From: Bacteroidota bacterium
GTDB taxonomy: Bacteria; Bacteroidota; Bacteroidia; Bacteroidales; JACABE01
DNA length: 55,945 bases
NCBI GenBank assembly: GCA_013377005.1
Contig: JACABE010000010.1
Span: 1-55,945 of the forward strand
Direction: 5' to 3'
Shown: in pieces, positions 1 to 55,945 of the stretch
Layout of the letters: each line of letters opens with the position of its first letter
Position numbering within the stretch: the first letter of the stretch is position 1
Made by a program: the position numbers and the translations under genes
The notes under the pieces: generated by a model
Database searches by the model: none
The model's input: the letters and a program-made list of their open reading frames with translations, nothing else
Told to the model about the DNA's origin: nothing

Positions 1-95
1 TTTTATAATTCAATGAACAACTTTTTTTACTTTTTTCCTAAATGCACAACGGGTTTTATTACTTAATACTAATTAATATCCATTTATTTCCACAG

Positions 96-114
96 TTTAT
101 CAATAGTTGATAAA
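96..114. promoter_or_regulatory. perfect 8-3-8 inverted repeat
   Basis: Arms TTTATCAA and TTGATAAA are separated by TAG. The repeat lies about 40 bases upstream of a TAATTTTG -7 match for the aminotransferase gene, so it could be an operator. No regulator is indicated; palindromes of this length in AT-rich DNA can arise by chance. Confidence 0.25.
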
Positions 115-152
115 AAAGCAGCTTTAATAGACTAGGTTACGATAATTTTTCA

Positions 153-160
153 TAATTTTG
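153..160 (+). promoter_or_regulatory. -7 element for aminotransferase operon
   Basis: TAATTTTG fits the Bacteroidota -7 consensus TAnnTTTG and lies 52 bases before the start codon. No TTTG is seen at the -33 position. Confidence 0.4.
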
Positions 161-211
161 CGAACAGAAAAAATAAAGTTCTGAGAAGAACATATAATAT
201 ATTATAATACT

Positions 212-1264
212 ATGAACAAAGAAATGAAACCAATTATCTACCTGGATAGAAATGAAAATCAATATGGTCCTGCACCTGCTTGTTTTGATGCTTTAAGAAA
301 TATTGACAGTGTCGAATTATATGAATATTCACGTGATTTTTCAAGAGGCGTTAAAAGTCGCTTATCTGAAAGACTTGCTAAAGATTTTGGTATTGATGAA
401 AAAAATGTAATGGTAGGTTTTGGTGGTGAAGACATTCTAAAACAAGCTGTTCATTGCTATATCCACAAAGGCGATAAAATAATGATTCCTGCCTATTCAT
501 GGTGGTATTACAAAAAAATATCAGATGAAGTAGAAGGTGTTAAAGTAGAATATCCTATCATTGAAGGAAAAGATACTTTTTATTATGACATCGAAGGTAT
601 GATTAAAGTATATGAAACAGAAAAACCTAAACTCGTTTTGATTAGTTCTCCTAACAATCCTACAGGTAATCGTCTTGAAATAGATCAGATGATGCATGTG
701 CTTGAAAAAATGGAAGATACTGTTGTTGTCTTAGATGAAGCGTATACTCTTTTCTATAATAAAGATAATTCACATCTGAAAGAACTGGTTAATAAATATC
801 CAAACCTGATTATCATCAGAACTTTTTCTAAATATTACGGATTGGCTGGTATCAGAATAGGTTTTGCATTGATGGGAGAGAATCATGCTAAATTTAATAT
901 GTTTTCAGCTCGTTATTTAGGATACAACAGAGTATCTGAACTAATAGGCCTGGCTGCTCTTAATTCTGCAGATTATTACAATGATATGAGAGAGAAGATG
1001 ACTGCTGATATGGATATGCTATTTAATGAATTTAATGCTATGAAAGGATTTAGAGCATTTAAATCTTTTTCTAACTTTATTTTGGTTGAAATTCCTGTTG
1101 AAATTAAAGACGGTTTGAAAAAATACCTAACCGAGCGCAATATGATTGTAAAATTTATGGCAGAAGATGGCTTGTTCAATCATTTACGCATTACTATCGG
1201 GACTCAAGAACAAAATAGACTGCTTTTGAAGATGATTAAAGATTTCCTGAAAGAAAACAAATAA
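212..1264 (+). CDS. HisC-like PLP-dependent aminotransferase
   Basis: A class I/II aminotransferase of the histidinol-phosphate aminotransferase type, 350 residues, about the normal family length. Visible are NNPTG at 148-152, the PLP-contacting Asp in LDEAY (D175) and the Schiff-base lysine in TFSKYYGLAG (K207), followed by the arginine-containing IRIGF. The enzyme should be cytosolic and transfer an amino group between an amino-acid-like substrate and a 2-oxo acid. No other histidine gene is nearby. Instead the stop codon is 4 bases from a CDP-alcohol phosphatidyltransferase gene, so a role in making a phospholipid head group or another amino-alcohol phosphate is as likely as histidine synthesis. 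That is inference. The start at 212 is chosen because the sequence immediately leads into the family N-terminus; Met5 is an alternative. Confidence 0.8.
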   Translation: MNKEMKPIIYLDRNENQYGPAPACFDALRNIDSVELYEYSRDFSRGVKSRLSERLAKDFGIDEKNVMVGFGGEDILKQAVHCYIHKGDKIMIPAYSWWYYKKISDEVEGVKVEYPIIEGKDTFYYDIEGMIKVYETEKPKLVLISSPNNPTGNRLEIDQMMHVLEKMEDTVVVLDEAYTLFYNKDNSHLKELVNKYPNLIIIRTFSKYYGLAGIRIGFALMGENHAKFNMFSARYLGYNRVSELIGLAALNSADYYNDMREKMTADMDMLFNEFNAMKGFRAFKSFSNFILVEIPVEIKDGLKKYLTERNMIVKFMAEDGLFNHLRITIGTQEQNRLLLKMIKDFLKENK

Positions 1265-1268
1265 GCCC

Positions 1269-2165
1269 ATGAGTTGGTATTCCGATTACAAAAAATCGTT
1301 AAAAATGTTAGAGGTTGAAGAAATTTTCGACCTCTTTTTTTATCGACCCCTTGCATTTGTGCTGGTAAAAATAATTTATCGTACCAATATTACACCGAAT
1401 CAGCTAACCATTGGAGCTATTATCATGGGGGTAATAGGTGGCTACTTTTATGCACAAGGCACTCCGCTATCACCTACGCCTTTTATTGTTGGAGCATTGT
1501 TCTTTATGATGTTTAATATACTAGACTGTAGTGACGGACAATTGGCACGTCTGAAAAAGAACGGCACACGTACAGGAAGAATCATTGATGGATTGGCCGA
1601 TTATATTGCCGTAATAGCAGTTTATATCGGAATTGGTATTGGATTTGCCAATAATACAAATAATCCTGCTCTTTACTGGGGATTATTGGCTATTACAGGT
1701 GCAAGTATAACTCTACAGGCTATTTTGGTAGATTATTATCGCAATCGTTTTCTTGATTATGTGCTTGAACGGAAAAGTACTTTTGAAGAAGATCTGGACG
1801 AATTTCGTCAGGAATATGAAAGTATTAAAAATAAAAAAGGAAAATGGTTTGATAGAACTATTATCAGTATTTATCTGAAATACTCTGGTTTTCAAAATAA
1901 TCTGGCTGCAAAGAAAAATAGTGAAAAACTTTTTAAAGCTACATCAGCTGATTTTTATGCAAAAAATAAAACCATTATTCGCTTTTGGGTTTTATTAGGT
2001 CCTACTTCGCAAATAACAATTCTTATACTTTGTTCTATTTTTAACCATTTTGACATTTATTTCTGGATTATGATTGTTGGATTTAATAGCATGGCTCTTA
2101 TCAACTGGCTAGTACAGAAAAGAATTGATAAAGGATTTAGAGTTATTAGTGGAATAACTGAATAA
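1269..2165 (+). CDS. CDP-alcohol phosphatidyltransferase family protein
   Basis: Integral membrane enzyme of the CDP-alcohol phosphatidyltransferase family, which moves a phospho-alcohol from a CDP-activated donor to an acceptor alcohol in phospholipid synthesis. The signature DGx2ARx8Gx3Dx3D is intact: DG at 89-90, AR at 93-94, G103, D107 and D111, the metal-binding and catalytic aspartates. Hydrophobic stretches near 45-62, 70-86, 110-126, 135-152, 235-255 and 262-282 are membrane segments. At 298 residues it is longer than many PgsA or PssA proteins because of a charged loop at about 160-225. It follows the aminotransferase gene by 4 bases, so the two are almost certainly co-transcribed. 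The exact substrates cannot be read from sequence. It converges with the next gene. Confidence 0.85.
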   Translation: MSWYSDYKKSLKMLEVEEIFDLFFYRPLAFVLVKIIYRTNITPNQLTIGAIIMGVIGGYFYAQGTPLSPTPFIVGALFFMMFNILDCSDGQLARLKKNGTRTGRIIDGLADYIAVIAVYIGIGIGFANNTNNPALYWGLLAITGASITLQAILVDYYRNRFLDYVLERKSTFEEDLDEFRQEYESIKNKKGKWFDRTIISIYLKYSGFQNNLAAKKNSEKLFKATSADFYAKNKTIIRFWVLLGPTSQITILILCSIFNHFDIYFWIMIVGFNSMALINWLVQKRIDKGFRVISGITE

Positions 2166-2233
2166 TTGATTCAAAATATTTTTTTCGTTATGTTGACAAA
2201 AGAGAGTATCTAATAATAAATTTTCTTAAACTT

Positions 2234-4033
2234 CTATTCAAACATTATTGCTACTGCAATTGTTCCAATCCCAGCACTTACTCCAATTACAGGTGATATA
2301 CTTTCAATATATTCGGGCTGTTTTCCTATAATAGTAGTTACTTTTCTTGCATACAATTTTGCATTTTCTTCTTCTTCTTTATTGGCATATAAAATACAAA
2401 AACTATGAATCTCTTTTTCTTTTGAATATTGCTTCAAAAAACTCAATGTTTTGTTAATGCTGGCTTTTCTACTGAATGATTTATTAAAAACTATTGCATT
2501 GCCTTCCTGATCAACTGAAACTATTGGTTTTACATTCAATATATTAGAAATAAAGCCTTTTAATGGACTAACTCTTCCTCCTTTAATAAAGTATTTTAAG
2601 GTTTTAACGTTCACAAATAATTTTGTTTTTCCTATCCATTCGTCAATTTTAGGTAAAATTTCAGCATGTTGTAATCCTGTTTCGATAGCTTTAGCGATTC
2701 GCAATAGAAGCAGACCTTGAGTTCCAGATAAAGTTTTGCAATCAAACACACTAATCTGTTTTCCTGTTTGATGACTGATAACATGTGCGGCCATAAAACT
2801 ATTATTATAAGTACTGCTTAATTTTGCTGACAAGTTAATTGCTATAATAGATTCGTAATGAGACGTTAAATATAAATATTTATTTAAAAACTCTTTTTTC
2901 CCAGGTTGAGAAGAAGTAGGGTAATAAGGAGAAGTTCTTAAAATGTCATAAAACTGAGTAGGGGTGATTGTAATTTTGTCGATATATTGATTTTTGCCAA
3001 CGTGTAATGTTAACGGAACTGAATGAATCTGATATTTTTCTATAAGTGCTTGTGGTATATCCGCACAAGAATCAGTAGCAAGTGCTATGTTCCATTTTCT
3101 ATTGTGTTGAATATCATTTTGAAAAACCATATCATCAACTTTTTGACTTAATATTGTAGTATCTTTAGCAATGATTCTAAAAACTTCTGCAGCTTGGTCT
3201 GTATGAATATGTAATCGTATTTTTTTAGAAGAACCAGCTATTACTATAGAATCTCCAAGTTTTTCAATTTGTTTGATAAATAGTTCTTTATTTAGATTTT
3301 CACCGGAAAAAAGTGCTTCAGTGCAATACCTATAGGTAACTTCTTCGTGTGTATCAATAAAAATATCAGTTTTGCTTAAATTTCTAATAGTTGCAAGTTT
3401 TTTTAAGTTACCATCTTTAAAATAGTTAATCATTCCTTCTAAGAAGAAAACAAAGCCTTGCGCTCCCGCATCTACTACATTATATTTTTCAAGAATTTTT
3501 AATTTTTGTGTTGTCTCTGCCAGTGATTCTTTTGCTCTTTGATATGATCTATTTAGAAGTTCAATAAAATCCTCAACACTATCTTTAAGCATATAAATAG
3601 AGTCTCCCCAATCTTTTAATACTGTAATCATGGTTCCTTCTATAGGATTTGCAATAGATTCATAAGCATAAGTTACAGCTTTTTTAATATGCTGAGCAAA
3701 ATTATTTAATGATAAATATTCACTATCAGCTAATTCATTACTAAATCCAAAGAGGAATTGTGCTAAAATAATTCCTGAATTTCCTCTTGCTCCGACAATG
3801 GCTGCATCTGCAATGGCATCAGCAGTATTTTTAATATGATTGGAAGGAATTACATTGTCAATAATTGATTGAAAAGTAGATGCTAAATTAGTACCTGTAT
3901 CAGCATCGGGTATAGGAAAAACATTAATTTTATTTACAAAATTTTGATTATCAAATAAATTCTTTGAACCTGCTAAGAAACTATAATAAAAATTTTTTCC
4001 ATCAATTTCAACAATCTTTCTTCTTTTCTCCAT
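2234..4033 (-). CDS. DhaL (DAK2) - DegV fusion, fatty-acid kinase candidate
   Basis: A 599-residue fusion. Residues 1-200 are a DhaL/DAK2 nucleotide-binding domain (PDADTGTN at 42-49, GARGNSG at 81-87, DAGAQGF at 188-194). Residues 225-305 match the middle domain of FakA, keeping its Cys (YCTE, C237) and His-x-His (HIHTD, H275/H277). Residues 314-599 form a complete DegV/FakB fatty-acid-binding protein (TDSCADIP at 320-327, TSSQP at 373-377, GGRVS at 485-489). FakA phosphorylates fatty acid held by a separate FakB, so this looks like both partners in one chain. One oddity: the end motif usually written HxGPG reads SAGIG here (586-590), losing the conserved His. It stands alone between convergent and divergent neighbours, with its own -7 element. 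Confidence 0.8.
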   Translation of the reverse strand: MEKRRKIVEIDGKNFYYSFLAGSKNLFDNQNFVNKINVFPIPDADTGTNLASTFQSIIDNVIPSNHIKNTADAIADAAIVGARGNSGIILAQFLFGFSNELADSEYLSLNNFAQHIKKAVTYAYESIANPIEGTMITVLKDWGDSIYMLKDSVEDFIELLNRSYQRAKESLAETTQKLKILEKYNVVDAGAQGFVFFLEGMINYFKDGNLKKLATIRNLSKTDIFIDTHEEVTYRYCTEALFSGENLNKELFIKQIEKLGDSIVIAGSSKKIRLHIHTDQAAEVFRIIAKDTTILSQKVDDMVFQNDIQHNRKWNIALATDSCADIPQALIEKYQIHSVPLTLHVGKNQYIDKITITPTQFYDILRTSPYYPTSSQPGKKEFLNKYLYLTSHYESIIAINLSAKLSSTYNNSFMAAHVISHQTGKQISVFDCKTLSGTQGLLLLRIAKAIETGLQHAEILPKIDEWIGKTKLFVNVKTLKYFIKGGRVSPLKGFISNILNVKPIVSVDQEGNAIVFNKSFSRKASINKTLSFLKQYSKEKEIHSFCILYANKEEEENAKLYARKVTTIIGKQPEYIESISPVIGVSAGIGTIAVAIMFE

Positions 4034-4090
4034 TACGATTTTTATTTAATGATCTGATTGTTTTTAAGCAAAAACGATTTTGATAGACTG

Positions 4091-4098
4091 CAAAATTA
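4091..4098 (-). promoter_or_regulatory. -7 element for the DhaL-DegV gene
   Basis: The minus strand reads TAATTTTG, a match to TAnnTTTG, 58 bases before the start codon at 4033. Confidence 0.45.
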
Positions 4099-4204
4099 CA
4101 TATTAAACTTATTTGCTAAATAAAATTTGATTATAGTTTTTTATAAAAAAGCTTAATTAATTGGCAACTTGAAGTATTTATATTAATTTCGCTGTTATAA
4201 AAAT

Positions 4205-5128
4205 ATGAGCAATATGTCAATTAAAGTAAACAATATCACTAAATTATTTGGCGAACAAAAAGCCTTGTACAATGTATGTTTCGAAATAAAATCAGGGGAA
4301 ATTGTTGGATTATTAGGACCAAACGGAGCTGGAAAATCTACATTGATGAAAATTATTACTTGCTTTATACCACCAACCTCAGGAGTTGTTAGCGTGAATG
4401 GTTTTGATATTTTGGAACAATCCATAGAAGTTAGAAAAAGAGTAGGCTATCTTCCTGAAAATAACCCTCTTTATCTTGATATGTATGTTAGAGAATATCT
4501 TGAATTTATTGCAGGTATTCATAAGTTGGGCGACAAAACAAAAGAGCGCATAGATTTAATGATTGACATTACAGGATTGGAAGTCGAACGTAAAAAGAAA
4601 ATTGGAGCCTTGTCAAAAGGTTTTCGTCAACGTGTAGGCTTGGCTCAAGCTATGATACACGATCCTGAAGTGCTTATTCTTGACGAACCCACTTCTGGGT
4701 TAGATCCTAACCAAATTGTTGAAATTCGTAACCTTATCAGTAAAATAGGGAAAGAAAAAACCGTAATGCTTTCAACGCATATTATGCAAGAAGTAGAGGC
4801 AATCTGCCACAGAGCAATTATTATTAATAAAGGCGTAATTGTTGCCGATGCTCCAACTGATCAGCTTTCAAATCAATTTTTTAACCGTAGTATTATTACA
4901 GTTGAATTTGATAAAGCATTTAATATCGAGCTCTTAAATACAATGGAAGGTGTTAAAAAGCTTACTATAATAAAAGAAAATACTTGGGAAATAGAATGTG
5001 AAAGCCAAAAAGATTTGCGTCAAGATATTTTTAATTTTGCTGTTAAAAATCAATTATCAGTTTTAACTATTCACAAAGAAGAGGAAAAATTGGAAAAAGT
5101 ATTCCACGAATTAACTAAGAAGAAATAA
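4205..5128 (+). CDS. gldA: GldA-type ABC transporter ATP-binding protein
   Basis: Cytoplasmic ATPase subunit of the gliding-associated GldA-GldF-GldG ABC transporter. Walker A GPNGAGKST is at 38-46, the signature LSKGFRQR at 136-143 and Walker B LILDEPT at 157-163, with a switch His in LSTHIM near 192. The 307 residues include a C-terminal extension after the ATPase domain, as in GldA. Its membrane partners, gldF and gldG, are encoded about 24 kb away at 27166-29655; this separation is known in gliding bacteria. The reading frame can also start at Met4 (4214, MSIKVNN), which fits the family start better. Downstream, the SRP RNA gene runs toward it with 5 bases between. Confidence 0.85.
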   Translation: MSNMSIKVNNITKLFGEQKALYNVCFEIKSGEIVGLLGPNGAGKSTLMKIITCFIPPTSGVVSVNGFDILEQSIEVRKRVGYLPENNPLYLDMYVREYLEFIAGIHKLGDKTKERIDLMIDITGLEVERKKKIGALSKGFRQRVGLAQAMIHDPEVLILDEPTSGLDPNQIVEIRNLISKIGKEKTVMLSTHIMQEVEAICHRAIIINKGVIVADAPTDQLSNQFFNRSIITVEFDKAFNIELLNTMEGVKKLTIIKENTWEIECESQKDLRQDIFNFAVKNQLSVLTIHKEEEKLEKVFHELTKKK

Positions 5129-5133
5129 AAAAT

Positions 5134-5229
5134 GGGTAAGCCCCTTATATCGCACCGCTCAACCACCTACCCTTGCTATCTTCCAATCCTGGGGGAGTTC
5201 AGTAGGAGCTGGTCGTATAAGACTTACCC
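5134..5229 (-). ncRNA. ffs: signal recognition particle RNA (small bacterial type)
   Basis: Read on the minus strand, this 96-nt segment begins GGGTAAG and ends CTTACCC, closing a long rod. Its apical part carries the SRP RNA core: CTGAAC, then CCAGG, a GGAA tetraloop (5184-5181) and AGCAAGGGTAGG, which follow the pattern of the SRP RNA domain that binds Ffh. The tetraloop is closed by a U-G pair rather than the common C-G. A TACTTTTG -7 element lies 5 bases upstream of the 5' end, and a T-rich run (ATTTTTTA) follows the 3' end, as expected for a stand-alone RNA gene. This was recognised from the motif and was not scored with a covariance model. Confidence 0.85.
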
Positions 5230-5233
5230 GATG

Positions 5234-5241
5234 CAAAAGTA
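5234..5241 (-). promoter_or_regulatory. -7 element of the SRP RNA gene
   Basis: TACTTTTG on the minus strand is the same octamer as in the tRNA-Asp promoter and places the start point at the first G of the RNA. Confidence 0.6.
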
Positions 5242-5318
5242 GTCTTTTTTTGAAATATCTGAATGTTTTTTTGAAATTATTTTATAAGAAAAGAAAACGT
5301 CTATTGTTGTTTTGAATT

Positions 5319-5333
5319 TGATAATAATTATCA
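5319..5333. promoter_or_regulatory. Fur-box-like 7-1-7 palindrome
   Basis: The 15 bases read TGATAATAATTATCA, a perfect 7-1-7 inverted repeat identical to the Fur operator core described in Bacillus. It lies between the divergent SRP RNA promoter and the histidine kinase gene, 114 bases before the kinase start codon. A run of CAT trinucleotides follows directly. No Fur protein is encoded in the window, so the link to iron is only by motif. Confidence 0.35.
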
Positions 5334-5419
5334 TCATCATCATCATAGCATTTCGATTTCCAAATTATCTGTTTTACTACTCTTCTTTAGCATTATTATC
5401 TTTATTTATAAAAAAAGAA

Positions 5420-5427
5420 TATATTTG
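5420..5427 (+). promoter_or_regulatory. -7 element for histidine kinase
   Basis: TATATTTG fits TAnnTTTG, 20 bases before the start codon at 5447. Confidence 0.45.
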
Positions 5428-5446
5428 CATGTAAAAGTAGTTAGAG

Positions 5447-7222
5447 ATGAAACGTATTTCCATTACCGAAAAATTAATCTTTTATTTTGTTTCCTTAGGT
5501 GTTATGGTGATTATCATCATAGGTTCTTATACTTATTTTTTTGCAAAGCAAGCATTGCTTAACCGCACCTTTGATCAGCTTATTTCCCTGCGTTTAGAAA
5601 AGAAAAACAGAATAGAGCAGTTTTTTATCGACAGAGATAGAGATATCAATATTATTTCTAAATCGGAAGAATGCAGGAGAATAATTGATGTACTGAATTC
5701 AGAAATTTTAACTGCCGATAGAGCCAATAAGCTTCAAAATAATTCCAATTTAAGTAAATTTATTAGTTCTTATGGTTATTATCATAAGCTATATGTAATA
5801 AATAATATTGATTCTGTTTTTACTATTAATTCCCCTCAGTCTGAATTGTGCAATTACGCTGATTTTACAACAAATTCAAATAAGAGTTTACAGCAGTTTT
5901 GTAAAGAAATAGGAAAGTCGAAGAAAACAATTATTCAGGATATAAATAAATCTATTCAATTAATATACATCGGAACGCCCGTTTTAAATGAAGAAAAAAA
6001 CATTCAGGGATTTGTTGTATTAGAAATTCCTATTACTGCTATCAATAAAATAATGTTTGGGTATTCAGAAAACAATGGGCTGGGAAAATCGGGTGAAACC
6101 TATTTGGTAGGCAATGATTATTTGATGAGAAGTAATTCGAGGTTTAGAGAAAATGCCGTTTCTACTATTAAAGTAACATCAACATCTGTTATCAATGCTT
6201 TTAAGGGTATCATCGATTGTGATATTGTAAAGGATTACAGAAATATTTCCTGTTTGAGTTCATACAGCAAAATGGATATTGATGGACTTAACTGGGTTAT
6301 ATTAGCCGAAATAAACGAAGACGAAGCAATGATTCCTGTTTTTGCAATTAGAAACAGCATATTGCTGATAAGTTTAATTATTGCAGCAAGTGTTTTTGTT
6401 TTTGCTTATTTTGTTTCAAAAAGAATTACTTCGCCTATTAAACGCTTACAAAAAGCAAGTGAGGAAATAGGTTGCGGAAATTATGACGTTGTTCTTGATA
6501 TATCGGAGATGGATGAAATAGGAATGCTTACGGAAGCATTTAATACCATGTCGTTGCGGTTAAAGAAGCAATGTGTTGAATTGGATGAAGAGAAAACGAA
6601 AAGATTCAGTTCGTTGATAGATGGACAAGAAATGGAGAGACAGCGATTGTCGAGAGATATGCACGATAGCTTGGGACAATCATTGTTAGCTGTAAAAATA
6701 AAGCTCGAACATGCCAAAAACTCTAACTATGAAAAGAGCCAACAACTCATATTGGAAACTCAGGAACTATTAAGCTCAACGATTAATGAAATAAAGAATA
6801 TTTCGAACGACCTTATGCCTCCTGTTTTGGAGGCTTTCGGATTGGAGCAGGGCTTGAGAACGCTGTGCAAAAACACTGCAACAAACACGGGTATTCCTAT
6901 TGAGTTTCATAGTGAAAATATTCCTGACGCCTTGGATGCAAGATTGCAAATGTATTTGTACCGTATTTCGCAGGAAGCTATCAATAATATCAGCAAACAT
7001 TCTGCTGCTTCGCAGGTACGTTTTTCGATAACATCTGTTGAAAATTCTATCTTCTTAAACATAAGCGATAACGGAAAGGGCTTTGATATGGGTAATATTC
7101 ATGAAAAGAGCAATGGAATTCTGAATATTAAAGAAAGAGTTAAGTTGCTGAAAGGAGAATGTGTGTTTCATTCGACGATAGAAAACGGAACGCAAATTGA
7201 AATAATGATACCTTTAATTTAA
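5447..7222 (+). CDS. sensor histidine kinase, dCache-HAMP-HisKA_3 (NarX/DesK class)
   Basis: Membrane sensor kinase of 591 residues. A first membrane helix at about 11-33 and a second at 302-323 bracket an extracytoplasmic dCache-like domain (about 35-295; GKSGETYLVG near 214-223 is typical). HAMP follows (324-376), then a HisKA_3 dimerisation domain with the phospho-acceptor His in DMHDSLGQ (H406), and an HATPase domain (about 490-590) with QEAINNISKHS (N box) and DNGKGF. It should sense a small extracellular ligand and phosphorylate a NarL-type regulator. The regulator gene starts 307 bases downstream and is the obvious partner; a second one at 15235 is also a candidate. The ligand is unknown. 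Confidence 0.88.
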   Translation: MKRISITEKLIFYFVSLGVMVIIIIGSYTYFFAKQALLNRTFDQLISLRLEKKNRIEQFFIDRDRDINIISKSEECRRIIDVLNSEILTADRANKLQNNSNLSKFISSYGYYHKLYVINNIDSVFTINSPQSELCNYADFTTNSNKSLQQFCKEIGKSKKTIIQDINKSIQLIYIGTPVLNEEKNIQGFVVLEIPITAINKIMFGYSENNGLGKSGETYLVGNDYLMRSNSRFRENAVSTIKVTSTSVINAFKGIIDCDIVKDYRNISCLSSYSKMDIDGLNWVILAEINEDEAMIPVFAIRNSILLISLIIAASVFVFAYFVSKRITSPIKRLQKASEEIGCGNYDVVLDISEMDEIGMLTEAFNTMSLRLKKQCVELDEEKTKRFSSLIDGQEMERQRLSRDMHDSLGQSLLAVKIKLEHAKNSNYEKSQQLILETQELLSSTINEIKNISNDLMPPVLEAFGLEQGLRTLCKNTATNTGIPIEFHSENIPDALDARLQMYLYRISQEAINNISKHSAASQVRFSITSVENSIFLNISDNGKGFDMGNIHEKSNGILNIKERVKLLKGECVFHSTIENGTQIEIMIPLI

Positions 7223-7337
7223 TAAAATGAAACTTTCATGACAAATAAATTTTGACGCACAAGGGAATGATTATAATGTGAAAAAAATAGCAAGAAGACT
7301 AAAATCATGTACATTGAGCAAAGTTGAAATGAAAATA

Positions 7338-7440
7338 GAACGCTGATGACGCAGATTCCTATAGGAAAACACAGATAAAAACGGATTTTAAATCAGTATA
7401 AAATCCGCGTTTACGGAACGTATCCGTGTTATCAGCGTTC
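7338..7440. repeat. 103-bp imperfect palindromic (MITE/REP-like) element
   Basis: The outer arms are GAACGCTGAT and ATCAGCGTTC. Inside lies a second dyad, CGGATTTTA against TAAAATCCG, around position 7400. The whole can fold as one long imperfect hairpin. It fills the 307-base gap between the kinase and regulator genes. I recall similar CGCTGAT...ATCAGCG dispersed elements in other Bacteroidota genomes, but only one copy is in this window. Confidence 0.55.
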
Positions 7441-7529
7441 CAATTAAAGCATGAACACAAACATTCTTTAGTGTTTTGTAACAAATTTTAAAATAACTGA
7501 ATATCTATAATTATACATAATATATACAC

Positions 7530-8183
7530 ATGAATAAAATAAAAATTGTATTGGTAGATGATCATCGCTTGTTTTTGGATGGAATAAAATCGCTTTTATC
7601 TGAAGTTGATTTTATTGATATTATCGGCGAAGCATCCAGCGGCAATGAAGCTTTAGATTTGCTTTCAAACATAAAACCTGACATAATCATGATGGATATC
7701 AGTATGAAGGGGCTTTCGGGTATTGACGTTTCAAAGGAAATTACGAAGCTGTATCCTGATATAAAAATTATGATATTATCGATGCACACCAACGAAGAGT
7801 TTGTGATAAATGCAATTAAAGCAGGTGCCAAAGGTTATTTATCAAAAGATACTTCCAAGGAAGAATTGCTGGATGCGATACAAATTATACAAGAGGGTGG
7901 CGAATGTTACAGCAAGCTGATTTCGGAAAACTTCCTGAAAAGTTATGTGAAAAAATACAAAGCTGAGCAGAGTTTGATAGAAAACAAAATACTTACCCAA
8001 AGAGAAATTGAAATACTTAAGCTTGCCGTACATGGCTTAAGCAATAAGGAAATTGCCGATAAGCTTTTTATAAGCACCAAAACGGTGGATAGCCATAAAA
8101 ACAATATTATGCAAAAGCTAAAGCTGAAAAATACGGCTGAAATGGTGTTGTATGCAGTAAAAAATAAGCTTATTGAAATATAA
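7530..8183 (+). CDS. NarL/FixJ-family response regulator
   Basis: Cytoplasmic DNA-binding response regulator of 217 residues. The receiver domain (about 4-120) has the acidic pair D10/D11, the phospho-acceptor D56 in IMMDIS and the conserved Lys in AGAKGYLSK (about 105). A LuxR-type helix-turn-helix occupies about 148-210 (LTQREIEILKL, IADKLFIS, VDSHKNNIMQKL). It follows the histidine kinase and should be its output. It is a clear paralogue of the regulator at 15235. Its last codons lie in a 26-bp sequence repeated exactly at 12630, so the stop codon sits inside a possible insertion junction. An active-site residue is not missing and the length is normal. Confidence 0.88.
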   Translation: MNKIKIVLVDDHRLFLDGIKSLLSEVDFIDIIGEASSGNEALDLLSNIKPDIIMMDISMKGLSGIDVSKEITKLYPDIKIMILSMHTNEEFVINAIKAGAKGYLSKDTSKEELLDAIQIIQEGGECYSKLISENFLKSYVKKYKAEQSLIENKILTQREIEILKLAVHGLSNKEIADKLFISTKTVDSHKNNIMQKLKLKNTAEMVLYAVKNKLIEI

Positions 8184-8189
8184 TGATGG
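8164..8189 (+). repeat. 26-bp direct repeat, left copy
   Basis: Identical to 12630-12655. It covers the last codons and stop of the response regulator plus 6 bases of flank. See the right copy for the segment it bounds. Confidence 0.75.
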
Positions 8190-8299
8190 GGTGGTTTTAG
8201 GTTACGATAGTTGGATGGTTGCTTTTTAGTTTTTAGAGTGTGGGGCTATTGTCGATTAATTACTGGCATAGCAGGATACTTTATTATAGTTTTTTTTAA

Positions 8300-8701
8300 T
8301 TATTCAATTATTTTAATTTCTGAAAATCTTTTTTTTATATTATTTATAAGATTATTATTTGTAGTATTTATAACCCAATATGAAGAGTCAAAGATCGAAA
8401 TAATAATTTCATTCATTTCATTTTTTCCTTTGATTGTCCCGTCAATTATTTGAATATTACCATTAGCAATTCTGTTTAAATCATTATATTTTATTTCATA
8501 ATTAATCATAGATATTGCTTCTTCGCAAAAAAGATAATCTTCTTGTGATATTTCTGAAATATTAGTTTTCGGTTCGATATAATTGAAATTAATTTCACTT
8601 AAAAACCACCTATAACCCTCTACATTATTAATTAATCTTAAAATATCTCTTAAGTCAAACGAAAGAAAACCATTTATTTCATCAGTAATTGTAATTTTCA
8701 T
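8300..8701 (-). CDS. hypothetical protein, 133 residues
   Basis: An uncharacterised small protein with no signal peptide or membrane helix. It is acidic and rich in Ile and Asn, with several aromatic residues (GYRWFLSE near 29-36, SSYWVIN near 106-112). The alternation of polar and hydrophobic residues suggests a compact alpha/beta fold. I do not recognise a family. The size and style are like some immunity proteins of polymorphic toxin systems, but no toxin gene is adjacent, so this is only a guess. It is more AT-rich than the P-type ATPase nearby and lies inside the 26-bp-repeat-bounded segment, in opposite orientation to the regulator it follows. A shorter plus-strand frame at 8211-8453 overlaps it and is judged a shadow. 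Confidence 0.55.
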   Translation of the reverse strand: MKITITDEINGFLSFDLRDILRLINNVEGYRWFLSEINFNYIEPKTNISEISQEDYLFCEEAISMINYEIKYNDLNRIANGNIQIIDGTIKGKNEMNEIIISIFDSSYWVINTTNNNLINNIKKRFSEIKIIE

Positions 8702-8822
8702 AAAAGTATTAATATAAAATAAAACTGACCAAATAACTATTACTTGTGTTTATTTAAGAAAATCTGAACAAAGCATGTCATTTTGGATGACTTTTTGCAG
8801 TTTTCTATATCCATTTCTCTTG

Positions 8823-8830
8823 CAAATATA
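8823..8830 (-). promoter_or_regulatory. possible -7 element for the 133-residue protein
   Basis: TATATTTG on the minus strand, 122 bases before the start at 8701, implying a long leader. Confidence 0.25.
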
Positions 8831-8926
8831 GTTTTATTTTCACTGTAATAATCTAAAGATATTAAATTATTTCAAGTGTTTTTAATGTTGATTTTTCCCG
8901 CTTTTGAGCCGTAGATGTGCGAGAAG

Positions 8927-9136
8927 CTTTCGGGAGTTCCCGAAACCATGCCGTAGCAATGCAGCACACTTTCGGATGTTCCCGAAACCATGCCGTAGCA
9001 TTGCAGCACCCTTTCGGAAGTTCCCGAAACCATGTCGTAGTATAGCAGCACACTTTCGGAAGTTCCCGAAACCTTGCTATTGTATTGCAACATACTTTCG
9101 GAAGTTTCCGACGGTTTGTCGTAGGTTTTCTGTATA
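8927..9136. repeat. 42-bp tandem array 1, five units
   Basis: Units start at 8927, 8969, 9011, 9053 and 9095; the last is degenerate. Each begins with a short inverted repeat around a GT centre. In unit 1 it is a perfect 8-2-8 dyad (TTTCGGGA, GT, TCCCGAAA). Units 3 and 4 have one A-C mismatch on the plus strand that becomes a G-U pair in minus-strand RNA, and unit 5 changes the partner base to restore pairing. Because 42 is a multiple of three, reading frames of up to 93 codons stay open on both strands, coding 14-residue repeats; these are judged non-genic. The array lies between the 133-residue gene and the P-type ATPase. Confidence 0.85.
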
Positions 9137-9221
9137 TATTTGTACTGTATCATCGTATTTTAGAAATTGTCTGTTGATGTTTTAAATACAAAAAATTGTC
9201 AGGTTTGTTTAAGTATGAGAA

Positions 9222-9285
9222 AACCCTCGAAGGGTTGAAATGATTCAGTTTAAAATAAATAAAAACATTAAACCCTTCGAGGGTT
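9222..9285. repeat. pair of inverted CTCGA/TCGAG hairpins
   Basis: AACCCTCGAAGGGTT (9222-9236) and its exact reverse complement (9271-9285) are 34 bases apart. Each is itself a 6-3-6 hairpin, and the two can also pair with each other. This is the geometry of paired REP elements. It lies between array 1 and the terminator of the P-type ATPase. Confidence 0.6.
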
Positions 9286-9308
9286 AAAGCATATCGGACA
9301 GACAAAAA

Positions 9309-9338
9309 GAAGCCAACAATTTTACAATTGTTGGCTTC
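9309..9338 (-). terminator. Rho-independent terminator of P-type ATPase operon
   Basis: A perfect 13-bp stem (GAAGCCAACAATT and its complement) with a 4-base loop, followed on the minus strand by TTTTTGTC. It ends transcription from the ATPase gene, whose stop is at 9463. Confidence 0.8.
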
Positions 9339-9462
9339 AATGAATAAAAAGAACCTTTTAATAATTTGCAGAACAAAGATACATCATATTTGATGTAAAA
9401 TCGTAAAACTATATTATTTTTTTCTGATGCTGTCAGGAGCTTCGCACGTTGGCAGGTTTTTT

Positions 9463-12210
9463 TTAATTCAGGGGTTGTTTTTTACTTTCTTTATTACTTG
9501 AAATCAGATTGAGTCTTTTTTTACTTTCAAATATTAAAAGACAAATGGCTCCGGTGCCTATTGGCAATATCCAATCGGCAATACCCAGTGGCGAAGTATG
9601 AAAGTACAGATTGAGCAAAGGCACATAAACAATCAACAATATACACGATATTGAGAATAATATTGCCAGCAGCAGATTTCTATTTGAAAACAGATATTTC
9701 CCCAAGGCATTGCCATAAGTTCTTCGCGAAAGCAAATTGGCAAACTGACCGAAAACAACAGAAATAAAAGTAATAGTAATCGCTTTTTCGTACTGATGCG
9801 GCATATTTTGATTGTGAAAATACGAATACAAAAAAGCTCCATACGCAACAACTCCCATTATTATACCCGAAAAAGCTATCCCTTTCATGGTATCTTTGGT
9901 AAGTATTTTGTCTTTTGGGTTTCGTGGCGGTTTTTCCATGATACTTTTCTCAGGAGGATCAAAGGTAAGCATAATCAGCGGAAACATTTCGCCTACAATA
10001 TCTATCAATAAAATCTGTAAAGCTAATATAGGAATTGGCAAACCAAAGAAAACACCTACAAAGCCTGTAAGCACACATGTAAGCTCTGCCACGTTGGATC
10101 CCAGATTTGTTATTATGGTCTTTTCCAGGTTGCGAAATATGGTTCTTCCTTCTTTAATAGCCACAACTATGGTTGAGAAATTATCGTCGAGCAATATCAT
10201 ATTGGCAGCTTCCTGAGCTACTTTGGAGCCGTTTTTCCCCATGGCAATTCCAATGTCGGCTCTCTTCAAACTCAATGTATCGTTCACCCCATCGCCGGTT
10301 ACTGCAACAATTTCGCCCTGTTTCATCAGCAAATCAACCAAACGGAACTTATCATCAGGCGATACCCTCGAAAATATAACAGCCCTGTTTTTAAATATCT
10401 TTTTCAGCTCCGCATCTTTCATCGATTGCAAATCTTCACCCTTTACAATTACAGGAAATGCATCGTTCTCATTCATCAATCCGATATTTTTCGAAATAGC
10501 TCTTGCCGTTACTTCGTTATCGCCGGTTATGATAAATACTTTAATATGTGCTTTAAAAACAGAAGCAAGAGCAGTTTTCACTTCCTTATGGGGCGGATCG
10601 TACATCGTTACAAATCCTGCAAAGACGATATCCTTTTCCGCTTCTTCAATGGTATATTCTTTTTTGTGTTCAAGGTCTTTGTATCCAATTGCAATCACCC
10701 GCAGTGCCTGTTCGGAATATACAGCCGACATCTTAAGCATTTCCTTTTTTTTGGCAGCTGTAAGTTCAGTCATTTTGCCATTGATAATAATTTTGCTAGC
10801 TGCTTCCAGCACCGACTCAATAGAACCTTTTACAAATGAAATGACTTTCTTTTTATGCGATCTTATAATGGTAGCTCTTTTGCGGAATGAATCAAAGGCA
10901 AATGCTTTTATCAAAGGATAAGTCTTTTCAATTTCATCCGGCTTAAAGCCGGCTTTCATTGCCAGTGTCGAAAATGAAGTTTCAGTAGGGTCGCCAATAG
11001 AATACCATGAAGAATGATTCTTATCAGGAGGACTTACTCTGCCTGTAGATGAAAGAAAGCCCGAAAGGAAAAAGATTTTCAAATCGCCTAAAGATGCTTT
11101 TTTTAAGACTACATTTTTTTCATCTGTAATATTGCCGACAGGTTCATAACCCAATCCATCAACCGAAAATGTTTCCCCGTTAAAATAGCAAGCGGTAATG
11201 GTCATTTCGTTTTTAGTAATGGTTCCGGTTTTGTCAGAAGCAATTACCGTAGCCGAACCCAAGGTTTGTGATGAGGCAATCTTTTTTACAATAGCCTTTC
11301 TTTTAGCCAAACGTGCAACAGCCAGCGATAATGCCATCGAAATTTGTGCAGGCAAACCTTCGGGCACCATTGCTGCAGCAACACTTACCGAAAAAACAAG
11401 TGCCATTGCAATGCTATCTTTCATAAGCAAACGCGATGCAAAGAGAACAGCGGCAATAAGCAAAGTGATTAAGGTGAGTTTTTTTGCTACATCAGCAATT
11501 TCAATCTGAACAGGTGCGTTGGTTGTTTTTATCCGCTGCGAAGTTGCGTTTATTTTACCAATCTCTGTGAGTATTCCTGTGGCATAAACAATACCGGTTG
11601 CTTCGCCTCTTGCAACTGTTGTTCCCATGTAAATACAATTTTTTATTTCAGAAAAGGCAAGGGTTTTATCCGAAGTAAACAAATGATCTTTGTTTGAGGG
11701 CAGCGATTCTCCTGTGAGTATAAATTCATTGGTCGAAAAGTTATCCGATGCTATCAGACGGATATCGGCAGGAATACCTTCACCCTCGCTTAGCTTTACC
11801 ATATCACCCGGCACGAGGTCTTCAACAAGAATTTCAATTACCTTTCCGTTTCTTATTACATTGCATTTTTCTACAACCAAACTTTTTAGCGAAGCCAGAA
11901 TGTTTTCTGATTTCCATTCTTCGTAAAAACCAATCGCTGCATTTACGATAACGATAATAATAAGGATTAATCCATCGCGAAATTGCCCTAAATAAAATGA
12001 CACAGCAGAGGCTACAATCAAAATTAATACAAGCGGACTAATGAATTGACGTATGATAATTTTAAAAACACTGATGGTATGAATTGCTTTCAGAACATTG
12101 CTACCATACTTTTGCTTTGCCTGTTTTATTTTGCTTTCATTGAGTCCGTCTTTCACATTGCTGTTAAGTTCCTTTACAACAGTATCAATATTTTCTTTGT
12201 AAAATTCCAT
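9463..12210 (-). CDS. P-type (P2) cation-transporting ATPase
   Basis: A 915-residue membrane pump. The actuator motif TGES is at 167-170, PEGLP of helix M4 at 283-287, the phosphorylation site DKTGT at 326-330, and the hinge TGDGVND at 638-644. M5 has N706 and E709 as in calcium pumps. M6, however, reads LLIDIVGEMFP, with D737 and E741 where SERCA has Asn and Asp; an Asp at the first position recalls Na,K-ATPases. The transported ion is therefore uncertain among Ca2+, Na+ and others. It has the usual C-terminal M7-M10 region. A gene for a small membrane protein lies 36 bases upstream and is probably co-transcribed. Its GC content looks higher than in the neighbouring hypothetical genes, which fits lateral gain. 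Confidence 0.88.
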   Translation of the reverse strand: MEFYKENIDTVVKELNSNVKDGLNESKIKQAKQKYGSNVLKAIHTISVFKIIIRQFISPLVLILIVASAVSFYLGQFRDGLILIIIVIVNAAIGFYEEWKSENILASLKSLVVEKCNVIRNGKVIEILVEDLVPGDMVKLSEGEGIPADIRLIASDNFSTNEFILTGESLPSNKDHLFTSDKTLAFSEIKNCIYMGTTVARGEATGIVYATGILTEIGKINATSQRIKTTNAPVQIEIADVAKKLTLITLLIAAVLFASRLLMKDSIAMALVFSVSVAAAMVPEGLPAQISMALSLAVARLAKRKAIVKKIASSQTLGSATVIASDKTGTITKNEMTITACYFNGETFSVDGLGYEPVGNITDEKNVVLKKASLGDLKIFFLSGFLSSTGRVSPPDKNHSSWYSIGDPTETSFSTLAMKAGFKPDEIEKTYPLIKAFAFDSFRKRATIIRSHKKKVISFVKGSIESVLEAASKIIINGKMTELTAAKKKEMLKMSAVYSEQALRVIAIGYKDLEHKKEYTIEEAEKDIVFAGFVTMYDPPHKEVKTALASVFKAHIKVFIITGDNEVTARAISKNIGLMNENDAFPVIVKGEDLQSMKDAELKKIFKNRAVIFSRVSPDDKFRLVDLLMKQGEIVAVTGDGVNDTLSLKRADIGIAMGKNGSKVAQEAANMILLDDNFSTIVVAIKEGRTIFRNLEKTIITNLGSNVAELTCVLTGFVGVFFGLPIPILALQILLIDIVGEMFPLIMLTFDPPEKSIMEKPPRNPKDKILTKDTMKGIAFSGIIMGVVAYGAFLYSYFHNQNMPHQYEKAITITFISVVFGQFANLLSRRTYGNALGKYLFSNRNLLLAILFSISCILLIVYVPLLNLYFHTSPLGIADWILPIGTGAICLLIFESKKRLNLISSNKESKKQPLN

Positions 12211-12246
12211 TATATAAAAACTTTATGAAACAAAAAGGATAACAAT

Positions 12247-12474
12247 TTATAACTTTGAGTGAGTTTGAGGCGGTGGTTGTTTGCTGGGTGCAAATGCAAA
12301 GTCAACACTTATTACATAATATCCAATAGCAGATAATGTAAGAATAAAGAAAATCCAGAAAATCCAGGAATGATGTATTCTTCTCCATGAGCCTTTATTG
12401 AGATGATGACCTGTAAAATGATCCTGCCAATCCTGTGAAGGTTGTTCTTTACCATTGATATTTATTGTTTTCAT
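12247..12474 (-). CDS. small single-helix membrane protein upstream of the ATPase
   Basis: A 75-residue protein with a polar, His- and Trp-rich N-terminus (about 1-40, including DWQDHF, GHHLNKGSWRRIHHSW), one membrane helix (about 38-57) and a short proline-rich tail (PSKQPPPQ). The Arg-Arg-Ile-His-His just before the helix suggests the N-terminus is cytoplasmic. It precedes the P-type ATPase gene by 36 bases on the same strand. Small one-helix proteins regulate animal calcium pumps, so a modulating role is attractive, but this is inference from position and shape only. I have a weak memory of similar sequences with Trp-rich helix starts in other Bacteroidota. Confidence 0.6.
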   Translation of the reverse strand: MKTININGKEQPSQDWQDHFTGHHLNKGSWRRIHHSWIFWIFFILTLSAIGYYVISVDFAFAPSKQPPPQTHSKL

Positions 12475-12629
12475 GTGATTATTTTTAATTATTAGAAACC
12501 TATAGCATAATATCCCGCAATTGATAATAAAACAAAAGCCTTAGAACTTACAAAGATGCAGTGTTTTTATGCGAAAAGTATTACACAATTCTGTTTGTAA
12601 TTTATATAATTCACAGCTATATAATGAAG

Positions 12630-12655
12630 ATAAGCTTATTGAAATATAATGATGG
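12630..12655 (+). repeat. 26-bp direct repeat, right copy
   Basis: Exact copy of 8164-8189, the 3' end of the response regulator gene. After it comes TTTTTAGATTTT, like the sequence after the second regulator at 15908, as though this is original 3' flank. The two copies bound about 4.44 kb that contains the ATPase cassette and array 1. Confidence 0.75.
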
Positions 12656-12732
12656 AATTTTTAGATTTTGAAAACTATCCTAAGAATATTTCTTACTTCA
12701 TCAAAATATTTCTTATATATAAATCATACTTT

Positions 12733-12756
12733 ATCCTATTGTATGAAAAATAGGAT
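12733..12756. promoter_or_regulatory. inverted repeat overlapping the porin promoter
   Basis: ATCCTAT and ATAGGAT arms with a 10-base spacer lie in and around the -33 region, ending 5 bases before the -7 box. A further ATAGGAT follows at about 12784. The position suits a repressor or response-regulator site. Confidence 0.35.
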
Positions 12757-12769
12757 GGTTTTACATTTG
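12739..12769 (+). promoter_or_regulatory. promoter for porin-ammonium transporter operon
   Basis: TTG at 12739-12741, 20 bases, then TACATTTG at 12762-12769, matching TAnnTTTG. The leader to the start codon at 12905 would be about 130 bases. Confidence 0.45.
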
Positions 12770-12904
12770 TAGACCAAAAGTAATAGGATGATGAATTGAA
12801 AATATCATAAACATTTCATCAACAAAATCTATTAAAATATAGCCAAAAACAAATAGATGATATATTTTAGTAAATTAGCAACTTAATTTTAAAAAACATA
12901 ACAC

Positions 12905-13666
12905 ATGAAAGCGAAATTTACAAACCTAAGTTTATTATTCTTACTACTATTTTGCACTACCTTGAAGTCGCAAAACAATAGTGATTCCACAAAATCAACA
13001 ATCAAAATAAATGTAAGCGCTGATATCGTAAGCAGATATGTATGGCGTGGTATTGATTATGGAAATTCTCCAGCCATTCAACCAACATTATCACTTACGG
13101 CTAAAAATCTTGAAATAGGTTGTTGGGGTTCGGTAGCAACCTATAGTTTTTATAAAGAAATAGATTTGTATGCCAAATATACTTATAAGAAGTTTACTTT
13201 GATATTTACAGATTATTACATTCCTTCCTATAATGGAACACCTGCTGCTCCCGACACTCGTTTTTTTACATTTAAAGATAAAACCACTGCACATAGTTTT
13301 GAAGCTTCATTAATGTTTAAAGGTGGAGATAAATTGCCACTTTGGCTATTAGGAGGCGTTTATTTTTATGGAAACGATAAAAGATTGGGTTATGATTTGC
13401 AAAAAGATATTAATGAAGAAACCTATTATTCATCGTATTTCGAAGCAGGTTATACCCTTGCAATACAAGATAACAGTGTTGATTTCATTGTTGGACTAAC
13501 GCCTACTACAGGTGCTTATGCCGACAAATTTGGAGTTGTAAACGTTGGAATAAGCGGAAGTAGGAAAATAAAAATTTCCGATAGTTTTGAATTACCATTA
13601 AAAGCATCAATGATATTTAACCCTAAAGCATCAACAGCACACTTTACTTTAGGAATTACATTATAA
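12905..13666 (+). CDS. TorF-family (Gcw_chp) putative porin
   Basis: A 253-residue predicted outer-membrane beta-barrel. Residues 1-22 are a signal peptide (basic start, LLFLLLFCTT, cut near LKSQ). The mature start carries the family hallmark DIVSRYVWRGIDYGNSPAIQP (split: DIVSRYVWRG at about 38-47, then DYGNSPAIQP), followed by alternating amphipathic strands and a final strand ending in HFTLGITL. Family members often sit beside ammonium or other transporters, and here an amtB gene follows 33 bases downstream on the same strand. It probably helps small solutes across the outer membrane for the inner-membrane transporter; no channel activity can be read from the sequence. Confidence 0.75.
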   Translation: MKAKFTNLSLLFLLLFCTTLKSQNNSDSTKSTIKINVSADIVSRYVWRGIDYGNSPAIQPTLSLTAKNLEIGCWGSVATYSFYKEIDLYAKYTYKKFTLIFTDYYIPSYNGTPAAPDTRFFTFKDKTTAHSFEASLMFKGGDKLPLWLLGGVYFYGNDKRLGYDLQKDINEETYYSSYFEAGYTLAIQDNSVDFIVGLTPTTGAYADKFGVVNVGISGSRKIKISDSFELPLKASMIFNPKASTAHFTLGITL

Positions 13667-13699
13667 ATAAAATTAATAAACAATTAAATCTCAACAATT

Positions 13700-14920
13700 A
13701 TGTTAGAAACTGGTTCAACCGGCTTTATGTTATTAGCCGCAAGTTTAGTAATGCTTATGACACCTGCTTTGGCTTTGTTTTATGGTGGCTTGGCTACAAA
13801 AAGAAACATTCTGGGTATTATGATTCAGAGTTTTGCTTCTTTAGGATGGACAACCGTTCTATGGTTTATTTTTGGTTATTCTTTATGTTTCAGCGGAGGT
13901 GCCGGTGGTATTATGGGCAACTTTGATAAAGCATTTATGAATGGTGTTTCCATTGACTCAATGTATGCTGGTAATAGTAAGATTCCAGAAATCGTTTTCT
14001 TTGTTTATCAGATGATGTTTGCTATTATTACTCCTGCGCTTATTACAGGTGCTTTTGCTAATCGTGTAACTTTTAAATCATATATGTTATTCTTAACTGT
14101 ATGGCAAATTTTTGTTTACTATCCATTCGTACACATGATATGGGGTGGTGGTTTATTACAAGTATGGGGTGTTCTTGACTTTGCAGGTGGTATTGTAGTA
14201 CATGCAACAGCTGGTTTCGCTGCGTTGGCATCCGTATTTTATGTGGGTGCCAGGGTTGACAAAAACTCTACACCAAATAGTATTCCTTTGGTAGCCATCG
14301 GTAGTGGTTTATTATGGTTTGGATGGTATGGTTTTAATGCCGGAAGTGAGCTTTGTGTTGACAAAGTTACTGCTTTAGCATTTTTCAATACTGATATCGC
14401 TGCTTCGTTTGCAACTGTTGCATGGGTAGTTATTGAATGGTCACGAGAAAGGAAACCAAAGTTTGTGGGATTGCTTACAGGTTCTATTGCAGGGCTTGCG
14501 ACAATTACTCCATGTGCAGGATTCATACCTATGTGGGCTGCGCCTATTATAGGAACTGCTGCAGGTATTGTATGTTACCTTGCTGTAATGTTGAAAAATA
14601 GAATGAAATGGGATGATGCCTTGGATGTATGGGGTGTTCACGGTGTAGGTGGAGTATTAGGTACTATATTATTGGGAGTTTTTGCATCAAAAGCTATCAA
14701 TCCAGGAGGAGCTGATGGTTGGATTTTCGGTAATCCAAGTTTCTTTATGAAACAATTAATAGCAGTTATTATAGCATCTGTTTATGCTTTTATATTTACT
14801 TATATTATGCTTATAGTAATAAACTTTATAACTCCTGTACGTGTTTCTGAATCTGATGAATTATTAGGACTCGATGACTCAATACATGGTGAAAGAGCTT
14901 ATGATGAAGGTGCATTGTAA
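13700..14920 (+). CDS. amt: ammonium transporter (Amt family)
   Basis: An inner-membrane ammonium channel of 406 residues with about 11 helices. The key residues align directly: D160 and H168 (LDFAGGIVVHATAG) and the second pore His, H314 (VWGVHGVGG). The cytoplasmic tail keeps the GLDDSIHGERAYDEG stretch that PII proteins contact in other Amt channels. No glnK/PII gene is next to it, which is unusual for bacterial amt loci, so a PII gene is expected elsewhere. There is no signal peptide. It is co-transcribed with the TorF-type porin upstream, ends in a clear terminator, and is followed by a NarL-type regulator. Confidence 0.92.
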   Translation: MLETGSTGFMLLAASLVMLMTPALALFYGGLATKRNILGIMIQSFASLGWTTVLWFIFGYSLCFSGGAGGIMGNFDKAFMNGVSIDSMYAGNSKIPEIVFFVYQMMFAIITPALITGAFANRVTFKSYMLFLTVWQIFVYYPFVHMIWGGGLLQVWGVLDFAGGIVVHATAGFAALASVFYVGARVDKNSTPNSIPLVAIGSGLLWFGWYGFNAGSELCVDKVTALAFFNTDIAASFATVAWVVIEWSRERKPKFVGLLTGSIAGLATITPCAGFIPMWAAPIIGTAAGIVCYLAVMLKNRMKWDDALDVWGVHGVGGVLGTILLGVFASKAINPGGADGWIFGNPSFFMKQLIAVIIASVYAFIFTYIMLIVINFITPVRVSESDELLGLDDSIHGERAYDEGAL

Positions 14921-14994
14921 TATCTAATAAATATCTGTGTAGTGGCTTTTATACAGATATATTCATACTAAAATACCAAGACCAAATATACATG

Positions 14995-15035
14995 AAACCG
15001 CTGTTGGAATTAATTTCTGGCAGCGGTTTTTAATT
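14995..15035 (+). terminator. terminator of amt operon
   Basis: Stem AAACCGCTG (14995-15003) pairs with CAGCGGTTT (15021-15029) and is followed by TTTAATTT. A weaker ATATCTGT/ACAGATAT hairpin precedes it at 14931-14960. Confidence 0.7.
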
Positions 15036-15204
15036 TCATATAGGGGAGAAGTTCTAATAGAATTAGTATGATTGCTCTTTATTATAAAAAGAAGAGTTTT
15101 CATTCCCTAGAGAAATAGATTATAATTAGGATTTTTAAGAACTAACTTCACTACTTCTATTTAATAAGAAGCTGTAAATTAAAACTCTTAATAAAAATTT
15201 TCAT

Positions 15205-15212
15205 TATATTTG
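15205..15212 (+). promoter_or_regulatory. -7 element for second response regulator
   Basis: TATATTTG, 23 bases before the start codon at 15235, fits TAnnTTTG. Confidence 0.45.
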
Positions 15213-15234
15213 TATCCACAAAAAACAACTCTAT

Positions 15235-15894
15235 ATGTCAGGTATTAAAATAATGTTGATTGACGACCATCAAATTGTGAGAGATGGTATAAAAGTTTTG
15301 CTCGAAAGTTTGGAAAATGTGGAAGTAATTGGCGAAGCATCTAATGTAGCAGAGTTATTGGAAAAATTAAAAGATGTTCAGCCTGATATCATAGTAACTG
15401 ATATTTCGATGCCGGATATTTCGGGTATTGAGCTTACCAAGATTATTAACGAAGATAAAAAATACGCGAATATTAAGATTTTGATACTTTCGATGTACAC
15501 CAACGAGGATTTTGTTTTTAATGCGATAAAGGCGGGAGCCAAAGGTTATTTGCCCAAGAATACTACTCGCAAAGAATTATTTGAAGCTGTCAATACTATT
15601 TATAATGGTGATGAATATTTTAGCGAATCTATTTCAAATATTATTCTTAAAAGCTATATCAAGAAAGTAAAATCGGATGAAAATGGCGAAAAAAAGGAAG
15701 CCTTAAGTATTCGTGAAATAGAAATATTAAAACTCTTTGCCGAAGGTATGGCCAATCAGGAAATAGCCGACAAATTGTTTATCAGCATACGAACTGTGGA
15801 ATCGCATAAAAATCATATTATGCAAAAGCTGGCACTCAAAACTACGGTTGATTTATTGAAATTTGCCATCAAAAATAAAATTGTAGAAATATAA
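15235..15894 (+). CDS. NarL/FixJ-family response regulator (orphan)
   Basis: A 219-residue regulator built like the one at 7530: receiver domain with D10/D11 and phospho-acceptor D56 (IVTDIS), Lys in AGAKGYLPK, then a LuxR-type helix-turn-helix at about 150-212 (LSIREIEILKL, IADKLFIS, VESHKNHIMQKL). No kinase gene is adjacent. The closest HisKA_3 kinase is at 5447, beyond the presumed insert, so the two regulators may share it. The similarity of both proteins and of short 3' flanks suggests they arose by duplication. It lies 315 bases after the ammonium transporter, suggesting it regulates nitrogen uptake, which is inference. Confidence 0.85.
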   Translation: MSGIKIMLIDDHQIVRDGIKVLLESLENVEVIGEASNVAELLEKLKDVQPDIIVTDISMPDISGIELTKIINEDKKYANIKILILSMYTNEDFVFNAIKAGAKGYLPKNTTRKELFEAVNTIYNGDEYFSESISNIILKSYIKKVKSDENGEKKEALSIREIEILKLFAEGMANQEIADKLFISIRTVESHKNHIMQKLALKTTVDLLKFAIKNKIVEI

Positions 15895-16008
15895 TATCTA
15901 TGAAGTTTTAGATTTTCTCAGGGTTTTCTGTTTCGGTTCTAATCAGCTTATTATCATTCTTTTTTAATGAAAATTGCGTATTTATTTTAATTTGAGAGCT
16001 ATAAAGAC

Positions 16009-16016
16009 TACTTTTG
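16009..16016 (+). promoter_or_regulatory. -7 element for DEAD-box helicase
   Basis: TACTTTTG lies inside the longest reading frame, 21 bases before ATG 16037, so it supports the later start. Confidence 0.5.
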
Positions 16017-16036
16017 CAAAAAATAAATCCGGCATT

Positions 16037-17383
16037 ATGACTTTTAGCGAATTAAATCTAAATAAATCTTTATTAAATGCGCTCAATGATTTGGGATATA
16101 CCCAACCTACAAGCATTCAGGAAAAGGTATTCTCAGTAATGATGTCGGGAAGAGATGTAGTGGGAATTGCTCAAACCGGAACCGGAAAAACGATTGCTTA
16201 TCTTCTTCCTTGTCTTCGTTTGTGGAAATATACCGGCGATGGATCTCCGCAAATTTTGATTATTGTTCCTACCCGCGAACTTGTTGTGCAAGTGGTAAAG
16301 GAAGTTAATAAATTAACAACCTATCTGAATATTAAAGTGGAAGGTGTGTATGGAGGAGTAAATATCAATCCGCAAATAGATAGGGTATATGCTGGTTGTG
16401 ATGTGTTGGTGGCTACACCCGGAAGGTTGTTGGATCTTGCTTACAAAGGTGTGTTGCGATTAAAAGGCGTTAAAAGACTTATTATAGATGAAGTAGATGA
16501 AATGCTAACGCTTGGTTTTCGACATCAACTAACAAGTATTTTAGATTTATTACCACCACGCCGTCAAAATCTGATGTTTTCAGCTACTATGCTCGAAGAT
16601 ATTGAAAAACTAATCAAAGACTTTTTTAACAATCCACAAAAAATAGAAGCAGCACCCACAGGTACTCCTTTAGATCAAATAATTCAGATAGGCTATCATG
16701 TTCCTAACTTCTATACCAAAGTAAATTTCTTAACGCAGTTGTTATCTACCGATAAGGAAATGAGCAAAGTATTGGTGTTTGTTTCAACCAAAAAACTGGC
16801 AGATGATTTATACGAGCAATTGGAAGGGAAGCTTATTGGTCAATTGGGCGTAATTCACTCCAATAAAGCTCAAAACCATCGTTTCAATACGGTTAAACAA
16901 TTTCATGAAGGATCTTACCGTGTTCTTATTTCAACAGATATTATGGCAAGAGGGTTGGATATTTCTGAAATAACACATGTTGTTAATTTTGATACACCCG
17001 AAGTAGCCGAAGATTACATGCACCGCATCGGAAGAACCGGAAGAGCTGATAAAAAGGGGATTGCCATTACATTTTTATTGGAAAAAGATGCTGAAAACCA
17101 AGCCAATATTGAAGGTTTGATGAATTATAAAATTCCTATAGAAAGCTTACCCGAAAACCTTAAGATTTCCAATGAACTTACCGAAGATGAAATGCCAAAG
17201 ATTGTGATGAAAAACGTTTTGGTAAAACCACCAAAGCTTGAAGCTTCGAATCCTGCATTTCACGAGAAGAAAGAAAAAAATAAAAAGGTATATAATAAAA
17301 TAAGGCATAAAGATAAAATGAAGCTCAAATACGGTAAGCCTAAAACCAGAGGGCAGAAACCAGAGGGCAGAAAGGGTAAATAA
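16037..17383 (+). CDS. DEAD-box RNA helicase
   Basis: A cytosolic ATP-dependent RNA helicase, 448 residues from the chosen start, acting in ribosome assembly or mRNA turnover. Visible motifs: Q motif around Q28, AQTGTGKT at 45-52, PTREL, TPGRLL, a DEVD box in place of the usual DEAD, SAT, and the C-terminal HRIGRTGR. The tail from about 400 is rich in Lys and Arg (KKEKNKK, RHKDKMKLK), as in RhlE/DbpA-type proteins that bind rRNA. The frame is open from 15974, but ATG 16037 (MTFSELNL) matches the family start and a -7 element lies within the extension. It converges on the next gene with only 4 bases between. Confidence 0.9.
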   Translation: MTFSELNLNKSLLNALNDLGYTQPTSIQEKVFSVMMSGRDVVGIAQTGTGKTIAYLLPCLRLWKYTGDGSPQILIIVPTRELVVQVVKEVNKLTTYLNIKVEGVYGGVNINPQIDRVYAGCDVLVATPGRLLDLAYKGVLRLKGVKRLIIDEVDEMLTLGFRHQLTSILDLLPPRRQNLMFSATMLEDIEKLIKDFFNNPQKIEAAPTGTPLDQIIQIGYHVPNFYTKVNFLTQLLSTDKEMSKVLVFVSTKKLADDLYEQLEGKLIGQLGVIHSNKAQNHRFNTVKQFHEGSYRVLISTDIMARGLDISEITHVVNFDTPEVAEDYMHRIGRTGRADKKGIAITFLLEKDAENQANIEGLMNYKIPIESLPENLKISNELTEDEMPKIVMKNVLVKPPKLEASNPAFHEKKEKNKKVYNKIRHKDKMKLKYGKPKTRGQKPEGRKGK

Positions 17384-17387
17384 ACGC

Positions 17388-19337
17388 TTACCGAAAAACT
17401 ACTTCGCTTGGTGCTCCACTAATAAAATCTACCAGTTTTAAAATATCCTGTCCAGAAATACTAAATACCAAACCCGATTTGCCATTTGGAAGCATAGGGT
17501 AGTAGGCTACATTTAGCTGAAATGTTTGAAATACAAGGTTGTCGTTTCTTATCCGCAAACCAGATCCTACGCCTAAAAAATATTTTTCGGTAAATATAAA
17601 GTGCTCGCTTGAACCAATTATATTAATATCCCAAAAGCCATATAAGGCAACTTTGAAGCCATATAAATTTAGAGGTGTGAACACTACTGTTTCAAATTTA
17701 CTCGATAACTTTTGTGTTCCTTGTACCAACGAACTTTGCATTACATTGGCTGTTTCGTCCATAAAAATATGTTCGCCTTTAAAACGATTGATTCCAAGAA
17801 CATAATTGATGTTGAAAAAATTACGAAACTTATATTTATTATGATAATATAAATTGCTAAATGAATTTACAGAAAATCTAACTGCACTTTGTTCCAGCTT
17901 TTTACCATTTTTATAGCCACCAAAACCAATTTGTGCATATAAATAACCAAAATTAGCCATTTTATCACCGGCAGACAATTGCCAGCCATAATAGAAACGA
18001 TTGCTAAATTCCCTGTTCTCGGGTCCTGTGGTAAATTCTAATAAATAACCATAGGGGATGTCTTCAATATTTCCAAAAGCATAAATTAAATTCCCTTTGT
18101 AATAATTCCGCTTCGATAAGGCAATTTTGGTCAGAAATAAATCCGATTGATGGTATATTTTGTTAGAATCAATGCTGACAAATGGTCTTGCTGTAAAATG
18201 AGTTCGGTAATACCTTGCTGAAAGTATGAATCTTAATGCATTCATTTTCTTTTGTTCTTTACTCAAAGGAAATGATTTGCCCAACCAAAAATTTATATTA
18301 TTATAACTTAAAGCATGTATATTTAAATTTGGGTCTGAAATACTTGGTTTAATTAGTTCGTTGCTCCGTGATATGCTAAATCCACCGGCATATTTAGTTT
18401 GAGTGGTAATAAAGCTACGATCAGCATAGATACCAAACTTTTCAACATCATACATAGATTGATAATAAATACCTGCATTAATAAACGTATTCTTAATATT
18501 GTTGAATTTATACTCACCTCTATATCCGTAATGTTGCGAAGAATCTAAATCGTAAAACAATTTATTGCTCAGTTCATTTCCAAAACCCACGAAATTTAAA
18601 TCATACAACTCCATATTGCCTTTTCTGCTGCCAATATCGGGTTTGATACCTATTGAAAATAAATCGCGGGTTACAATGAGCAAATCTACGGAATCATGTT
18701 TAACTTTAGTTACATAAATTTTAGCTTCATAAATATAGGGTAAACTTCGTAAAATACGCTCGTTTTCTGCAAGCAGGTATGAATTGAGCTTATCTCCTTT
18801 TTTTACAAATAAATTACCTCTAATTACTTTTTCAAAAGTAAGAATATGAATATCATTTCCAGCTTTTCCTAACCATGAATCCGTTTCCTGTAAAGTATCT
18901 AAAACTGAAGTACCAAAAGCTTCAAGTCTTTTGATTTTTATATTTCTTATTTTTTTCCCATTGTAGTGTTTGTATTCATCTTCACTTTTCTTGGTTATAG
19001 TTTCATCGCTTATAGTGTCTTTTGCATCACGTGTAATCAATAATTCATATAGCTCTTTGGTGATAGGATTTCGTTCTGATTTTATTTTTAATGAATCATA
19101 AAATTGAGTAGTTTTAATTTCTGATTTGGTTTTTATACTATATTTAGTTTTTTTTGGAATCAATAACGTTGTATCACTGTATGCTGTAATTGATTTTTTC
19201 TTAAACAAAATTACACTTCCCTTTGATAAAGCAATTGTATCGTATTTGGCTTTATTTACATTGCTTTGAGCATTTAATGAAGTAGAAATCATTAAAAAGC
19301 TAACGCTTATTGATATTAGAATTAATAATATTCGCAA
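17388..19337 (-). CDS. Omp85/BamA-like outer-membrane protein
   Basis: A 649-residue protein with a signal peptide (1-24, ending LNAQ). Residues about 110-215 resemble one or two POTRA-type modules (IKRLEAFGTS..., GDKLNSYLLAENERILRSLPYIYEAKIYV, then VDLLIVTRDLFSIG). From about 230 to the end it has the alternating pattern of a 16-strand barrel, ending in a Phe-Arg. That is the layout of BamA/TamA-family proteins, with fewer POTRA domains than BamA itself (five), so it is a family member of unknown role rather than the essential BamA. It could assist outer-membrane protein insertion or lipid transport. It ends 4 bases from the convergent helicase gene and starts 35 bases after the Na/Pi symporter gene. 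Confidence 0.7.
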   Translation of the reverse strand: MRILLILISISVSFLMISTSLNAQSNVNKAKYDTIALSKGSVILFKKKSITAYSDTTLLIPKKTKYSIKTKSEIKTTQFYDSLKIKSERNPITKELYELLITRDAKDTISDETITKKSEDEYKHYNGKKIRNIKIKRLEAFGTSVLDTLQETDSWLGKAGNDIHILTFEKVIRGNLFVKKGDKLNSYLLAENERILRSLPYIYEAKIYVTKVKHDSVDLLIVTRDLFSIGIKPDIGSRKGNMELYDLNFVGFGNELSNKLFYDLDSSQHYGYRGEYKFNNIKNTFINAGIYYQSMYDVEKFGIYADRSFITTQTKYAGGFSISRSNELIKPSISDPNLNIHALSYNNINFWLGKSFPLSKEQKKMNALRFILSARYYRTHFTARPFVSIDSNKIYHQSDLFLTKIALSKRNYYKGNLIYAFGNIEDIPYGYLLEFTTGPENREFSNRFYYGWQLSAGDKMANFGYLYAQIGFGGYKNGKKLEQSAVRFSVNSFSNLYYHNKYKFRNFFNINYVLGINRFKGEHIFMDETANVMQSSLVQGTQKLSSKFETVVFTPLNLYGFKVALYGFWDINIIGSSEHFIFTEKYFLGVGSGLRIRNDNLVFQTFQLNVAYYPMLPNGKSGLVFSISGQDILKLVDFISGAPSEVVFR

Positions 19338-19372
19338 TGATTTTAATTTTAGAGCAAGATAAATAAAAATAA

Positions 19373-21046
19373 TTAATCAGAAATCAATATATTAATATTT
19401 TGAATTGAAAGTATTACTTTTTCACAATTTGTATATAATTGTTTATAGATACTAATTGCCTCTGTTGATACTTCTTTTGGAACAATTTCATCAGTATTGT
19501 TAAATTGCATCTGAAACGATTGTATTTTATGTTCATGTGAATTAAACAAAGAAATGTCCTCATTGTTAGCTTGTAAGTTATTAATCAAATTTTCAAAGGA
19601 TTCAGATACAAATGTAAACATTGCAAGTGATTGCTCACGTAATTGTTGTGTAAACCAAATTTTAGATTTGTTTTTATTATCAATTAATTCAGCCATCAGC
19701 CAACTGTAATCTTTAGTGTTTTCAAGATTATCGATTATTCGATAAAAACTACTAATTTGGGAAGCTCCTTTTTCGCTGAAATCACTTTGAGATAAAGATG
19801 TTAGAAACTGAGTAATCCCAATTATTCTTTTCCCTATTTTAATTTTTAATTTTTCTGTCTTCTGTAATAATTTTGCGTACTTCTTTTCCTCTTTTTCCAT
19901 TAATAAACTTGAGATATGTTCAAAAAAAACCTTATTCATACCGGCAAGTAAATAAAGTTCTTTTCCTGCTAATTCAATGGATAATTCGGATGTGGATAAT
20001 AATCCAGAGTTGATATTTTGTAATTTATATTTTTCCTTTTTCTTTTCATCAGGAATGATAAAATGTAGTATTTTTATCATAAATGGTATAAAACCAATCC
20101 ATAATATTGTATTTATAACATTAAATGAAGTGTGGAAAAAGCAAAGGGCAATAGGTATATATTTTGAATTTTGATAAGGAGAAATACCTCCAAATTTCAC
20201 AACAATCCAATCGATGAGGTTTAAGAAAGGATAAAAAATAATCAACATCCATATTACACCCGTAATATTGAGAAGACTGTGTGCTAAGGCAGCTTTCTTT
20301 GCTGATTTATTTGCAATAATAGCTGCAATATTTGCTGTTACTGTGGTTCCGATATTTTCACCTAATATCATAGCTGCTGCATACTCATAGGATAACAGAC
20401 CATTTAGTGACATTATAATAGTAAATGTTATGGTTGCACTGGAGGATTGAATTGTAAATGTAATTAGCATTCCAAGCAAAACAAACAATAATATAGAGGC
20501 AAAATTATAATTTGAAAAATGTTGTATGAAAATAAATAAGTCTGTATTGTTCTGTATTTCCGGTATTATTGTTATTAAAAATTCAATACCAAAAAATAAT
20601 AAGGAAAACCCCATTATAAATTCGCCCCATGATTTTCGCAATCCGTTTTTTGAAAATAATAAGGGTAAACTCAATCCGATTAATGGGAGTAATATCAAGC
20701 TTAGATTAAATTTTAAGCCCAATCCAACAATAAACCAAATTTTAATGGTAGTGCCAATATTTGCACCCATCATTACACCAATGGATTCGGTAAGTGTAAT
20801 TAAACCTGCATTTACAAAGCTTACCATCATTACGGTAGTGGCCGAAGATGCCTGAATAATAGCTGTAATAACTAATCCACTAAAAATAGCTTTGTATTTG
20901 TTAGCTATCATTGCTTTAACAATATTTCTCAGACGAAGTCCTGCAAGTTTTTGCAAAGATTCGCTCATGAGTTTCATGCCAAACAGAAACAAGCCTAAAG
21001 CTCCTAAAACTCTTAATAATTGATAGAGAATATCAAAAATATTCAT
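19373..21046 (-). CDS. Na+/phosphate cotransporter family protein (NptA/YjbB type)
   Basis: A 557-residue inner-membrane protein. The N-terminal half (1-340) holds two inverted Na/Pi-cotransporter repeats, each with the glutamine-serine motif: QASSATTV near 66-73 and QSSSATITF near 202-210. The C-terminal half (about 345-557) is a soluble, helical PhoU-like domain. Such proteins move phosphate with sodium, probably outward or for homeostasis in bacteria. The start codon overlaps the stop of the YggS-family gene (ATGA at 21043-21046), so translation is likely coupled. No pstS or phoU genes are near. Confidence 0.85.
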   Translation of the reverse strand: MNIFDILYQLLRVLGALGLFLFGMKLMSESLQKLAGLRLRNIVKAMIANKYKAIFSGLVITAIIQASSATTVMMVSFVNAGLITLTESIGVMMGANIGTTIKIWFIVGLGLKFNLSLILLPLIGLSLPLLFSKNGLRKSWGEFIMGFSLLFFGIEFLITIIPEIQNNTDLFIFIQHFSNYNFASILLFVLLGMLITFTIQSSSATITFTIIMSLNGLLSYEYAAAMILGENIGTTVTANIAAIIANKSAKKAALAHSLLNITGVIWMLIIFYPFLNLIDWIVVKFGGISPYQNSKYIPIALCFFHTSFNVINTILWIGFIPFMIKILHFIIPDEKKKEKYKLQNINSGLLSTSELSIELAGKELYLLAGMNKVFFEHISSLLMEKEEKKYAKLLQKTEKLKIKIGKRIIGITQFLTSLSQSDFSEKGASQISSFYRIIDNLENTKDYSWLMAELIDNKNKSKIWFTQQLREQSLAMFTFVSESFENLINNLQANNEDISLFNSHEHKIQSFQMQFNNTDEIVPKEVSTEAISIYKQLYTNCEKVILSIQNINILISD

Positions 21047-21720
21047 AGTGATTTATAATTTCTTTCGCCAAAAATAGAACTGCCTATTCTAATCATTGTA
21101 CTTCCTTCGTCTATTGCAATTTTATAATCATCAGACATACCCATTGAAATTTCTTTAAAATAATCCTGATTGCTAAAGAAAGTTGATTTTAGTTTGTCAA
21201 AATAGCTTTTTAATTGTGCAAACTCCTGATGAATAAGTTTGTCGTTTGTAGTGTATGTTGCCATGCCCATCACTCCTACAATTCTTATGTTTTTCATTTC
21301 TAAAAATGCTTTTGAGCTCAGCAATGCAGAAGCTTCGTCGTAATCAAACCCAAATTTACTTTCTTCGGTAGCAATGTAAAACTGCAGTAAACAATCAATG
21401 ATTCGATTATTTTTTGCTGCTTCTTTGTTGATAACCGATAATAGTTTAACACTATCAACACTTTGAATTAAATGAACAAAAGCTGCTATATATTTTACTT
21501 TATTGGTTTGCAAGTGTCCAATAAAATGCCAATGAATATCTTTAGGCAAAAGAGTTTGTTTTTCGGCTAACTCTAATGCTTTGTTTTCTCCAAAAACGCG
21601 TTGACCTGCCTGATAAGCTTCTAAAATATCTTCGATAGGTTTTGTTTTTGAAACAGCAATTAAATTAGTGTTTTGGGGAATAACTTTGAGGATTTTTTCA
21701 AGATTTTCTTTAATGCTCAT
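21043..21720 (-). CDS. YggS/PROSC-family PLP homeostasis protein
   Basis: A 225-residue cytosolic alanine-racemase-fold protein that binds pyridoxal phosphate and balances vitamin B6 pools rather than catalysing a known reaction. The PLP lysine is K25 in LIAVSKTKP. Other family marks are FGENKALE, WHFIGHLQTNK, and the C-terminal SMGMSDDYKIAI...GSTMIRIGSSIFGER. Length is normal. It overlaps the following Na/Pi symporter gene by 4 bases. A TAACTTTG -7 element lies just upstream. Confidence 0.9.
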   Translation of the reverse strand: MSIKENLEKILKVIPQNTNLIAVSKTKPIEDILEAYQAGQRVFGENKALELAEKQTLLPKDIHWHFIGHLQTNKVKYIAAFVHLIQSVDSVKLLSVINKEAAKNNRIIDCLLQFYIATEESKFGFDYDEASALLSSKAFLEMKNIRIVGVMGMATYTTNDKLIHQEFAQLKSYFDKLKSTFFSNQDYFKEISMGMSDDYKIAIDEGSTMIRIGSSIFGERNYKSL

Positions 21721-21736
21721 CTCTAATTATTTTTAG

Positions 21737-21744
21737 CAAAGTTA
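21737..21744 (-). promoter_or_regulatory. -7 element for yggS-like operon
   Basis: TAACTTTG on the minus strand, 17 bases before the start at 21720. Confidence 0.45.
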
Positions 21745-21778
21745 GTGAATTATAAATAAAAGTAGGCTGAGTAATTGT

Positions 21779-23407
21779 TTATTGCTTCTTGACTTTTTTT
21801 AGTGTTAACAAATTCATTGGATTGGAACCTAATCCTTGAATATTGTTTTGTACAAATCGTAATACTTGGTCGTAATACAAAACTACAACAGGTGCTTCGT
21901 TCATAATAATTTGATCCATCTGATTGTAATAATTATATCGAATGGAATCATTTACTTCGTTTTGAGCCTTGTTGTAAATCAAATCAAAGTTTTTGTTGCT
22001 AAAATGGGTATAGTTTGGTCCAATAGGACAAAAATTCGGAGAATAAAACAATGATAAATAGTTTTCTGCATCAGGATAATCGGCTATCCATGAACCTCTG
22101 AAAAATGGAATTTTAGATTTAGCAATCATTTCACGCAAAGTAGCGGGAGGGTTTACATCAATTTTGATTTTTAACCCTATTTCTGTCAGTTGATTTTGGA
22201 TATATTTACATAAATCGAGATAGGATGCTGTAGTAGATAAAGTAATATCGCCCAATCCTTCGCCATTTGCGAAACCTGCATCAGCCAATAATTTTCTTGA
22301 TTTGTCGGGTTGGTAGTCATACCCTTTTACTTTTACAGTGTCGAAGCTTGGTAAACCTTTAGGGATAAAACCATACAAGGCAGGAGTACCAATGTTGTTT
22401 CTTAAATACCGCATCATTTTTACTCTGTCGAAACCATAATTGATTGCTTGGCGAACAGCTTTGTATTTTACAGGATTATTGTTTAATTCAGTATGGCTTG
22501 TATCCATTAGAAATGCAAGATATTCAGTATTAAGATAAGGTTGAGAAATTAACTGGAATTTATTTTTGTATTTTGGGTTTAGCTTTCCATTTACCGTTAA
22601 TAATTCATCTTTATAGCTGGCATCAATACCGCTCATAAAATCAATATTTCCTTTAATGAATTCAAGAAATACAGATTGCTTGTCGATAATAAAAGTAATG
22701 GCTATAGCATCTAAATATGGTAATCGTGTTGTATCTTCAAATTCAAAATAATTTGTATTTTTGAGCAATACCAACTTCACGCCTTCTTTCCATAGTTTTA
22801 ATTGAAATGCACCTGTACCAATAGGGTTTTTGCGAAAATCTTTTCCATAAAAATCAATGGCTTCGTGAGGAATAACTGAGCAATATTGCATACTTAGCAA
22901 CCCTAAAAAAGGAGGGAATGATTGATTTAATTTAATTTCGAGTATAGAATCATTGCGGGCGATAAATGCATATTTCCCATTTTCTTTTTTTACATAATTA
23001 AAAATCCATGCGCCTGGTGAAGCAATTTTTTCATCTACAATTCTATTGAAGCTATATACAAAATCATTGGCAACTACTTTGCGTGTACTATCTTTAAATA
23101 TAGTGCTTTTATGAAAATAAACATCCTTTCGAATTGTAAAGGTATATGTTTTGCCATCAGCCGAAATGCTCCAGTGAGATGCTATACAGGGCTGAACTTT
23201 TAATTGTTCATCTAATTGAACCAAGCCGTTAAAAAGTTGATTGCAAACCCATATATTTGACTGATCTTTGGAAAAAGCAGGGTCTAATGAGGTAATACCT
23301 GCCGACTCGTTGTATCGAAATACTTTTTTTGTATTGTTCTTATAATCGGGATGATTACATGATGCAAACAAAAAAAGACATAGTATAGTAAAACAGAATC
23401 TTTGCAT
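21779..23407 (-). CDS. peptide/solute-binding lipoprotein of an ABC transporter (SBP_bac_5)
   Basis: A 542-residue substrate-binding protein of the DppA/OppA family. The signal peptide ends in a lipobox (LFASC, Cys17), so it is lipid-anchored. The mature protein has the family start (ITSLDPAFSKDQSNIWVCNQLFNGLVQLD) within 37-66 and later RQAINYGFDR and DYPDAENYL, which line the peptide-binding cleft in homologues. It should deliver oligopeptides or similar solutes to a permease. No permease or ATPase genes are adjacent, so the rest of the transporter lies elsewhere or this protein acts with a shared one. It starts 122 bases after the carbamoyltransferase gene and has a -7 element of its own. 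Confidence 0.85.
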   Translation of the reverse strand: MQRFCFTILCLFLFASCNHPDYKNNTKKVFRYNESAGITSLDPAFSKDQSNIWVCNQLFNGLVQLDEQLKVQPCIASHWSISADGKTYTFTIRKDVYFHKSTIFKDSTRKVVANDFVYSFNRIVDEKIASPGAWIFNYVKKENGKYAFIARNDSILEIKLNQSFPPFLGLLSMQYCSVIPHEAIDFYGKDFRKNPIGTGAFQLKLWKEGVKLVLLKNTNYFEFEDTTRLPYLDAIAITFIIDKQSVFLEFIKGNIDFMSGIDASYKDELLTVNGKLNPKYKNKFQLISQPYLNTEYLAFLMDTSHTELNNNPVKYKAVRQAINYGFDRVKMMRYLRNNIGTPALYGFIPKGLPSFDTVKVKGYDYQPDKSRKLLADAGFANGEGLGDITLSTTASYLDLCKYIQNQLTEIGLKIKIDVNPPATLREMIAKSKIPFFRGSWIADYPDAENYLSLFYSPNFCPIGPNYTHFSNKNFDLIYNKAQNEVNDSIRYNYYNQMDQIIMNEAPVVVLYYDQVLRFVQNNIQGLGSNPMNLLTLKKVKKQ

Positions 23408-23424
23408 AAGTTGGAAATAGGATT

Positions 23425-23432
23425 CAAAAATA
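23425..23432 (-). promoter_or_regulatory. -7 element for the binding lipoprotein
   Basis: TATTTTTG on the minus strand, 18 bases before the start at 23407. Confidence 0.4.
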
Positions 23433-23477
23433 CGTATTTTTAGCTTTGAAGTCTGTATTTATGATGGAATTTAAATC

Positions 23478-23511
23478 AGAAAAGCTGTCTTAATAATAAA
23501 ACAGCTTTTCT
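23478..23511 (-). terminator. hairpin after the carbamoyltransferase gene
   Basis: A perfect 11-bp stem (AGAAAAGCTGT with ACAGCTTTTCT) and a 12-base loop lie 19 bases after the stop. The stem carries its own T run but no strong T tract follows. Confidence 0.5.
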
Positions 23512-23529
23512 AAAAAAGAAATATCAAAA

Positions 23530-24723
23530 TTAGATTCCTTGTATTCTTTTATTATTTCTTGTTTTCATAAAGCTAAGTAATGCAGCCGGATCTTTGAAAC
23601 GACTGGTAAGCATCATAGCTGCAATAATATATGGTTTAAAACCAGCTTCTTTATATGTTTCTATACGATATTTATCAAAAACATCTTTAGCTACTTCTCC
23701 TTCAATGCAAGAAACACCTGAAATATCTGCAGGTAAGCAGTGCATATACAATGCTTCACCATTTTTTGTTAATTTCATTTTCTTAGCATCACATTCCCAA
23801 TTTTTAAATTTAGCATTGTTTGTCAAACAATCGTTTTCAAGTGTTTTAAGCCCTTCTCTATCATTAGCATACAATAGTTTTGTACGCGTTTGCATTACTG
23901 AATAAGGAGCCCAGCTTTTGGGATAAACAATATCTGCATTTTTAAATGCGGTCTCCATTGAATTTACTACTTTAAAACTACCACCACTTTGTTTTGCATT
24001 TTTACCTGCTATATCAATAACTTCAGGTATTAAATCATAACCTTCAGGATAAGCCAGTTCTACTTCCATTCCATAACGAGTCATTAAACCTATGATTCCT
24101 TGAGGTACAGATAAAGGTTTTCCATAGCTTGGAGAATATGCCCAAGTCATAGCAATTTTTTTACCTTTTAAGTTCTCTAATGAACCAAAAAAAGATTTTA
24201 AATGAAGTAAATCAGCCATGCTTTGGGTAGGATGATCAATATCGCATTGTAAATTAACTACAGCAGGACGTTGAGGCAAAACGCCTTCATTAAATCCATC
24301 TTGTAATGAACTTGCAACTTCTTTCATATAAGTATGACCTGCCCCCAAATACATATCATCACGAATACCAATAATTTCAGTTAGAAATGAAATCATATTT
24401 GAGGTTTCTCTAACGGTTTCTCCATGTGCAATTTGTGATTTTCCTTCGTCCAGATCCTGAACTGTTAAACCAAGCATATTAGCTGCTGAAGCAAAAGAAA
24501 AACGAGTACGGGTTGAATTATCTCTGAATTGAGATACTGCTAATCCGGTATCAAAACATTTGGTTGAGATATTTTCATTATTTAGATTTTTCAAAGCTTC
24601 TGCAACGTGCATTAGCATTTCTAATTCTGCTAAAGATTTTTCCCATGTTAGTAAAAAATCTTTGCCATATAAGTTGGCATTCGTTTTTTTGATAACTTCT
24701 ATGTTTCTTTTAAAATTATCCAT
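23530..24723 (-). CDS. ygeW: YgeW-type knotted carbamoyltransferase
   Basis: A 397-residue member of the aspartate/ornithine carbamoyltransferase superfamily. The carbamoyl-phosphate motif STRTR (in DNSTRTRFSF) and HCLPAD near the C-terminus are intact, and the length and insertions match the trefoil-knotted YgeW group rather than OTC (about 330). The substrate of YgeW enzymes is not settled; purine- or allantoin-linked fermentation has been suggested for Escherichia coli. No arginine or purine genes are nearby. The reading frame is open from 24786, but the extra 21 residues are basic and unlike the family; ATG 24723 (MDNFKRN) gives the usual length. The gap to dnaN is 96 bases. Confidence 0.85.
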   Translation of the reverse strand: MDNFKRNIEVIKKTNANLYGKDFLLTWEKSLAELEMLMHVAEALKNLNNENISTKCFDTGLAVSQFRDNSTRTRFSFASAANMLGLTVQDLDEGKSQIAHGETVRETSNMISFLTEIIGIRDDMYLGAGHTYMKEVASSLQDGFNEGVLPQRPAVVNLQCDIDHPTQSMADLLHLKSFFGSLENLKGKKIAMTWAYSPSYGKPLSVPQGIIGLMTRYGMEVELAYPEGYDLIPEVIDIAGKNAKQSGGSFKVVNSMETAFKNADIVYPKSWAPYSVMQTRTKLLYANDREGLKTLENDCLTNNAKFKNWECDAKKMKLTKNGEALYMHCLPADISGVSCIEGEVAKDVFDKYRIETYKEAGFKPYIIAAMMLTSRFKDPAALLSFMKTRNNKRIQGI

Positions 24724-24819
24724 TTTTCTATGTTTTAGGTTATAAAAATTTTGCTTAACCATCAGTTTCGTAAAAACGAACTTCAACGTTAAGCAAAATA
24801 AAATATTTTAAAATTAAAT

Positions 24820-25956
24820 CTATTGATTAAGCATTACAGGCATTACCAACATTAAAATGTCTTCATTTTTATTTTCATTGTCTACAGGGACAAGAATACC
24901 TGCTCTATTTGGTTGAGACATCTCAATAGTAATCATTTCGCTATCAATATTACTCAACATTTCTTGCAAAAACTTAGAATTGAAGCCAATTTCCATTGCT
25001 TCACCGTCATAACTACATGCTAATCTTTCTCTTGCTTCATTTGAATAATCAATATCTTCAGCAGAAATAAATAATTCCTGACCACTTATTTTCAACCGAA
25101 CCTGATGTGTTGATTGATTGGCAAAAATAGCCACACGACGTATAGCATTTAAAAAAGAAATCCTATCAATAATTAGTTTGTTTGGATTTTCTTTAGGAAT
25201 AACAGCTTCGTAATTAGGATATTTCCCATCTATTAAACGACATACCAACTCAATGTTCTCAAAAGAGAAGAAAGCATTGCGTTGATTGTATTCAATTTTA
25301 ACAGGAATATCTTTATTTGTAAGCGAATTTTTTAATTGATTGAGTGGTTTTTTAGGAAGAATAAAAGATGCTGAATTTTCAGCTTTAACATCTTTTCTTC
25401 TGTATCTTGCAAGTTTATGAGCATCAGTGGCTACAAAGGTAATGTCATCAGGCGTTAGTTCGCAAAAAACGCCTAACATAACAGGACGCAATTCATCATT
25501 CCCTGAAGCAAATAGTGTTTTAGAGATAGCTGTCGCAATTACATCTGAATTAATTTCGACAATAGTAGAGTCTTCTAAAACAGGAATTTGAGGAAATTCT
25601 TCTCCATTTTGACCACTTAATTTATATTTACCCTCGCCTGCAGAAATTTCAATTCCATTGTTTTTTGTGTCAATGCTGAAAACTAAAGGAATATCAGGGA
25701 ATGTTTTTAATGATTCTAATAATTTTTTTGCAGGAATTGCAATTGAACCTTCTTCAGAGTTTCCCAATGTTTCGTTATCCAAAGATATATTTACAGTCAT
25801 CGTAGTTTCTAAATCAGAGGCTGTTACAACTAGTTTTCCTCCCTTTAACTCAAATAAAAAATTTTCAAGTATAGGTAAAGTTGTATTTGAACTTAACACT
25901 CCGCTTATGGTTTGTAAATTCTTTAATAACAATGGGCTTTGTACTATAAATCTCAT
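24820..25956 (-). CDS. dnaN: DNA polymerase III beta sliding clamp
   Basis: The replication clamp, a homodimer ring that tethers polymerase to DNA. At 378 residues from ATG 25956 it has the normal length and three-domain pattern, starting MRFIVQSPLLLKNLQTISGVL and ending in LMLVMPVML, as the family does. The frame is open from 25989, but a TACATTTG -7 element overlaps that extension (25987-25994), so the shorter form is chosen. It follows gldF, gldG and a DUF4340 gene on the same strand; dnaA and recF are not in the window. The internal promoter lets it be expressed apart from the gliding genes. Confidence 0.95.
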   Translation of the reverse strand: MRFIVQSPLLLKNLQTISGVLSSNTTLPILENFLFELKGGKLVVTASDLETTMTVNISLDNETLGNSEEGSIAIPAKKLLESLKTFPDIPLVFSIDTKNNGIEISAGEGKYKLSGQNGEEFPQIPVLEDSTIVEINSDVIATAISKTLFASGNDELRPVMLGVFCELTPDDITFVATDAHKLARYRRKDVKAENSASFILPKKPLNQLKNSLTNKDIPVKIEYNQRNAFFSFENIELVCRLIDGKYPNYEAVIPKENPNKLIIDRISFLNAIRRVAIFANQSTHQVRLKISGQELFISAEDIDYSNEARERLACSYDGEAMEIGFNSKFLQEMLSNIDSEMITIEMSQPNRAGILVPVDNENKNEDILMLVMPVMLNQ

Positions 25957-25986
25957 GTTTATACAATTTTCTATTAATATTTTATG

Positions 25987-25994
25987 CAAATGTA
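25987..25994 (-). promoter_or_regulatory. -7 element for dnaN
   Basis: TACATTTG on the minus strand, 31 bases before ATG 25956. Confidence 0.5.
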
Positions 25995-26024
25995 AATTAA
26001 AAATAATTTATATTGATTTTTTTT

Positions 26025-27092
26025 TTATTTTTCTTTTGATTTTTTTTCAACATTCATTTTAAAATAAGAAGCTGGTTGCAAAATAGGTGTAAATACATAA
26101 TATTGTAATAAAACAAAATCTTTTTCACCATTTACAAGACCATAAAAACGATCTCTGTCAATGGTTATAGGTTTATTGGTAATCTCATCTACAGATCCAA
26201 ATTCAGCTAATTTAAAAAATGCTTTAAGTGATTTAGATTTTCCTGCTATATCTGTAACTGTTAAAATAGCCATAGGTTTATGTGAAACAATAGAGTCTAT
26301 ATCACTTTTCTTTAAATCATTGAGAAAAGCTTCAAATCCCACATTGGAAAATGAATTCATATAATTAAAAACTTTTAAAGTATCAAATCCATTCATTATT
26401 TGATTGGATGATAATAGCTTAATTTCATAATTTTTATTAGAACGAGAAATTTCAAAAGAAGATTGAGGCGATGATGAGTATTCTATTTTAACAGATTTGA
26501 TATCATTCATTTTCAGCTCAAAAATAACACGCTTGCGCCAATCGCTTTCCAAAGCAGTAAAGCGAGGAGATAAAAATCCTCTAAAACCAGGAAGAGAAAC
26601 AATATAAGGTTCTTCTGAGCCTTCTAACAACATAAAATTACCTTGATTATCCTGAGTTTCATCTCCTACATAATAAACTTTGGTGCATTTTTCATGAGGA
26701 AATAGTTTGATTTTATTGAATAAATCAATCCGATAGACAGTTTGATAAATTTCTACTTTAACACTTTTTGCTGCTAGCCATTTAATAATTGTGTTTCTAC
26801 CTGCAATTGTTACCGGTTCTCTTACATGTAGGCCTGAAACAGTTTCCAATAAAATAGCCATTCCATCATTTCTGGCGGGAAATTTATCATTTACTTGCCA
26901 ATTTTTTTCATCTAATCGCTTAATAGTTACAGTATTGTTGTTTTTATCACTCATAAATATTTTTGTGATAGAAGAAACATCTTTAACAGCAAAATCTGCT
27001 TTCATCGTAGTTTTTGAGCTTTTCAAAATAAATATTAAAGCTATCACAGCAAGTACAATTGTAATTAGTAAGATATATTTATTTTTATGCAT
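26025..27092 (-). CDS. DUF4340 domain protein of the gldFG operon
   Basis: A 355-residue protein with one N-terminal membrane helix (about 6-24) and a soluble remainder. The pattern VKDVSSITKIFMSDKNNNTVTIKR and later ADFA...VNDKFPARNDGMAILLETVSGL matches DUF4340, a repeat-containing domain commonly encoded beside GldG-like auxiliary transport proteins. It is anchored to the inner membrane with the bulk probably outside the cytoplasm. The gene follows gldG by 73 bases and precedes dnaN by 68, on the same strand. It may act with the GldAFG transporter; this comes from gene order alone. The tail is Lys-rich. Confidence 0.75.
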   Translation of the reverse strand: MHKNKYILLITIVLAVIALIFILKSSKTTMKADFAVKDVSSITKIFMSDKNNNTVTIKRLDEKNWQVNDKFPARNDGMAILLETVSGLHVREPVTIAGRNTIIKWLAAKSVKVEIYQTVYRIDLFNKIKLFPHEKCTKVYYVGDETQDNQGNFMLLEGSEEPYIVSLPGFRGFLSPRFTALESDWRKRVIFELKMNDIKSVKIEYSSSPQSSFEISRSNKNYEIKLLSSNQIMNGFDTLKVFNYMNSFSNVGFEAFLNDLKKSDIDSIVSHKPMAILTVTDIAGKSKSLKAFFKLAEFGSVDEITNKPITIDRDRFYGLVNGEKDFVLLQYYVFTPILQPASYFKMNVEKKSKEK

Positions 27093-27165
27093 ATTGGTTG
27101 GCTATTTTATATTATTAAAATTTGAATATCATTAGAAAATTGTACTTTTTACTTTAGTTTAGATA

Positions 27166-28902
27166 TTATCTTGTGTAACGATGCTTACGCATAAATGTCA
27201 TTAAAAAACCAAATAGAATTACAATTACGATTGGTAGCACAACATTTATTACCTGCCATTGTATTTTTGACTTTTCTATTTTTGTTTTATCTAACATTCT
27301 TAGTTTTAATTCTCGTGAACGGACTGATATTAATCCTGAATCATCACAAAGGTAATTAACACAATTAAGTATAAATTCTTTATTTCCAAACATCTGTCCC
27401 GTATATTGATCATAACCTAACGGTAATGGATATCCTTTTGAATAGTGAAATTGGCTTTTAATTATATCTCCATCAGAAATAATAATCATACTAGTAGGTT
27501 TGCTTTTTTGAAGAAATCCAATTTTATCGCTTTGAGAAATTTCAGATGTCATTCTATTGGAAAAATTAGACACAAATTCCCCTTCTAATAATACTGCAAC
27601 TGATTCAAATGACTTGTTATAAAGCCTTTCTTCAGGCTCTTTTTTTAATATTGCTAAATCAATTATTGCTGGAGTATTTACAAGCCTTGAGTATTTTGAG
27701 GAAGTAAGCAAAATTGTTTTCTTTATACCATTATCAATGGTATCAATACTGCTTACAAATTCAGTTTTTATAGCATTCAAATTTTTAACTATAGGATGAT
27801 TTGCTGTAGGCATAATAATTGGGAAAAAATACCATGGCAAAAAGCTTGTTTGTGGCTGATTTCCAACTTTCCCTGTAACAATTGGTATTTGTAACGCTGA
27901 AATATCCATTATCAAATTTGTGTTCAAACGAACACCATATCTAAATAATTGGTCTGCAAGGTTTAACTCATTAGTAAGTCCAACTGTTTGTGTTGAATTC
28001 CTTAAGCTATCCATGCTTGCCATCACAGGATCTATTAACCAAAGGACTTTACCGCCATACATGATATATTGGTCGATAATAAATTTGTCCTTTTCGCTAA
28101 AGGCTGAATCGGGTTTGGCAATAATGATAGCTTTATATATATTGGAGATCTTGGTTGTGGCTGTATCGGATATTACCCTATTGGTAAGCTTATTGATTTT
28201 TTCATCAATTCTAACGCGTTCAACCTGATAATATTGAGAAAGTGCAGAAGTGATGTCATACATTGAATAATTATTTAATTCTCCATGTCCTTCAATAATT
28301 GCTATTTTGGGTTTTGATTTTATACTTAGTTTTCTGATAACATTTGAAATATTGTATTCCAATGCTTGAATTGAATTGTTCAATACATTTTCAGACTCAA
28401 TACCCATTTGATCCATTAATAATGGTAAAGTCATTGTTTGGGTCTTGTAGCTTACTTCTGCTCCAGGGAAAATTACTTGTTGTGATGAACCTCCTTTTCC
28501 TTTTACCTGTAAATTTGTAGGTTGTATACCTTTTTCAACTAATAATTTATACAAATCATTTCTCTGTTTTTTATCAGTAATGGAATTAGGGTTTATAAAT
28601 TCATATTGTATATTACTATTGTATGCTCTAAATTCGTCTAACATTTCCTTTGTAGAATTGCTAAGTCTTTTAAAACCAGCAGGAAAATCATCACCTTCCA
28701 AGTATATTTTAAAATAAACAATATCGTCTATTTTCTTTAAAAGTGTTTTGGTTGCGGGAGAAAGAGAATATCTTTTTTCGGTAGTTAAATCAAAGCGGGT
28801 ATAAACAAAACTACCAATTATATTAAGCAGAATAATAATTATTAAGCTATAAATTATTTGAGTGATATTATTGAACTTTATATTTTTTTTCTTATTTTTC
28901 AT
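27166..28902 (-). CDS. gldG: gliding motility-associated ABC transporter subunit GldG
   Basis: A 578-residue protein with an N-terminal helix (about 13-35), a large extracytoplasmic part and a C-terminal helix (about 550-570) followed by RKHRYTR. The start of the soluble part (TRFDLTTEKRYSLSPATKTLLKKIDDIVYFKIYLEGD, given here only as the span 33-70) is the hallmark of GldG and of PF09822 auxiliary transport proteins. With GldF and GldA it forms an ABC complex needed in some gliding Bacteroidota; the substrate is unknown. It starts 21 bases after gldF, so the two form an operon. Confidence 0.9.
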   Translation of the reverse strand: MKNKKKNIKFNNITQIIYSLIIIILLNIIGSFVYTRFDLTTEKRYSLSPATKTLLKKIDDIVYFKIYLEGDDFPAGFKRLSNSTKEMLDEFRAYNSNIQYEFINPNSITDKKQRNDLYKLLVEKGIQPTNLQVKGKGGSSQQVIFPGAEVSYKTQTMTLPLLMDQMGIESENVLNNSIQALEYNISNVIRKLSIKSKPKIAIIEGHGELNNYSMYDITSALSQYYQVERVRIDEKINKLTNRVISDTATTKISNIYKAIIIAKPDSAFSEKDKFIIDQYIMYGGKVLWLIDPVMASMDSLRNSTQTVGLTNELNLADQLFRYGVRLNTNLIMDISALQIPIVTGKVGNQPQTSFLPWYFFPIIMPTANHPIVKNLNAIKTEFVSSIDTIDNGIKKTILLTSSKYSRLVNTPAIIDLAILKKEPEERLYNKSFESVAVLLEGEFVSNFSNRMTSEISQSDKIGFLQKSKPTSMIIISDGDIIKSQFHYSKGYPLPLGYDQYTGQMFGNKEFILNCVNYLCDDSGLISVRSRELKLRMLDKTKIEKSKIQWQVINVVLPIVIVILFGFLMTFMRKHRYTR

Positions 28903-28923
28903 AACATTGTTAATCTATAGGTT

Positions 28924-29655
28924 TTACCATTTACGACTTTGAAGCGAAAGCTTTGTTAATAAAATAAATAAAGAAATGATGCTAAGATAATAAAGTAAAT
29001 CTCTTGTATCAATTACACCTCTGCTAATGGACGAATAATGATGGCTGATACCTAAAGATTTAATAAACAAATCAAATTTTCCAAAAAGTTCAAGAGAATA
29101 GATAAGTTCAAAGCCTATATATATGGTTCCACACAGAAAAACAGATACAACAAACGAAATAATCTGGTTATCGGTAATTGAGGAGGTAAATAATCCAATT
29201 GCTGAAAAAGATGCTCCTAATAATATCAATCCAATATAAGAACCCCACGTTCCGCCCATATCAATATTTCCAACAGGTAAACCCAAATGGTAAACTGAAT
29301 AAAAGTAAATAAAAGTAGGAAGTAATGAAACTGCAACCAATACTACGCTTGCAAAAAATTTTGCAAAAATAATCTGTAAATCGGTTAAAGGTTTGGTAAG
29401 TAATATTTCAATGGTTCCACTCTTTTTTTCATCGGCAAACGAACGCATTGTAATAGCCGGAATTAAAAATAAAAAAACAAACGGAGCAATCAAAAACAGT
29501 CCGTCTAAGCTGGCATATCCATAATTAAGTATATTGGAATCAAGAGGAAGAATCCATAAAAACAGTCCATTGATTAATAAAAACACAATAATCACAATAA
29601 ACCCAATCAATGAATTTAAAAAATTACTTACTTCCTTTTTAAATAATGTAAACAT
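28924..29655 (-). CDS. gldF: gliding motility-associated ABC transporter permease GldF
   Basis: A 243-residue ABC-2 type permease with six hydrophobic segments (about 15-35, 52-72, 100-120, 138-160, 166-190, 222-238). The loop ITMRSFADEKKSGTIEILLTKPLTD between helices 2 and 3 is the ABC-2 coupling region (span 67-91). It pairs with GldG, whose gene begins 21 bases downstream, and with GldA at 4205. Upstream is a TAATTTCG sequence, one base from the -7 consensus; a similar TAATTTCGC precedes gldA. Confidence 0.9.
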   Translation of the reverse strand: MFTLFKKEVSNFLNSLIGFIVIIVFLLINGLFLWILPLDSNILNYGYASLDGLFLIAPFVFLFLIPAITMRSFADEKKSGTIEILLTKPLTDLQIIFAKFFASVVLVAVSLLPTFIYFYSVYHLGLPVGNIDMGGTWGSYIGLILLGASFSAIGLFTSSITDNQIISFVVSVFLCGTIYIGFELIYSLELFGKFDLFIKSLGISHHYSSISRGVIDTRDLLYYLSIISLFILLTKLSLQSRKW

Positions 29656-29764
29656 GATAAGGATGATTTTAAAATATAGCTTGCGAAATTAAGACTTTTC
29701 TTTATATAATGAAGCATCTTAACAATAATTAAGACACGACAAATCCTGAAAACAATAAGATAGT

Positions 29765-30538
29765 TTAAGAAAAAGTAACGGTAATTAAATCGTCATAATT
29801 AAGTCCCAGTAAACTCTTGGCTTTATTAGTATTTAAAGCTATTTGTAGCATTCCGTTTGAGCCAAATAAAGCAAGTAATTCTCCTTCCGGAACATCGTGA
29901 TATGACTTGCTTAATTTATTAATGTTATTTTTTCTAACTTCAATACGGAAGGCTCTCCCTTTTTGTGTTTTTTTAAAATCGATTTCTGAAATATTGGTAA
30001 TAACATTTTCATATACATCGACATAAACAACATTGCCAAGAATTGAATTTTCGTTGTTTATCGAGCGTAAGGGTTTTTTTATGTGAAGATGACTTTTAGC
30101 ATCACCCAAATCTTCTAATTTTCCGCCTTTTGCAATATGACAGGCTGCTTTTACAAATACATCTTTGGTTGAAAATGTAAAATAATCTGAATCCTGAGTT
30201 ATTTCTAATTCAATAATTTTTTCTGGTGTTTTATCGAAAATGAGTGAAAACAAACCATTATCGGCACCTATAAAATAATGTCCATCAGCATATATGCCAA
30301 CATGTGGTGTTTCTATTGATGCTACAGAGTTGATTCCAATAATATGAATGCTATCTTTTGGAAAATATGGATAAGCATTTTTTACTATGTAGGATGCTTG
30401 GGTGATATCGTATTGAGGTATCAAATGAGAAATATCTACAATATTTACATCTGAGAGCTGGGAATATATAGAAGCTTTAACCACAGCAAGATAATGATCT
30501 TTTAATCCCCAATCGCTTGTTAGTGTAATTATTGGCAT
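29765..30538 (-). CDS. SAM hydroxide adenosyltransferase (DUF62 family)
   Basis: A 257-residue cytosolic enzyme of the fluorinase/chlorinase superfamily, in which most members use water to split S-adenosylmethionine into adenosine and methionine. Family motifs: TLTSDWGLKDHYLAVVKA at 6-23 and HYFIGADNGLFSL near 87-99, the Asp and Asn of which hold the ribose. The usual VVDPGVG segment is replaced by IIGINSVAS (near 65-73), as in other Bacteroidota copies I recall. It lies between gldF and a divergent phoH, a gene order I recall from other Bacteroidota. The halogenase branch is unlikely because there is no secondary-metabolite cluster. Confidence 0.85.
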   Translation of the reverse strand: MPIITLTSDWGLKDHYLAVVKASIYSQLSDVNIVDISHLIPQYDITQASYIVKNAYPYFPKDSIHIIGINSVASIETPHVGIYADGHYFIGADNGLFSLIFDKTPEKIIELEITQDSDYFTFSTKDVFVKAACHIAKGGKLEDLGDAKSHLHIKKPLRSINNENSILGNVVYVDVYENVITNISEIDFKKTQKGRAFRIEVRKNNINKLSKSYHDVPEGELLALFGSNGMLQIALNTNKAKSLLGLNYDDLITVTFS

Positions 30539-30560
30539 TTTGTTTATTTGAATTTTGCCC

Positions 30561-30568
30561 CAAAATTA
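30561..30568 (-). promoter_or_regulatory. -7 element for the SAM hydrolase gene
   Basis: TAATTTTG on the minus strand, 23 bases before the start at 30538; divergent to the phoH promoter. Confidence 0.5.
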
Positions 30569-30600
30569 ATAATTTATCTTCAATTGAAATGTTTTTTTAA

Positions 30601-30608
30601 TAATTTTG
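30601..30608 (+). promoter_or_regulatory. -7 element for phoH
   Basis: TAATTTTG on the plus strand, 32 bases before the start at 30640. Confidence 0.45.
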
Positions 30609-30639
30609 AAGTTTAAATTTTATTTTACGAATATATATA

Positions 30640-31587
30640 ATGAGCGAAAAAACTATTGCACTTGAAAATATAAATCCTGTTGATATCCTTGGTGTTAACG
30701 ATAAAAATATTGAATTGTTAAAACATTTTTTTTCAAAAATAAAAATAATTTCGAGAGGCGAAGAAATTAAAATTATCGGAGAGCAAGAAGAAATCTCGAT
30801 TTTTGAGAAAAAATTTCAACTTATAATAACCCATTTTGAAAAATTTGGAAAAGTTAATGAAAACGACATTATGGAAATAATGGAGAATGATGATTTTTTT
30901 ATACAAAAGGAACAGAGTAATGATACGTTGGTACATGGAAGAAATGGTTTAATTATTAAAGCACGAACGCCTAATCAACTTAAGATGGTAGAAGCCTGCA
31001 ATCAAAATGATTTAGTTTTTGCTATTGGACCTGCCGGAACTGGAAAAACATATACTGCTGTGGCTTTAGCTGTTAGAGCATTGAAAAACAAAGAAATCAG
31101 ACGAATTGTTTTAACAAGACCTGCAGTGGAAGCGGGCGAAAATCTTGGTTTTTTACCGGGTGATTTACGAGACAAATTAGATCCCTATTTACAGCCATTA
31201 TATGATGCACTTCGTGATATGATTCCTACCCAAAAGCTATTATCTTATTGGGAAGATGGTACTATAGAAATTGCTCCGCTTGCATTTATGCGTGGAAGAA
31301 CCCTCGACCATGCTTTTGTTATTCTCGATGAAGCTCAAAATGCTACTGAAGGTCAGCTTAAAATGTTTTTGACAAGAATGGGTAAGTCGGCTAAATTTAT
31401 AGTTACCGGTGATATTACTCAAATTGATTTACCCCGCAATCAATCATCTGGTCTGATTCAAGCCTGTAAAATTCTACAAAATGTGAATGGATTATCTTTT
31501 GTGTTTTTAGATAAACAAGATATTATTCGTCATAAATTAGTGACAAAAATTATTAATGCTTACGATGCCAATAGTAATAGTTTGTAA
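30640..31587 (+). CDS. phoH: PhoH-family ATPase
   Basis: A 315-residue cytosolic P-loop protein. Walker A GPAGTGKT is at 130-137 and Walker B FVILDEAQN near 224-232, with TGDITQID further on. The N-terminal 100 residues include a KH-like/PhoH2-type part (IKIIGEQEEISIFEKKF) typical of the long YbeZ-like form, which binds RNA and helps ribosome or rRNA metabolism with YbeY. ybeY is not adjacent. The gene is divergent from the SAM hydrolase and shares a bidirectional terminator with yidC downstream. Confidence 0.92.
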   Translation: MSEKTIALENINPVDILGVNDKNIELLKHFFSKIKIISRGEEIKIIGEQEEISIFEKKFQLIITHFEKFGKVNENDIMEIMENDDFFIQKEQSNDTLVHGRNGLIIKARTPNQLKMVEACNQNDLVFAIGPAGTGKTYTAVALAVRALKNKEIRRIVLTRPAVEAGENLGFLPGDLRDKLDPYLQPLYDALRDMIPTQKLLSYWEDGTIEIAPLAFMRGRTLDHAFVILDEAQNATEGQLKMFLTRMGKSAKFIVTGDITQIDLPRNQSSGLIQACKILQNVNGLSFVFLDKQDIIRHKLVTKIINAYDANSNSL

Positions 31588-31630
31588 TTTTAAAAGTAAA
31601 TAATCACAAACAAAGTTTAACATTTATGTT

Positions 31631-31670
31631 TAATAAAAAAGAGGAAGTGTAAGCTTCCTCTTTTTTATTA
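31631..31670. terminator. bidirectional terminator between phoH and yidC
   Basis: A 17-bp perfect stem (31631-31647 with 31654-31670) around a 6-base loop. The GAGGAAG/CTTCCTC core is followed by six T on each strand, so it can stop both converging transcripts. Confidence 0.88.
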
Positions 31671-31676
31671 AACTTT

Positions 31677-33605
31677 TTATTTACTTTTCTTGGCGTTATA
31701 TCCACGTTGCTTTGCCATATCTTCTAAACGTTGTTGGAATTTTGATTTAGCTACAGGTTTCTTTTTATTTTCTTGAATACGAGCATGTATTTTATCTTCA
31801 TCTACAAACATTCGGATTGCATACATTTGCCCAAAGGTAAGCATTGTAGATAAGAAATAGTAATAATTTAAAGCTGATGAATAGCTATTTAAAAATCCTA
31901 AGAACATAATTGGCATAATATACATCATGGTTTTCATACCTGGCATGCTGTTGGTAGAACCCATCATATCCTGATTCATTTTTGTGTAAATTAAGTTGGA
32001 AATAGCCATTAATAATGCGAATAAACTTATATGGTTGCCATAAAAAGAGCTAAGCAATGGTATTTGTGTAGTCCAGGAAAAAACAGAATCGTAGCTCGAT
32101 AAGTCGTTTGCCCAAAGGAATGATTGTTGACGTAATTCAATTGAAGCAGGAAAAAAGCGAAACATAGCTATCAAAATAGGAAATTGTAGCAGCATGGGTA
32201 TACAACCGGCCATTGGATTAACGCCTGCTTTTTTGTACAACGACATAGTTGCACGTTGCTTATCCATAGCTTGTTCTTTTTTAGGAAATTTTAATCCAAT
32301 TTCATCTATTTCGGGTTTTAATACCTTCATTTTTGCAGACGACATATAAGATTTATAAGCAATCGGGAACAAAACTATTTTTAATAAAATAGTAAGTACC
32401 AAAATGATTATACCATAATTCCAGTTAAAATGACTTAAGAAATCAAATACAGGAATTACCGCATAACGGTTGATCCATTGTAAAAGGAAGAAACTCCAAC
32501 CCAGTGGGATTTGACGTTCTAAATCTAAATTATATTTTTTAAGAATATTGTATTTATTGGGTCCGAAATAGAACTGCATTGCTACGCTATTGTTTGTATT
32601 GGATTGGTAAGGAATACCAATCAGAGAATGCATTGATTTTAAATAACGACCACCTGTTTTGTTTTTATCGGTAAACGATTTTATATCAGCATTGGTAAAT
32701 TGATCTTGAGCTATAAGTGTTGCACTAAAAAATTGTTGCTTAAACGAAACCCATTTTACAGGGAATTTTAATGATGCTTCATCATCTTTGGTTTCCTTTA
32801 AATAATCAACATCATCTTTTACCGGCTTATAATAAATAGAGGTAATGATATGTTCGTTTTTCTGGTTTTTTTCCTGACCTCTTAATTCAGCATTCCAGTT
32901 TAAATCAATAAAGTTGGCATTAGATGCAATAATATCCTGCATTCCTACAGTATTCATTTTGAAACCTAACATATAATTGTTGCCATGCAAGGTATAAACA
33001 AATTCTATATATTTAGTATTTACTGCACCTGAGTCTCCTGCAAACAAACGCATTGAAAAGCTTAAAGAGTCTTCGCCACTAACGGTTAAATGATTTTTGT
33101 CAATAGGATTTCCTTTGTTATCAATAGCTTGAAAAAACAATTGTTTGGTATTGATACTTCTGTTGTTTGAAAAGAATGAAAGATTGAATTCCGATGAATC
33201 TTTGGTAAACAAAATTAGTGGCAAAGAATCAAAGGTTTGAAATTTCTTTAATTCTACTTGTGCAATTCTGCCACCTTTGGCCGAAACGGTAAGTTTTACT
33301 AAATCATTTTCGATTATATAATCTTTATCTTCTCCTTTGGCTGCATTGGCAAAACTACCTAATTCGTTTTGTAATTTTTCAGGTGTAGATTTTAAAGAAT
33401 CTTCTGCATTTTTAATGCTATCCTGTACAGCCGATTGCGTTTGATTAACTCGTAATGTAGTATCATTTCTTTTTTGTACCAGTTCAAGCGAATCTTTAGC
33501 TCTTTGTTTGGCTGCTAATTCTTCTTTTGATGGAGAACTCCACCAACTATACCCAATAAATAGTAGAAAAATTAAAAGTAATCCTAATATTGTATTCCTG
33601 TCCAT
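31677..33605 (-). CDS. yidC: membrane protein insertase YidC
   Basis: Inserts and folds inner-membrane proteins with or without SecYEG. The 642 residues show an N-terminal helix (5-20), a charged linker, a large periplasmic beta-sandwich domain (about 80-350), and the conserved Oxa1-like core of five helices (about 360-590; NYGIIILVLTILLKIVLFP, GCIPMLLQFPILIAMF, with the hydrophilic-groove Arg/Lys region between). The tail (about 600-642) is strongly basic, as needed to meet ribosomes. In other Bacteroidota pyrG usually sits directly upstream; here about 2 kb of accessory genes separates them. Confidence 0.93.
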   Translation of the reverse strand: MDRNTILGLLLIFLLFIGYSWWSSPSKEELAAKQRAKDSLELVQKRNDTTLRVNQTQSAVQDSIKNAEDSLKSTPEKLQNELGSFANAAKGEDKDYIIENDLVKLTVSAKGGRIAQVELKKFQTFDSLPLILFTKDSSEFNLSFFSNNRSINTKQLFFQAIDNKGNPIDKNHLTVSGEDSLSFSMRLFAGDSGAVNTKYIEFVYTLHGNNYMLGFKMNTVGMQDIIASNANFIDLNWNAELRGQEKNQKNEHIITSIYYKPVKDDVDYLKETKDDEASLKFPVKWVSFKQQFFSATLIAQDQFTNADIKSFTDKNKTGGRYLKSMHSLIGIPYQSNTNNSVAMQFYFGPNKYNILKKYNLDLERQIPLGWSFFLLQWINRYAVIPVFDFLSHFNWNYGIIILVLTILLKIVLFPIAYKSYMSSAKMKVLKPEIDEIGLKFPKKEQAMDKQRATMSLYKKAGVNPMAGCIPMLLQFPILIAMFRFFPASIELRQQSFLWANDLSSYDSVFSWTTQIPLLSSFYGNHISLFALLMAISNLIYTKMNQDMMGSTNSMPGMKTMMYIMPIMFLGFLNSYSSALNYYYFLSTMLTFGQMYAIRMFVDEDKIHARIQENKKKPVAKSKFQQRLEDMAKQRGYNAKKSK

Positions 33606-33644
33606 AGTAAGTAATAAATCTAATTGTTTTTAATATATAGCCGG

Positions 33645-33652
33645 CAAAAATA
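33645..33652 (-). promoter_or_regulatory. -7 element for yidC
   Basis: TATTTTTG on the minus strand, 40 bases before the start at 33605. It gives yidC its own promoter despite the upstream insert. Confidence 0.4.
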
Positions 33653-33691
33653 GTAAATTATAATGGATTATAAATCATAATTCTTGCTAAA

Positions 33692-33723
33692 AAAGCCGTT
33701 AGCATATAATTGCTATTAGCTTT
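33692..33723 (-). terminator. possible terminator of the four-repeat membrane protein gene
   Basis: Arms AAAGC...TAGCA and TGCTA...GCTTT pair around an internal loop and end in TTTTTTAG on the minus strand, 68-100 bases after the stop. Confidence 0.4.
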
Positions 33724-33790
33724 GTTTTTTAGTGTGAATTTCTGTTAGTTAATTAATGATAGGGCAAATGCTCGATTGTAGTGCTTATTA

Positions 33791-34537
33791 TTATTTTATT
33801 GATAATCCATTTTCTTTGATACTTGAATAAATTACAATAATTATCATTAAAATTGCTGTAATCAGTGTAGAAGGTATGGTTCCTAAATCCAAACCTCCTT
33901 TATCAATTGGTTTCGTTAATAAATCACCAAATGTTGCCCCAAAGGGTCTGGTAAATATAAAAGCTATCCAAAACAGCAAAATGTGATTAATCTTGCTGAA
34001 ATAATGTAAAACCACAACAATTACTATAATCCCGGCTGTTATCATGGCTCCATTCAAATAGCTTAAGCCAACATTATCACTTAAGAAATCACCAAAAGCT
34101 GTCCCTAAACTATTTGATAGCAATACAGCTATCCAAAAAAGAGTTTCTACTTTTACATTTGTAATAGGATAATATTTTATACCTTTTTCGTATCGATGCC
34201 AGATAAATAAAACCAGCATCAAGGAGGAGAATAAGATTAAAGAACCGCTGGCATATCCTAATCCCAGTGTTCTGTCCATAAAATCAGAAATTTCTGTTCC
34301 CACTGTTGTGGTTCCGATAATTACCAACCAATAAAGTCCGGTATAAAATTTGGAAACTTTAAGTTGTATAAGTAATGAAATTGCAAAAAGAATGAATGTG
34401 ATTATTAAACTTTGCAAATAACCTATACCCAAAGTCATAGAAAACATATCGCCAAGTGTTTCTCCGATGGTAGTTGCAAAAATTTTTATAATCCAAAAAA
34501 GAAATGTTATCCTTGCTACTTTATTTAGTTTTTCCAT
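33791..34537 (-). CDS. COG4705-like integral membrane protein with fourfold internal repeat
   Basis: A 248-residue protein with about eight membrane helices. Four copies of one unit are visible, each helix entry followed by a G-x-x-x-G-D or related motif: ATTIGETLGDMFS (near 21-33), TTTVGTEISDFMD (near 76-88), SNSLGTAFGDFLS (near 141-153) and TRPFGATFGDLLT (near 196-208). Each is followed by LGxGY or similar. Such repeats suggest a four-part channel or carrier with conserved acidic residues lining the centre, possibly for a metal ion; that is inference. The family is uncharacterised as far as I know. It sits in the pyrG-yidC insert next to array 2. Confidence 0.7.
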   Translation of the reverse strand: MEKLNKVARITFLFWIIKIFATTIGETLGDMFSMTLGIGYLQSLIITFILFAISLLIQLKVSKFYTGLYWLVIIGTTTVGTEISDFMDRTLGLGYASGSLILFSSLMLVLFIWHRYEKGIKYYPITNVKVETLFWIAVLLSNSLGTAFGDFLSDNVGLSYLNGAMITAGIIVIVVVLHYFSKINHILLFWIAFIFTRPFGATFGDLLTKPIDKGGLDLGTIPSTLITAILMIIIVIYSSIKENGLSIK

Positions 34538-34610
34538 GCTATTGTGGATACGTTTATTTATGAATTACAAACTTACATAAAAATTCACTGATTAAACATT
34601 GCCTTATCAT

Positions 34611-34820
34611 TATTTGTACAACTACTATGTGCAAACTGCAATAGTAGTAAAACATTTGTATAACCCCTATGTGCAAACTACAATAGTCATAAAACATTTG
34701 TATAACCTCTATGTGCAAACTACCATAGTCATAAAACATTTGTATAACCCCTATGTGCAAACTACAATAGTCATAATACAGTTATATAATCCCTATGTAC
34801 AAACTACATTAGTCATTCTG
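34611..34820. repeat. 42-bp tandem array 2, five units
   Basis: Units start at 34611, 34653, 34695, 34737 and 34779; the middle ones differ by only one or two bases. Each contains a hairpin core at unit positions 15-34: CTAT, one bulged base, TGCA, a 3-base loop, TACA, ATAG. In unit 1 the arms extend to a 12-bp stem. The central pair varies between units (TGCA/TGCA, TGTA/TGCA, TGTA/TGTA in the minus strand) and stays paired if G-U is allowed. As in array 1, 42 being a multiple of three keeps frames open on both strands (14-residue repeats); these are not taken as genes. It lies just upstream of the four-repeat membrane protein gene. Confidence 0.85.
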
Positions 34821-34879
34821 CAATTTTTTTTGCAAAACGCTGTCAGGTTTGAGTTTCGCTAATCGAATGATTTATGCTA

Positions 34880-35089
34880 TTAAAGTTTTTTTTCTTTTAT
34901 CATTTTATGTAACCAAAGGTAAACAGCCCAAATAACCGTAATTAAAAATAAGATAAGAATAATAACATAGAAGTTGCTAACGAAGTTGTGGAAATAAGCA
35001 CCTATTAATATGTATGCAGAAGCAATGCAAAGTTTTAAAGGAATAAATTCAGCGTTCGACCAAGTAGTTTTAATTTTGAAAAAGTTCAT
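34880..35089 (-). CDS. small two-helix membrane protein
   Basis: A 69-residue protein with an amphipathic basic start (MNFFKIKTTWS) and two membrane helices (about 17-36 and 40-60), then a Lys-rich tail (MIKEKKL). I do not recognise a family. It starts 11 bases after the lipoprotein gene on the same strand, so the two are probably translated from one message. The insert around it is otherwise not conserved housekeeping DNA. Confidence 0.55.
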   Translation of the reverse strand: MNFFKIKTTWSNAEFIPLKLCIASAYILIGAYFHNFVSNFYVIILILFLITVIWAVYLWLHKMIKEKKL

Positions 35090-35100
35090 ATTGTTATTTA

Positions 35101-35586
35101 TTATTCATATTTTGTCTCTCCATCAATTTTCTTAAAATCAAGAAGCTTTGTGCATTTAACCGCTTTAAGCTCTTTGTATGAGACATTACATGCAATTGCT
35201 TTGATGTAAATTTTCTTATGTTCATCTGTCAATTCGGACAACTCATAATTCTTTAGTTTGTCATAATCTTGTTGGTCCAAAAACAGTCTATATTCTTTAC
35301 CTTTGATTAAAATCCAAACATAAGGTTGACGAGTTAATTTATTCTTTATTGCATATTTTACTAAATCAATAAAGTCTTTATCTTTTTGATTACAAGTATC
35401 TGAATTTACTTGAAGCATTTCATGTTCAATTTTAGTCAACGTACTATCTGGTGAATCAAAAATACGATATAAATCAATCCTATTAAAATACAAATCACCT
35501 TCTATAACCTTTTGTTTTCCTGAAATACAGGAAGCAATTACTATGACTAATAAAATAGTAAATCCTGTAAGTTTTGAATTAGTCAT
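35101..35586 (-). CDS. hypothetical lipoprotein, 161 residues
   Basis: The N-terminus is a lipoprotein signal (FTILLVIVIASC), with the lipid-carrying cysteine at residue 20 followed by Ile-Ser-Gly-Lys. The mature part is acidic and Lys-rich with no clear repeats; it contains IDLVKYAIKNKLTRQPYVWI and ALCNVSYKEL-like stretches and two further cysteines. It is anchored to a membrane on the periplasmic side or to the surface. I recognise no family. It lies 131 bases after pyrG and is followed closely by the small membrane protein, both part of the accessory insert before yidC. Confidence 0.6.
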   Translation of the reverse strand: MTNSKLTGFTILLVIVIASCISGKQKVIEGDLYFNRIDLYRIFDSPDSTLTKIEHEMLQVNSDTCNQKDKDFIDLVKYAIKNKLTRQPYVWILIKGKEYRLFLDQQDYDKLKNYELSELTDEHKKIYIKAIACNVSYKELKAVKCTKLLDFKKIDGETKYE

Positions 35587-35717
35587 ATTTTAAAATTATT
35601 TATTATATGAAGATTTCATAGTCTATATGCGATATTCTATTTAGCAGCTAATTGTATTAATATATGATAACCTCATACAAAGCACTCCGTTTCGACTGCC
35701 TAAGTAAGACAAATATC

Positions 35718-37400
<1,683 letters not shown>

Positions 37401-37410
37401 AAAAAACAAA

Positions 37411-37440
37411 GGGATTACTGAAATTAAATTTCGTAATCCC
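37411..37440 (-). terminator. terminator of rpoD
   Basis: GGGATTAC at 37411 pairs with GTAATCCC at 37433-37440, with an inner GAAATT/AATTTC stem. On the minus strand it is followed by TTTGTTTTTTT. Confidence 0.8.
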
Positions 37441-37463
37441 TTAAAATAAATTTCAGAGATAAA

Positions 37464-38330
37464 TTATTCGCCTAAATAACCTCTTAGAAGTTTGCTTCGT
37501 GAAGTATTTTTGAGTCTGCGAATTGCTTTTTCTTTTATTTGACGAACTCTTTCGCGTGTTAAATCAAATTTTGCGCCTATTTCATCCAACGTAAGTCCAT
37601 GACTCATACCAATACCATAAAACAGATTTACTACATCCCGTTCTTTATCAGTTAATGTTGCCAGTGAGCGTTCTATTTCTTTGGCTAAAGATTCACGCAT
37701 TAATATTGAATCAGTAACAGGGCTTTCATCAGATACAAAAACATCAATAAAATTAGTGTCTTCGTCTTGTATTAAAGGTGCATCCATTGAAACATAACGT
37801 GTCGTAATATTCATTACATCAGCAATTTTATCTCTTGGAATATCCAAAGCATCAGCAATTTCCTGAATAGAGGGAGCTCTTTCTAAACGTTGTTCAAGTT
37901 TTGATGATTCTTTTTTGATTTTATTTAAAGAACCTACCTGATTTAAAGGTAGTCTGACAATACGCGATTGCTCAGCCAATGCTTGTAAAATAGATTGGCG
38001 TATCCACCATACAGCATAAGATATAAATTTAAAGCCTCGGGTTTCGTCAAATCTTTTGGCTGCTTTAATTAAACCTAAATTACCTTCATTAATTAAATCC
38101 GGAAGGCTTAATCCTTGATTTTGATATTGTTTGGCAACAGAAACTACAAAACGTAAGTTTGCTTTGGTAAGCTTTTCCAATGCTATTTGATCGCCTGCTC
38201 TGATTTGTTGAGCCAAAAGAACTTCTTCTTCGGCAGAAATCAACTCTTCTTTCCCAATGTCTTGTAAGTATTTGTCTAGCGAAGCAGTTTCGCGATTGGT
38301 AATAGATTTGGTAATTTTTAGTTGCCTCAT
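37464..38330 (-). CDS. rpoD: primary sigma-70 factor RpoD/SigA
   Basis: The housekeeping sigma factor, 288 residues, the short form usual in Bacteroidota that lacks the N-terminal region 1.1. Region 1.2 ([20 protein letters not shown]), region 2 ([18 protein letters not shown], then [13 protein letters not shown]), region 3 and region 4 ([28 protein letters not shown], the -33-contacting helix-turn-helix, given as 243-270) are all present. This protein should read the TAnnTTTG promoters listed here. It has its own -7 element and terminator. A 40-base perfect palindrome lies just upstream of the promoter. Confidence 0.96.
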
Positions 38331-38391
38331 ATAATATGATTTGTTGCTTATCGCTGATTATCTAACATTTAATTAGCAGCAAATTGAATTA

Positions 38392-38399
38392 CAAATATA
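38392..38399 (-). promoter_or_regulatory. -7 element for rpoD
   Basis: TATATTTG on the minus strand, 62 bases before the start at 38330. Confidence 0.5.
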
Positions 38400-38426
38400 A
38401 AAGAATATTTTTAATTAGAAAACTTT

Positions 38427-38466
38427 ATTTTAACTTTTTGATTAGATATAATCAAAAAGTTAAAAT
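38427..38466. terminator. 18-bp perfect inverted repeat between HtrA gene and rpoD
   Basis: Two 18-base arms (38427-38444, 38449-38466) around GATA pair perfectly. It lies 110 bases after the protease stop codon and 28 bases upstream of the rpoD -7 box. It is AT-rich with no strong T run beyond the stem, so it may terminate the protease message or serve as an operator for rpoD. Confidence 0.5.
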
Positions 38467-38576
38467 AATATGCCTTTAAACTTGTAATCTGTTTGATATT
38501 AATTTGCTTATAAAAGTTAAGTTATACGTTTCAAATTTTATTTTGTTCTAAAAAACAGTTAAAAGCTTTAATATAC

Positions 38577-40019
38577 TTAAAAATTAACTACAAAATAATA
38601 GGTTCTCCAATCACCTGGGTATGTTCCTGAAATTAAAGTTTGTCCTTTTTTATTTGTATAAGTCTTTAAATCATTAAAATTTCTTACCACCTTTTTATCA
38701 ATCTCAGTAATAATAAAACCTTCTCTAATACCTGCATGTTTTAATAAAGAATTATTTAGTTTACTTATCATTATACCATTGTTAAGATTATATTTAACTA
38801 ATGATTCGTTACTTAATGCTTCAAATGTAGCTCCTAATATAGAAAACGTTTGTTTTTCTTCTTTTAATACTAAATCTGTTTTTCCATATTGATTTTGTAA
38901 TACTACATTAAAATCCATTATTTTACTATTTCTTTCAATTGATAAAAGTATTTTATCTGCCGGACGATATTGACTTACTGCTTCCAATAATTCTGAATTG
39001 CTGTTAACCACTTTACCATTTATTGAAACAATTATGTCGCCATCTTTAATTCCAGCCATTGCTGCAGCACCATTTTCTGTCACTGTTCCAATATAAACAC
39101 CTTTTGTGTTATTTAGTTTTTTGTTTTCAGCTAATTTTCCATCAATTTCTGCTATTGATACACCTAGGTATGCACGTTGTACAATGCCATATTTTTTTAA
39201 ATCTTCAGTAATTTTTCTAACAATATTAACAGGAATTGCGAATGAATAACCGCTATATGAACCTGTATTTGATGCTATAGCAGCGTTTATGCCAATTAAT
39301 TCGCCTTTTGTATTTACCAATGCTCCACCACTATTTCCCGGATTTACAGCTGCATCAGTTTGAATGAATGATTCTATGGGACTTTCGTTATTATTCTTTC
39401 CTAAAATATTTATGTTTCTTGCTTTTGCGCTGACAATACCAGCTGTAACTGTAGATGTTAAATTAAAGGGATTTCCAACTGCAAGTACCCATTCTCCGAT
39501 TCTAACTTCATCAGAATTTCCATACAACACTGTGGGTAAATCCGTAGCTTCAATTTTTAAAAGTGCTAAGTCTGTTGAAGGATCGGAACCTATAATTTTA
39601 GCTGAATAAATATGTTTATCATTCAACGTAACTTCAATTTTTTCTGCTTCCTGCACTACATGATTATTGGTAACGATGTAACCATCAGATGAAATAATTA
39701 CGCCCGAACCTGTTGCCGAAAGTATTTGGGTGTTTTCGTAAGGATTGCTAAAGAAGCCAAAAAAATCATTGTAGAGTGTTGTCCTACGTTGAAATTCTGT
39801 ACGAATATTAACCACTGCATGCACTGTCATCTCAGCTGCTTGCGTAAAATCGCATCCAGGCATTGTTGCACCCCCATAGCTTGCAAAGTGCGAAGGGTTA
39901 TTGTTTTGAGCAATTACTTGCTGTTCGGAATTAGTTTTTTCGATAAATCTGTAAGTACTCACAGCGATTAAACCTCCACCAATGGAGGCGAAAAATAATA
40001 ATGCAAAATACTTTTTCAT
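38577..40019 (-). CDS. DegP/HtrA-type periplasmic serine protease
   Basis: Degrades or holds misfolded envelope proteins. The 480 residues begin with a signal or anchor helix (4-22), then a trypsin-like domain with the triad H120 (TNNHVV), D150 (STDLALL) and S230 (NPGNSGGAL), followed by two PDZ domains (about 270-370 and 385-475). In this copy the region before the protease has a short Cys-containing segment (MPGCDF, C56). Its promoter was not identified. It is upstream of rpoD on the same strand but separated by 246 bases and a hairpin. Confidence 0.93.
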   Translation of the reverse strand: MKKYFALLFFASIGGGLIAVSTYRFIEKTNSEQQVIAQNNNPSHFASYGGATMPGCDFTQAAEMTVHAVVNIRTEFQRRTTLYNDFFGFFSNPYENTQILSATGSGVIISSDGYIVTNNHVVQEAEKIEVTLNDKHIYSAKIIGSDPSTDLALLKIEATDLPTVLYGNSDEVRIGEWVLAVGNPFNLTSTVTAGIVSAKARNINILGKNNNESPIESFIQTDAAVNPGNSGGALVNTKGELIGINAAIASNTGSYSGYSFAIPVNIVRKITEDLKKYGIVQRAYLGVSIAEIDGKLAENKKLNNTKGVYIGTVTENGAAAMAGIKDGDIIVSINGKVVNSNSELLEAVSQYRPADKILLSIERNSKIMDFNVVLQNQYGKTDLVLKEEKQTFSILGATFEALSNESLVKYNLNNGIMISKLNNSLLKHAGIREGFIITEIDKKVVRNFNDLKTYTNKKGQTLISGTYPGDWRTYYFVVNF

Positions 40020-40545
40020 TTTTAAGGATTTAATAGTTTAACATTAATTTAGTTTGATAAAAAAAACAAGCTTTTTACAATCTTGGTTCAAAAAAAGTTT
40101 CAAGATTTATGAGATTTTAACTGTTTTTAATAACTTAACGTGATAGCTTTTTTACTATTATTTTGAGCTCGTTAAAATTTGTTAATGCTGATATTACATG
40201 CTTTTATACTAAAGTTAATGAAAAACAGCTTTATTTGTAAACATAAATAATGTGTTGTATTAAAATAGTTTCTATATAACACAGATCAGGCTAGGACTTT
40301 TTCTTTTCGCTTTAATTTTCGTCATTTCAATCAAGCTGTTTTTGGATGTATTATGAAAAGCTTATTTTTGTTGATAAAAACAATAGTTATTGATGAAATT
40401 AAGCTTTACACACTGGATTTTGAAGTTCGTTTTAAATTGAAGCAACTAATGTTTGTATTTTATTGTCAATAATGTGTATTTATAGCGAAAAATATGTAAT
40501 TTTATACCAGCTATTTTAAAGCACATAATTTAAAAATTAAGTAAG
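40020..40545. other. 526-base divergent intergenic region
   Basis: No gene is seen. It carries 7-bp inverted arms AATCTTG/CAAGATT at 40079-40107 near the protease gene. Toward the other side there is only a near-consensus TAATTTTA at about 40496. The length suggests a long leader or control region for the giant surface-protein operon. Confidence 0.5.
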
Positions 40546-43500
40546 GTGAAAAGAGTTTTCTTTTTTGTTTTTATATTTCTAATTATTTGTAACGAAGTAA
40601 GTTTTGCAGTAAGGGATAGTTTGCAAATGCCAATGCTGAAATTTATTGAAAATAAAAATCAATGGGACAGCAAAGTAGTTTTTGCTACTGATGTTGAAAG
40701 CGGAATGCTGTTTTTGGAAAAAAACTGTTTAACTTATAATCTAGTTAAATCTTCCGATATTAAGCATTCTCATGCTCACAATGGTTATGTGAAGAGTCAT
40801 CGCAAATCGGATAATATTGTTCATTATCATGCATATCAGGTTGAGTTTTTGAATTGTAATGATGCTGAAATTATACCTTCGGAAAAGGCTTATGATTATT
40901 GCAATTATTTTATTGGAAATGATGCTAAAAAATGGGCAAAAGAAGCTCATAAATTTAATGTTGTTAATTACAAAAATATTTATAAGAATATTGATTTTAA
41001 GCTGTATAGCAAGAATAAATTTTTGAAGTATGATTTTATTATAAAACCTGCTGCTAATCCTGATAATATTCAGCTAAAGTATAAATATGTTGACAACATA
41101 AAATTGAGCAAGGGGCATTTGCTGATTGAAACTTCTGTAAACCAAATTTTAGAACTTCGCCCTTATTGCTATCAGATTATTGATGGGAAAGAGAAAGAAG
41201 TAGAGTGTAATTATGTGTTGAAAAAAAATGTATTGAGTTTTAAGGTAGGGGCTTACAATCGCAACTATAATCTAATAATAGATCCTTCGTTAATCTTTTC
41301 TACTTATACTGGTTCAACTGCTGATAACTGGGGGTTTACAGCTACTTATGATCTTTATGGCAATGTTTTTTCTGGAGGAATAGTCTCAGGGATTGGTTAC
41401 CCCGTAACTGTTGGTGCTTATCAACAAAATAGCGGAGGAAATTGGGATATTGGTATTATTAAATACGACTCTTTAGGTATAAACAGGCTTTATGCTACTT
41501 ATTTGGGAGGTTCAAATGGAGAGATGCCTCAAAGCTTGATAGTTAATACTTCTAATCAATTATTGATTTACGGTACAACAGGATCTTCTAATTTCCCTGT
41601 TACTCCTAATGCTTATGATACTTCTTTTAACGGAGGTCAACCTATTACTTATGATGCAGTGATAAATTATCCTAATGGAGTTGATATATTTGTTTCCAAA
41701 TTAAGTCCTGATGGTACTCAATTACTGGCATCAACTTTTGTGGGTGGATCTGGTAATGACGGATTGAATTACCGGCAATATTATGATGTTAACTTAATGT
41801 TTGGAAATGATTCATTATATTACAACTATGGCGATGGCGCGAGAGGTGAAATGATAACGGATAACCTAAGTAATGTATATGTAGGTTCTTGTACATTTTC
41901 GACTGATTTCCCAGGTACCTCTATCGGTTTTCAACCGACCAATCATGGAAAACAGGAAGGAATTGTTTTTAAGCTTGATTATAATTTATCTAACTTGATA
42001 TGGAGTACTTACATAGGTGGTACTGAAGATGATGCTATATATTCTATTGATAATGATAGTCAATATAATGTGTATGTTACAGGAGGAACTAGTTCAACTA
42101 ATTTCCCTACTACAGCAGGAGCTTATAAAACAACTTACCAGGGTGGAAATACAGATGCATTTTTATCACGGATTTCACAAAATGGGAGTACATTGGTAGC
42201 TTCTACCTATTATGGAAGTAATAAATATGATCAAGGATATTTTGTGAGATGTGGCAGGGACGATAAAGTTTATATTACCGGACAAACTGAAGCCGATAGT
42301 AATGTTTTAATTTATAATGCTCTTTATAATGTTCCAAATAGTGGACAATTCATTGCTAAATTTCCTCGTAATCTAAATAATATTATATGGTCAACGGTTT
42401 TTGGAACTGGTAGCGGAAAGCCTAATATTTCTCTTACAGCATTTTCTGTTGATATTTGCAATAGAGTTTATCTTTCAGGATGGGGAAGGTATTGGGGTGG
42501 AAATTCTCCTTATTCATGGGGAAGTGTTTTTGGAACTGTTAATATGCAGATAACACCTAACGCATTTCAAACAACAACTGATGGACAGGATTTTTATATT
42601 ATGGTAATGAGTGACAATGCTTCAAGCCTTGATTATGCCACTTATTTTGGTGAATTGTACTCAGCTGCAAATCCATTTAGCGGAAGAGACCATGTAGATG
42701 GTGGTACAAGCCGTTTTGACAAAAGAGGAACTGTTTATCAATCAGTATGTGCAAGCTGTGGAGGATATAGTAATTTCCCAACATTCCCTTCTAATGTTTG
42801 GTCTGATACTAATTGTTCATTAAATTGTAACAATGCTGTTTTTAAATTTAATATACATTATGATTTTGCTTTAGCCGATTTTGTTGATACGCCAATTGGC
42901 TGTGCTCCTGATACTGTAATTTTTCAAAATACAAGCATAGGCTCAACATATAGTTGGGATTTTGGAGATGGTACGCTCATAAACACACAAGTAAATCCGA
43001 CCCATATATATACACATAGTGGAATTTACAACGTTAAGTTAATTTCATATTTATTGAATGGATGTAGTTTAACAGATACAATTATTAAACAAATTGTAGT
43101 TTTAGATGACACTTCCTATACTATTCCAAGTGTTCACAATTGTGTTGGTGATAATAACCAAATAGGTATTCCTCCTAGTGGAAATCCTTTAAATACTTAT
43201 AAATGGATACCTGGCAACTACTTAACTGATTCTACTATTTCTAATCCTTTTGCAAGTCCACCAATAAACACCACTTATCATTTATTATTATCAAATGGAA
43301 TATGCACAGATACTATTAAACAAACAGTTATTGTTCACAAAATGTTAGTAGACGCTGGCAACGATACTTTAGTTTGTTCCGATTCTGCAAAATTAACTGC
43401 TCATACATTAGAAAACCCCGTCCAATATATTTGGTCGTCAAATATAAATTTTACTGATACCCTTAATTATAGTTTAAGTGATAGTTCTGCTATGATACAT

Positions 43501-44562
43501 CTTAGCACATCAAGTTCGTTTTTTTGGGTAAAAATAAAAAATCAATGGTGTGAAGGAATTGATAGTATTTACGTTAGCTCATTATTCCCTTCAAACCCAT
43601 CAATTATACTAAATCCAAGTTGCCATGATTCTTGCAATGGAACGGCTGCCATATTACCTTCGGGAGGCACTCCTCCTTATACTTATTTTTGGAATACTTC
43701 CTCATCAAACGACACCATATTTATGCTTTGTGCGGGAACTTATTCAGTTATTATTACCGATTCACTCAATTGTAAATCTTTTGCAACCATAACATTAAAC
43801 AATCCAACACCTTTAATTATTAATCCTGTGGTAACTCACGTACCCTGCACCGGTGTTTGTATTGGAAGTATAAATACCAATGCATCCGGAAGTAATCCAC
43901 CTTATTCTTATTCGTGGAATACAACTCAAAATACTGCTATTATAAGCAGTTTATGTTCTGGTTTATATTCAGTGATAGTTACTGATAGTAAAAACTGCAA
44001 AGCTGAAGATACAGTAAGCATTCAGATAAATAATATTTTTTCAAATGCAGCTGTTTGGGCTGATAAAGATACAATTTATAAAGATTTGAATACTCGTTTG
44101 CACGCAACACATCTCAATGGAGTCAATTATAATTGGACACCATCCTATAGCTTAAATAATGCTAATATTTCTGATCCAATTGCCACGCCATTAGTAACTA
44201 CAATATATTATCTGACGATGACAGATCAGTATGGTTGTACTCATTCTGATTCAATAACAATAATAGTGATTGATCAGTTGTGTCGTGAGCCTTATATCTT
44301 TATTCCCAATGGATTTACTCCAAACAATGATTTACAGAACGATATGTTTTTTGTTCGTAGTGAGATATTAGAAGAAATGAATATTCAATTATTTGATCGC
44401 TGGGGTGAAAAAGTTTTTGAGAGTAATTCAACACAGACAGGTTGGGATGGTAAATATAAAGGAACATATTGTCAACCAGGTGTTTTTGTGTATTATTTTA
44501 AGGGAAAATGCCAAAATCAGAAATATTTTGAAAAAAAAGGGAACATAACACTGATAAGATAA
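40546..44562 (+). CDS. giant T9SS-secreted surface protein with CHU_C C-terminus
   Basis: A 1338-residue protein, signal peptide at 1-21, exported by Sec and then by type IX secretion. Domains in order: a DUF7948-like N-terminal domain (about 30-250; FIENKNQWDSKVVFA), a set of beta-propeller SBBP-like repeats (about 250-770; NGFTATYDLYGN-type units), a PKD domain (about 775-850; SWDFGDGT), Ig-like stretches, two SprB-like repeats (about 1025-1080 and 1100-1160; GTPPYTYFWN and NPPYSYSWN), and the CHU_C domain (about 1249-1338; IPNGFTPNND, DRWGEKVFES, GWDGKYKG). CHU_C is the type B sorting signal. The start is GTG. A PorP/SprF gene follows after 4 bases, as is usual for type B cargo. Confidence 0.9.
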   Translation: MKRVFFFVFIFLIICNEVSFAVRDSLQMPMLKFIENKNQWDSKVVFATDVESGMLFLEKNCLTYNLVKSSDIKHSHAHNGYVKSHRKSDNIVHYHAYQVEFLNCNDAEIIPSEKAYDYCNYFIGNDAKKWAKEAHKFNVVNYKNIYKNIDFKLYSKNKFLKYDFIIKPAANPDNIQLKYKYVDNIKLSKGHLLIETSVNQILELRPYCYQIIDGKEKEVECNYVLKKNVLSFKVGAYNRNYNLIIDPSLIFSTYTGSTADNWGFTATYDLYGNVFSGGIVSGIGYPVTVGAYQQNSGGNWDIGIIKYDSLGINRLYATYLGGSNGEMPQSLIVNTSNQLLIYGTTGSSNFPVTPNAYDTSFNGGQPITYDAVINYPNGVDIFVSKLSPDGTQLLASTFVGGSGNDGLNYRQYYDVNLMFGNDSLYYNYGDGARGEMITDNLSNVYVGSCTFSTDFPGTSIGFQPTNHGKQEGIVFKLDYNLSNLIWSTYIGGTEDDAIYSIDNDSQYNVYVTGGTSSTNFPTTAGAYKTTYQGGNTDAFLSRISQNGSTLVASTYYGSNKYDQGYFVRCGRDDKVYITGQTEADSNVLIYNALYNVPNSGQFIAKFPRNLNNIIWSTVFGTGSGKPNISLTAFSVDICNRVYLSGWGRYWGGNSPYSWGSVFGTVNMQITPNAFQTTTDGQDFYIMVMSDNASSLDYATYFGELYSAANPFSGRDHVDGGTSRFDKRGTVYQSVCASCGGYSNFPTFPSNVWSDTNCSLNCNNAVFKFNIHYDFALADFVDTPIGCAPDTVIFQNTSIGSTYSWDFGDGTLINTQVNPTHIYTHSGIYNVKLISYLLNGCSLTDTIIKQIVVLDDTSYTIPSVHNCVGDNNQIGIPPSGNPLNTYKWIPGNYLTDSTISNPFASPPINTTYHLLLSNGICTDTIKQTVIVHKMLVDAGNDTLVCSDSAKLTAHTLENPVQYIWSSNINFTDTLNYSLSDSSAMIHLSTSSSFFWVKIKNQWCEGIDSIYVSSLFPSNPSIILNPSCHDSCNGTAAILPSGGTPPYTYFWNTSSSNDTIFMLCAGTYSVIITDSLNCKSFATITLNNPTPLIINPVVTHVPCTGVCIGSINTNASGSNPPYSYSWNTTQNTAIISSLCSGLYSVIVTDSKNCKAEDTVSIQINNIFSNAAVWADKDTIYKDLNTRLHATHLNGVNYNWTPSYSLNNANISDPIATPLVTTIYYLTMTDQYGCTHSDSITIIVIDQLCREPYIFIPNGFTPNNDLQNDMFFVRSEILEEMNIQLFDRWGEKVFESNSTQTGWDGKYKGTYCQPGVFVYYFKGKCQNQKYFEKKGNITLIR

Positions 44563-44566
44563 CATT

Positions 44567-45595
44567 GTGAATATTAAATACTGCAAAAAATACCTTCTGA
44601 TACTTCTTGTTTTGCTCATTCCATTTAGCTTAATAGGACAGGATATTCATTTTTCGCAGTTTCTCAATTCTCCTTTAAATGTTAATCCAGCACAAACAGG
44701 TTTTTTTCATGGTTCACACAGATTTATATTGAATCATAGAAATCAATGGGCATCAGTAACAAGACCTTATAGTACTTTTTCTGGTTCTTTTGATATGCAA
44801 CTACTCAAAAGAAAATTTAAACGAGATATTATAGGAATAGGTGTTGTTTTTAGCAGCGACAAGGCTGGTGATGCAGCTATGGGAACTACTCAGGGAAGCC
44901 TTTCTTTATCTTATACAAAAGGATTAAACAGACGAAATAGTCATTTTATTTCATTTGGGTTGCAGGGTTGTGCTGCTCAGCATCGATTTGATTATAGTCA
45001 ATTAAATTTTGATAATCAATACAATGGAGATTTTTATGATGCAAGTCTTTATACTGGTGAGAATTTCAGAAAGGACAGTTATTTTTATTTGGATGTTTCC
45101 ACAGGTATGCATTGGTTTTTGCAGATACAAGATCAGTTAATTTTTAATGCAGGACTTTCTGCTTTTCATATAAATCAGCCTTCTCTTTCTTTTTTTGATA
45201 ATAGCAAAGCAAAATTAAATACTCGCTTTACATTTTATGCAAATTCAGAAATAGGCTTGAATGTAAATACAGATATTCTACCTTCGTTTTTAATAATGAA
45301 ACAAGCTACTTACACAGAACTATGTATAGGTGCTGATATTAGATTTATAAATAATAATAGTCCTTATTTTTATTCAGCAATTGTTGTTGGCGCATTTTTA
45401 CGAAATAAGGATGCATTTATTTTAAAAGCAGGTCTCGATCAACGAAAGTGGAGTTTTGGATTAAGCTACGATTTTAACTTTTCAGATCTGACTCCTGCAA
45501 GTAAGTATTTAGGAGGCTACGAAATATCTATTATTTATATTGTTAATAGGACAGGTAAAAGAAAAGTAAAAGAAATTCCGTGTCCTATTTTTTAA
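44567..45595 (+). CDS. PorP/SprF-family type IX secretion outer-membrane protein
   Basis: A 342-residue beta-barrel with a signal peptide (1-25, ending SLIGQ). The mature start HFSQFLNSPLNVNPAQTGFF (given as spans 28-36 and 37-47) is the family hallmark. In Flavobacterium the paralogue SprF is needed to export and attach the adhesin SprB, and PorP-type proteins work in pairs with type B cargo. Here it is 4 bases after its presumed cargo, with a GTG start, so the two are made together. The final strand ends in PIF. Function is by family analogy. Confidence 0.9.
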   Translation: MNIKYCKKYLLILLVLLIPFSLIGQDIHFSQFLNSPLNVNPAQTGFFHGSHRFILNHRNQWASVTRPYSTFSGSFDMQLLKRKFKRDIIGIGVVFSSDKAGDAAMGTTQGSLSLSYTKGLNRRNSHFISFGLQGCAAQHRFDYSQLNFDNQYNGDFYDASLYTGENFRKDSYFYLDVSTGMHWFLQIQDQLIFNAGLSAFHINQPSLSFFDNSKAKLNTRFTFYANSEIGLNVNTDILPSFLIMKQATYTELCIGADIRFINNNSPYFYSAIVVGAFLRNKDAFILKAGLDQRKWSFGLSYDFNFSDLTPASKYLGGYEISIIYIVNRTGKRKVKEIPCPIF

Positions 45596-45647
45596 TAAAA
45601 ACTTTAATAAAAGTAAAAAGAAAAGATAAAGCTCACAGCATAAAACA

Positions 45648-47996
45648 ATGACTAATAAAACAAATACATATTTCTTTGTGAATATTAAGAATAAATATTT
45701 AAATAATATTTTGCTGTTTCATAAAACCATAATGAGCTTACTGTTTGTTTGTTTTAGTGCTAATTTATATTCTCAAACTACCGAAGAATATAGAAAAATA
45801 GCTGATGAGTCATATAGAAATGGAGATTATTATAGCGCAAGTATTTTTTACAAAACATTATTGAATAAAGATAGTAGTGATTTAGAGATTGCTTATCAAT
45901 ACGCCAATGCCAATAGGCTCTACAATAACTATATTGATGCTGAGTACTGGTATTCATATATTTTAGCTAAAGATAAACATGAAAAATATCCTTTGAGTGG
46001 ATTTTATCAGGCTGAGATGAATAAATATAATGGCAAATATGGACTTGCAATTCGTAACTATAAATATTTTTATAATAAAAATAAGGGAAAGAATGATTAT
46101 TATACACAAAAAGCATTTCAGGAAATAAGTTCCTGTAATTGGGCATCTGAAAAGATAAATGATACTGTTGCTGTAGAAATTACACACTTAGGCAAGAATG
46201 TGAATACTCCATATTCTGAATTTGGAGCTGTTCAATTGGGCGATTCTATGTTGGTTTACTCTTCGCTGAGGAAATTTGCTGTCAATGATTTTGAAAGTTT
46301 TTTACCTGATGTTTATTTATCAAAACTTTATTTCTCATGGATTTCTGTAGCCGGTTTTTCTTCTGGACGTGAGTTGAACGGCAAAATCAATAATGATGAA
46401 GTTCATACTGCCAATTTTTGTTTTGATTCTCAAAATTCTCGTGCTTACTTTACTAGATGTGGCATGAACGAAAATGCTGAAATGAATTGTGCCATATACA
46501 TGAGTGAACTAAAAGATGGAAAGTGGGAAAAGGCTTCAAAACTAAATAATAATATAAATTTGGATGGATATACATCCACACAGCCAACTATTACAAATAA
46601 TAATGGTAATGAGGTCCTTTATTTTTCAAGTAATCGTCCAGGAGGTTTTGGACAAACTGATATTTGGTATGCTATAAGTAATAATGGTGAATTTCAAAGG
46701 CCTGTTAATATAGGAAGTAATATTAATACTCCTGGCAATGAAATCTCTCCATTTTATGATACAAAATCAAAAAGCTTATATTTTAGTTCTGATTGGCATT
46801 TTGGGTTTGGTGGGTTTGATATTTTTCATTCTATTGGAGAACTCAATCAATGGACAATTCCTGAAAATTTAGGTTTCCCTATTAATACAACATACAATGA
46901 TATGTATTTTTCTGTAAACGAGACGTCTAATGAAGGTTATTTAACCTCAAACCGTAGGGGTTCATATTTTATTAAAGGAGAAACATGTTGCAATGATATT
47001 TATGCATATAAATTATTTGAAAAAAAACCAGTTGTTCAAACTACACCAATAGAAATAAAAAAAGATTCTATTACAATTGAAGAAAGTATAAAAAAATTAC
47101 TTCCACTTACTTTGTATTTTCATAATGATGAACCTACTCCGAATAATATGATAGTCAGTACTGACAAAAACTATAAACAAACGCTTGCTGATTATTATGC
47201 AATGAAAGATATTTATAAAACTGAATATTCAAAAGGTTTAAAAGGCATTGATTCACGAAAAGCTGTCAATGATATTGACTCTTTTTTTATCAATGAAGTC
47301 AGTAATGGGTTTAAGTCTTTAGAATTATTTGCAGGTTTATTGTTACGAGATTTGCAACGGGGAAATGAAATTCGTATTACAGTAAAAGGATTTGCGAGTC
47401 CATTAAACAATGACGAGTACAATATAAACCTTACTAAAAGGCGCATTGTAAGTTTACAAAACTATCTAAAAGAATACAATGGGGGAATTTTAGAATCTTA
47501 CATTGCTGATAGCTCTAATAATAAAGGAAAACTATTTGTTTACGAAGAACCTTTAGGGAAAAGTATGGCAAGCAAAACTGTGAGTGATAATCCAAATGAT
47601 CTTAGAAATTCGGTATATAGTATTGCAGCAGCAAAGGAACGAAAAATTCAAATATTGTATTATGATTATGCTTCAGTCAAAGTTGCTGATTCCACTCCAA
47701 AGCTTGGTTTTTTTTCAGATTCTATTAATTATGGTAAACTAAACAGGCTAACAGAGAATGCTTTTACACTTCGATTTAAAAACATAGGCAAATCTGCTTT
47801 TAGCATTAAGAATATTACTTCGGATTGTAATTGCTTTAAGTTTTACTTTGAAGAAACAGTCATAGCTCCTAACAAAGAAGGTGTATTTAGCTTACTAATA
47901 ATTCCCGATGATAATAAAGGCAAGCATAAACAAATACTCACACTCACTCTTTCTCCTTTTGATACCCAATATTACTTACCTATATATTACGAATAA
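45648..47996 (+). CDS. PorE-like periplasmic/outer-membrane anchor (TPR-PD40-OmpA-DUF1573)
   Basis: A 782-residue protein with an N-terminal signal region (about 1-43; hydrophobic IMSLLFVCFSANLYSQ preceded by a long basic part). Domains: TPR-like helices (about 45-140), a PD40/WD40-like propeller (about 245-455; repeats of YFSSNRPGGFGQTDIW type), an OmpA_C-like peptidoglycan-binding region (about 575-670; GFASPLNNDEYNINLTKRR) and a C-terminal DUF1573 domain (about 684-782; FKNIGKSAFSIKNITSDCNCFKF with a Cys-Asn-Cys). The first three are the PorE layout in type IX systems, which attaches cargo to the cell wall; DUF1573 at the end is extra as far as I know. It is 52 bases after the PorP/SprF gene. 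Confidence 0.8.
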   Translation: MTNKTNTYFFVNIKNKYLNNILLFHKTIMSLLFVCFSANLYSQTTEEYRKIADESYRNGDYYSASIFYKTLLNKDSSDLEIAYQYANANRLYNNYIDAEYWYSYILAKDKHEKYPLSGFYQAEMNKYNGKYGLAIRNYKYFYNKNKGKNDYYTQKAFQEISSCNWASEKINDTVAVEITHLGKNVNTPYSEFGAVQLGDSMLVYSSLRKFAVNDFESFLPDVYLSKLYFSWISVAGFSSGRELNGKINNDEVHTANFCFDSQNSRAYFTRCGMNENAEMNCAIYMSELKDGKWEKASKLNNNINLDGYTSTQPTITNNNGNEVLYFSSNRPGGFGQTDIWYAISNNGEFQRPVNIGSNINTPGNEISPFYDTKSKSLYFSSDWHFGFGGFDIFHSIGELNQWTIPENLGFPINTTYNDMYFSVNETSNEGYLTSNRRGSYFIKGETCCNDIYAYKLFEKKPVVQTTPIEIKKDSITIEESIKKLLPLTLYFHNDEPTPNNMIVSTDKNYKQTLADYYAMKDIYKTEYSKGLKGIDSRKAVNDIDSFFINEVSNGFKSLELFAGLLLRDLQRGNEIRITVKGFASPLNNDEYNINLTKRRIVSLQNYLKEYNGGILESYIADSSNNKGKLFVYEEPLGKSMASKTVSDNPNDLRNSVYSIAAAKERKIQILYYDYASVKVADSTPKLGFFSDSINYGKLNRLTENAFTLRFKNIGKSAFSIKNITSDCNCFKFYFEETVIAPNKEGVFSLLIIPDDNKGKHKQILTLTLSPFDTQYYLPIYYE

Positions 47997-48311
47997 GTTG
48001 CTAATCTTGTTAAAATGTAATAGAAAACAAGGCCTTTTTGAATAAGTTAAATTTTTTATCTTTGTGTAAATAAGTTTTCTTTATTAATAATGAAAATAAT
48101 TCATTATTAATAATTTATATATTCATCAAACAATAATTCGGGATTTTATAAGCATTATTGAGATTGTTTTATTGCATTTTATTATCTTATAGAGTAAATT
48201 AGGATAAACAAAAATGAAAACAAAAAACAAAACAAATACATTAAAAATACTTTGCATTTCAAATTTATTACTACATTTGCGACGTTAATTATATAAAATT
48301 CTAGAGCTAAA
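47997..48311. other. intergenic region before the PUR-domain gene
   Basis: About 315 bases with no gene. A short AAGGCCTTTTT site follows the PorE-like gene and a good promoter for the next gene lies at its right end. Confidence 0.5.
48251..48279 (+). promoter_or_regulatory. promoter of DUF3276 gene
   Basis: TTTG at 48251-48254, 17 bases, TACATTTG at 48272-48279, an excellent Bacteroidota promoter. The start codon is 33 bases downstream. Confidence 0.65.
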
Positions 48312-48653
48312 ATGGAAGAGTTTGAAAATAAAGATAGAGAAGAAATTTTCTCTAAATCAGTTAGAGCAGGTAAAAGAACTTATTTTTTTGATGTTAAAGA
48401 AACCCGTTCAGGCGAACAATATCTAACAATTACTGAAAGTAAAAAAAGATTTGATAATGAGCAAGGTAGATTTTATTTTGAAAAACATAAAATCTTTCTT
48501 TATAAAGAAGATTTTGAAAAATTTATCAATGGATTGAATGGAGTTACTCATTTTATAGAGACAGGAGAAAAACCTGCCGAAGAACCAGAAGAAACTTATA
48601 GGTCTGAATTTACAGATATTGATTTTGATAGTTTAGATACAAATAAAGATTAA
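48312..48653 (+). CDS. DUF3276 PUR-alpha-like nucleic-acid-binding protein
   Basis: A 113-residue acidic protein. The core (about 12-85; FSKSVRAGKRTYFFDVKETRSGEQYLTITESKKRF, split here as residues 13-47) is the bacterial PUR repeat, which folds like eukaryotic Pur-alpha and binds single-stranded DNA or RNA. The C-terminal tail is strongly acidic (EEPEETYRSEFTDIDFD). It is a Bacteroidota/Spirochaetes signature gene of unclear job, found in single copy. It has its own strong promoter and terminator and is followed by parA. Confidence 0.9.
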   Translation: MEEFENKDREEIFSKSVRAGKRTYFFDVKETRSGEQYLTITESKKRFDNEQGRFYFEKHKIFLYKEDFEKFINGLNGVTHFIETGEKPAEEPEETYRSEFTDIDFDSLDTNKD

Positions 48654-48677
48654 TGCATGCTTAACTTATTAAAAATA

Positions 48678-48706
48678 AAGCTGTTCTTTTGGACAGCTTT
48701 TTTGTT
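48678..48706 (+). terminator. terminator of DUF3276 gene
   Basis: AAGCTGT (48678-48684) pairs with ACAGCTT (48693-48699), followed by a T run to 48703, 25 bases after the stop. Confidence 0.75.
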
Positions 48707-48714
48707 ATAAACTT

Positions 48715-48749
48715 TTTGTTCTTACTTTTAATTATTAATCTTACTTTTG
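48715..48749 (+). promoter_or_regulatory. promoter of the parA operon
   Basis: TTTG at 48715-48718, 23 bases, TACTTTTG at 48742-48749; the start of parA is 72 bases after it. Confidence 0.5.
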
Positions 48750-48820
48750 TATGCTTAATTTTAAATTTATAGATTAACATTAAATTATCGTAAATATATC
48801 ATTATCAGATTATAATAAAA

Positions 48821-49612
48821 ATGGGAAAAGTAATTGCTATTGCAAACCAAAAAGGAGGGGTAGGCAAAACTACAACAGCTATAAATCTAGGTGCCAGCTT
48901 GGCAATACTTGAGAAAAAGACATTGTTAATAGATGCAGATCCACAAGCTAATGCAACTTCTGGTGTAGGCTTTGATCCACAAAACATTAAAACAAGCATC
49001 TACGAATGTATTATTGATGATATTGATCCTCATAGTATTGTGCTAAAAACATCAACACCGAATCTTGATTTGATACCTGCTCATATTGATTTAGTTGGTG
49101 CTGAAATTGAAATGATTAATCTGCCGAACCGCGAAAAAATGATGCGAAAAGTTCTTGCGAAAATTAAAGATGAATACGATTTTATTATTATTGATTGTTC
49201 GCCATCATTAGGTTTAGTTACGGTTAATTCTCTTACAGCTTCTGATTCAGTGATAGTTCCAGTTCAATGCGAATATTTTGCATTAGAAGGTTTGGGTAAG
49301 CTATTGAATACCATAAGAATCGTACAAACAAGACTAAATACTTCTCTGGAAATTGAAGGAATTTTACTTACGATGTATGATTCTAGATTAAGACTAGCTA
49401 AGCAGGTAGTTGAAGATGTTAGAGCACATTTTCAACACATGGTTTTTGATACTTTAATTTATAGAAATACCAAATTAGGGGAAGCCCCTAGTTTTGGAGA
49501 AACTATTATAATGCATGATGCTAATTGCTCAGGATCTGTTAACTATTTAAATCTTGCACGAGAAATTTTACAAAAAAATGATGTGTCAAAAATAAAACAA
49601 CAGGATAAATAA
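48821..49612 (+). CDS. parA: chromosome-partitioning ATPase ParA/Soj
   Basis: A 263-residue deviant Walker ATPase that moves the origin region with ParB. KGGVGKTTT is at 11-19 with signature Lys11 and Lys16; the Walker A' DADPQ (42-46) and DCSPSLG follow. Length fits chromosomal Soj rather than plasmid ParA with an N-terminal HTH. parB starts 12 bases after its stop, so they are co-transcribed. No parS motif (TGTTTCACGTGAAACA type) was seen in the window. Confidence 0.93.
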   Translation: MGKVIAIANQKGGVGKTTTAINLGASLAILEKKTLLIDADPQANATSGVGFDPQNIKTSIYECIIDDIDPHSIVLKTSTPNLDLIPAHIDLVGAEIEMINLPNREKMMRKVLAKIKDEYDFIIIDCSPSLGLVTVNSLTASDSVIVPVQCEYFALEGLGKLLNTIRIVQTRLNTSLEIEGILLTMYDSRLRLAKQVVEDVRAHFQHMVFDTLIYRNTKLGEAPSFGETIIMHDANCSGSVNYLNLAREILQKNDVSKIKQQDK

Positions 49613-49624
49613 TAATTACCTAAT

Positions 49625-50509
49625 ATGAACGTAAAAAAACAAGCACTTGGAAGAGGACTCAGCGCCTTACTGGCTATTCCTGAAAACGAAGATATTAATT
49701 TTAATGATAATGCCAGTACAGTTGTTGGTTCAATTGCTAGCATACCTGTTGACTCAATTGAGGCCAATCCATTTCAACCACGGACAGAATTTGAAGAACA
49801 AGCTTTAAATGAGCTCTCTATTTCGATCAAGCATCAAGGAATAATTCAACCAATTACTGTTAGGAAAATAGGACATGAAAAATATCAGCTTATCTCTGGA
49901 GAAAGAAGGTTAAGAGCCTCTAAATTAGCTGGATTGGAAGAAATTCCGGCATATATTCGAATTGCGACTGATTCGCAGATGTTGGAAATGGCTTTGGTTG
50001 AAAATATTCAACGTGAAAATCTTAATGCAATTGAAGTTGCCCTTTCTTACCAAGCGTTAATAGATGAGTGCAAGCTTACTCAGGAACAAATGAGCGAAAA
50101 AGTCGGCAAAAATCGAACTACTATTACTAATTATCTACGATTGCTTAAACTTCCAGCCGAAGTTCAGCTTGATATCCATGATGATAAAATCAGTATGGGA
50201 CATGCACGTGCTTTAATAACATTGGATAATATTGATCAACAATTGGTTATTACTAAACAGATTGTAGAAAAAGGATTATCTGTGAGAGAAGTTGAAAAAA
50301 TGGTTCGGGCAATAAATAATCCCGAAAAGAAAAAAGTTAAGAACTCAGCTAATGCTTTGCCCGAAAATTATAATTTAGCTAAAAATGTACTTAAACATCG
50401 CCTTTCTTCAAAAATAGAAATAAAAAGAAACAATAGAGGTCGGGGAAATATCGTTATCTCTTTTATATCTGACAAAGATTTTGATAGAATTCTCGATTTA
50501 TTAAAATAG
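49625..50509 (+). CDS. parB: chromosome-partitioning protein ParB/Spo0J
   Basis: A 294-residue CTP-dependent DNA clamp that loads at parS. The N-terminal nuclease-like domain shows PNPFQPRTEF-type box I (NPFQPRTEF at about 48-56), GERRLRASKLAG (about 98-109; box II) and LVENIQRENLN; then the central HTH (about 146-180; MSEKVGKNRTTITNYLRLLKLP) and a dimer-forming tail ending in ISDKDFDRILDLLK. The Arg of GERR and the box II motif needed for CTP binding are present. It lies 12 bases after parA and 31 before the DUF5683 gene. Confidence 0.94.
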   Translation: MNVKKQALGRGLSALLAIPENEDINFNDNASTVVGSIASIPVDSIEANPFQPRTEFEEQALNELSISIKHQGIIQPITVRKIGHEKYQLISGERRLRASKLAGLEEIPAYIRIATDSQMLEMALVENIQRENLNAIEVALSYQALIDECKLTQEQMSEKVGKNRTTITNYLRLLKLPAEVQLDIHDDKISMGHARALITLDNIDQQLVITKQIVEKGLSVREVEKMVRAINNPEKKKVKNSANALPENYNLAKNVLKHRLSSKIEIKRNNRGRGNIVISFISDKDFDRILDLLK

Positions 50510-50540
50510 CAATTTAAATATTAGTTTTATAAATAGAAAG

Positions 50541-51137
50541 TTGTATATGCAATATATAAAAATTACAGAATTGAAGTTACATTTTGTTTCTGGAATTTTG
50601 CTATTTGCATTTATTCTAATTTTAGCAATCCCTCAGAATGCTATTTCTCAGAATTATACAGATAGTATTAAAGTAAAAACCCATTCTCCTCGTAAAGCCT
50701 CAATTTATTCTGCATTATTACCGGGTATGGGGCAAGTATATAATCACCAATATTGGAAAGTACCTGTATTATATGCAGGAATAGCTACTTTGACTTATTT
50801 TTTTATTTTTAATACAAATAAATATAACAATTACAAAGATGAATATTTAGCACGTATTAATAATGATTCCATCGGTTTAAACGCTGGTTATTCATTATAT
50901 TCAGATAATACCATTCTTTTACTTAAAAACTACTATCAAAGAAATCTTGAATTCACCTATATTGTAGCAGGTTTGGTTTATCTGTTAAATATTATTGATG
51001 CAAGTGTGTATGCGCATTTATTTACATTTGACGTGGGTAATGATTTGTCGTTACGTATTGATCCTATGTTAAATAATAATTTTTTACGATCAGGAAGTCC
51101 TCCTTCTGCCGGATTAAAGTTAACACTCCGATTTTGA
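50541..51137 (+). CDS. DUF5683 domain protein
   Basis: A 198-residue membrane protein. A signal or anchor helix is at about 14-33, ending ISQN. The DUF5683 block follows (about 50-198), with SALLPGMGQVYNHQYWKVPVLYAG at 54-77, a helix at 78-92 and another near 130-148. Its conserved opening, PGxGQxYNxxYWK, is diagnostic. The function is unknown. It is always or often found in the parA-parB-dapB-lepB cluster in Bacteroidota, as here, with no gap from parB beyond 31 bases. The start is taken at ATG 50541; the later Met is possible. Confidence 0.8.
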   Translation: MYMQYIKITELKLHFVSGILLFAFILILAIPQNAISQNYTDSIKVKTHSPRKASIYSALLPGMGQVYNHQYWKVPVLYAGIATLTYFFIFNTNKYNNYKDEYLARINNDSIGLNAGYSLYSDNTILLLKNYYQRNLEFTYIVAGLVYLLNIIDASVYAHLFTFDVGNDLSLRIDPMLNNNFLRSGSPPSAGLKLTLRF

Positions 51138-51281
51138 AATTAAAAAACATCATTTGAAGTCTCGTCTACAATAATATTATAAGAGATAAATTCGTCAAGA
51201 GTATTTTTATTTGTAAAAAAAAGTATTTTTTTTTTGATTTAAAATATATAAATACAGGGAATTAGCAATATAGATTAATAT

Positions 51282-51995
51282 ATGAAAATAGCACTCCTCG
51301 GATATGGAAAAATGGGCAAAGAAATTGAAAAAATTGCCCTTGAACGCAATCACGAAATATTAATGAAAATAGATTCATTTGATGATTGGAATGAGCATAT
51401 CTACGATTTTCTGAAAGCTGATGTTGCCATAGAGTTTAGCACACCAACAACCGTTTTAGATAATATTCTAAAGGCATTTGCAGCCAACGTGCCTATTGTT
51501 GTGGGAACAACAGGCTGGTACGATCAATTAGATACTATTAGAGATTTATGTATTGAAAAACAGCAATGTTTATTTTATGCAAGCAATTTCAGCTTAGGTG
51601 TTAATGTGTTTTTTGAAATTAATAAGAAATTGGCTCAATTAATGAATACGCATCCCGATTATGAAGTATTTATTGAAGAAGTTCATCATACCCAAAAAAT
51701 GGATTCCCCCAGCGGAACAGCCATTACACTTGCAAATGACATCATAAGCAATCTGAAACGCAAAGAAATCTGGAAAAATGAAATGACTGAAAATGCAGAA
51801 AATCTGGATATAAAATCAATCAGAGAATCAAATGTTCCGGGCACTCATACCGTTTCTTACCAATCAGCAAACGATACGATTGAAATTAAGCATATAGCTA
51901 ATAATCGGGTAGGTTTTGCATTGGGTGCAATATTAGCAGCCGAATTTATTGCAGGCAAAAAAGGCATTTACGAAATGAAAGACTTACTCTTTTAA
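51282..51995 (+). CDS. dapB: 4-hydroxy-tetrahydrodipicolinate reductase
   Basis: Reduces the product of DapA on the lysine/diaminopimelate pathway, which supplies peptidoglycan. The 237 residues contain a dinucleotide-binding start (LLGYGKMG at 5-12), VGTTGW at 74-79, the catalytic His pair and Lys in EEVHHTQKMDSPSGTA (H135/H136, K139) and SGTA for substrate phosphate-like binding. It is at the short end for the family, as in other Bacteroidota. It belongs to the rightward cluster between DUF5683 and lepB, 144 and 72 bases away. Confidence 0.93.
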   Translation: MKIALLGYGKMGKEIEKIALERNHEILMKIDSFDDWNEHIYDFLKADVAIEFSTPTTVLDNILKAFAANVPIVVGTTGWYDQLDTIRDLCIEKQQCLFYASNFSLGVNVFFEINKKLAQLMNTHPDYEVFIEEVHHTQKMDSPSGTAITLANDIISNLKRKEIWKNEMTENAENLDIKSIRESNVPGTHTVSYQSANDTIEIKHIANNRVGFALGAILAAEFIAGKKGIYEMKDLLF

Positions 51996-52067
51996 CATTT
52001 TTTAAAGTAATAAATTTTTATCAATCACCGTTTTATAGGACTTTTGTAGAAACAAATACATTTATAT

Positions 52068-53597
52068 ATGAGCATTTTCGCAATTTTGACTGTTCTTTTT
52101 TTCATACTCACTGTTATAGGGTTATGGAAATTATTTGAAAAAGCCGGAACTCCGGGTTGGGTAGTTTTAGTACCTTTTTATAATTTTTATATTTGGCTAC
52201 AAATCATAAAGAAACCATTGTGGTGGTATATTTTTATAATCATTCCATTTATCAATGTATTTACCATTATGTTGATGATAGTAGAACTGGTAAAATGTTT
52301 TAGAAAATTTGGATTGGGCGAACAAGCTGTTAGTGTATTGTTTCCATTTATTTATCTTCCTTATATTGGATTTAATAAGAATGATGAATATCTACATCCC
52401 GATAAATGGCCTGTAATAAAGAAATCTGTAACCCGCGAATGGGCTGATGCTATAATATTTGCAGTAATTGCTGCTACTATTATCCGTACATTTTTTATTG
52501 AAGCTTATACTATTCCTACATCATCAATGGAAAAGTCTTTATTAGTTGGCGATTTTTTGTTTGTTAGCAAAATAAGTTATGGTCCCAAAATTCCTAATAC
52601 ACCTATTGCCTTTCCATTTGCTCATCATACATTGCCTTTAACTCAAAGTGTAAAATCGTATTTGGAGTGGATTAAATTACCCTATTATCGTTTTCCAGGT
52701 TTTACAAAAATCGAAAACAATGATGTAGTAGTTTTTAACTATCCTGAAGGAGATACTGTTTCTACAGTTTTTCAGAGCAATAGAAGTTATTATTCTTTAA
52801 TTAAAGAAGTTGGTAGAGAAAGAGTTTGGAATGATAAAGCAAATTTTGGAGACATTATTGCCCGTCCTGTTGATAAACGCGAAAACTTTATTAAGCGTTG
52901 CATTGGAATTTCTGGTGATAGCATTCAAATTATTGACAGACAAGTTTATGTTAATGGTAAAAAAGCAGAAAATCCAAAAGATTATCAGTTTAATTACGAA
53001 ATAGTTACCAATGGTACACCTATTTATCAAAAGCAATTTCGTGATTTAGGAATATCAAATGAAGACGTTGATAATATGAATAAGTACTATTCCATGAGTC
53101 AACAAAATATAATACCACTTACCGAAGAGAATGTGGCAAAATTAAAAAAACTCTCCAATGTTATTGATGTAAAACCTATTATTTCACCAAAAGGATCTTC
53201 AAATATGGATTTATTTCCATTTGATTCAGCTTATCATTTCAGTTTAGATAATTATGGTCCAATTTATATTCCAAAAGCTGGAGTTACGATTGATATTAAC
53301 ATGTCTAATATTTCTTTATATAGAAGATTAATTACAACTTATGAAGGTAATATTTTAGAGATTAAAGACAATAAAATTTTTATCAATCGAACAGAAAGTA
53401 AAACTTATACATTTAAAATGAACTACTATTGGATGCAGGGTGACAATCGCCATAATTCAGCAGATTCCCGTTATTGGGGGTTCGTGCCCGAAGACCACGT
53501 TGTTGGAAAAGCTTCTTTTGTTTGGTTATCGTTAGATAAAGATGAAAGTTTTTTGAAGAAAATCAGATGGAGTAAATTATTCAGATTTATTAAATAA
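52068..53597 (+). CDS. lepB: signal peptidase I with N-terminal membrane extension
   Basis: Cleaves signal peptides of exported proteins at the inner membrane. The 509 residues are much longer than typical LepB. Residues 1-105 form a DUF5684-like membrane module (GTPGWVVLVPFYNFYIWLQ, helices near 3-20, 29-47, 52-74, 85-101). The peptidase part starts with a helix at 126-144 and has the catalytic Ser153 (PTSSMEKSL) and Lys276 (NFIKRCIGISGD), then the box GDNRHNSADSRYWG near 447-460. An insertion of over 100 residues separates Lys276 from that box. It follows dapB by 72 bases. Confidence 0.9.
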   Translation: MSIFAILTVLFFILTVIGLWKLFEKAGTPGWVVLVPFYNFYIWLQIIKKPLWWYIFIIIPFINVFTIMLMIVELVKCFRKFGLGEQAVSVLFPFIYLPYIGFNKNDEYLHPDKWPVIKKSVTREWADAIIFAVIAATIIRTFFIEAYTIPTSSMEKSLLVGDFLFVSKISYGPKIPNTPIAFPFAHHTLPLTQSVKSYLEWIKLPYYRFPGFTKIENNDVVVFNYPEGDTVSTVFQSNRSYYSLIKEVGRERVWNDKANFGDIIARPVDKRENFIKRCIGISGDSIQIIDRQVYVNGKKAENPKDYQFNYEIVTNGTPIYQKQFRDLGISNEDVDNMNKYYSMSQQNIIPLTEENVAKLKKLSNVIDVKPIISPKGSSNMDLFPFDSAYHFSLDNYGPIYIPKAGVTIDINMSNISLYRRLITTYEGNILEIKDNKIFINRTESKTYTFKMNYYWMQGDNRHNSADSRYWGFVPEDHVVGKASFVWLSLDKDESFLKKIRWSKLFRFIK

Positions 53598-53658
53598 ACT
53601 AAAGTCTGAATACAAAAGAATAAATACGAATATTTAATATTTTATAAAACAAAATAGA

Positions 53659-54096
53659 ATGAAAAAAGCAGAAATACATACAGCAAAAGGTGTAATGAAA
53701 GTGAACTTTTTTGATGAAGATGCACCTAAAACCGTTGAGAATTTTATTAAACTTTCAACTGAAGGTTTTTACGATGGCCTTAAATTTCATAGAGTTATTC
53801 CTGATTTTGTAATTCAAGGTGGTTGTCCTAATGGTAATGGAATGGGAGGTCCAGGCTATACTATTAATTGCGAATTAACAGGAAATAATCAATACCATGA
53901 TAAAGGTGTACTTTCAATGGCTCATGCAGGAAGAAATACTGGAGGTTCACAGTTTTTTATTTGCCACAATCGTCAGAATACACAACATTTAGACCGACAA
54001 CATACTGTTTTTGGTAAAGTTTATGAAGGTTTAGAAGTAATTGATCTTATTCGTCAAGGTGATAAAATTGAAAAAATTGTGATTATTGAGGAATAA
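53659..54096 (+). CDS. cyclophilin-type peptidyl-prolyl isomerase
   Basis: A cytosolic 145-residue prolyl isomerase, a minimal cyclophilin with no signal peptide. Catalytic Arg is in [14 protein letters not shown] (R45 by count), with the hydrophobic-pocket GGSQFFICH near 97-105 and [11 protein letters not shown] near the end. It follows lepB by 61 bases on the same strand and may be expressed with it. A strong terminator follows. Gene names for this short form vary (ppiB is closest). Confidence 0.92.
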
Positions 54097-54117
54097 ATCT
54101 TAAAATATTTAATGATG

Positions 54118-54152
54118 AAAGCCTGCAAAATAGAAATTTGCAGGCTTTTTAT
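54118..54152 (+). terminator. terminator of cyclophilin gene
   Basis: A 12-bp perfect stem (AAAGCCTGCAAA, 54118-54129, with 54137-54148), a 7-base loop and a T run. Confidence 0.85.
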
Positions 54153-54291
54153 TTTATATTTTGTAATTTAATTTAATGAGGCTAGTTTAATAAATTATTT
54201 GGTCTTTTAATTATTTGATATAGTAATGATTATACGAAGATTTAAAAGTATAACTTCATTTCAATTTTTTTCTCAATAAAAGAAAAAAAAG

Positions 54292-54322
54292 TTTGGTAGT
54301 TTGTAAAAAAGTATTACTTTTG
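54292..54322 (+). promoter_or_regulatory. promoter of tRNA-Asp
   Basis: TTTG at 54292-54295, exactly 19 bases, TACTTTTG at 54315-54322. Both boxes match the Bacteroidota consensus and spacing. The leader to the tRNA is about 27 bases. Confidence 0.7.
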
Positions 54323-54355
54323 CATTACCAATTACGGTAGTAATACCGAGGAACT

Positions 54356-54429
54356 GGTTCGGTAGTTCAGTTGGTTAGAATACGTGCCTGTCACGCACGG
54401 GGTCGCGGGTTCGAGTCCCGTCCGGACCG
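54356..54429 (+). tRNA. tRNA-Asp (GTC)
   Basis: Seventy-four bases fold as a tRNA: acceptor stem GGTTCGG/CCGGACC, D arm, anticodon stem CGTGC/GCACG around CTGTCAC (anticodon GTC), and T arm GCGGG/CCCGT around TTCGAGT. The discriminator base is G, as for Asp. CCA is not encoded. Confidence 0.95.
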
Positions 54430-54441
54430 CTTAATTAAAAT

Positions 54442-54478
54442 AAAAGTCCTGTAAATCAAAAGTTTACGGGACTTTTTG
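54442..54478 (+). terminator. terminator of tRNA-Asp
   Basis: AAAAGTCCTGTAAA pairs with TTTACGGGACTTTT with one T-G pair, followed by TTTTTG. Beyond it, GGGGAC occurs twice 12 bases apart (about 54487-54507). Confidence 0.8.
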
Positions 54479-54546
54479 TTTAGAGGGGGACGTTATAGGG
54501 GACATTTTGTGTTGATAAAAATTGGAACAAGAAAAATAACTTTAAA

Positions 54547-55152
54547 TTAAATTTTATTAATTTTAATAGGTTCTACAGTAATAGATATATTTTCAAATTC
54601 TAAAATCTTACCTGTTATTTCAAGTAGTTCATCTCTATAAAACGTTTTAAAAGCTGGGAATTCATTAATATTAATTTTAAATTGAATTAGAGGTGAAATT
54701 CTTTTTTTTGGATATAAACTAATATTAACTATATTATCATCAATTTTATCAACAGAATAGATTTCTAATATCCATTTGAATTTTAATCCAATGTAATTTT
54801 TCATATTATCTGTTTGTTGATATACTGGTGATTTTCTAATAATTTCAACAATTTCATATGGATTTAAATCTGTAAAATTTAAATCTGTATTATAAGAATT
54901 TGAATCTGTGTTATCAACACTTTGATAATTGTTATATATATTATTTATATTAAAACTATCTTCAATCTTTAAATTTTTAATTGCATTATTTTCTTCAATT
55001 TTAATTAAATTATTTTCTTTAATTTTAATTAATTTATTTTCTTTAATGTTTGATTTAGAAGTTTTTAATAAATATTTTTTAAATATTGCAAAAAAAATTG
55101 CTAATATAGAAACACCTATTCCTGAAAAAATCCATTGATAATCTTTATCCAT
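54547..55152 (-). CDS. hypothetical membrane-anchored protein, possible OB-fold
   Basis: A 201-residue protein with an N-terminal helix (about 9-26), a repeat-rich charged linker (SNIKENKLIKIKENN, NLIKIEENN, about 33-62), and a C-terminal domain (about 98-201). The order of features in that domain (PYEIVEIIRKSP, then NYIGLKFKWILEIYSV, then LLEITGKILEFENISITVEPIKI) resembles OB-fold tRNA_anti-like domains. The function is unknown. It is extremely AT-rich, more than the housekeeping genes before the tRNA, and runs toward the tRNA. The start of the gene is 53 bases after the stop of the next gene. Confidence 0.6.
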   Translation of the reverse strand: MDKDYQWIFSGIGVSILAIFFAIFKKYLLKTSKSNIKENKLIKIKENNLIKIEENNAIKNLKIEDSFNINNIYNNYQSVDNTDSNSYNTDLNFTDLNPYEIVEIIRKSPVYQQTDNMKNYIGLKFKWILEIYSVDKIDDNIVNISLYPKKRISPLIQFKININEFPAFKTFYRDELLEITGKILEFENISITVEPIKINKI

Positions 55153-55205
55153 TTTTATTATAATTATAAATTATTCTTATTCTTACATTTTAGAGTTTAT
55201 ATTAT

Positions 55206-55853
55206 TTAATTAATTTCATTCTTTTCGGATTTTAATTTTTCTAATTCTAATTTTAATTTCTCATCAAGTGGTTTTTGGACAAATTCATACCACTCATTAT
55301 AACTCTTGTTAGTAAATTTAATACCAAACAAAAATATTAAAAAAGTAATTATTGCCATTACTATAAGCTTAAAGTATTCGTATTTAGATTTAATAATAAG
55401 AATTTCAATATTTATTGAATTTTTTTCAAATTCATTTAAGATTTTATCATATTCCAGTATTAAGTTATTTATATTATCATATTTTATTTGTACAGGTAAT
55501 AGTTTAAATCTATTATTAATCAAGAATTGGAGATATTCTCTATAATTTTTATCGTTTAAAATTTTTAAACTAAATTTCTCAAAATCAAATAGAGTATCTA
55601 TTTTGCCAAATTTAATTTTTTTAAATTCCTTATTATAATTGTCGATTTCAAATTTAATTTCACTTATCTTTTTATCTATATATTTTACCTGAAGTTCAGA
55701 CTTTTTAATCTCTATTCTAGTTTCAATACTTTTTGAAATTGAGCTATTTATTTGATTTGAATAAAGATATGCAGCAAATAATAAAATTGATATCCCCGTA
55801 TAGAATTTAAATTTATAAAGATTATCTATTTGTAAATTTGGTAAGTTTAACAT
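55206..55853 (-). CDS. hypothetical two-helix membrane protein with coiled coil
   Basis: A 215-residue protein. A helix at about 16-33 follows a short polar start, a long charged and largely coiled-coil region (about 35-160) comes next, a second helix is at about 163-182, and the tail is Glu/Lys-rich (LDEKLKLELEKLKSEKNEIN, about 194-215). It has the shape of a protein with both ends in the cytoplasm and a loop outside. I recognise no family. It precedes the OB-like protein gene by 53 bases, suggesting a two-gene operon with its own -7 element. Confidence 0.6.
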   Translation of the reverse strand: MLNLPNLQIDNLYKFKFYTGISILLFAAYLYSNQINSSISKSIETRIEIKKSELQVKYIDKKISEIKFEIDNYNKEFKKIKFGKIDTLFDFEKFSLKILNDKNYREYLQFLINNRFKLLPVQIKYDNINNLILEYDKILNEFEKNSINIEILIIKSKYEYFKLIVMAIITFLIFLFGIKFTNKSYNEWYEFVQKPLDEKLKLELEKLKSEKNEIN

Positions 55854-55882
55854 GTTTATTTAAATTAAAAAAATCTTCATTG

Positions 55883-55890
55883 CAAATATA
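55883..55890 (-). promoter_or_regulatory. -7 element for the terminal two-gene operon
   Basis: TATATTTG on the minus strand, 30 bases before the start at 55853. Confidence 0.45.
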
Positions 55891-55945
55891 AATTAAATTC
55901 CTCAATAAAAATAAGTGTTAATAATTATTTATTTTTCTATTCTCA

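Follow-up and report, generated by a model that had tools for sequence, protein, structure and literature searches.

How did a block of DNA with a P-type ATPase gene come to lie between a response regulator gene and the porin and ammonium transporter genes downstream, with the end of the regulator gene repeated exactly on its far side? The locus lies in a 55,945-nucleotide stretch from a Bacteroidales genome (hereafter the window, meaning the whole stretch of DNA analysed). An earlier note, made from the sequence alone, had likened the arrangement to the way in which site-specific elements insert into gene ends. We find that the cassette is an insertion, the empty site being present in relatives, and we favour, with modest confidence, a single illegitimate insertion with target duplication and no recombinase of its own.

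A 26-bp direct repeat bounds the inserted segment

The native genes, the repeat and the insert are arranged as follows, where G000 denotes the window's own genome, G001, G002 and G003 the other members of its genus (four congeneric genomes in all, G000 included) and G004 a genome of the same family. The label "porin" for the Gcw_chp gene was taken from the earlier note.

5447-7222, + strand: sensor histidine kinase (dCache-HAMP-HisKA_3-HATPase by Pfam, the dCache match below the Pfam cut-off), native upstream gene; order conserved in relatives
7530-8183, + strand: NarL/LuxR-type response regulator (Pfam), frame intact; its 3' end is the insertion target
8164-8189, + strand: left copy of the 26-bp repeat (regulator coding end, stop and 6 nt)
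8190-12629: inserted segment between the copies, 4440 bp, or 4466 bp if one copy is counted
12630-12655, + strand: right copy of the repeat; 11 of its first 15 nt agree with the G003 pump locus
12656-12904, + strand: native flank, porin upstream region (alignment to G001 and G002)
12905-13666, + strand: porin-like protein (Gcw_chp, Pfam), native downstream gene; after the regulator in relatives
13700-14920, + strand: ammonium transporter, native

Sequence comparison bore out the starting observation that ATAAGCTTATTGAAATATAATGATGG occurs as an exact 26-bp direct repeat at 8164-8189 and 12630-12655, and that the left copy spans the last regulator codons, the stop (8181-8183) and six further nucleotides. 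With one mismatch, the repeat extends to 29 nt (8161-8189 and 12627-12655). Two 42-bp tandem arrays aside, it is the sole exact direct repeat of at least 18 nt within 6 kb in the window, where a first-order Markov estimate gives about 5e-6 such 26-mer pairs by chance. The earlier note would have been contradicted by a 26-mer that was an ordinary dispersed repeat, which it is not: in the window's genome (96.85% complete) it occurs at two places only, even with up to 3 mismatches allowed, and at the same tolerance it was not found in G001, G002, G003 or G004.

Comparable repeats are rare elsewhere. At 16 related loci put through the same test, the regulator tail was repeated exactly over at most 7-13 nt within the following 6 kb, and random positions in related loci gave a repeat of at least 26 nt in 2 of 3000 draws. 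A control set of 85 loci (1.24 Mb) contained 25 exact direct repeats of at least 26 nt at a spacing of 0.5-6 kb. Twenty-three of these fell in five loci, each with at least two pairs, a pattern expected of repeated or paralogous stretches. The two isolated ones were in L128 and L058, the former being the common 3' end of two paralogous genes.

Relatives carry the empty site

A profile of the three closest regulators, run against a public genome collection, yielded 71 regulator loci. The regulator is followed by the porin in 16 of them (gap 137-1121 nt), and the ammonium transporter is also present in 15 of the 16, the contig of L045 ending before it. A seventeenth locus, L070, has only a transporter, 8.8 kb off, and overlaps the contig stretch of L049. 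Neither the ATPase gene nor the gene for a 75-aa protein that accompanies it was detected in the available flanks of any of the 71 loci (tblastn, E up to 1e-8); relatives with the cassette and no repeat, the other case that would have told against the note, were thus absent among the 16. Without the cassette, kinase and regulator were expected to adjoin the porin and ammonium transporter genes, and such an order is indeed found in relatives.

The empty sites include those of the congeners G001 (Loclat_bin-11079, L038) and G002 (a Lake Pavin bin, L039), where the kinase lies 2 nt from the regulator (G001) or overlaps it (G002) and the porin and transporter follow. The window's regulator is 85% identical to that of G001 and 82% identical to that of G002. 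The closest matches in G003 and G004 are 53% and 56% identical, and with no close regulator copy the empty site could not be judged in these two genomes. At the empty sites, the regulator coding end that is contained in the repeat is single, and the exact 26-mer has diverged. A duplicated regulator tail was seen in none of the 16 relatives with the regulator-porin order. Among their larger regulator-porin gaps, that of L041 holds a 42-bp array and that of L043 a small ORF, again with no duplicated tail. In the window, the insertion left the regulator reading frame intact, as had been proposed, and we infer that both repeat copies are target sequence.

On the far side of the insert, 12672-12769 aligns with the porin upstream region of G002 (75%) and 12680-12779 with that of G001 (77%); in both genomes the aligned flank is upstream of the porin that adjoins the transporter. 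By this alignment the native flank resumes at 12672-12680, and the 16 nt at 12656-12671 have no confident assignment. The earlier note had also seen a likeness between the flank 3' of the right copy and that of the paralogous regulator further on. The two do have a real 14/15 block in common (shuffle P 0.0015), but this is the best P of eight flanks compared, and the likeness does not extend to the relatives, whose seven flanks gave P 0.16-0.92. Such a block might be expected if the regulator paralogues had exchanged sequence, or if a larger tandem duplication had been partly lost, leaving a regulator end behind the cassette. We find this hardly credible, since the end of the second regulator differs inside the 26-mer, the repeat being that of the first regulator, and from 12672 the flank aligns with native sequence upstream of the porin in G001 and G002.

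Search for mobile-element machinery

The observation that no integrase lies inside the cassette was upheld by Pfam scans, which found no integrase or transposase family in any of the 39 window ORFs of at least 150 aa or in five smaller insert ORFs. The likely genes of the insert are those for the ATPase, the 75-aa protein and an orphan; the remaining ORFs overlap the tandem array or run opposite these genes, and the four included in the scan matched no family. The ends of the insert carry no inverted repeat (P 0.95).

These results bear on two explanations. First, the cassette could be the remnant of a site-specific element, for which an integrase used the 26 bp as attachment core and whose integrase gene was lost or acted from elsewhere. 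Its position at a gene 3' end, the exact restoration of the coding end and a repeat of att-core size are all consistent with this, and the first 10 nt of the 26-mer (ATAAGCTTAT) form a palindrome. However, besides the lack of an integrase in the window and of duplicated tails in the 16 relatives, the exact 26-mer has no match in IMG/VR, and no direct repeat longer than 12-13 nt flanks the other three pump units within 2.5 kb. IMG/VR likewise contains no close relative of the ATPase. Plasmid records matching the ATPase number at least 5000, below 60% identity (32.9-35.4% for the best 8 listed); as these matches are all distant, the comparison with plasmid cargo is uninformative. The 26-mer as an attachment site of other elements, proposed as a check, was negative throughout (genome pattern search, IMG/VR, the 16 regulator tails, pump flanks) and was rejected, and with no integrase, second element or duplicated tail found, the comparison with site-specific elements is not supported. 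We consider such a remnant unlikely.

Second, an insertion sequence or another transposase acting in trans might have moved the cassette with a long target duplication. The flanking direct repeat and the empty site would fit, but neither inverted ends nor a transposase was found, and 26 bp exceeds the usual duplications of bacterial insertion sequences, which counts against transposition. We regard it as highly improbable.

The pump and its partner gene

The earlier note had listed an orphan gene, an array, hairpins and the ATPase pair between the repeat copies, and all were found there:

8300-8701, - strand: orphan ORF, 133 aa, 21.4% G+C
8927-9111: tandem array, 42-bp unit, 4.4 copies
9289-9414, - strand: dispersed module, a TAnnTTTG motif and then a hairpin terminator at 9338-9309 (terminator scan)
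9463-12210, - strand: P-type ATPase, 915 aa, nearest SPCA/PMR1-type Ca2+-ATPases (Pfam, NCBIfam and PDB matches)
12247-12474, - strand: 75-aa protein, partner gene of the ATPase in G000, G001 and G003
12550-12629, - strand: region 5' of the 75-aa gene, conserved in G003 and G002 by alignment and retained in the cassette

The ATPase scores 566 bits against TIGR01522, below the family cut-off of 798. Its nearest PDB chains are named "Calcium-transporting ATPase type 2C member 1", which we take to be another name for SPCA1. The ATPase stretch IDIVGE aligns with INIIMD of the type 2C PDB chain, an exchange of N to D and of D to E. This stretch presumably lies in the sixth membrane helix, with the two substituted positions being ion-site residues, so that the ATPase may transport another ion than calcium.

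Among the loci examined, the 75-aa gene was detected only in G000-G003 (tblastn, 78-84%), and no defence-system or phage family was found for its product. In G002 the 75-aa gene and its upstream region (L128 2273-2509) lie on a different contig from the ATPase gene, so the pair is separable. The composition of the ATPase gene had been thought to look different. Its 38.0% G+C does exceed the 31.1% of the window, but the native ammonium transporter is equally G+C-rich (37.6%), so composition is not diagnostic and was rejected as a sign of foreign origin.

Origin of the pump unit

G001, G002 and G003 each have one close ATPase orthologue (82%, 78% and 89% identity, respectively), each at another locus; the next best ATPase in a sample of 395 genomes of the class was 52% identical (E limit 1e-150). 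In the window's genome, sequence flanking the G001 pump unit matched contigs C45, C6 and C67, and sequence to the right of the G003 unit matched C16 and C8; neither led back to the cassette locus. The G002 unit was placed elsewhere by its neighbouring ORFs only. Homology to G003 covers 9504-12644, that is, the pump, the 75-aa gene and the conserved upstream region, up to the right repeat copy.

The ATPase and RpoB trees conflict. RpoB gave ((G000,G001),G002) with G003 outside, joining G000 and G001 at 96/96 and rejecting G000+G003 (AU p 0.0024). The ATPase tree joined G000 and G003 at 99/99 and rejected G000+G001 (AU p 0.0032), with the clades tested after the identities were known and with one very long outgroup branch in the ATPase set. 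As the AU test rejects in both directions, the pump unit was probably acquired horizontally, and a G003-like relative would be the donor. Hidden paralogy, or an old duplication with differential loss, could also account for the conflict.

The right edge of the insert was compared more closely. The upstream region loses its likeness around 12620-12625, roughly 5-10 nt short of the right repeat copy. The right edge in G003 matches the start of the right copy at 11/15 nt, with all four mismatches being transitions, a level reached by chance at 0.0008-0.0018 of positions. The join may have been guided by this likeness, acting as microhomology. In G002, which also has the upstream region, only 5/15 nt of the same 15-mer match, so that microhomology at this edge is unproven.

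A broader reading can be built on these data, in which the ATPase and 75-aa genes are a wandering two-gene unit, found in four places in four genomes and in tree conflict with RpoB, that moves without a recombinase of its own and is caught where its upstream edge bears a short likeness to host gene ends, the 26-bp repeat being the freshest scar. We hold this to be rather improbable.

The left half of the insert

The left ~1.3 kb of the insert (8190-9462), comprising the orphan, array and hairpins (9271-9285 and 9309-9338), has no counterpart at the pump loci of G001, G002 or G003. Pieces of it recur in the window's genome on five contigs (C23, C15, C5, C26 and C36). With 40 candidates scored in every genome, G002 gave three short weak matches, G004 a single one, and G001 and G003 none. 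The left half being absent at other pump loci and its pieces occurring elsewhere in the genome, the cassette looks composite, with a pump half common to G003 and a left half that has no counterpart there. No relative of the orphan ORF was found in the 39 relatives searched besides its own genome, no family in Pfam, NCBIfam, PHROGs or PADLOC, and no plasmid match.

These findings also bear on the possibility that assembly or binning joined a separate circular or linear molecule at a shared 26-mer. The repeat length is near k-mer size, and the window's genome is probably a metagenome bin (92 contigs), assembled from metagenomic reads. Nevertheless, the pump gene is placed nowhere else in the genome, the left-half pieces lie on five other contigs of that same genome, and two consistent joins would require the 26-mer to be present already in the pump DNA, which is itself the finding. 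We judge an artefact very unlikely.

The dispersed module lies downstream of the ATPase gene on the same strand, and copies occur in the same genome at C23 (84%) and C5 (73%). Rfam gave no match over 7000-15400. The motif TAnnTTTG is presumably a Bacteroidetes promoter. In three copies, at 9301-9414 of the window (- strand), in L028 and in L032, the motif is combined with the terminator, and the module is a candidate for a small RNA family or a shared terminator.

Exact matches to the core pattern of the 42-bp array number four at this locus and one on contig C36, with none in G001-G004. Arrays with a 42-bp period and differing unit sequences were seen in the window (8927-9111 and 34612-34816), L041 (10876-11249), L036 (1390-1495) and L024 (1-128). 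Periods of 21 and 42 made up 13 of the 19 listed arrays with a period of 20-120 and at least 2.3 copies in the window and related loci (1.34 Mb), where one array is counted under both periods and some 21-bp arrays may be coding. Both periods, 21 and 42, are integer multiples of the helical repeat of DNA, and a literature search for 42-bp repeats between genes in Bacteroidetes gave no paper.

A probable single illegitimate insertion with target duplication

A single illegitimate insertion, with duplication of the target and without a recombinase of the cassette's own, is the explanation that we find probable, if by a modest measure. The ATPase gene, its 75-aa partner and local intergenic modules would have been inserted once into the regulator 3' end, and 26 bp of target would have been duplicated, the gene end being rebuilt on one side and the old end kept on the other. 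Joining might have proceeded by a staggered break with fill-in or by a template switch, and the likeness between donor edge and gene end (11/15 nt) may have helped the right-side join. Should the 15 nt have arrived with the donor DNA, just 11 bp would count as target duplication. Read as a single illegitimate insertion, the cassette would represent a familiar type of insertion that left an exceptionally clean scar, and not a new mobile element.

Comparison with known systems

Most gene gain in bacteria is attributed to phages, plasmids, transposons and recombination within long flanking sequences. Integrase-driven genomic islands sit at gene 3' ends, restore the gene end and have a flanking direct repeat. 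The cassette shares the restored 3' end and the flanking repeats; unlike these islands, it has no integrase found, no recurrence at the site and a small cargo. An insertion sequence or composite transposon differs in having a transposase and terminal inverted repeats, neither of which was found here. The cassette thus fails the defining features of both. In homology-facilitated illegitimate recombination during natural transformation, short homology at one edge is combined with unrelated sequence at the other, as here, but recipient DNA is usually lost, whereas 26 bp were gained in our case. The minimal mobile elements of Neisseria are gene cassettes between two conserved genes, as is the cassette, and to our knowledge a flanking repeat is not part of that concept. 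In contrast to them, most of the 16 relatives have short gaps (exceptions being the L041 array and the L043 small ORF), and no exchange of alternative cassettes was seen.

The closest parallel comes from Helicobacter pylori, where restriction-modification genes were inserted with long target duplications (Nobusato et al, 2000, as cited in PMC1643837, PMC3031569, PMC3154945 and PMC4978471). In the accounts given by these citing papers, the block likewise occurs in one genome, is missing from the relative and has a direct repeat on its flanks, and no recombinase is named; the cargo there is restriction-modification, instead of an ion pump, and the host is Helicobacter, not a member of the Bacteroidales. 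An empty site with the same flanking genes was found here in G001, G002 and 14 further loci, and the cargo consists of the P-type ATPase, the 75-aa protein and the orphan, not of restriction-modification genes. In plants, moved genes have been described with flanking repeats that match the target site (PMC2869330). By analogy, the cassette may work like the Helicobacter and plant cases, with a different cargo.

As a clean insert with a 26-bp duplication, an empty site and a candidate donor lineage, the locus is one from which recombinase-free joining might be read in the sequence. It also shows how a regulator and the operon next to it can accommodate a cassette between them with both reading frames intact.

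Further features of the regulator locus

A palindrome, AGGTAAWTTACCTA, occurs with at most 2 mismatches between regulator and porin in 12 of the 16 related loci (L040-L042, L044-L052) and with 3 mismatches in two more; the window match is poor (up to 4 mismatches). It is a possible binding site of the regulator, the counts being uncorrected for chance. The window has no second kinase gene at 14920-15235. In relatives this gene (597 aa in G001, a 257-aa ORF in G002) lies between the transporter and the second regulator, so the second regulator is an orphan in the window. At its regulator-porin locus, G001 has two tandem porin genes (L016 2828-3598 and 3766-4533).

Between kinase and regulator, 7224-7529 of the window is a dispersed repeat of ~300 nt, with 55 matches in the window's genome, 32 in G001, 42 in G003, 2 in G002 and 0 in G004 (40 candidates scored per genome). 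In the window and in several of ten further copies, the repeat or its close flank extends to an ATGAA start codon, and ATGAA is also the point at which tandem copies meet.
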